Shown here one piece after another: positions 1 through 23,535 of a stretch of 23,535 nucleotides of DNA (its first letter is position 1; every line of letters begins with the position of its first letter). The notes beneath the pieces were generated by a model that was not told the origin of the DNA, searched no databases, and saw only the letters and a program-made list of their open reading frames with translations. The position numbers were made by a program, and so were the translations under genes. The stretch is from a virus: positions 1 through 23,535 of the IMG/VR virus record IMGVR_UViG_3300044634_002851; one strand, given 5' to 3'.

Positions 1-1047
1 ATGTTTCTAGATCCAGCCGGTTCTGTTACTATTCAACGATTCGAAGAAGTCAAATACAACAAGATTGTTAAATTTGAACAAGAAGCACGTGGATTCTTTT
101 GGGTGCCAGAAGAAGTTAGCTTGACCAAAGATTCTCAAGACTTCAAGGATGCCAGCGACACAGTCAAGCATATCTTTACCAGCAACTTACTAAGACAAAC
201 AGCACTAGACAGTTTGCAAGGTCGTGCACCAACCCAGGTGTTTATTCCGGTATGCTCGATTCCAGAACTTGAAGCTCTGATGTACAACTGGGGGTTCTTT
301 GAAACCAACATTCACAGTCGCAGCTACAGTCACATCATTCGCAACATTTACAATGTGCCCAAGGATGTGTTCAACACCATTCACGACACAAAAGAAATCA
401 TCGACATGGCCAGTAGCGTAGGCAAATACTATGACAATTTGCATGTGATCAACTGCCGACGAGAGCTTGGGGAAACTGTTTCAGAAAAAGAATACATCCG
501 AGCAATTTACATGGCGCTACATGCCAGCTATGCGCTAGAAGCATTCCGCTTTATGGTAAGTTTTGCCACCAGCTTGGCCATGGTAGAGAATCGTATCTTT
601 ATTGGCAACGGCAACATCATCAGTTTGATTCTTCAAGACGAGATCCTGCACAAAGAATGGACTGCTTGGATTATCAACCAAGTGGCCAAAGAAGATAGCC
701 GTTTTGCAGAAGCCAAAGCTGACTGCGAAGCAGAAGTATATGCACTGTACATGGATGTGATTCGAGAAGAAAAAGACTGGGCCAACTACCTGTTCAAGCA
801 CGGTCCTGTGATTGGCCTCAATGCCAACATCCTGCGTGACTTTGTGGACTTCACTGCCAAGAACGCCTTGCACGAAATTGGCATCAAGTATCTTGAGTCA
901 GCACCCCGGTCAACACCTATTCCATGGTTCAACAAACATGTGAACACCAGCAACAAACAAACTGCACTGCAAGAGAACGAAAGCACCAACTATGTTATTG
1001 GTGTCATGAGTGACTCGCTTGATTACGACGAATTACCAAATCTTTAA
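1..1047 (+). CDS. nrdB: Ribonucleotide reductase class I, beta subunit
   Basis: Small subunit of class Ia ribonucleotide reductase; it holds the di-iron/tyrosyl radical used by the alpha subunit to make dNTPs. The 348 residues match E. coli NrdB along their length. Iron ligands are D70 (in TALDSLQGR), E101, H105, E180, E214 and H217, and the radical tyrosine is Y109 in IHSRSYSHIIRN. The C-terminus (YDELPNL) is an acidic, hydrophobic tail of the kind that docks to NrdA. One oddity is ETNIH: there are three residues between E101 and H105, where E. coli has two. The ATG is at the first base of the window, so a few upstream residues cannot be excluded; E. coli NrdB has about 16 more. nrdA presumably lies to the left. 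The gene is followed at once by a glutaredoxin, its likely reductant. Confidence 0.95.
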   Translation: MFLDPAGSVTIQRFEEVKYNKIVKFEQEARGFFWVPEEVSLTKDSQDFKDASDTVKHIFTSNLLRQTALDSLQGRAPTQVFIPVCSIPELEALMYNWGFFETNIHSRSYSHIIRNIYNVPKDVFNTIHDTKEIIDMASSVGKYYDNLHVINCRRELGETVSEKEYIRAIYMALHASYALEAFRFMVSFATSLAMVENRIFIGNGNIISLILQDEILHKEWTAWIINQVAKEDSRFAEAKADCEAEVYALYMDVIREEKDWANYLFKHGPVIGLNANILRDFVDFTAKNALHEIGIKYLESAPRSTPIPWFNKHVNTSNKQTALQENESTNYVIGVMSDSLDYDELPNL

Positions 1048-1057
1048 GGAAAACAAA

Positions 1058-1303
1058 ATGAAAGCTATTGTATGGAGCAAGGACCAATGTCCTTATTGTG
1101 TTCAAGCCAAGAGTCTCTTGGAGAGTCGCGGCATTGAATATGAAGAACGAAATGTGAGCCAAGACTGGACACGAGAACAACTATTAGAAGCTGTGCCAAC
1201 AGCTCGCACACTACCACAAATCATCATCAACAATAACCTTGTTGGTGGTTTCACAGAACTACGCCGATATGTTGAAGAAACATCCGGCGGATACGGAGAT
1301 TAA
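1058..1303 (+). CDS. Glutaredoxin
   Basis: An 81-residue thiol-disulfide oxidoreductase. The redox motif CPYC is at residues 11-14 after a short beta strand, followed by the cis-proline TLP (P53) and the GG pair (63-64) of the glutathione-binding site. The start at 1058 is chosen because AAGGA (1046-1050) lies 7 bases upstream and the glutaredoxin fold begins there; a longer reading frame back to 1010 runs inside nrdB and adds no fold. Its position 10 bases after nrdB suggests that it recycles the ribonucleotide reductase, as NrdH, NrdC or phage glutaredoxins do. The next gene begins immediately after its stop, so the three are probably co-transcribed. Confidence 0.93.
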   Translation: MKAIVWSKDQCPYCVQAKSLLESRGIEYEERNVSQDWTREQLLEAVPTARTLPQIIINNNLVGGFTELRRYVEETSGGYGD

Positions 1304-1594
1304 ATGTTAATTAACAAAGGCGTAAGCCCTAACGAGGTCGTAACGATCAAAACACAAGCTGGTGAAGAAATTGTAGCCAAACTAGTAGAAGAAACTGGTA
1401 CCCACTACAAAGTCAACAAGCCAATGGTTCTCACAATGGGCCCTCAAGGTGTGGGCATGATGCCTTACATGATTACCGTGGGGCCAGACACAGATGTTCC
1501 GCTAAACAAAAACAATGTCATGGTGGTGCTGCCCACAGACAAATCCGCAGCTGACCAATACACACAAAGCGTAACTGGTATCAAGCTAGTTTAA
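1304..1594 (+). CDS. Hypothetical protein, Sm/LSm-like beta-barrel
   Basis: A 96-residue protein that I cannot name. The N-terminal part (GEEIVAKLVEETGTHYKVNKP, about residues 21-41) has the alternating pattern of an Sm-like or SH3-like barrel, followed by a Met/Gly/Pro-rich stretch (MGPQGVGMMPYM) and a hydrophobic beta strand. The start codon follows the glutaredoxin stop directly, with GGAG six bases or so upstream, which implies coupled translation. Proteins of this look are common in T4-like phages. The fold is an inference from pattern only, and a role in RNA binding is not shown. A late-type promoter and stem-loop follow it. Confidence 0.7.
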   Translation: MLINKGVSPNEVVTIKTQAGEEIVAKLVEETGTHYKVNKPMVLTMGPQGVGMMPYMITVGPDTDVPLNKNNVMVVLPTDKSAADQYTQSVTGIKLV

Positions 1595-1608
1595 CAGCTT
1601 TTAAAACA

Positions 1609-1643
1609 GCCCCATTTGTGCAGATAAATACTGCCTATGGGGC
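1609..1643 (+). other. Stem-loop with a late-promoter motif in its loop
   Basis: GCCCCAT (1609-1615) pairs with ATGGGGC (1637-1643). Inside it GCAG (1620-1623) pairs with CTGC (1631-1634), leaving ATAAATA as the loop. It lies between the nrdB operon and the structural block and is followed by CGTTTTGTT, so it could also weaken read-through from upstream. The right arm contains the ATG at 1637. Confidence 0.5.
1623..1631 (+). promoter_or_regulatory. Putative T4-type late promoter (GATAAATAC)
   Basis: GATAAATAC resembles the phage T4 late promoter box TATAAATA. It stands in a short gap immediately before the structural block. The core TAAATAC recurs before the Hsp20 gene, the oxygenase gene at 14794 and the minus-strand gene at 23367. 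With T4 spacing the transcript would start near base 1636. Confidence 0.5.
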
Positions 1644-1852
1644 ATCGTTTTGTTATAATGAAACAAGGGGAATTACTGACATTTGACATCTATGATCAGA
1701 TACCAGACCAGTTTGAGGCCTTGATTGAATTCTTACCAGAGATCCCCCCAGAGCCGCATACCCACGAGCAACACAAAGAAATTGATGCGTGGCAAGGTAA
1801 ATTTTTAAGATTGTTGGAGATATCAGATGAGACCAGTAGCAACATTAGGTAG
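1637..1852 (+). CDS. Small phage protein of unknown function
   Basis: A 71-residue acidic protein. Its visible signature is FEALIEFLPEIPPEPHTHEQHKE, read here as an IEFLPEIPPEPH segment (about 30-41) followed by a helical tail. Such small Pro- and His-containing proteins often sit before the spike genes of T4-like phages, but I cannot give a function. The start is uncertain: ATG 1637 would lie almost at the predicted late transcript start (leaderless), while ATG 1658 (MKQGELL) also lacks a clear Shine-Dalgarno. It overlaps the PAAR gene by 26 bases in another frame, which suggests translational coupling. Confidence 0.65.
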   Translation: MGHRFVIMKQGELLTFDIYDQIPDQFEALIEFLPEIPPEPHTHEQHKEIDAWQGKFLRLLEISDETSSNIR

Positions 1853-2114
1853 TCGCGGAGTACCTCATTGTAGTCCTTACACAATTGCCACCGGCAGCCC
1901 GAATGTGTTTGCCAATGGAAAGCCTGTGGCCACCCGAGGCAGTATAAGTACACCACATCTTCTTCCAGGAAGAAGATGTTCACCTCACACAGCAGTAGTT
2001 TCGTCGGGCAGTTCATCAGTGTTTGTAAATGGAAAACCTGCAGCTCGTGTGGGAGATTCTCTAGCTAGGTGTACATTTATTGCCACCGGCAGCTCAAATG
2101 TGTTTGTTGGATAA
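1827..2114 (+). CDS. PAAR-motif spike-tip protein
   Basis: A 95-residue protein with the PAAR pattern: three similar segments, SPNVFANGKPVATRGS, SSSVFVNGKPAARVGDS and SSNVFVG, with HC, PH and RC positions of the kind that bind a metal at the cone tip. PAAR proteins cap the central spike (gp5/VgrG-like) of contractile tails and sharpen it for membrane piercing. The start ATG is preceded by GGAGA at about 1815. The gene overlaps its upstream neighbour by 26 bases and ends two bases before the next start. Length fits a single compact PAAR cone without a toxin extension, so a virion part rather than an effector is likely. Confidence 0.88.
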   Translation: MRPVATLGSRGVPHCSPYTIATGSPNVFANGKPVATRGSISTPHLLPGRRCSPHTAVVSSGSSSVFVNGKPAARVGDSLARCTFIATGSSNVFVG

Positions 2115-2116
2115 CA

Positions 2117-3880
2117 ATGGCATCACCATCTATATTAACACCGTTACAACTAATTGCAGGAGCTCAACTCACCAATAACAATGGAGTTGCAGTCGCTGCT
2201 ACATTAATTGACGCAATAACGGATTATCGTACTACAAACTTGATAGCACCACTTGCTGGTGCATTGTCTAACTCTGCTGCAGCAAATTTATCAAATGCTG
2301 TAATGGCCAATTTAACCACGTTGAGTGCTACTAATTGTCCAGCATTGAGCGATAGTACCCCTAGTATATATGCTCCTTACATCGGAATCGCATTGGGAAA
2401 TGCTGCACTAGGAAATAGCAAGAGTGGATTCACAGGCGGCGTAATTTTAACCTTTGCTAATGCAGAGTTGGGTAACGGAATCACATCAGATTTTTGCCAA
2501 ATATTTTCAGCCTCAGTGGGGTATGTTTCAGCAACCAATGAATTTATAAATTCAAGTTTGAATAGTCAAACATATCTTGGAAGTACATTTACTAGTATGA
2601 ATAGTCTGACCACTGGTAATCTAACAGATGTCAACCAAGCTTCGAAAGAGTTTGGGCAAGATCTTGTTAGATTAGGTCAACTAATTGATTTAAACAATCT
2701 TGAAAACCTTGGTAGTCCTGCTGCACTATTGAAACAAATGTCTGCACTAACTGGGATCATACCATCAGTCAAAACATCTTTAATTCAAGCTGGTATAGAC
2801 GTTGGGATAGTTGACAGTTTCTCTAATCCTTCAACTAATTTTACGGATTCTGTACAAAAAAAGTTGTACCAAGCCATGACCACAATCACAGGAACATCAC
2901 TAAGTGATGTCCTATCGATTTTTGATATCCAACCTGTGCCCACTACTGATGGTGGCTTTAATTTTGGCCCTATTCCTGAAACCATTGTTCAGCCTGAGAT
3001 TCCCGAACCAGTGGTTACAAATGATAATACAAACTGGGTGTTTAATCAAAGTTCTCCCAGTAATGATAGATATGAATATTTAACAACCACCGCTGGTGAT
3101 TTTAATATTGGTGCTGGCATTCAGACATTCCAATTTACATTTAAGTCTAGTGGATATTTTGCCAACAATACCAATGGACATTTTGCTGTGGTGTTGAGGT
3201 GCAACAACTCGGCAATTTCTAGTGGGTATGTGCAAGGACAAGGAATTGTTATTGGCAATGTAAGTGGGGCTCCTTACCCTTCTACGCTGCCGCCTGGCGT
3301 TCCATTTGCGCCTAACCCATCGTATCCATCATCACAAATTGAATCTTTCTGGGCAGGCCTAAATCCATATTATGCCAATACTTTGTTGGCAAATACCAAC
3401 GGAGCCAACCCGATACTGGCTGATGGAATTGAATATGTGTTTACTATAACCAGTAAGATTTTAGAAAATGGAAAAAGTTATACTGGGTACAAAATTACAC
3501 AAGATGGAGCATTGGTATACTATCAACCTCCAATTTATGATTACAATATATGGTACGATGCAACCAAGACTGGAATTGTGATTGGTCATGTGTTTGAAAC
3601 TTCAAGCTCTCCATGGTCGGTTACTATTAGTAACAAAATAGTCACCTGGTCGTCAATTCAATCAGACGGACCTACTCCATATGTACCAGCGCCATACATT
3701 GGCAACAATGTTAAAAACATGGCAGAGTTGCTTGACCCAAAAAAGCTCTTTCCAAACAGTTACAAAAGTTTAACTGTAACAACTAATTCTGGACTCAGAG
3801 GAATCTACACTCCAGATGGCGCAGTAAATACTAATCTTGTGCAGTACCTACCTAGTTATATTTTGAATGTGGCCGGATAA
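2117..3880 (+). CDS. Large virion/baseplate-type protein with lectin-like C-terminal domain
   Basis: A 587-residue protein, probably structural. Residues 1 to about 290 are Ala/Ser/Asn/Leu-rich and mostly helical, with an ASKEFGQDLVRLGQLIDLNN segment and GSPAALLKQM. Residues about 300-520 are beta-rich with many Trp, Tyr and Asn (NTNWVFNQSS, YEYLTTTAG, FQFTFKSSGYF, GIVIGHVF), resembling a concanavalin-A-like lectin domain. That fold is a guess from pattern. The start at 2117 follows the PAAR stop by two bases; a longer frame from 2069 overlaps PAAR and is unlikely. It is clearly AT-richer than most of the window (17 G+C in the 60 bases from 2521). It ends in a TAATG overlap with the next gene. 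A baseplate or tail-tip role comes from context. Confidence 0.65.
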   Translation: MASPSILTPLQLIAGAQLTNNNGVAVAATLIDAITDYRTTNLIAPLAGALSNSAAANLSNAVMANLTTLSATNCPALSDSTPSIYAPYIGIALGNAALGNSKSGFTGGVILTFANAELGNGITSDFCQIFSASVGYVSATNEFINSSLNSQTYLGSTFTSMNSLTTGNLTDVNQASKEFGQDLVRLGQLIDLNNLENLGSPAALLKQMSALTGIIPSVKTSLIQAGIDVGIVDSFSNPSTNFTDSVQKKLYQAMTTITGTSLSDVLSIFDIQPVPTTDGGFNFGPIPETIVQPEIPEPVVTNDNTNWVFNQSSPSNDRYEYLTTTAGDFNIGAGIQTFQFTFKSSGYFANNTNGHFAVVLRCNNSAISSGYVQGQGIVIGNVSGAPYPSTLPPGVPFAPNPSYPSSQIESFWAGLNPYYANTLLANTNGANPILADGIEYVFTITSKILENGKSYTGYKITQDGALVYYQPPIYDYNIWYDATKTGIVIGHVFETSSSPWSVTISNKIVTWSSIQSDGPTPYVPAPYIGNNVKNMAELLDPKKLFPNSYKSLTVTTNSGLRGIYTPDGAVNTNLVQYLPSYILNVAG

Positions 3881-4815
3881 TGATTACTTACGATAGACTC
3901 AAACTTATTATTCCTCCAGATCAGGCCCTGGCCAACAAGGCTCTGCAGGTTAGCCTCCAGCAGATCAAAAACATTAGCACTACTTCTTTACCTTCACTGG
4001 GTGCTGCATACTCTGCATTAGAAACAACTAGCAACCTAGATCAAATAAATTCATTAACGCAGGCTGTTCCGACTAGTGTAGTTGATTTCTATGCCAATAC
4101 ATATGCTACCGGGTCGGGTATTAATGGAACATTGCTATTGACTGATGTAATTGGTGCTGCAGTCGGTGTGCCATATACTGTTTGCATAAACAACAACGTG
4201 TCTACTATTAATTCACTCGAAGACCTAGGAGCACTAAATCCTCTGATTGCAGTATACGGACTCATGAGGGACACTGTTAATGGAGTTTACGGAAATGCAG
4301 TTACTGGACCAGTGATTATACCTGCTGCAGGAACATACTCCAATGCTACTGTTGCATTCACTACTTTCCTTGTGCCCACTGCAAAAACTGTAATCTCTGC
4401 TGTGGTATCGGCTTATCCTAATTCTGTAGCTAATTTAAACTCTGAATCTAATTACATGGCTTCGAGTTTAGTTCTCGAAGCAGACAACCAGACAGAAGCA
4501 GGAATCGATATTACCCTTAGCAATCCATCAAGGGCAGCAACCATGAGTTTTGTGCAGTCCTTGCCTAGCTACGGAAACGACACTACTGAAAATGGACCAG
4601 CATGGTATCTTGAACAGGTTGCACTAAGTAACACCTTGGGCGGCCAAAGTATTATCGGTAGCATGAGAGAAGGCCGTAATATTGAAGCGTTAAGTGCCGC
4701 AGGAATTGGCCAAGACACTGCAGTTCCTAGCAATTCTCCAACTGCACCACCTCAAGCAAACTTGATCCCTAGCACAACTTCGTCAAGAGCTGCTGCAAAT
4801 TCTGTAGTACAATAA
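3880..4815 (+). CDS. Virion/baseplate-type protein of unknown function
   Basis: A 311-residue protein rich in Ala, Ser, Thr and Asn, with no enzyme motif and no signal peptide. It is predicted to be mostly helical with a flexible Pro/Ser/Ala-rich C-terminus (about 273-311). It shares a short motif with the end of the preceding protein: FVQSLPSYG here and LVQYLPSYI there. The start overlaps the stop of that gene by one base (TAATG), which points to coupled translation and perhaps to stoichiometric partners. An AGTAAATAC late-type box at 3823-3831, inside the preceding gene, could give it extra transcription. A structural or tail-assembly function is inferred from neighbours only. Confidence 0.6.
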   Translation: MITYDRLKLIIPPDQALANKALQVSLQQIKNISTTSLPSLGAAYSALETTSNLDQINSLTQAVPTSVVDFYANTYATGSGINGTLLLTDVIGAAVGVPYTVCINNNVSTINSLEDLGALNPLIAVYGLMRDTVNGVYGNAVTGPVIIPAAGTYSNATVAFTTFLVPTAKTVISAVVSAYPNSVANLNSESNYMASSLVLEADNQTEAGIDITLSNPSRAATMSFVQSLPSYGNDTTENGPAWYLEQVALSNTLGGQSIIGSMREGRNIEALSAAGIGQDTAVPSNSPTAPPQANLIPSTTSSRAAANSVVQ

Positions 4816-4819
4816 TAAC

Positions 4820-4848
4820 TTGACTTTGGTTTGATAGTGTGTTACAAT
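4820..4848 (+). promoter_or_regulatory. Sigma70-like promoter P1
   Basis: TTGACT (4820-4825), a 17-base spacer and TACAAT (4843-4848). It stands in the only gap before the short-gene cluster and would start transcription near 4855. TGTAGTACA lies at 4803-4811, just upstream. Confidence 0.75.
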
Positions 4849-4860
4849 ACGGTATTGTAA
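4842..4860 (+). promoter_or_regulatory. Perfect palindrome overlapping the -10 box (operator candidate)
   Basis: TTACAATACGGTATTGTAA has two perfect 9-base arms around one central base. It covers the -10 box and the expected start site of P1, where a repressor would block initiation. It could alternatively form a hairpin at the 5' end of the transcript. Confidence 0.55.
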
Positions 4861-4872
4861 CAGGAGTCGAGC

Positions 4873-5145
4873 ATGTCTACTAGACAAATCACAATGACCC
4901 GCGACGGTGGTGCCTTTTGGCGTGCCCAGGCAGCATCACTAGCGGTGACACTTTTTGCACTTCCATTTGTGCTGCTGGCAACTCTGCTGGCTTTGATCAA
5001 CCCATTTTGGTTTCGTGATCAGATGTTTAATTGGGTAGAGATCAAGGTCAATCAATTTGCTCGTTGGCGCAATCGAAAAGTTTACGCAATCTATCTGGGC
5101 ACAGATCCTGAACTGTGGCATGCACTAAAAGACCCACAAAACTAA
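4873..5145 (+). CDS. Small single-span membrane protein
   Basis: A 90-residue protein I do not recognise. A hydrophobic segment at about 19-42 (SLAVTLFALPFVLLATLLAL) is followed by a basic, aromatic region (FARWRNRKVYAIY), which suggests an inner-membrane protein with a cytoplasmic C-terminus. The ATG has AGGAG (4862-4866) six bases upstream. It is the first gene behind P1 and its palindrome, so early expression under repression is likely. Small membrane proteins at such positions in phages often affect the host envelope or superinfection, but this is not shown here. Confidence 0.75.
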   Translation: MSTRQITMTRDGGAFWRAQAASLAVTLFALPFVLLATLLALINPFWFRDQMFNWVEIKVNQFARWRNRKVYAIYLGTDPELWHALKDPQN

Positions 5146-5161
5146 TACTTTTGTAGTATTA
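5143..5161 (+). repeat. Inverted repeat over a stop codon, upstream of P2
   Basis: TAATACT (5143-5149) and AGTATTA (5155-5161) are perfect 7-base arms around TTTGT. The left arm contains the stop codon of the preceding gene, and the right arm ends 8 bases before the -35 box of P2. It may be a weak terminator or a binding site. Confidence 0.5.
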
Positions 5162-5169
5162 CATTTTGG

Positions 5170-5198
5170 TTGACCAAAAATCGCCAATTTGCTATAAT
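5170..5198 (+). promoter_or_regulatory. Sigma70-like promoter P2 with operator-like -35
   Basis: TTGACC (5170-5175), a 17-base spacer and TATAAT (5193-5198), with TG one base upstream of the -10 (extended -10). The -35 lies inside a perfect inverted repeat, TTTTGGTTGACCAAAA (5164-5179). About 40 bases of this promoter are repeated nearly unchanged at P3 (6034-6070). Confidence 0.8.
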
Positions 5199-5228
5199 AC
5201 ACACATACACAGCAAAACGGAGCCAGCA

Positions 5229-5510
5229 ATGAAACAAGACTACACCATGTACATCTACAAAGCAGATCGTCGTTGCAAGTCAGGTGAGCGACTGTTCTCC
5301 ACTACTGTATGGACCGGACGCGACTATTACGGCATGCAACGTGAAGTCGTTCAGCTACAATGGGAAATGTATCCGCATAGCCAGTTCCGCATCGAGTTTC
5401 ACCCTACAATGGTCACAGTCAAGAACTTGATGACAGGCGCAGATGTTGAAATTGACCGTGACACTCCTTGGTCGTGCAATCCTGCTAGCGAATCCTACTG
5501 GAGCAACTAA
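5229..5510 (+). CDS. Small phage protein of unknown function
   Basis: A 93-residue protein rich in Arg, Tyr and Trp (MYIYKADRRCKSGERLFSTT, then WTGRDYYGMQREVVQLQWEM), with a predicted mixed alpha/beta fold and no known motif. The start at 5229 has GGAG (5219-5222) at the right distance and lies about 25 bases after the expected P2 start site; a longer frame from 5166 would overlap the promoter. It heads a tight four-gene unit whose members are joined by short spacers and ATGA overlaps. Position and size fit an early phage gene acting on the host. Confidence 0.7.
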   Translation: MKQDYTMYIYKADRRCKSGERLFSTTVWTGRDYYGMQREVVQLQWEMYPHSQFRIEFHPTMVTVKNLMTGADVEIDRDTPWSCNPASESYWSN

Positions 5511-5511
5511 C

Positions 5512-5658
5512 ATGATGGACCATTTTGTTGTGCGTTATATTCCCGGAGGCATGAGCCTGTATCACAGTGGTTGGTGGCTGTGCCGACTGTGGGACTTGAG
5601 CAATGGTACAGTACACGAAGCTCCTATTCGACGGTTGCAAAAGGCGGACTACAAATGA
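5512..5658 (+). CDS. Short protein of unknown function (48 aa)
   Basis: A 48-residue protein, MMDHFVVRYIPGGMSLYHSG at its start, with several Trp residues (GWWLCRLWDL) and a basic end. Two ATGs stand side by side at 5512 and 5515; GGAG at 5500-5503 is 8 bases before the first. It ends in an ATGA overlap with the next gene. The reading frame also extends upstream to 5443 within the preceding gene, which I consider untranslated. No function can be given. Confidence 0.55.
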   Translation: MMDHFVVRYIPGGMSLYHSGWWLCRLWDLSNGTVHEAPIRRLQKADYK

Positions 5659-5870
5659 ACGAACGAATTTGGGAACTTGCTAATGAATCTGGGTTTGATG
5701 TTGATAAAACTGGCACCTTTGGAAATTACTCTGAAATGCACCGACTTGAAAAGTTCGCCGAGTTGATTGTGAAAGAATGTTTGGAAATTGCTATTGAAGA
5801 AGAACGGCATGCTCCTTTTGAGGGTCCTGTAGAAACTAAGATTAGACAACATTTCGGAGTTGAAGAATGA
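5655..5870 (+). CDS. Phage-conserved small protein
   Basis: A 71-residue acidic protein with the layout I know from many marine and T4-like phages: an MNERIWELANESGF start, a helix FAELIVKECLEIA (about 37-49) and a terminal IRQHFGVEE. The family has no established function. The start is fixed by the ATGA overlap (5655-5658) with the upstream stop, and the next gene starts in the same way at its end. A longer frame from 5571 overlaps the preceding gene and is not used. Confidence 0.7.
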   Translation: MNERIWELANESGFDVDKTGTFGNYSEMHRLEKFAELIVKECLEIAIEEERHAPFEGPVETKIRQHFGVEE

Positions 5871-5995
5871 TTTCACTGTTTTTATATTGTGCTCTAGGTG
5901 CAGCCCTAGCCGCCAGCGGTGTTAACGTAATTGACAAGCCTTGGCAATTTATAGTAATAATGGCCATTGTTGTTGGCATTGACCACGCTCGTTGA
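5867..5995 (+). CDS. Tiny hydrophobic membrane protein (42 aa)
   Basis: A 42-residue reading frame that begins in an ATGA overlap with the preceding gene (5867-5870) and ends at TGA 5993-5995. It has two hydrophobic segments: LFLYCALGAALAASG (4-18) and WQFIVIMAIVVGI (26-38), separated by NVIDKP. The layout is a two-span miniature membrane protein with a C-terminal DHAR. The perfect coupling to its neighbour and the lack of any other use of these 130 bases support translation. Function unknown. Confidence 0.6.
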   Translation: MISLFLYCALGAALAASGVNVIDKPWQFIVIMAIVVGIDHAR

Positions 5996-6006
5996 AGGAT
6001 CAAAAA

Positions 6007-6024
6007 GTAGTACTCAAGTACTAC
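6007..6024 (+). repeat. Palindrome upstream of P3
   Basis: GTAGTACTCAAGTACTAC has perfect 8-base arms around CA. It ends 11 bases before the -35 box of P3, in the same relative place as the inverted repeat upstream of P2. All three early promoters share GTAGTA in this upstream position. Confidence 0.55.
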
Positions 6025-6035
6025 CAACGTTCTGG

Positions 6036-6064
6036 TTGACCAAAATTGCCCAATTTGCTATAAT
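6036..6064 (+). promoter_or_regulatory. Sigma70-like promoter P3
   Basis: TTGACC (6036-6041), a 17-base spacer and TATAAT (6059-6064), with an extended -10 TG. The sequence from GGTTGACCAAAA to the TATAAT and ACACATA downstream is nearly the same as P2, so the two are a duplicated promoter cassette. Confidence 0.8.
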
Positions 6065-6096
6065 ATACACATAGCAAAGCAAAACAGGAGTTGGAA

Positions 6097-6447
6097 ATGA
6101 CAGCACAAGCACTCAAAAAGTTCACTGCAATCGCAGAGCAAGCTCAGAAGCAGATTGACAAGTTCAAAGTAGAACTGGACAAGGACCCTGCCTATGCACT
6201 CAGCTGGGGTCTGAGTGCATTCCAAAGTGCAGCCCGCTTGAAGATTGCTAACATGCTGGTGTATGCGTTTACCGAACGTGAAGGCGAGACCATGTGTACT
6301 CTGGACCAAGCACGTGACACGCTCATGGATCGTGTTATGAACAAGGCTCGCTACCCTGCACAAAGCACTAGTCCCACCAGCAACCTAATGGAGCAGTACG
6401 AAGCTGCTGCCTACGCAGAAGCACTGGACGAACTCAAACACATGTAA
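6097..6447 (+). CDS. Helical protein of unknown function
   Basis: A 116-residue protein, almost wholly helical, with a likely coiled coil at about 4-35 (ALKKFTAIAEQAQKQIDKFK) and a second helix pair after residue 45. No motif is recognised. The start ATG 6097 has AGGAG (6086-6090) six bases upstream; a TTG at 6091 would leave no space after that site. First gene behind P3. Its neighbour starts 14 bases downstream with its own AAGGAG. Confidence 0.7.
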   Translation: MTAQALKKFTAIAEQAQKQIDKFKVELDKDPAYALSWGLSAFQSAARLKIANMLVYAFTEREGETMCTLDQARDTLMDRVMNKARYPAQSTSPTSNLMEQYEAAAYAEALDELKHM

Positions 6448-6461
6448 TCAAGGAGAATCAA

Positions 6462-6737
6462 ATGACTAGCATCAAAGACGTTAATTCTGCAATCATGTTT
6501 GGTAACTTTACCAATACTGAGCTCACCAGCATCATGGATGCTGTGAAGTATGCCCGTGCTCAGCTGGCGCAACAAACCAAACGCAGTCTCATGCTGGGAG
6601 ACACTGTGAAGTTTACCAGCACCAAGAATCACATGACCTACTCCGGCACAGTGAGCAAGATTGCTATCAAGTATGTGACAGTTCGCACCCAGCAAGGCTT
6701 GTGGAAAGTACCAGCCAACATGTTGGAGGCAGTATAA
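6462..6737 (+). CDS. Phage protein with SH3/KOW-like C-terminal domain
   Basis: A 91-residue protein in two parts: a helical N-terminus (1-42) and a compact beta domain, LGDTVKFTS at about 44-52, then YSGTVSKIAIKYVTVRT and WKVPANML. This layout (GD-x-V-x-F, G-T-V-x-K, W-x-V-P) is a frequent small phage domain with an SH3/KOW-type barrel, suited to nucleic acid or protein contacts. No activity is known to me. AAGGAG lies eight bases or so upstream of the ATG. Its stop overlaps the start of the next gene (TAATG). Confidence 0.7.
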   Translation: MTSIKDVNSAIMFGNFTNTELTSIMDAVKYARAQLAQQTKRSLMLGDTVKFTSTKNHMTYSGTVSKIAIKYVTVRTQQGLWKVPANMLEAV

Positions 6738-7150
6738 TGGGACTGGACATGTACGCATACGTTGGTCTCCCTGGCCAACAAGATGAATACGGTAATCAAG
6801 ATGGTGAGTGGGATGCCGAAGCTCAAGAATGGGTAACTAAAGGACCTGTAACTAAGCCACGCGAAATTGCATACTGGCGCAAACATCCTAACCTGCATGG
6901 CTGGATGCAACAGCTCTGGGAATCCAAAGGCAATGAAGGTGACTTCAACGGCGACGAGCTGGAACTGACTTGGGCAGATCTTGATGCTCTTGAGCTTGCA
7001 GTAACGCACGGACAATTGCCTGCCACAGGTGGTTTCTTCTTTGGCAAAAACGCTGACGCTCACTATCGTGAACATGACCTGGAGTTCGTCAAGAATGCTC
7101 GTGCCGAGTTGTTCTTGGGTTTAAAAGTGTTTTATAATAGCTCATGGTAA
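6737..7150 (+). CDS. Phage-conserved MGLDMYAY-type protein
   Basis: A 137-residue protein of a family seen in many phages and some bacteria and still uncharacterised. Landmarks are the start MGLDMYAYVG, IAYWRKHPNLHGWM (about 44-57), the acidic LELTWADLDALE, LPATGGFFFG and the end DLEFVKNARAELFLGLKVFY. The start at 6737 has GGAGG (6725-6729) and overlaps the previous stop by one base; a frame reaching back to 6701 lies inside that gene. The promoter of the downstream ligase lies inside its last 15 codons. Confidence 0.75.
   Translation: MGLDMYAYVGLPGQQDEYGNQDGEWDAEAQEWVTKGPVTKPREIAYWRKHPNLHGWMQQLWESKGNEGDFNGDELELTWADLDALELAVTHGQLPATGGFFFGKNADAHYREHDLEFVKNARAELFLGLKVFYNSSW
7109..7138 (+). promoter_or_regulatory. 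Putative promoter for the DNA ligase operon
   Basis: TTGTTC (7109-7114), an 18-base spacer and TATAAT (7133-7138), within the 3' end of the preceding gene. The -35 matches the one before the UDP-sugar dehydrogenase (17874). The start site would be near 7145, 16 bases before the ligase ATG. Confidence 0.55.
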
Positions 7151-7160
7151 GAAAGTAAAT

Positions 7161-8537
7161 ATGATTAATGAAATTGACTTCAGAGATAACCGGTTTGAGG
7201 GTGTAATGGCCGCAGGATGGATCCGCGATCTTGAATCCAGCGACAGTAGAATTCACAAAGAAAAAACAATTGAAAAAGCCTTGATGGCTGCGAAACTGGG
7301 CAGTAGTGACGCACAGATTTTCTTGTTCAACTGCTACCAGGCCTACAATCCTTTCTACACATTCAACGTGAGGCAAGTGCCCGAAACGTCGGGGCTGACA
7401 GGTCGCAACAACCCTTGGCCAGTGTTCTGGGCCTTGCTGGAAAATCTACGCACTCGTGGTATCACAGGCCATCGTGCTCGTGATCGTATTCAAGAAGTTG
7501 CTGAACAGTTTGACTCGGACGAGTGGAACAACTTGGCCCGCAGAGTGATCATCAAGGATCTGCGTTGCGGTATTAGTGAAAAGACCATCAACAAAGTTGT
7601 GGGCAATACAGAGTGGAAAATTCCAGTGTTCAGTGTGCAGTTGGCGCAGGACAGTGCTGGACAGCCCAAAAAGATGAAGGGCATCAAGCGCCTGGAAGTC
7701 AAACTGGACGGTGTTCGTGTGGTGGCTGTGGTACAGGGCGATGTTTGCACACTGTACAGTCGCAATGGCAAGGTGTTTGAAAACTTTCCGCAGATTGCTG
7801 AAGCCATTGAAGCCAACCGCAAGGCGTTTCAATACGGTCGCGGCACCGGTGGCCAATTTGTACTAGACGGTGAGATTGTGGGCGAAAGCTTTCAAAAGCT
7901 CATGAAGCAGGCACACCGCAAGAGTGATGCTGAAACTTCGGGCATGGTGTATCACATTTTTGATGTGTTACCCCTGGATGCACTCAAAGAAGGCCACTGG
8001 AATGCAAAACAACAGTCTCGTCTGGACTGGCTTGACAGTGCCAAATTGGCCTTGGAAGAGACTGATAACCTGCGAATCATGCCGGGCATGAACGTGGACC
8101 TGGACACTGCCGAGGGTCATGACATCATGCGCCGATTTGCTGAAGCGTCAGTGGAACAGGGCTACGAAGGCATCATGATCAAGGATCTGGATGCCCCTTA
8201 CCTCTGCAAGCGTAGCGATTCATGGATGAAATGGAAACCCACTATCACAGTGGACTTGACCATTGTGGGTTTTGAAGAAGGAACTGGTCGCAATGCAGGC
8301 CGGTTGGGTGCTATAATTTACGAAGGAGTTGACAATGAACGAAATATTCGGGTTAATGTTGGTACTGGTTATAGCGATAGCGATCGCGATGAGTTTTGGG
8401 CCGCACGGGATCAGTTACTTGGTGTCATTGGTGAAGTCGAAGCTGACGCAGTTACGCAAAACCAAGACGGAACATACTCACTGAGATTCCCCCGTCACAA
8501 ACGATTCCGTGGATTTGAACCTGGAGAAAAATTATGA
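7161..8537 (+). CDS. ATP-dependent DNA ligase
   Basis: Seals nicks in phage DNA using ATP. The 458 residues are close to the size of T4 ligase (487). The nucleotidyltransferase motifs appear in order: motif I EVKLDGVR with adenylated K181, motif III VLDGEIV (234-240), IIIa VYHIFDVLP (263-271), IV EGIMIK (336-341) and V WMKWKP (355-360), followed by an OB-fold C-terminus starting at DLTIVGFEEG. The N-terminal 170 residues are a helical DNA-binding domain. The Shine-Dalgarno is poor (AAGAAAG), but a promoter stands just upstream. It ends in an ATGA overlap with the next gene. Confidence 0.95.
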   Translation: MINEIDFRDNRFEGVMAAGWIRDLESSDSRIHKEKTIEKALMAAKLGSSDAQIFLFNCYQAYNPFYTFNVRQVPETSGLTGRNNPWPVFWALLENLRTRGITGHRARDRIQEVAEQFDSDEWNNLARRVIIKDLRCGISEKTINKVVGNTEWKIPVFSVQLAQDSAGQPKKMKGIKRLEVKLDGVRVVAVVQGDVCTLYSRNGKVFENFPQIAEAIEANRKAFQYGRGTGGQFVLDGEIVGESFQKLMKQAHRKSDAETSGMVYHIFDVLPLDALKEGHWNAKQQSRLDWLDSAKLALEETDNLRIMPGMNVDLDTAEGHDIMRRFAEASVEQGYEGIMIKDLDAPYLCKRSDSWMKWKPTITVDLTIVGFEEGTGRNAGRLGAIIYEGVDNERNIRVNVGTGYSDSDRDEFWAARDQLLGVIGEVEADAVTQNQDGTYSLRFPRHKRFRGFEPGEKL

Positions 8538-8764
8538 GCAAAAGAATTGGACCTATCACACTAGACGGTGACGCAGCCGATCGCATCACTGTGCTCACAC
8601 TGATAGAACAAAGAAGCTATCTCAAGACAGAACTCAAGGCGTGGAGGAAAAATCCTCGCACAGATGCCAATCCTGACGGATACTGGTTGCATCCTGAAGA
8701 TGTAAGTGGAAACGAAATCTTGATACATCACTTGGACGCTATTATCAAATACTTTAAAGAATAA
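8534..8764 (+). CDS. Small phage-conserved hypothetical
   Basis: A 76-residue protein: a helix with LIEQRSYLKTELKAWRKNP, a YWLHPEDVSGNEILIHHL signature and a terminal IIKYFKE. Small proteins of this layout accompany replication genes in many phages; no function is known to me. It starts inside the ligase stop (ATGA) after GGAGAAAA, so its translation is probably tied to that of the ligase. Confidence 0.65.
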   Translation: MSKRIGPITLDGDAADRITVLTLIEQRSYLKTELKAWRKNPRTDANPDGYWLHPEDVSGNEILIHHLDAIIKYFKE

Positions 8765-8766
8765 CA

Positions 8767-9198
8767 ATGAAAATTGGACTAAGTTATAGCCGTTGTGTGC
8801 GTGATATTGTTGATGGTAAAGTAGACATCAATGATGTGCTAGTGCTGATCACTCGTACTGATTTTGATCCGCATGACAACGAGCAGTGGTCGGGCATTTG
8901 GACTGGGTATGGTGGTGGCCAGACGTTTGGCAGTCCGTTCAGCAATCCAGAATGGATGGACTATCCTGCTGAAGACGAAGACAAGTTTCGTAGTGTAACT
9001 ATCAAACTTTGGGAGTCGGGCAAGCTACATCAGCCTCGCAAGTTTGGCGCTCATCCCAGCCGTCGTTCAGAAATCTGGTTGGAAGCTGTGTTGCCGGATT
9101 CAGAACTGGAATCGCGCCCTGCAGTCAAAGAAGCCTGGGATCAATTTCAAATGCTGGCCAGACTCACCAACACCAAACTAGACAAGAACTACCAATGA
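8767..9198 (+). CDS. Phage-conserved hypothetical with C-terminal PAVKEAWDQFQ motif
   Basis: A 143-residue protein that begins MKIGLSYSRCVRDIVDGKVD, followed by DVLVLITRTDFDP and a Trp/Gly-rich middle (WSGIWTGYGGGQTFG). The end carries PAVKEAWDQFQMLARLTN, which recurs in altered form at the end of the next protein. The family is known to me only as uncharacterised phage proteins. It lies two bases after the preceding stop and its own stop overlaps the next start. Confidence 0.65.
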   Translation: MKIGLSYSRCVRDIVDGKVDINDVLVLITRTDFDPHDNEQWSGIWTGYGGGQTFGSPFSNPEWMDYPAEDEDKFRSVTIKLWESGKLHQPRKFGAHPSRRSEIWLEAVLPDSELESRPAVKEAWDQFQMLARLTNTKLDKNYQ

Positions 9199-9662
9199 AA
9201 AAGATCTACTATGTCAAAGAAGGTCGCAGGTACAAACCTGTGGCAGAGTACGACAGTGATCTCATGGACAGTTTTCACAAAGGCAATCATCTTGTGATGG
9301 TATATCCTGGTGGTACTAGTCGCAGGTTCAACATTGAGCCTGCCTTGGCACCTATGATTGCCGCAGGGCGAGTGGCCGAAGATGCCATGTGCCGAGCCAT
9401 GGTCAAGTCCAGCGAATTAAAACCACAGCACACTCCTCTTACAGAAGGACAACGTAAGGCATGGCGTAAACTGGCCAAGGAGTTTGGCACCGAACTTTGT
9501 ACCCTAGAAGGTAGCAGTACTCGTGACATTGTGGAAGCTGGAGTGCAGGCCATGCAGATTGAAGCAGATCAACTCATGAGTCACCCTGCTGTTCGTGATG
9601 CCTACGAACAGTTTCAATTGGTATGCAAACTTGTAAAGGAAAAAGATAATGGCCACAACTGA
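9195..9662 (+). CDS. Phage hypothetical with C-terminal PAVRDAYEQFQ motif
   Basis: A 155-residue protein. The N-terminus (MKKIYYVKEGRRYKPVAEYD) and FHKGNHLVMVYPGGTSRR look like a beta-rich domain; residues about 80-150 are helical and end HPAVRDAYEQFQLVCKLVKE. This end is close to that of the preceding protein. The start at 9195 is set by an ATGA overlap; a much longer frame from 9009 overlaps the upstream gene in another frame and is not credible. It overlaps the following gene by 14 bases. Confidence 0.65.
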   Translation: MKKIYYVKEGRRYKPVAEYDSDLMDSFHKGNHLVMVYPGGTSRRFNIEPALAPMIAAGRVAEDAMCRAMVKSSELKPQHTPLTEGQRKAWRKLAKEFGTELCTLEGSSTRDIVEAGVQAMQIEADQLMSHPAVRDAYEQFQLVCKLVKEKDNGHN

Positions 9663-10569
9663 TGAACATGAAAAGCTCATTGCACATTTGAAATTCACTC
9701 CACGCACCTACAAAATTCAATTGTGGGGCTACGGCGGCGAGTATGTGATGGGTACTGTGTCACGTGAAATCTACGACTACTTTAGAAAACACAGACTCAG
9801 TGTGCCAGACTATGCCTGGGGTGGTGACGAGTTTGATGATGTGCCCGAAGACATGCGACCATTTGAGCCAGGATCGTACTATGACTGCGACAACATCGGG
9901 CATATCAACGGTGTTGATCGTAATTCTGGTACCATGCAAGTCTTGGACGAAAATGGCACAGTAGTCTACGAACGAGATCTGTCTGGCCTAGATGGATGTG
10001 ATGTGCAACTCAGCACATTTGAGGAAGTTTGGGTTGACAGTCAACCGCCTGGCACGGTTGTGTATTTTGGCCATACATCCGACAAGGGTACCTTTTTCGA
10101 AGCCGACATTGATCTTACAGAACCGTTTGACCCTGAAAAACTATTGTTGAACCTTGCTGATTTTGACTCAAACGAAATTGTGATTGGTGTGGAATACGAC
10201 GACCAAGAGCTGGACAACTACGGTGGTGATACCAATGGCAAAGGCTCGGATCATGCATTTTACATTGCTGGTTCCAACACAGGCTCGGGCTACGAACGCT
10301 ATCGCGACATGGATGACATCAAGTACACACTCACTGACTGGTTTCCTTCAAAAGTCAAACCTGTACGCGAAGGAAAATACAATGTTCAAACTCAAACTGG
10401 TCATGAATACCATGCTGGATGGAATGGTGAATATTGGTACAACGATTGGAAACCCGAAGAGCCAATCAAGGTCAAGCGTTGGCAAGGAGTATCATATGAT
10501 CCAGATGAACACTTCTTGATGGAAGAACTGGATCAAATTGCCAAGGAATTTCAACGCCTCACATTGTGA
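9649..10569 (+). CDS. Large acidic phage hypothetical
   Basis: A 306-residue, very acidic protein with the start region TPRTYKIQLWGYGGEYVMGT and a second recognisable block, SREIYDYFRKH. The middle is rich in Asp, Gly and Tyr (FEPGSYYDCDNIGHINGVDR, NYGGDTNGKGSDHAFY), and the C-terminus has a WQGVSYDPDEHF segment and a terminal helix. Similar proteins occur in vibrio-type and other large phages, without assigned function. AAAGGA stands at 9635-9640, eight bases upstream of the ATG. Its stop lies in a small TCACATTGTGA palindrome (10559-10569). Confidence 0.65.
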   Translation: MATTDEHEKLIAHLKFTPRTYKIQLWGYGGEYVMGTVSREIYDYFRKHRLSVPDYAWGGDEFDDVPEDMRPFEPGSYYDCDNIGHINGVDRNSGTMQVLDENGTVVYERDLSGLDGCDVQLSTFEEVWVDSQPPGTVVYFGHTSDKGTFFEADIDLTEPFDPEKLLLNLADFDSNEIVIGVEYDDQELDNYGGDTNGKGSDHAFYIAGSNTGSGYERYRDMDDIKYTLTDWFPSKVKPVREGKYNVQTQTGHEYHAGWNGEYWYNDWKPEEPIKVKRWQGVSYDPDEHFLMEELDQIAKEFQRLTL

Positions 10570-10580
10570 CCCAATTACTG

Positions 10581-10609
10581 TTGACCAGCACTGATATTGT
10601 TGTTATAAT
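10581..10609 (+). promoter_or_regulatory. Sigma70-like promoter of the clpX operon
   Basis: TTGACC (10581-10586), a 17-base spacer and TATAAT (10604-10609) with extended -10 TG. It reads into a 180-base leader, then the genes at 10793-13939. The expected start site (about 10616) is at the beginning of the paired leader structure. Confidence 0.8.
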
Positions 10610-10613
10610 AGCT

Positions 10614-10736
10614 ATGCACGGTTGGGGAGATTGAGCAGTTCAATGGTGAAACAGGGTAGCTAACTCGAGCCTGTTTCTACCGTGGCATGTGAACATCAGT
10701 CTTGTAGGTTGCGACAAGGACCACGATCGCAAGATC
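10614..10736 (+). ncRNA. Candidate structured leader RNA
   Basis: There is no gene in 10570-10792. The transcribed leader can form several helices. P1 pairs ATGCACGG (10614-10621) with CCGTGGCAT (10680-10688), with one bulged G. Nested inside it, P2 pairs GAAACAGG (10648-10655) with CCTGTTTC (10670-10677) around a 14-base loop. P3 pairs CTTGT (10701-10705) with ACAAG (10714-10718), and can be extended past a bulged G. P4 is GATC-GCAA-GATC (10725-10736) with a GNRA tetraloop. Pairing was found by eye. It matches no tRNA or riboswitch I can recognise. It could be a cis-acting leader of the clpX operon or a stand-alone small RNA. Confidence 0.45.
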
Positions 10737-10792
10737 AAACCCTGGCTGGTACCCGGGAGTATGCCGAGTGGATTTAAACTGGAAAGGACATT

Positions 10793-11113
10793 ATGTCTGT
10801 CAACATTGAGGCCTCTACGTTGAGTATGCCTGAGTCACTTGACTCGCTTAAATTAACGCCCTCAGCCGTGCACCTACATCGAGTGTTTGTTGAACTAGCA
10901 AACACTGACCAATGGTACAAGATCATTCGTGAAGCCAACACCTTGTACGGTGTCCATAACTGGCGAGGTCAGCCTAGAGCCAGACGTCGTCTAGAGCGCG
11001 AACGTTGGAGTGAAAAAGTTACTTCAATCTGGTTTGATGTGCCTGATCCTGCATTTGCCACCTGGGTATCTGTAAAGCATAGCGTGATTGCTCGCGTACA
11101 GGCCACTAAATAA
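10793..11113 (+). CDS. Small basic protein of unknown function
   Basis: A 106-residue protein. The central part has helices with an Arg-rich stretch, RGQPRARRRLERERWSEK (about 58-75), that could contact nucleic acid. Other landmarks are VHLHRVFVELANTDQWYKII and a terminal VKHSVIARVQATK. No family recognised. The ATG has AAAGGA six bases upstream and is the first gene after the structured leader. The membrane-protein gene starts three bases after its stop. Confidence 0.65.
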   Translation: MSVNIEASTLSMPESLDSLKLTPSAVHLHRVFVELANTDQWYKIIREANTLYGVHNWRGQPRARRRLERERWSEKVTSIWFDVPDPAFATWVSVKHSVIARVQATK

Positions 11114-11116
11114 TCT

Positions 11117-12541
11117 ATGTTTCTTAGTTATATTACCCTGGCAGTTGCACTGAGTCTGTCAGTTATTGCCGCCTACTACAGTATTGCAGGTCTTACTGCA
11201 ATTTTTGCCGCGGCTGTGATTCCTATCATTGTGATGGGCGGCATTCTTGAGATTGGCAAAGTTGTGGTCACACTGTGGCTGCACGAGTACTGGAGTCGTT
11301 GCCGTTTGCTCATGAAACTGTATTTGGTTCCTGCTGTGGCTGTGCTGATGTTGATCACCAGCATGGGTATCTTTGGGTTTTTGTCAAAAGCACACAGTGA
11401 TCAAAATCTAGTGTCAGGCGATGTACAGGCCAAAATTGCAGTGTACGACGAAAAAATCAAGACAGCAAAGGACAATATAGATGCAAACCGTAAGGCACTT
11501 AAACAGATGGATGAGGCTGTGGACCAAGTCATGGGTCGAAGCCAAGACGAAAAAGGTGCTGACAAAGCAGTTGCACTACGACGAGCACAACAAAAAGAAC
11601 GTGCCCGCCTTCTCTCTGAGATCCAGGCCGAACAAAAAACAATTAGTGGTCTTAATGAAGAACGTGCGCCAATTGCAGCCGAAGTACGCAAGGTTGAGGC
11701 TGAAGTAGGTCCCATCAAGTACATTGCTGCCATGGTGTATGACGAAAACACAGACACCAACTCCTTGGAAGCCGCAGTACGATGGGTTATCGTCATGTTG
11801 GTAATTGTGTTTGATCCCTTGGCCATCATGATGTTGCTGGCCGCTACCGAAAGTCTAAAGTGGGAACGTCAACGACTGTTTGACTTGTTGAAATTGCCTG
11901 CACCTGAACCTGAACCAGAGCCTATACCCGAACCCACACCAGAACCTGAAAAGAGTTTGTTAGAGAAACATCCTTACTTGACCGCAGGCTTTGCCCACTT
12001 CCGTAATCTTGTGCCCATGGTGTGGCGCCCAGCACCACAACCGGTATCTCAAGATCCCACACCGCCGGGCTGGATGTTTGAAACCGCTGTGTCTACGCCT
12101 GAAACTACAACAGAAGACACAGATGCAGTGGATGAACACAATCCCAAGTTTAAAGAGGCCATTAGACGATGGAAACAGGAACACCCTGGCAAAACCATAA
12201 AGAATCAACGCTATTTGTTACAGCGTGGCGACATTCAAGAACTGCCCTGGATCCAGTATCTACATGAAACCAAAAGCAGTTTTGGCACAGATTTTCCTGC
12301 CCAGCCTGCCAAAGGCGACAGCTTTGTTAGAATAGATCGAGTGCCTAGCCAGTTGTTCAAATTCAATGGCAGTCGTTGGATAGAGGTTGACAAAAACACC
12401 ACAGACAATTACACTTATGACATGGCCTATATTGACCATCTCATTCAATTGATTAGCCAGGGCAGCTACGATGCTGAACTGTTGACTGATGCAGAACAAC
12501 TACAAGTGGCCAACCGCTTGCAACAAAACTCAAACATATGA
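11117..12541 (+). CDS. Phage membrane protein with coiled coil and Pro/Glu linker
   Basis: A 474-residue protein with four hydrophobic segments (about 4-24, 27-55, 66-90 and 222-245). A coiled-coil domain at about 101-200 lies between the third and fourth and begins just after FLSKAHSDQ. After the last span come a Pro/Glu repeat (261-279, PEPEPEPIPEPTPEPE) and a soluble C-terminal region of about 195 residues. The block ITSMGIFGFLSKAH is typical of a widespread but uncharacterised phage inner-membrane protein. The C-terminal part is less familiar. The gene overlaps clpX by four bases (ATGA), so membrane protein and unfoldase are probably made together. Role unknown; the topology suggests a long coiled coil outside or between membrane anchors. 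Confidence 0.75.
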   Translation: MFLSYITLAVALSLSVIAAYYSIAGLTAIFAAAVIPIIVMGGILEIGKVVVTLWLHEYWSRCRLLMKLYLVPAVAVLMLITSMGIFGFLSKAHSDQNLVSGDVQAKIAVYDEKIKTAKDNIDANRKALKQMDEAVDQVMGRSQDEKGADKAVALRRAQQKERARLLSEIQAEQKTISGLNEERAPIAAEVRKVEAEVGPIKYIAAMVYDENTDTNSLEAAVRWVIVMLVIVFDPLAIMMLLAATESLKWERQRLFDLLKLPAPEPEPEPIPEPTPEPEKSLLEKHPYLTAGFAHFRNLVPMVWRPAPQPVSQDPTPPGWMFETAVSTPETTTEDTDAVDEHNPKFKEAIRRWKQEHPGKTIKNQRYLLQRGDIQELPWIQYLHETKSSFGTDFPAQPAKGDSFVRIDRVPSQLFKFNGSRWIEVDKNTTDNYTYDMAYIDHLIQLISQGSYDAELLTDAEQLQVANRLQQNSNI

Positions 12542-13728
12542 AATCAAACGAATCTATCTACAATTGCAGTTTCTGCGGCAAACACAAAGATGTTGTAACC
12601 AAATTAATAGTAGGCGAAAATGTTGCTATTTGCAACGAGTGTGTGGATTTGTGCCAAAACTTGCTGATAGACACCCCAGCCGAAGTCAAGGCCGCTAGCA
12701 CACCTAGCTTGGATCCACGCAAAATTCGTGAGCACCTGGATCAGTATGTGATTGGTCAAGACCAGGCCAAGATACTGCTGAGTGTGGCCATTGCCAATCA
12801 TTACAAACGCATTGACAATCAAGACCCCGAACACGAAATTGAAAAAGCCAATATTCTCATGCTTGGTCCCACAGGCTCAGGAAAGACCTTGTTGGCCCGT
12901 ACCGTAGCACGTTATCTAGATGTGCCATTTGTAATCGCAGATGCTACCAGTTTAACCGAAGCAGGGTATGTAGGCGATGATGTAGAAAGTCTAATCGGTC
13001 GACTGTTTGCTGCCGCAGGTGGTGACATTGATAAAACACAACGTGGCATTGTGTTTGTGGACGAAATTGACAAGATTTCTCGCAAAAGCGAAAGCGCCAG
13101 TATCACTCGTGATGTCAGTGGCGAAGGTGTGCAACAGGCCTTGCTCAAGCTGGTAGAAGGTACCAAGTGCAGAATCACTCCTACTGGTGGGCGCAAGCAT
13201 CCGTCAGGCGAAACGGTGGAAATTGATACCACCAACATCTTGTTTATTGCTGGTGGTGCATTTGTGGGCATGGAAAATATTGTAAAAAGTCGCGTAAAAG
13301 GCACCAGCATTGGATTTGGCGCTGATGTACGCACAAATGAAAAAACACAGTTGAGCCAAACCACCCCTGACGACCTGGTGCGCTTTGGATTAATTCCCGA
13401 GTTTGTGGGTCGGTTCCCAGCCTGGGTAGCACTACAAGAGCTGGACAAAGCAGACCTTGTGCGTATTCTACAAGAAGTCAAGCACAACTATGTGAGTCAG
13501 TATCAATGGTTGTTCAAGCAGGATGATGTTGATCTAGAGTTTACAAAAGACAGCTTGGATCTTATTGCTGAACGCACCATCAAGAACAAAACAGGTGCTC
13601 GTGGACTGCATTCTGAATTGGAACGTGTGTTGTTGCCACACATGTACAATCTAGCTCGCTATCGTTCAGATGGCATCAAGCATGTGGACATTGATCAGGC
13701 CTTGGTAAATAGTCCCAAGGAACTCTGA
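12538..13728 (+). CDS. clpX: ClpX, ATP-dependent unfoldase
   Basis: AAA+ unfoldase that feeds proteins to the ClpP protease. The 396 residues are near the 424 of E. coli ClpX. All functional parts are visible: the zinc-binding domain C10, C13, C32, C35; Walker A GPTGSGKT (110-117); pore loop GYVG (143-146); Walker B VFVDEID (172-178); RKH loop (219-221); the ClpP-docking loop IGF (258-260); and the sensor region FGLIPEFVGR and GARGL. The intact IGF loop implies docking with a ClpP ring. No clpP is present in this window, so the host's is the likely partner. ClpX without ClpP could also act alone to remodel complexes. Translation is coupled to the membrane protein upstream. Confidence 0.96.
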   Translation: MKSNESIYNCSFCGKHKDVVTKLIVGENVAICNECVDLCQNLLIDTPAEVKAASTPSLDPRKIREHLDQYVIGQDQAKILLSVAIANHYKRIDNQDPEHEIEKANILMLGPTGSGKTLLARTVARYLDVPFVIADATSLTEAGYVGDDVESLIGRLFAAAGGDIDKTQRGIVFVDEIDKISRKSESASITRDVSGEGVQQALLKLVEGTKCRITPTGGRKHPSGETVEIDTTNILFIAGGAFVGMENIVKSRVKGTSIGFGADVRTNEKTQLSQTTPDDLVRFGLIPEFVGRFPAWVALQELDKADLVRILQEVKHNYVSQYQWLFKQDDVDLEFTKDSLDLIAERTIKNKTGARGLHSELERVLLPHMYNLARYRSDGIKHVDIDQALVNSPKEL

Positions 13729-13735
13729 CAGGATT

Positions 13736-13939
13736 ATGGAAAAATTACACGGTAGATTAGTACTAGTACAGGATGGCAACGTAGATCGTGCCTTGCGCAA
13801 GTTCAAGAAAAAGATAGCTGCTTCGGGGCTGTTGAATGATCTGCGAGAGCGCGAACACTATGTCAAACCCACTACTGCTCGCAAACTCAAGGCCAGTGCC
13901 GCCGCCAGCCGTTGGCGAGCAGTAGTGGGTTTGACATAG
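13736..13939 (+). CDS. rpsU: Ribosomal protein bS21 homologue with altered C-terminus
   Basis: A 67-residue bS21 protein (E. coli 71). The conserved core is clear: VDRALRKFKKKIAASGLLND, then REREHYVKPTTARK (37-50). bS21 sits by the anti-Shine-Dalgarno end of 16S rRNA in the 30S subunit and affects initiation; phage copies may replace the host protein. The tail is odd: after SAAASRW the last seven residues, RAVVGLT, lack the basic character usual in this tail. They are encoded by an inverted copy of the segment coding for HYVKPTTAR. The Shine-Dalgarno is poorly placed (AGGA only two bases before the ATG, AAGGA 13 bases before), so translation may rely on clpX upstream. Confidence 0.88.
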   Translation: MEKLHGRLVLVQDGNVDRALRKFKKKIAASGLLNDLREREHYVKPTTARKLKASAAASRWRAVVGLT

Positions 13940-13941
13940 TG
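13856..13941 (+). repeat. Perfect 27-bp inverted repeat in rpsU
   Basis: Left arm 13856-13882 (starts CACTATGTC, ends CTGCTCGC) is the exact reverse complement of right arm 13915-13941 (starts GCGAGCAG, ends GACATAGTG), with a 32-base spacer. Both arms lie in rpsU; the right one includes the stop codon (13937-13939). It would fold into a very stable hairpin in mRNA or single-stranded DNA. No T-tract follows it, so it is not a standard intrinsic terminator. Confidence 0.97.
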
Positions 13942-13969
13942 AGCAAGAACTGCCCAAAAAAATGTTCTA

Positions 13970-14206
13970 ATGTACATAGAGTTTAGGTACGCACCGTCGG
14001 CTATGCTCACAGCAGCGATCAATCATGAAATGCATGCTTGGTCGGATAGATATGCAATTCCTTACTTTACCAAAACAGTCAGATACGGCAAAAGATTCAC
14101 GTTCAACGACGATGCACACTACAGTTTCTTTGCCATGACCTGGAACCCTACTTTACCAGTGCCCGATTACTACTTGGTTGAGCCAATGAGAATTGACAGA
14201 AAATAA
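13970..14206 (+). CDS. Small phage hypothetical
   Basis: A 78-residue protein: MYIEFRYAPSAMLTAA, a helix with NHEMHAWSDRYAIPY, and beta strands with FTKTVRYGKRFTF, HYSFFAMTWNP and YYLVEP. The layout of helix, YxxKTxxYxxR and FAMTWNP matches a small phage family that I know only as uncharacterised. No good Shine-Dalgarno precedes the ATG. It lies 30 bases after rpsU, just beyond the inverted repeat, so its expression may depend on read-through past that hairpin. Confidence 0.6.
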   Translation: MYIEFRYAPSAMLTAAINHEMHAWSDRYAIPYFTKTVRYGKRFTFNDDAHYSFFAMTWNPTLPVPDYYLVEPMRIDRK

Positions 14207-14215
14207 TTTATCTGT

Positions 14216-14224
14216 TATAAATAC
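14216..14224 (+). promoter_or_regulatory. T4-type late promoter (TATAAATAC)
   Basis: An exact TATAAATA box in the 81-base gap before the Hsp20 gene. Downstream the leader can form TGTAGA (14228-14233) with TCTACA (14248-14253) around a small CTCA/TGAG stem. Confidence 0.65.
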
Positions 14225-14287
14225 ATTTGTAGATGCTCATGGTGAGGTCTACATCAAAACGTCATACTTGCTTAATAGGAGAAAAAC

Positions 14288-14746
14288 ATGACAAAAACTC
14301 TAACCCTTCGCTCTTTCGACATTCCCGCAATTCACAAATTTGGTATCGGTTTCGATAACATGTTTGACGAACTCATGCGTGTGAGTGCTCAACAAGGCAA
14401 CACCAACTACCCACCCTACGATATTGTACAAATCAATGATGACGAGTACATGATCAGCGTGGCTGTAGCTGGCTTTGGACACGACAATCTTTCAGTAACC
14501 AAGGATAAAAAAGTCTTGATCATTGAAGGCAAACACAGCCGTGATACGGTGGACAACGAAGACGCCACCGCAAAATACCTACACAAAGGCATCAGCGAAC
14601 GAAACTTCCGCAGGGAATTTCAGTTGGCTGACCACGTGGAGATCAGCAATGCGCACCTTGAACTGGGCATCTTGAACATACACCTAAAGCGTGAAGTTCC
14701 AGAAGACGCCAAGCCAAAGACCATCTCTATCAGCTACACTTCTTGA
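14288..14746 (+). CDS. Small heat-shock protein, Hsp20/alpha-crystallin family
   Basis: An ATP-independent holdase that binds unfolding proteins and forms oligomers. The 152 residues are the usual size. The alpha-crystallin domain runs from about 42 (YPPYDIVQINDDEYMISVAV) to 136, with the hallmark LELGILNIHL (G127-I130 region), and is followed by the C-terminal I-x-I motif ISI (146-148) needed for oligomer assembly. The start has TAGGAG (14276-14281) upstream. A late-type promoter and a 5' leader hairpin precede it, so it is probably made late, when capsid proteins accumulate. Hsp20 genes are regular members of T4-like marine phages. A GNRA-capped hairpin follows it. Confidence 0.93.
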   Translation: MTKTLTLRSFDIPAIHKFGIGFDNMFDELMRVSAQQGNTNYPPYDIVQINDDEYMISVAVAGFGHDNLSVTKDKKVLIIEGKHSRDTVDNEDATAKYLHKGISERNFRREFQLADHVEISNAHLELGILNIHLKREVPEDAKPKTISISYTS

Positions 14747-14751
14747 TGTAG

Positions 14752-14760
14752 AGTAAATAC
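14752..14760 (+). promoter_or_regulatory. Putative late promoter (AGTAAATAC)
   Basis: A TAAATAC box 33 bases upstream of the gene at 14794, matching the boxes at 1623, 14216 and (minus strand) 23384. Confidence 0.4.
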
Positions 14761-14782
14761 AGTGGCAGGAAACTGCCACTGT
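14759..14782 (+). terminator. GAAA-capped stem-loop after the Hsp20 gene
   Basis: ACAGTGGCAG (14759-14768) pairs perfectly with CTGCCACTGT (14773-14782) around a GAAA tetraloop, followed by only TTTA. It could be a weak terminator or a 3' end stabiliser of the Hsp20 mRNA. The short T run keeps confidence moderate. Confidence 0.5.
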
Positions 14783-14793
14783 TTAGGAACACC

Positions 14794-15483
14794 ATGGCTC
14801 AAATCGAACACAATCTTATTTCTGCAGATGAGATTGCATTATTCAAACAATACTACAACACATTCTCTACAGAAAAATATGTGAATGCTACCACCGATGA
14901 TCATCTCATGGTGAACCAAGGTCCCATAATTGATCATAGACTGTTGATTGAACCTTCAAAAAGTCAGCAGTGTTGGGATATTGTACAAAGAGTTACCCAT
15001 CATTTTTTGCCAGGATGTGAAAACATTTGGGCTAACTATCAGCGGCAAAGTCTGCCCCACAGCACACATGTGGACGACTACTGCAAACACTTTGATGTTC
15101 CCACCTACACTGTTATTATTGCATTGGATACACATCCCGAATTCAATGTGATACTGTGCAAGGAAGAAGCCGACAGCAACGATCATCTAAGTCAAATGCT
15201 GTACAACTGGGCCACACCTGCACCCAATCCAGCAACCAAGATCTGCAACATCAGCGAAACTGAAGATCTCGAACATTCAATTGACCCAGTTCATCAGCAA
15301 TACTTTCTAGACTGGTTGACACCCGACGGTGTTTTCCGCTATACTGCTGGTAGTGGTGTATTCTTCTTGGCATCACAGATACATTGCTCGGGAAACTGGC
15401 ACAAGTACAACAAGTTTATCAACAAAGACCTAGTGCAAATTCATGCACACTACAACAAAGGAACAGGCAATGTCTCAATCTGA
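14794..15483 (+). CDS. Probable 2-oxoglutarate/Fe(II)-type oxygenase
   Basis: A 229-residue protein with the iron-binding layout of the double-stranded beta-helix oxygenases: H92-x-D94 in HSTHVDDYC, the strand TYTVIIALD after it, and a distal H197 in GSGVFFLASQIHCSGNW. These would hydroxylate a substrate using 2-oxoglutarate and oxygen. The fold assignment rests on motif spacing only; the 2-oxoglutarate-binding Arg is not clear (R182 is one candidate). Substrate unknown. AGGA lies six or so bases before the ATG. The clpS gene starts inside its 3' end (14-base overlap), so the two are co-expressed. Confidence 0.6.
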   Translation: MAQIEHNLISADEIALFKQYYNTFSTEKYVNATTDDHLMVNQGPIIDHRLLIEPSKSQQCWDIVQRVTHHFLPGCENIWANYQRQSLPHSTHVDDYCKHFDVPTYTVIIALDTHPEFNVILCKEEADSNDHLSQMLYNWATPAPNPATKICNISETEDLEHSIDPVHQQYFLDWLTPDGVFRYTAGSGVFFLASQIHCSGNWHKYNKFINKDLVQIHAHYNKGTGNVSI

Positions 15484-15781
15484 AACAAAAACACGTATCA
15501 AACCTTCTGAGGCAGTGAAAGAACCTCCTATGTACAAAGTAATCTATCTCAACGACAATCAAACCACCATGGAGTTTGTTGTAGAAAGTTTGATGGAGTT
15601 TTTTGATTACAACGAAGAAACTGCGTTTACTATCACTGAAGACATTCACGAAGCAGGTTCAGCAGTGGTAGCAGTGTTGCCATTTGAAATTGCTGAACAA
15701 AAAGGTATCGAAGTTACAATAAGTGCGCGAGCTCTAAGTTTTCCGTTGCAGATCAAACTTGAGCCTGATACTGTTCAATAA
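15470..15781 (+). CDS. clpS: ClpS, N-end-rule protease adaptor homologue
   Basis: ClpS binds proteins with N-degron residues and hands them to ClpA (ClpAP). The 103 residues match E. coli ClpS (106) from EPPMYKVIYLND onward. With an offset of six, pocket residues N34, D35, T38, M40, V43 and H66 correspond to N28, D29, T32, M34, V37 and H60, all kept; D36 is N30 and M62 is T56. The pocket therefore looks able to bind an N-terminus with possibly changed specificity. The start at 15470 follows AAAGGA by seven bases; the frame extending to 15443 is in the upstream gene. The gene overlaps the convergent metallophosphoesterase by 7 bases. Confidence 0.9.
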   Translation: MSQSETKTRIKPSEAVKEPPMYKVIYLNDNQTTMEFVVESLMEFFDYNEETAFTITEDIHEAGSAVVAVLPFEIAEQKGIEVTISARALSFPLQIKLEPDTVQ

Positions 15782-16566
15782 TCCACAGTGATTCGCAAGG
15801 GGTGATACACATGCTGAGCCCATGCACCGTTGCTACTGCCTCTACAGTTATTGACATATCGAACACCACCACGCATTTGATCTATTGACCCTGGATAGTG
15901 GCCAAAGCACCAGGTATGTATCTTTTGCTCACTGTCCACAGCCAGCGCCTGTTGCATGATCCTGTTGCCCATGGTGTTGAATGCTAGTTTTCCTTCAAGA
16001 CTGATGTCATGCGCAATCAGTGAAGGATCAGGTACTGTGTGAGTTACCATTACAATTTTCTTGACATCAGGATGTGTTTGTAGACGTTTCACTGAGTTTA
16101 TCATGTACATGGCATCAGTGTTGGCCATTCTACTGATGGCTTTGACTGCTTCGTTGCTGAGATTGTGCTGCTCTTGAAATTGCTGTGCGCTTCCTGTGGG
16201 ATCTATACCAAGATCAAAATCAAAACTCCACCAACCATTGGTACCTAGAATGGCTACTCCTTCTACCACTACCACATTGTCCTGTAGATACACCACATTG
16301 GGTATTCGGTTGATTTTGTGTACCAGATCAGCATAGCTGTAGCCTAAATTACCCAGGTGCGATTGGTGTTCGTCATTGCCATCAATGTAAAATACCGCTT
16401 GGTAGCTACGACCCAGTTCTCTCAAGGTTTCCACAGTATGTCTGCGATCTCGGCTGATATCACCGGCTACTACACACACAGGGCTGGTAGGCTGCACACT
16501 CCAGTCCATAAGGGGCCATGCATCCACGTGCAAATCAGAAATTAAGTCAAATGTAAAAGTCATCAT
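15775..16566 (-). CDS. Metallophosphoesterase
   Basis: A 263-residue calcineurin-like phosphoesterase. Metal-binding motifs appear in order: D11-x-H13 (SDLHVD), GD (35-36), GND (63-65), TH (H176) and GH (222-223). The usual GNH[DE] is here GNDEH, with the His moved two places to H67. Substrate cannot be told: phosphoprotein, nucleotide or DNA end are all possible. This is one of only two minus-strand genes and is convergent with clpS. Two Met codons start it (16566 and 16563). No Shine-Dalgarno is visible, and the divergent start at 16588 is only 21 bases away. Confidence 0.85.
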   Translation of the reverse strand: MMTFTFDLISDLHVDAWPLMDWSVQPTSPVCVVAGDISRDRRHTVETLRELGRSYQAVFYIDGNDEHQSHLGNLGYSYADLVHKINRIPNVVYLQDNVVVVEGVAILGTNGWWSFDFDLGIDPTGSAQQFQEQHNLSNEAVKAISRMANTDAMYMINSVKRLQTHPDVKKIVMVTHTVPDPSLIAHDISLEGKLAFNTMGNRIMQQALAVDSEQKIHTWCFGHYPGSIDQMRGGVRYVNNCRGSSNGAWAQHVYHPLRITVDY

Positions 16567-16587
16567 ACATATTTAAAAGGAAAACAC

Positions 16588-16950
16588 ATGTACATTATTT
16601 TTGGAGACACCGCTAATCAAATACCCGACAGTCATACTGTGCTGGAGTTGGATACTGTGCGCCGACCACCGGACAACATCCCTGTGACTGCATACTGTGT
16701 GATTGACAAAATCCCCTTGCAAGAATTTCCTGTGGTAGAAAACAACAAGCAACTGCACAGCGAATTGATGCAGCATTATCGAGCACGTGACTGGGACCAA
16801 TGCGGACAAGCGATTCAGAATTTGTTGGGCAAATGGAACTGCGAGCTAGACAGCTTCTACACTGACCTTGGTCAACGTGTGGAGCAGTACCGCAGCAATC
16901 CTCCGCCCGCAGACTGGGACGGTACCTATCTCAAACTAGCCCATAAATAA
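16588..16950 (+). CDS. Phage-conserved hypothetical
   Basis: A 120-residue protein. The N-terminal half (MYIIFGDTANQIPDSHTVLE, then TAYCVIDKIPLQEFP) is beta-rich; the second half is helical with LMQHYRARDWDQCGQAIQNL and ELDSFYTDLGQRVEQY. It fits a family common in T4-like marine phages that has no assigned role. AAAAGG lies seven bases before the ATG. It is the first gene to the right of the divergent metallophosphoesterase and is followed by a GTG-start gene 21 bases on. Confidence 0.7.
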   Translation: MYIIFGDTANQIPDSHTVLELDTVRRPPDNIPVTAYCVIDKIPLQEFPVVENNKQLHSELMQHYRARDWDQCGQAIQNLLGKWNCELDSFYTDLGQRVEQYRSNPPPADWDGTYLKLAHK

Positions 16951-16971
16951 CAGTTTAGATCGGGAGCCAAC

Positions 16972-17820
16972 GTGAAAACAGCAAGAATTATGCCAGTGGG
17001 TGGGCATCGAATTGGCAATGCGTGTCTTTCGCTACAGTTTGATCGCAATCTTGATCAGTTTGACAACACTTACATTATCAGCCCCATGCCCGGCGATCGA
17101 CTACAAAAAGTTTTTGAACGCTACAACATCAACACCACAGGGTTTGTGTATCTCACAGATCAGGATCTGATCAACTTATATCCACAGATCAACAACTGGT
17201 ATCTCACCAACGACTATCGTGGCGGTTGGTTGTTTCAACAGGCGCTGAAACTAGCTTGCATAGACCATGTAGATGCTGATCTTTTGTTTATACATGATGC
17301 TGACACGTTTTGCACTAAACCTTATTCTTGCCTGATCAATCAAGAATTGAATTTATTCTATCAACCTAATACAAATCATAGCTGGGAATATTACACAGCG
17401 GCTGAAAATCTCACTGGTATGCCAAGGCCATACCCTCATTCGTTTGTGTGTGACATGATGCCGGTGTTCAAAAAGGATTGGATTGCTTTGCGCAACCGAA
17501 TCACCAACACCTTTCCGGGATATTGGTTAGACACCGTTATTGATCAAACTCCTTGGGACCATGTTGCTGGAGTCAAATGGTTCAGCGAATATGAACTTCT
17601 GGCCAACTGGTCCATATATCAAAATCCCAACATTGTGTTGACTCAGCAGCATCGTTTTGAATTCAAAAGTTTGGAAGCATTGACCCATCGAGATTTTCCT
17701 GCAGAGTTCAATACAATTATTGACAAGAATCCCGTGGGGCAGGTACTGCCATTTGACTATGCCACTGACATTGTACACCACCTTGACGCTGTACTAGATC
17801 GACTAAATCGCACCTACTGA
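16972..17820 (+). CDS. Glycosyltransferase-like protein (DUF6492-like)
   Basis: A 282-residue protein that looks like a GT-A glycosyltransferase of the DUF6492 type: DNTYIISPMPGDR near the start, GGWLFQQALKLACI (84-97) and a D-x-D motif HDADTF (108-113) for metal and sugar nucleotide. The GWxxQQxxKL plus DxD arrangement is what I rest the call on; donor and acceptor are unknown. The start is GTG 16972, with GGGAG (16962-16966) at good distance; the first ATG is seven codons further and has no such site. It stands directly before a UDP-sugar dehydrogenase, although that gene has its own promoter. Confidence 0.65.
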   Translation: MKTARIMPVGGHRIGNACLSLQFDRNLDQFDNTYIISPMPGDRLQKVFERYNINTTGFVYLTDQDLINLYPQINNWYLTNDYRGGWLFQQALKLACIDHVDADLLFIHDADTFCTKPYSCLINQELNLFYQPNTNHSWEYYTAAENLTGMPRPYPHSFVCDMMPVFKKDWIALRNRITNTFPGYWLDTVIDQTPWDHVAGVKWFSEYELLANWSIYQNPNIVLTQQHRFEFKSLEALTHRDFPAEFNTIIDKNPVGQVLPFDYATDIVHHLDAVLDRLNRTY

Positions 17821-17827
17821 GTGTTTA

Positions 17828-17847
17828 TTTTGCCTGACACGGCAAAA
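17828..17847 (+). repeat. Short hairpin after the glycosyltransferase gene
   Basis: TTTTGCC (17828-17834) pairs with GGCAAAA (17841-17847) around TGACAC. It follows the stop by seven bases. A T-tract is missing, so termination is doubtful. Confidence 0.4.
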
Positions 17848-17873
17848 CCCCATAAATTAAATTATCGCAGTGG

Positions 17874-17902
17874 TTGTTCAAGACATCTGCAAATTGTATA
17901 AT
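17874..17902 (+). promoter_or_regulatory. Promoter of the UDP-sugar dehydrogenase
   Basis: TTGTTC (17874-17879), a 17-base spacer and TATAAT (17897-17902), about 22 bases before the start codon. Confidence 0.65.
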
Positions 17903-17924
17903 CTATCTAAAGGAACACTCATAC

Positions 17925-19163
17925 ATGAAAAAAATTGGATTTATCGGAATCGGTAAACTTGGCCTTGACTGTGCTGAAGTTATGGCTGAAAAGCACGAAG
18001 TTCGTGGTTACGACATTTACCCAAGAACCAGCGACACAGTAAAAGTCTGCGACATTGACGAACTTGTAAACAAAAGCGAATGGATCTTTATTGCTGTACC
18101 AACGCCACATGCTGAAGGATACGATGGTAGTGTGCCAAGCAGCCACATGACTCCCAAGGACTTTGGACATGACGCTGTGATTGATGCAATCAACAAGGTG
18201 AACCAACATGCCAAGACCAGCAAAAAGGTTGTGTTGATCTCTACTGTGCTTCCAGGCACAACACGTAGCAAATTTATTACATTGCTAGACCCCAAGCATC
18301 AGTTCTTGTACAATCCTTATCTGATTGCCATGGGTTCGGTTAAGTGGGACATGGCCAATCCAGAGATGGTTATTATTGGTACCGAAGACGGCGAGCTCAC
18401 TGGTATTGCTGGTGAATTGATTGCCTTGTACAAAACCATCATGAACAACGACCCACGTTATGAAATTGGCACCTGGGACGAATGCGAAGCCATCAAGATC
18501 TTCTACAACACCTACATCTCGGCCAAGGTTGGCATCGTTAACATGATTCAAGACTTTGCCATGAAGATTGGCAACATCAACGTTGACGTTGTGACCAACG
18601 CTCTAGCACGAAGCACCATGCGACTACAAGGTCCCAAGTATATGACAGCAGGCATGGGTGATGCAGGTGCTTGCCATCCACGTGACAACATTGCGTTGCG
18701 TTGGTTGGCTGAACATTATGAAGTGGGCTATGACTTGTTTGATACAATCATGCATGCTCGTGAGATCCAGGCCAAGAACTTGGGCTTGTTCCTGGTTGAA
18801 CAAGCACGAACAACAGGGTTGCCTATTGTGATCCATGGCAAAGCATACAAGCCTGACGTTGAATACTGCATTGGCAGCTACTCAACCTTGGTTGGTCACT
18901 ATGTTAAAGAAGCAGGCATGCCAGTTGTGTATGTTGACCCACTGGCAGACAACATGGACGAAGTGGTCAAGGAAGTTGACGGTCCTGCTGTGTTCCTTTG
19001 GGCACACAATCGTAAAATTACTTACGAATATACTGGCGAACAAAAAGACACACAGGCCTACTGCGATATCAAGCCAGGATCAGTTATTGTTGATCCATGG
19101 CGCAAACTAGCATCTACATCCGACTACCAAGTGGTCCACTATGGCAACACCCGCGGCGTTTAA
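17925..19163 (+). CDS. UDP-glucose/GDP-mannose dehydrogenase family protein
   Basis: Oxidises a nucleotide sugar to the uronic acid with two NAD. The 412 residues show the NAD fold GFIGIGKLG (5-13), STVLPGTT (106-113), YNPYLIAMG (129-137, in place of the usual PEFLREG), E188/K191/N195 (CEAIKIFYN), the catalytic Cys C250 in GACHPRD (usual GGxCxPKD), and a C-terminal UDP-binding domain with GKAYKPD. All catalytic residues appear present; deviations suggest a divergent member whose sugar may not be UDP-glucose. The start at 17925 follows AAAGGA (17909-17914) and sits behind its own promoter; the longer frame from 17874 covers that promoter. It overlaps the next gene by 23 bases. Confidence 0.88.
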   Translation: MKKIGFIGIGKLGLDCAEVMAEKHEVRGYDIYPRTSDTVKVCDIDELVNKSEWIFIAVPTPHAEGYDGSVPSSHMTPKDFGHDAVIDAINKVNQHAKTSKKVVLISTVLPGTTRSKFITLLDPKHQFLYNPYLIAMGSVKWDMANPEMVIIGTEDGELTGIAGELIALYKTIMNNDPRYEIGTWDECEAIKIFYNTYISAKVGIVNMIQDFAMKIGNINVDVVTNALARSTMRLQGPKYMTAGMGDAGACHPRDNIALRWLAEHYEVGYDLFDTIMHAREIQAKNLGLFLVEQARTTGLPIVIHGKAYKPDVEYCIGSYSTLVGHYVKEAGMPVVYVDPLADNMDEVVKEVDGPAVFLWAHNRKITYEYTGEQKDTQAYCDIKPGSVIVDPWRKLASTSDYQVVHYGNTRGV

Positions 19164-19659
19164 GTATCGCATTGATCAGTTCTGGGATGATGAGTTCAAA
19201 ACGCTGGACTATATCCAAGAACCTTTCAACGATCCTGCCAGTGTAGCCTTATGGCTGTCACAAGGCTACACAAACAAGATTTGTGGTGACCTGTGTGACA
19301 TGCGGCATACTCTGCCGTCTTGGACCAATCAATTTATCAAAATATACACTGAACTGGGATGGAAGGACATTGGTATTGCTTTTTATCGCATGCCCACAGG
19401 CACAGTGATGCCGGTGCATAGTGATCTTTACAAACGCTATATTGAACTATTTGATTTGCAAGGACGCGAACACACTATCAAACGTGCGCTGTTGCTGTTG
19501 GAAGACTGGAAGTCAGGACACTATCTTGAAGTTGATAACCATGCCTATACCAACTGGCGTGCCGGCGATGTAGTAGAGTGGGTGTACAGCACTCCGCACA
19601 TGGCAGCAAATCTTGGTCTTGAAGACCGCTACTCATTGCAAATTACAGGACACTTATGA
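19141..19659 (+). CDS. Probable Fe(II)/2-oxoglutarate-type hydroxylase
   Basis: A 172-residue protein resembling small aspartyl/asparaginyl beta-hydroxylase-like oxygenases. The iron ligands would be H93-x-D95 (MPVHSDLYKRY) and H153 (STPHMAANLG), with R163 (EDRYSLQITG) for 2-oxoglutarate. The strand pattern RALLLLEDWKSGHYLEVDNH and WRAGDVVEW between them fits the double-stranded beta helix. The substrate is unknown; context suggests a step acting on a sugar or amine product of this cluster. It starts inside the dehydrogenase gene and overlaps the amidinotransferase by four bases (ATGA), so all three are coupled. Confidence 0.7.
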   Translation: MATPAAFKYRIDQFWDDEFKTLDYIQEPFNDPASVALWLSQGYTNKICGDLCDMRHTLPSWTNQFIKIYTELGWKDIGIAFYRMPTGTVMPVHSDLYKRYIELFDLQGREHTIKRALLLLEDWKSGHYLEVDNHAYTNWRAGDVVEWVYSTPHMAANLGLEDRYSLQITGHL

Positions 19660-20573
19660 TATCCAGCTACGACGAATACAGTACACTGAAAAAGATTGTG
19701 GTAGGTGATGCTTCCTATGCTAACTGGCCTGTGCATGATCCTGTGTTTAGAGCCGAAGCAGAACACACACTGTGGAAAGAAACGCCCTTGCCGTCGGGTC
19801 CTGTGCCACAGCACATTATTGATGAAGCCAACCAGGACCTGCAGGGCTTGTGTGATATCCTAACTGATCACGGAGTTGAAGTGGTGCGGCCTGCCACCAT
19901 GAACTTTCAAACACGCGATGGCATGTACAACTACTGCCCTCGTGATCGATTCATTGTGCATGGCAGTACTGTGATTGATCCTGCCATGATGTATCCCTGT
20001 AGAGACATGGAATATCAGTGCTATGTTGACATATTGAAATCAGCTGATCGTGTGATACACATGCCACGAGCTGCTGGAATGGTGCTGGATGCTGCCAATG
20101 TGCTGCGAGTGTCCCAGAACCAATGGTTGTTTTTGGAATCAGCGTCGGGCAATCGTGCTGCCTATGAATGGCTGTGCGCTCAAGTGCCTGAAGTCAAAAT
20201 TGAACTGTGTAACTTTTATGCCGGAGTGCATATTGATTCAACCATCGTGGCCCTGAATGCCACTACCTTTGTGGTTAATGGCAGCAGAGTCAACTCGACC
20301 ACATTGCCCCGAATGTTGCAGGACAAACTCATATTGTATGTGAATGAGGTAGTACCACAGGATTTTTACCAGTATCCTTATGCATCAAAATGGATTGGTC
20401 TCAACATGCTCAGTATTGATCCCCACACAGTAATTGTAGACTCTGACCAAACTGACCTAATTCGCACCTTGGAAAGCCGACTGGGCATGACTGTGATTCC
20501 GCATCGCCTGCGACACAGTCGTACCCTGGGTGGCGGATTTCACTGCACAACACTGGATTTGGTACGTGGTTGA
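19656..20573 (+). CDS. Amidinotransferase (glycine amidinotransferase/StrB1-like)
   Basis: Moves the amidino group of arginine to an amine acceptor, making a guanidino compound. The 305 residues follow the arginine:glycine amidinotransferase (AGAT) plan: YDEYSTLKKIVVGDA, CPRDRFIVHG (94-103), catalytic D145 (LDAANVLR), H192 (GVHIDSTI), SKWIGLNML (244-252) and nucleophile C297 in LGGGFHCTTLDLVR. It is shorter than AGAT (about 385 mature residues), mainly in the N-terminal half. Acceptor unknown. StrB1-type enzymes act on aminocyclitols. The stop codon TGA (20571-20573) lies inside the -35 box of the next promoter. Confidence 0.88.
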   Translation: MISSYDEYSTLKKIVVGDASYANWPVHDPVFRAEAEHTLWKETPLPSGPVPQHIIDEANQDLQGLCDILTDHGVEVVRPATMNFQTRDGMYNYCPRDRFIVHGSTVIDPAMMYPCRDMEYQCYVDILKSADRVIHMPRAAGMVLDAANVLRVSQNQWLFLESASGNRAAYEWLCAQVPEVKIELCNFYAGVHIDSTIVALNATTFVVNGSRVNSTTLPRMLQDKLILYVNEVVPQDFYQYPYASKWIGLNMLSIDPHTVIVDSDQTDLIRTLESRLGMTVIPHRLRHSRTLGGGFHCTTLDLVRG

Positions 20574-20598
20574 CCAATATTCAGCTTTGTTGTATAAT
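20570..20598 (+). promoter_or_regulatory. Sigma70-like promoter of the UV endonuclease
   Basis: TTGACC (20570-20575, sharing the preceding TGA stop), a 17-base spacer and TATAAT (20593-20598). The start site would fall at about 20604-20606, which is the ATG itself. Confidence 0.8.
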
Positions 20599-20604
20599 AC
20601 AAGC

Positions 20605-21633
20605 ATGAATACACATCCTCGAATTGGCTTTTGTTGCAAGTGGCTTAATGACCCTACTGAATGTGGTGGCATGAAAGTCAATGCAGTGGACCGTGACCTA
20701 AACGGCAGATCAACTACCATGAGGTGGCTTCGCGAACATGCATCCGAAGCAGACCAGCGACAATGGGATATCATGAATCACAATGCCTCGGCGGCTGTGA
20801 AAATGATTGAACGTGTGGCCACACTGCCCGCAGAACGCAGAATGGTACGATTGGGCAGTGAAATGCTACAGGGCTACACTGAGCCTTCGTGGATTGACTG
20901 GTGGCAACGTCAAGAAATTCAGGATCATTGTGCAAAAATCTTTGCCCCTGTTGGCGAAGCCGCACGTAGATACAATGTGCGTTTGAGCTTTCATCCTGGA
21001 CAATTTTGCGTACTAGCAAGTGAAGCAGATGAAATCGTAGAACGTTCAATCCTGGAATTTGAATATCACGCTGATATGGCACGTTGGATGGGCTATGGTA
21101 ATACCTGGCACGACAACGGCTTTAAGATCAATGTACACTTGAGCGGTAAAGGTGGTGCCGCAAAATTCTTGCGTACTTTGGGTAGACTCAGTCCCGAAGC
21201 AAGAAACTTAATTACCATCGAGAATGATGAGATGACAAATGGACTTGACACTACTTTGGCTGTGGCTCAGCATGTGGCTCTTGTATTGGACCTACACCAC
21301 CACTGGATTAACTCGGGAGAGTACATCTCCGCGCAGGACGATCGTGTCAAGCGGGTTATTGACTCTTGGCGCGGCACTCGTCCTGCACTTCATTATAGTG
21401 TTAGTCGCGAGGACCTTTTGGTTGACCATGACCGAGGAACTAGACCCGATCTTGCTGAACTTCTTGCTAGAGGTTATAAGAAACAGAAACTACGGGCACA
21501 CAGCGACTTTTACTGGAACACTGCTGTAACGGATTGGGCACTGACTTTTGCTGACAGCTTTGATATTCAGTGCGAAGCCAAAGGCAAGAACCTAGCTAGT
21601 GAACAAGTTTATAAAAGACACATAAATGTATAA
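20605..21633 (+). CDS. uvdE: UV-damage endonuclease UvdE/UvsE
   Basis: A TIM-barrel, metal-dependent endonuclease that nicks DNA 5' of UV photoproducts and starts repair. The 342 residues carry the family blocks: HPGQF (130-134), NVHLSGK (176-182), the acidic ENDE (206-209), LDLHHHW (228-234), HYS (263-265), HSD (299-301) and the closing EAKGKN (325-330). These metal-binding His, Glu and Asp residues appear complete. The start at 20605 is taken because the promoter lies directly upstream; an upstream ATG at 20530 would overlap the amidinotransferase. There is no Shine-Dalgarno, so a leaderless mRNA is likely. The last 8 bases overlap the next gene. It sits between two amidinotransferases. Confidence 0.93.
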   Translation: MNTHPRIGFCCKWLNDPTECGGMKVNAVDRDLNGRSTTMRWLREHASEADQRQWDIMNHNASAAVKMIERVATLPAERRMVRLGSEMLQGYTEPSWIDWWQRQEIQDHCAKIFAPVGEAARRYNVRLSFHPGQFCVLASEADEIVERSILEFEYHADMARWMGYGNTWHDNGFKINVHLSGKGGAAKFLRTLGRLSPEARNLITIENDEMTNGLDTTLAVAQHVALVLDLHHHWINSGEYISAQDDRVKRVIDSWRGTRPALHYSVSREDLLVDHDRGTRPDLAELLARGYKKQKLRAHSDFYWNTAVTDWALTFADSFDIQCEAKGKNLASEQVYKRHINV

Positions 21634-22759
21634 TGTATATCAACACTGGGATCCGTTAAAGGTTTGTGTAGTTGGACGCAGTTATCCCCCTGACTATTAT
21701 TGTTGGATGACTGATGCCCGTGTAAGATCCTTGTTTGAAAAAATTGCATTAGAAACCGAAGAAGATTATCAATATCTAATTAAAAAACTTCAAGAATTTG
21801 GAGTACAAGTATTGCGACCCGAGTTACCTGCGTTTGAGGATATTAAGATAGGAGGAAAATATTTGCCGCCTCCGATGACTCCAAGAGATTACATGATAAT
21901 GATTGGGGAAGTTTTTTATAAAGGTTATCAACTCGACATTGAAAAATTTTACAAAGCGGTTAAGGATCCTTCATGGCCTGACTGTACTAGTGTTGAGGAA
22001 TTTAGTACTCTACCACAACATATACAAGACGAGTGCAATGACCTTCATAATCTAAAAAAACTGCAAAAATTTTATTCAAGTTATGATAAAATATATGATC
22101 AAATTCAACAAGCGGGTAACCAAGTAGTAAAGAATGTTATTAGTCAAGCACCAGGTGCTTTTATAACCAGAGTGGGTAAAGATTTATACTTTGGTACAGA
22201 GACCTACAGTCAGAATCATATACAATACAAACAACAAATTGATTCAGTGTTTACTGAGACTAGAAATCATATTGTCAACACAGGAGGACACAGTGACGCA
22301 ACTTTTTGTCCTGTGTGCCCTGGTTTGATTATAAGTCTTAAAGACGTGCCAACTTATGCAGATACTTTTCCAGGTTGGGAAGTAGTCTACTTACCAAATC
22401 AAAGTTGGTCAAAGATTAAACCTTTTGTTCAATTAAAACAAAAAAACAATGGTAAATGGTGGATACCAGGTTTTGAAAACGATCAGTCGGTGATTGATAC
22501 AGTTGAACAATGGCTGGGCCATTGGACAGGGTATGTGGAAGAAACTGTGTTTGATGTCAACATGTTGATCATCGATCCCAAAAATGTCATGGTGTTTAAC
22601 TACAACAAACAAGTGTTTGATGCACTAGACCGTTATGGTATTACGCCACATGTTGTACCGTTTAGACATAGATATTTTTGGGACGGTGGTATACATTGTA
22701 TAACCAGTGATATACACCGAGAAGGTATATTGCAAGATTATTTTCCCAACAGAACATGA
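21626..22759 (+). CDS. Second, divergent amidinotransferase-fold protein
   Basis: A 377-residue paralogue-type amidinotransferase. It opens VYQHWDPLKVCVVGR, then ETEEDYQYLIKKLQEFGVQV and TPRDYM (85-90). Later come GGHSD (220-224, H222), FDVNMLIID (309-317) and WDGGIHCITSDIHREG with nucleophile C358. Cys and His are kept, but the place aligned by eye with the catalytic Asp of the other copy reads PGAFITRV (P176), with no Asp. A changed or lost activity is possible. The first 850 bases or so are much AT-richer than the neighbours (15-16 G+C per 60 bases at 21721 and 22081, against 32 at 20101), which suggests separate acquisition. The start overlaps uvdE by 8 bases and has a poor Shine-Dalgarno. 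Confidence 0.8.
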   Translation: MYNVYQHWDPLKVCVVGRSYPPDYYCWMTDARVRSLFEKIALETEEDYQYLIKKLQEFGVQVLRPELPAFEDIKIGGKYLPPPMTPRDYMIMIGEVFYKGYQLDIEKFYKAVKDPSWPDCTSVEEFSTLPQHIQDECNDLHNLKKLQKFYSSYDKIYDQIQQAGNQVVKNVISQAPGAFITRVGKDLYFGTETYSQNHIQYKQQIDSVFTETRNHIVNTGGHSDATFCPVCPGLIISLKDVPTYADTFPGWEVVYLPNQSWSKIKPFVQLKQKNNGKWWIPGFENDQSVIDTVEQWLGHWTGYVEETVFDVNMLIIDPKNVMVFNYNKQVFDALDRYGITPHVVPFRHRYFWDGGIHCITSDIHREGILQDYFPNRT

Positions 22760-23046
22760 ACGAACTACTTAGACCCACCGTTGAATGGATAAAAGATGAT
22801 TTTAAGTCCAATCGAATTCGCTTTAGCATTGAGCTTCTTGCTTGGGCTATCAGCATTGGTTGCAGTATTACTATGGCACTCACGGTCCCCAATCCTCCGC
22901 TTTTGGCTCTTTATCCTGCTTGGGTCCTTGGCTGCGCCATGTATGCTTGGGCTGCTTGGACTCGGCAATCTTTTGGCATGCTGGCTAACTACATCTTGCT
23001 CACTGCAATAGATACTTTGGGACTAGTCAGACTGTTGACCCAATAA
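22756..23046 (+). CDS. Three-span membrane protein of unknown function
   Basis: A 96-residue protein with three hydrophobic segments: about 22-43 (IRFSIELLAWAISIG region), 47-68 and 72-93. They are linked by a PNPPL turn and a basic WTRQS. A polar N-terminal helix (PTVEWIKDDFKSNR) would face the cytoplasm. Its size and layout resemble small phage transporter-like or PnuC-tail-like proteins, but I do not assign a family. It starts in an ATGA overlap with the amidinotransferase and ends at the bidirectional terminator, so it is the last gene of the rightward block. Confidence 0.7.
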   Translation: MNELLRPTVEWIKDDFKSNRIRFSIELLAWAISIGCSITMALTVPNPPLLALYPAWVLGCAMYAWAAWTRQSFGMLANYILLTAIDTLGLVRLLTQ

Positions 23047-23070
23047 AAAAGCCCCTTTCGGGGCTTTTTA
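23046..23070. terminator. Bidirectional intrinsic terminator
   Basis: A-tract, GCCCC (23051-23055), TTTC loop, GGGGC (23060-23064), then TTTTTATTTTT. The stem is flanked by A and T runs on both sides, so it serves the plus-strand membrane-protein operon and the minus-strand gene ending at 23068. Confidence 0.93.
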
Positions 23071-23367
23071 TTTTTGTGCAGGCTTGCGACCTCGGGGCTG
23101 TTTAGCCGCTGTAGTTGCAGTAGGTTTGGTAGTTGGTTTTGCTACTGGCTTGGCTCTGGGCTTACGAGCAGGCGGCGCAGTGGCTTCAACTCGCTGGTTG
23201 GTAGGTTTACCAACTTCGGCAGGTGTGGCCACAACAGGTGCGGCCTCCATCACTGTGGCTACCTGAACAGGTGCTTCTGTTTTGTAGGGCACAGCTTCTG
23301 GCTGTACTGCTGGCGCCTGTGCCGCAGAGCTGGGGGTTTTAAACCAATCAAAAATTGCTTTTAGCAT
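23068..23367 (-). CDS. Ala/Pro/Lys-rich histone-H1-tail-like protein
   Basis: A 99-residue low-complexity protein. A short amphipathic start, MLKAIFDWFK, is followed by an Ala/Val/Pro-rich, partly acidic middle and a strongly basic tail (about 68-99) with KPRAKPVAKPTTKPT and QPRGRKPAQK, like the tail of histone H1 or bacterial H1-like proteins. It probably binds DNA or RNA without specificity, or interacts with the membrane through its first helix; I cannot choose. AGGAG (23374-23378 on the minus strand) precedes the start, and a TAAATAC late-type box lies just upstream. Its stop lies inside the shared terminator. Confidence 0.75.
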   Translation of the reverse strand: MLKAIFDWFKTPSSAAQAPAVQPEAVPYKTEAPVQVATVMEAAPVVATPAEVGKPTNQRVEATAPPARKPRAKPVAKPTTKPTATTAAKQPRGRKPAQK

Positions 23368-23383
23368 AAAGTTCTCCTATACA

Positions 23384-23392
23384 GTATTTACT
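23384..23392 (-). promoter_or_regulatory. Putative late promoter on the minus strand (AGTAAATAC)
   Basis: AGTAAATAC reads leftward and, with T4 spacing, would start the transcript near 23379, right at the Shine-Dalgarno of the H1-like gene. Confidence 0.5.
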
Positions 23393-23417
23393 ATCAACAC
23401 AGCCAATGGATTTAAAA

Positions 23418-23535
23418 TTAGTGAACGATCACTAAAGTGCTGAAAATATGTTGCAGTGCAACAAAGTTATCATATATAATAGTACATAGGACGCTGGATA
23501 GGCCGGGTCCTGTAGCAAACTCGCTTAAATTAGGA
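23418..23535 (+). promoter_or_regulatory. Intergenic region with palindromes and a promoter candidate
   Basis: TTAGTGA-ACGA-TCACTAA (23418-23435) and TGTTGC-AGT-GCAACA (23449-23463) are perfect inverted repeats. TTGCAG (23451-23456), an 18-base spacer and TATAAT (23475-23480) form a moderate promoter reading out of the window, followed by AGGAC (23489-23493)/GTCCT pairing. The gene it serves starts beyond the window. No reading frame is seen in 23368-23535. Confidence 0.4.

Follow-up and report, generated by a model that had tools for sequence, protein, structure and literature searches.

A conserved, pseudoknotted leader RNA that extends into the coding sequence of a clpX-linked gene cluster in uncultured large phages

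INTRODUCTION

To our knowledge, phages offer few known examples of pseudoknotted translational operators. A 2010 review notes that the leader of T4 gene 32 may contain the sole viral pseudoknot with a known role in translational autoregulation (PMC3014915). In E. coli rpsO (S15), a pseudoknot at the ribosome-binding site (RBS), including base pairs with coding bases, can prevent the start codon from entering the P-site (PMC3858243). Phage-carried structured 5'-leader RNAs are also known from metagenomes, such as the manA and wcaG motifs (Weinberg 2010; PMC2864571), and in the MS2 maturation leader and the hok/aapA toxin mRNAs, long-distance or 5'-end pairing controls the access of ribosomes (PMC6733600).

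Here, we analyzed a 23.5-kb virus record (23,535 nt; IMGVR_UViG_3300044634_002851), referred to as the window, whose genes include those for ClpX, a small heat-shock protein (sHsp), and ClpS. An earlier note on this DNA had proposed a leader of 180 bases with nested helices; the element described below is longer, about 260 nt, and runs into a small gene, orf106. As a structured leader carried by phages, it resembles the manA and wcaG motifs in general type.

RESULTS

A conserved RNA directly upstream of orf106

A DNA pattern built from the most conserved stretch retrieved 89 viral loci. Twenty-eight leaders were aligned by hand, and the same sequences were aligned blindly by MAFFT (alignment A1), onto which the structure was mapped to obtain the covariance model R1. 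The R1 search resulted in 70 matches over 72 sources, including three remote leaders absent from model building (L016, E 2e-8; L015, 7e-6; L018, 1e-3), each of them directly upstream of an orf106 relative. Loci were also fetched independently by an orf106 protein profile, and the RNA was found just upstream in 78 of these 80 loci; the two loci without it (L120 and L191) are cut at the contig end and have just 52 and 2 nt of upstream sequence. The leaders upstream of the orf106 relatives are clearly homologous to that of the window. Some 100 distinct homologues of the RNA occur in uncultured large-phage contigs of up to 364 kb, and the RNA was never seen without orf106 wherever downstream sequence exists. 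It is single-copy per large contig searched, except for the whole 74.7-kb L017 contig, which has no copy, and one large contig has a second match at E 0.08. Distant orf106-like matches were seen in L017 and L014 with no RNA match at the locus.

As the earlier note had suggested, an Rfam covariance search was run; the window leader and its relatives matched no family of Rfam 15 at gathering, and nothing meaningful appeared at permissive thresholds. No tRNA or tmRNA was detected in the window by ARAGORN. There was no DNA or protein relative among the INPHARED phages and no orf106 relative in the GTDB genomes, where the RNA pattern gave 12 matches, none scoring as this RNA. No match for the leader RNA was found in the open-access literature searched. 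The leader thus contains a genuine structured RNA, conserved among the homologues, of a family uncatalogued relative to Rfam 15 and that literature.

Promoter and gene cluster

The strong promoter described in the earlier note was confirmed, being kept in 101 of 105 distinct homologues. These have at least 9 of 12 consensus matches just upstream of the RNA, and in 94 of the 101 the promoter lies 6 to 8 nt before the model-placed RNA start; a spacing of 18 to 19 nt marks the clade with a 5' insertion. In the window, transcription is predicted to start at about 10614-10616. An insertion of ~12 nt (the GGCCUGGCCAGGAUAU region) was observed between P0 and P1 in L042, L058, L071, and L161. Near-consensus TTGACC-N-TATAAT promoters resembling the one at 10581 are also present at window positions 5170, 6036, and 20570 (+ strand).

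The gene order ligase ... RNA - orf106 - membrane protein - ClpX ... sHsp - ClpS is kept among relatives, while the gene immediately upstream of the RNA varies. The ends of orf106, the membrane protein gene, and clpX touch or overlap, and no terminator-like site was found between the RNA and orf106 when positions 10300-11100 were scanned. The gap before orf106 is noncoding, as had been claimed: RNA lengths fall into all three classes modulo 3, and the longest internal open reading frame (ORF) ranges from 7 to 54 amino acids. The accompanying claim that genes elsewhere are only a few bases apart did not hold, as three other intergenic gaps in the window measure 226-241 nt (1595-1826, 5871-6096, and 13729-13969).

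We also observed sub-threshold matches to ROSE_3 (RF02523; E 0.004-0.23) around the sHsp start, at 14227-14293 in the window and at 9432-9496, 11167-11229, and 9216-9281 in L006, L012, and L018, respectively. These sites are possibly a phage-borne RNA thermometer. All of them are below the gathering score and lie upstream of the sHsp gene alone, with no RF02523 match in the orf106 leader.

Helices of the leader

The features of the locus are given in Table 1. The helices follow the order P0(5') - [P1-P2-P3a-P3 arm] - P8(5') - P4[P6, P7] - SD - AUG - P10[P9] - P8(3') - P0(3'), and the pseudoknot joins the P1-P2-P3a-P3 arm to the P4 domain. The Shine-Dalgarno sequence (SD) and the AUG of orf106 (10793-10795) occupy a 16-nt gap flanked by P4, which ends at 10782, about 11 nt before the AUG, and by P10, which starts at 10799, 6 nt after the A of the AUG. 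The motifs AAAACC, AGGUUGMGAC, CUGRUAC, and GUAA are conserved and unpaired.

Table 1. Coordinates of the promoter, RNA domain, helices, and genes in the window.
Feature	Position	Strand	Basis
Promoter, sigma-70-type, TTGACC-17-TATAAT	10581..10609	+	Sequence; conserved in homologues
Entire structured RNA domain, comprising the leader and orf106 codons 1 to ~28	10614..10876	+	Covariation, folding
P0 5' strand, first transcribed bases, partner 10860-10873	10614..10627	+	91.7% paired on A6
P1 5' strand, partners 10699 and 10701-10703	10633..10636	+	97.5% paired; double changes in 3/4 pairs
P2 5' strand, partner 10690-10694	10638..10642	+	Double changes in 5/5 pairs
P3a 5' strand AUGG, partner 10680-10683 (CCGU)	10643..10646	+	97.5% paired
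P3 hairpin, 10648-10655 with 10670-10677	10648..10677	+	Double changes in 7/8 pairs
Pseudoknot strand GGCW, partner WGCC 10762-10765	10684..10687	+	99.5% paired
P8 5' strand GCGA, partner 10844-10847 (UCGC) in orf106	10711..10714	+	100% paired
P4a/P4b 5' strand, partners 10778-10782 and 10768-10771	10715..10724	+	Alignments
P6 GNRA hairpin GAUC-GCAA-GAUC	10725..10736	+	Covaries
P7 hairpin, 10741-10745 with 10753-10757	10741..10757	+	Loop CUGRUAC conserved in most
Shine-Dalgarno AAAGGA, directly 3' of P4	10783..10788	+	Sequence, homologues
orf106, small protein, function unassigned	10793..11113	+	Predicted alpha/beta fold
P10 (10799-10803 with 10839-10843) around P9, codons 3-17	10799..10843	+	P10 99.2% paired
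P9	10809-10812 with 10828-10831; tip 10816-10818 with 10824-10826	+	97% and tip 100% paired
P8 3' strand, in orf106 codon ~18	10844..10847	+	Covariation
P0 3' strand, orf106 codons ~23-27	10860..10873	+	Covariation
474-aa membrane protein, cluster gene 2, weak DUF4407 match	11117..12541	+	Order conserved
ClpX, cluster gene 3	12538..13728	+	Order conserved

Compensatory base changes are seen at individual pairs. The P1 pair 10636-10699 alternates between C-G and U-A, the pseudoknot pair 10687-10762 is AU in 49 sequences and UA in 12, and P6 holds the top-ranked pair among all column pairs. In the L005-like clade, the pseudoknot motif following CCGT is GGCU, facing AGCC; the mismatches scored in part of this clade arose when the pattern caught an earlier 'CTGTGG'. 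One or two pseudoknot mismatches are present in the remote L015, L016, and L018. P4a/P4b is weak in the window, where its own sub-group has 2-3 pairs only in P4a, and strong (CACUGU..CCnn/nnGG..ACAGUG) in most relatives; the 67-79% of cells paired on alignment A6 partly reflects MAFFT misalignment of two sequence types. The remote L016 and L018 keep P1, P2, P4a, P6, and P7 with quite different letters, as located by eye with complementarity then verified, and P7 is extended in L016 (CCAACC/GGUUGG).

Two of the hairpins proposed in the earlier note are part of this fold. The 8-bp perfect helix at 10648-10655/10670-10677, found in 2.5% of dinucleotide shuffles, covaries and corresponds to P3, and the GNRA hairpin at 10725-10736 is present, covaries, and corresponds to P6. 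Its outer helix (10614-10621/10680-10688, there called P1) is not conserved; the 5' strand pairs instead with 10860-10873 to form P0, and 10680-10687 belongs to P3a and the pseudoknot. The hairpin proposed at 10701-10718 was likewise not conserved, with 10701-10704 belonging to P1 and 10711-10714 to P8. The earlier note had held that a lack of covariation, or a conserved short ORF in the gap, would speak against an RNA, and on both points the outcome favored the RNA.

Covariation of the leader model

On A1, which was aligned without structure, 88% of the cells are paired, and the score is 0.337, versus 0.144 +- 0.009 for shuffled and 0.05-0.11 for slid partners. Alignments A2 and A4, fitted to the model, have covariation scores of 0.421 and 0.458. 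In a scan of all column pairs (~15,000 pairs), the nine strongest are all pairs of the leader model, and the tenth is an extra P1 pair. Significance was evaluated with a per-column null, computed with a custom script rather than R-scape, in which each column's substitutions are kept and placed on random branches of the tree; 14 of 38 model pairs were significant when the model pairs alone were tested. An initial null, which distributed the substitutions across every column, had a heavy tail, with 2 of 38 pairs significant when judged against the whole set of column pairs, and was set aside.

Some alternative structures were also discarded. RNAalifold on A1 returned a single near-invariant hairpin that overlaps P7, which covaries. 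A leader-only pairing of the 5' GCAU with UAWGC after P7 was dropped in favor of P0, for the 5' end, and of the pseudoknot, for WGCC. Likeness to RNase P, tmRNA, the cobalamin riboswitch, and group I and II introns was also considered and dropped, as it had no Rfam support.

The fold continues into orf106

Among 91 distinct ORFs, the fraction of equal residues encoded by the same codon is 0.62-0.86 in codons 1-30 and mostly 0.33-0.45 later. In addition, the nucleotides of the orf106-start stretch stay conserved in a clade where this stretch is out of the orf106 frame. Conservation at the codon level, together with this out-of-frame conservation, pointed to a fold extending into orf106. A scan of the ORF-containing alignment recovered P0, P8, P9, P10, and the pseudoknot, the last four of which emerged unprompted from the all-column scan.

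P0 joins the 5' end of the transcript to the coding sequence, as TGCACGGTTGGGG/CCTCAGCCGTGCA in the window, GTTGCATAGCGTCGG/CCGATGCTATGCAAC in L071, and TGCGCATTGGTAG/CTACCGATGCGCA in L141. At 99 of 102 distinct loci the longest helix reaches 8 bp or more, with 12-15 bp being frequent, although in a few loci it is not the homologous one. Since many loci are alike, mismatched P0 partners often pair well, and covariation is therefore the test that counts. Double-change cells number 115, versus 31.7 +- 5.5 (maximum, 46) after shuffling, and P0 is 86% paired, compared to 32-48% with slid partners.

In P8, half of the sequences are doubly changed at one pair. Pair 10712-10846 occurs as CG (30), AU (25), UG (4), and UA (3), the switch from C to A in the leader going with the third base of a Ser codon (TCG to TCT). 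P9 has double changes in all four of its pairs. Among 15 loci from lineages outside A6, P0, P8, and P10 are all present in the clade with the 5' insertion and in the L005-like clade, with one P10 mismatch in L007 and L088. P8 persists in the remote lineages with other letters (GUGG/CCAC and GAGG/CCUC in L015/L016 and L018), and P10 is kept in L015 and L018. In L015, L016, and L018, the most remote homologues, no P0 was recovered, although short complementary stretches are visible by eye.

Alignment A6 comprises 50 sequences of leader plus codons aligned by MAFFT, with no structure used. Under a 70-pair model, 91.5% of its cells are paired, double changes occur in 46 pairs versus 30.7 +- 2.1 for shuffles, and the covariation score is 0.403 versus 0.200 +- 0.006 (shuffled) and 0.05-0.12 (slid), in counts that include P0, P8, P9, P10, and the pseudoknot, which were proposed on much the same alignments.

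Two further observations concern this region. A5 columns 123, 269, and 309 (window 10703, 10822, and 10859) covary and are unpaired in the model, with 10703-10822 occurring as CG (26), AT (17), and TG (16); this may reflect either a tertiary contact or a clade effect. We also observed that in L005, L010, L143, L121, L132, and L141, and likewise in L007, L088, L015, L016, and L018, what follows the SD is another short frame (e.g., GUG UUU AUU AAA AUA...) that overlaps or precedes the orf106 AUG. As read from the sequences, this suggests a leader peptide or translational coupling.

Taken by itself, the 182-nt leader has an unremarkable folding energy (z = -1.0), and that of the domain including the ORF start is lower (z = -2.56). 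In single-sequence folding, P0 has a mean probability of 0.94, and P6 and P3 form readily. P1, P2, P4, P8, and P10 are mostly absent from the minimum-energy folds, with mean pair probabilities of 0.01-0.16, suggesting that the closed core probably depends on tertiary contacts, on the binding of a ligand or protein, or on a particular folding path.

DISCUSSION

The helices, their conservation, their coupling to the promoter, the SD, and orf106, and the nucleotide constraint on codons 1-30 are established at the level of comparative analysis. As is general for structured cis-regulatory mRNA leaders, a covarying structure lies upstream of orthologous genes, has its own promoter, and overlaps or adjoins the RBS. 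The leader RNA is most likely a cis-acting element of translational control; the suggestion of an RNA regulator in the earlier note is well supported in its cis-acting form, by base-pair covariation and because the RNA is invariably linked to one gene and its ribosome-binding site. More specifically, we lean toward the view, with somewhat better than even confidence, that the first ~260 nt of the mRNA are one conserved pseudoknotted domain controlling the translation of the orf106 - membrane protein - clpX cluster.

A 30S subunit covers about 35 nt. Since the SD and AUG lie in a 16-nt gap within a domain closed by P8 and P0, we infer that the 30S subunit could not settle there without unfolding the domain. 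The site would not be usable until P4 and/or P10 open, and translation would be slow or absent with the domain closed and would proceed once it opens, although the SD itself is unpaired in the model. Less surely, the closed state might be stabilized by a ligand or by the orf106 protein itself, as feedback. The paired 5' end should, in addition, protect the mRNA from 5'-end-dependent decay. The main candidates for shifting the balance between the closed and open states are orf106 feedback, a metabolite, and folding kinetics. A more far-reaching proposal, to which we give a little less than an even chance, is that the RNA represents a new class of ~260-nt switch, with aptamer, RBS, and the first ~28 codons in one pseudoknotted tertiary fold closed by P0, in which the RNA and the beginning of the coding sequence would have evolved together at synonymous sites throughout a lineage of large phages.

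Among specific versions of cis-acting control, feedback by orf106 is tentatively placed first, at somewhat less than one chance in three. Here, the orf106 protein would bind its own mRNA domain and trap it closed, in the manner of S15 on rpsO or gp32 on T4 gene 32. In every case the gene that follows the RNA is orf106, whose small protein contains a conserved basic stretch (RVKRRLE) and has a predicted alpha/beta fold, likewise small, that is modeled confidently after residue ~26, the first 24 residues being of low confidence. Such operators are usually smaller, however, and Pfam, PHROGs, PDB sequence, and Foldseek comparisons of orf106 gave no RNA-binding homology, the fold search returning no significant match (E >= 0.02).

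Two other versions are improbable and about equally so. The long conserved unpaired motifs, the pseudoknot, and the GNRA hairpin are typical of aptamers and could belong to a new class of metabolite- or ion-sensing riboswitch acting on translation initiation, but the single gene context, without a ligand hint, and the absence of a match to any Rfam riboswitch argue against it. Alternatively, the domain could act as a signal-independent timer and 5'-end cap, in which ribosomes load until codon ~27 is transcribed and P0 then closes the domain. This would fit the very stable P0, which pairs the beginning of the transcript with codons ~23-27, and a strong promoter, hence much nascent RNA, with precedents in the MS2 maturation gene and the hok/aapA mRNAs (PMC6733600); yet the many conserved unpaired motifs and the pseudoknot exceed the needs of a timer, and the RBS is not itself covered by P0.

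An independent functional RNA, trans-acting or a ribozyme, whose 3' part overlaps the orf106 start, is less probable still. Its closed 5'-3' architecture is like that of a stand-alone RNA, and there is one copy per contig, but the SD and AUG lie inside the RNA at near-fixed spacing and the RNA is never without orf106 where downstream sequence exists. The small RNA that the earlier note had offered as its other option is disfavored as well, there being no terminator before the gene and a fold that continues into the first ~28 codons. An RNA thermometer of a heat-shock-like cluster (sHsp, ClpX, and ClpS nearby) is very improbable, for although sub-threshold ROSE_3 matches are found ahead of the sHsp gene in relatives, with a weak one in the window, thermometers are little conserved in sequence, and here sequence, loops, and tertiary pairs are conserved.

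Cis-acting translational control by the leader RNA would offer a model for how large phages may gate a clpX-linked cluster after transcription. It also bears on annotation, since a third of the RNA is overlooked when leaders of this type are labeled "intergenic".

The leader RNA may act like the operators of rpsO and T4 gene 32, which keep the start region structured, or like the long-distance 5'-end locks of hok/aapA and MS2, but by the tests run it is not recognizably a member of any of these systems, its fold being established comparatively and its function inferred. The manA and wcaG motifs belong to other genes and phages, and Rfam, which includes wcaG as RF01761, has no match to the leader RNA. 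Unlike in MS2 and hok/aapA, the pairing partner here is located in codons ~23-27, on the far side of a large conserved core. ROSE thermometers (RF02523) share the property of being a cis-acting leader of a proteostasis gene and are far smaller. The domain contains a pseudoknot, and P8, P10, and P0 include coding bases; unlike in rpsO, where RNA from -56 to +12 is used and the gene encodes a ribosomal protein, the leader pseudoknot (10684-87/10762-65) is upstream of the RBS in a different fold, the domain has ~260 nt, and no ribosomal protein was seen in the cluster. T4 gene 32 likewise has a phage mRNA leader with a pseudoknot, and no relation between orf106 and gp32 was found. That leader has a single short pseudoknot 67 nt upstream of the AUG, whereas in the unusual layout described here the start codon lies inside the fold, and the choice of codons is constrained over a stretch of ~28.
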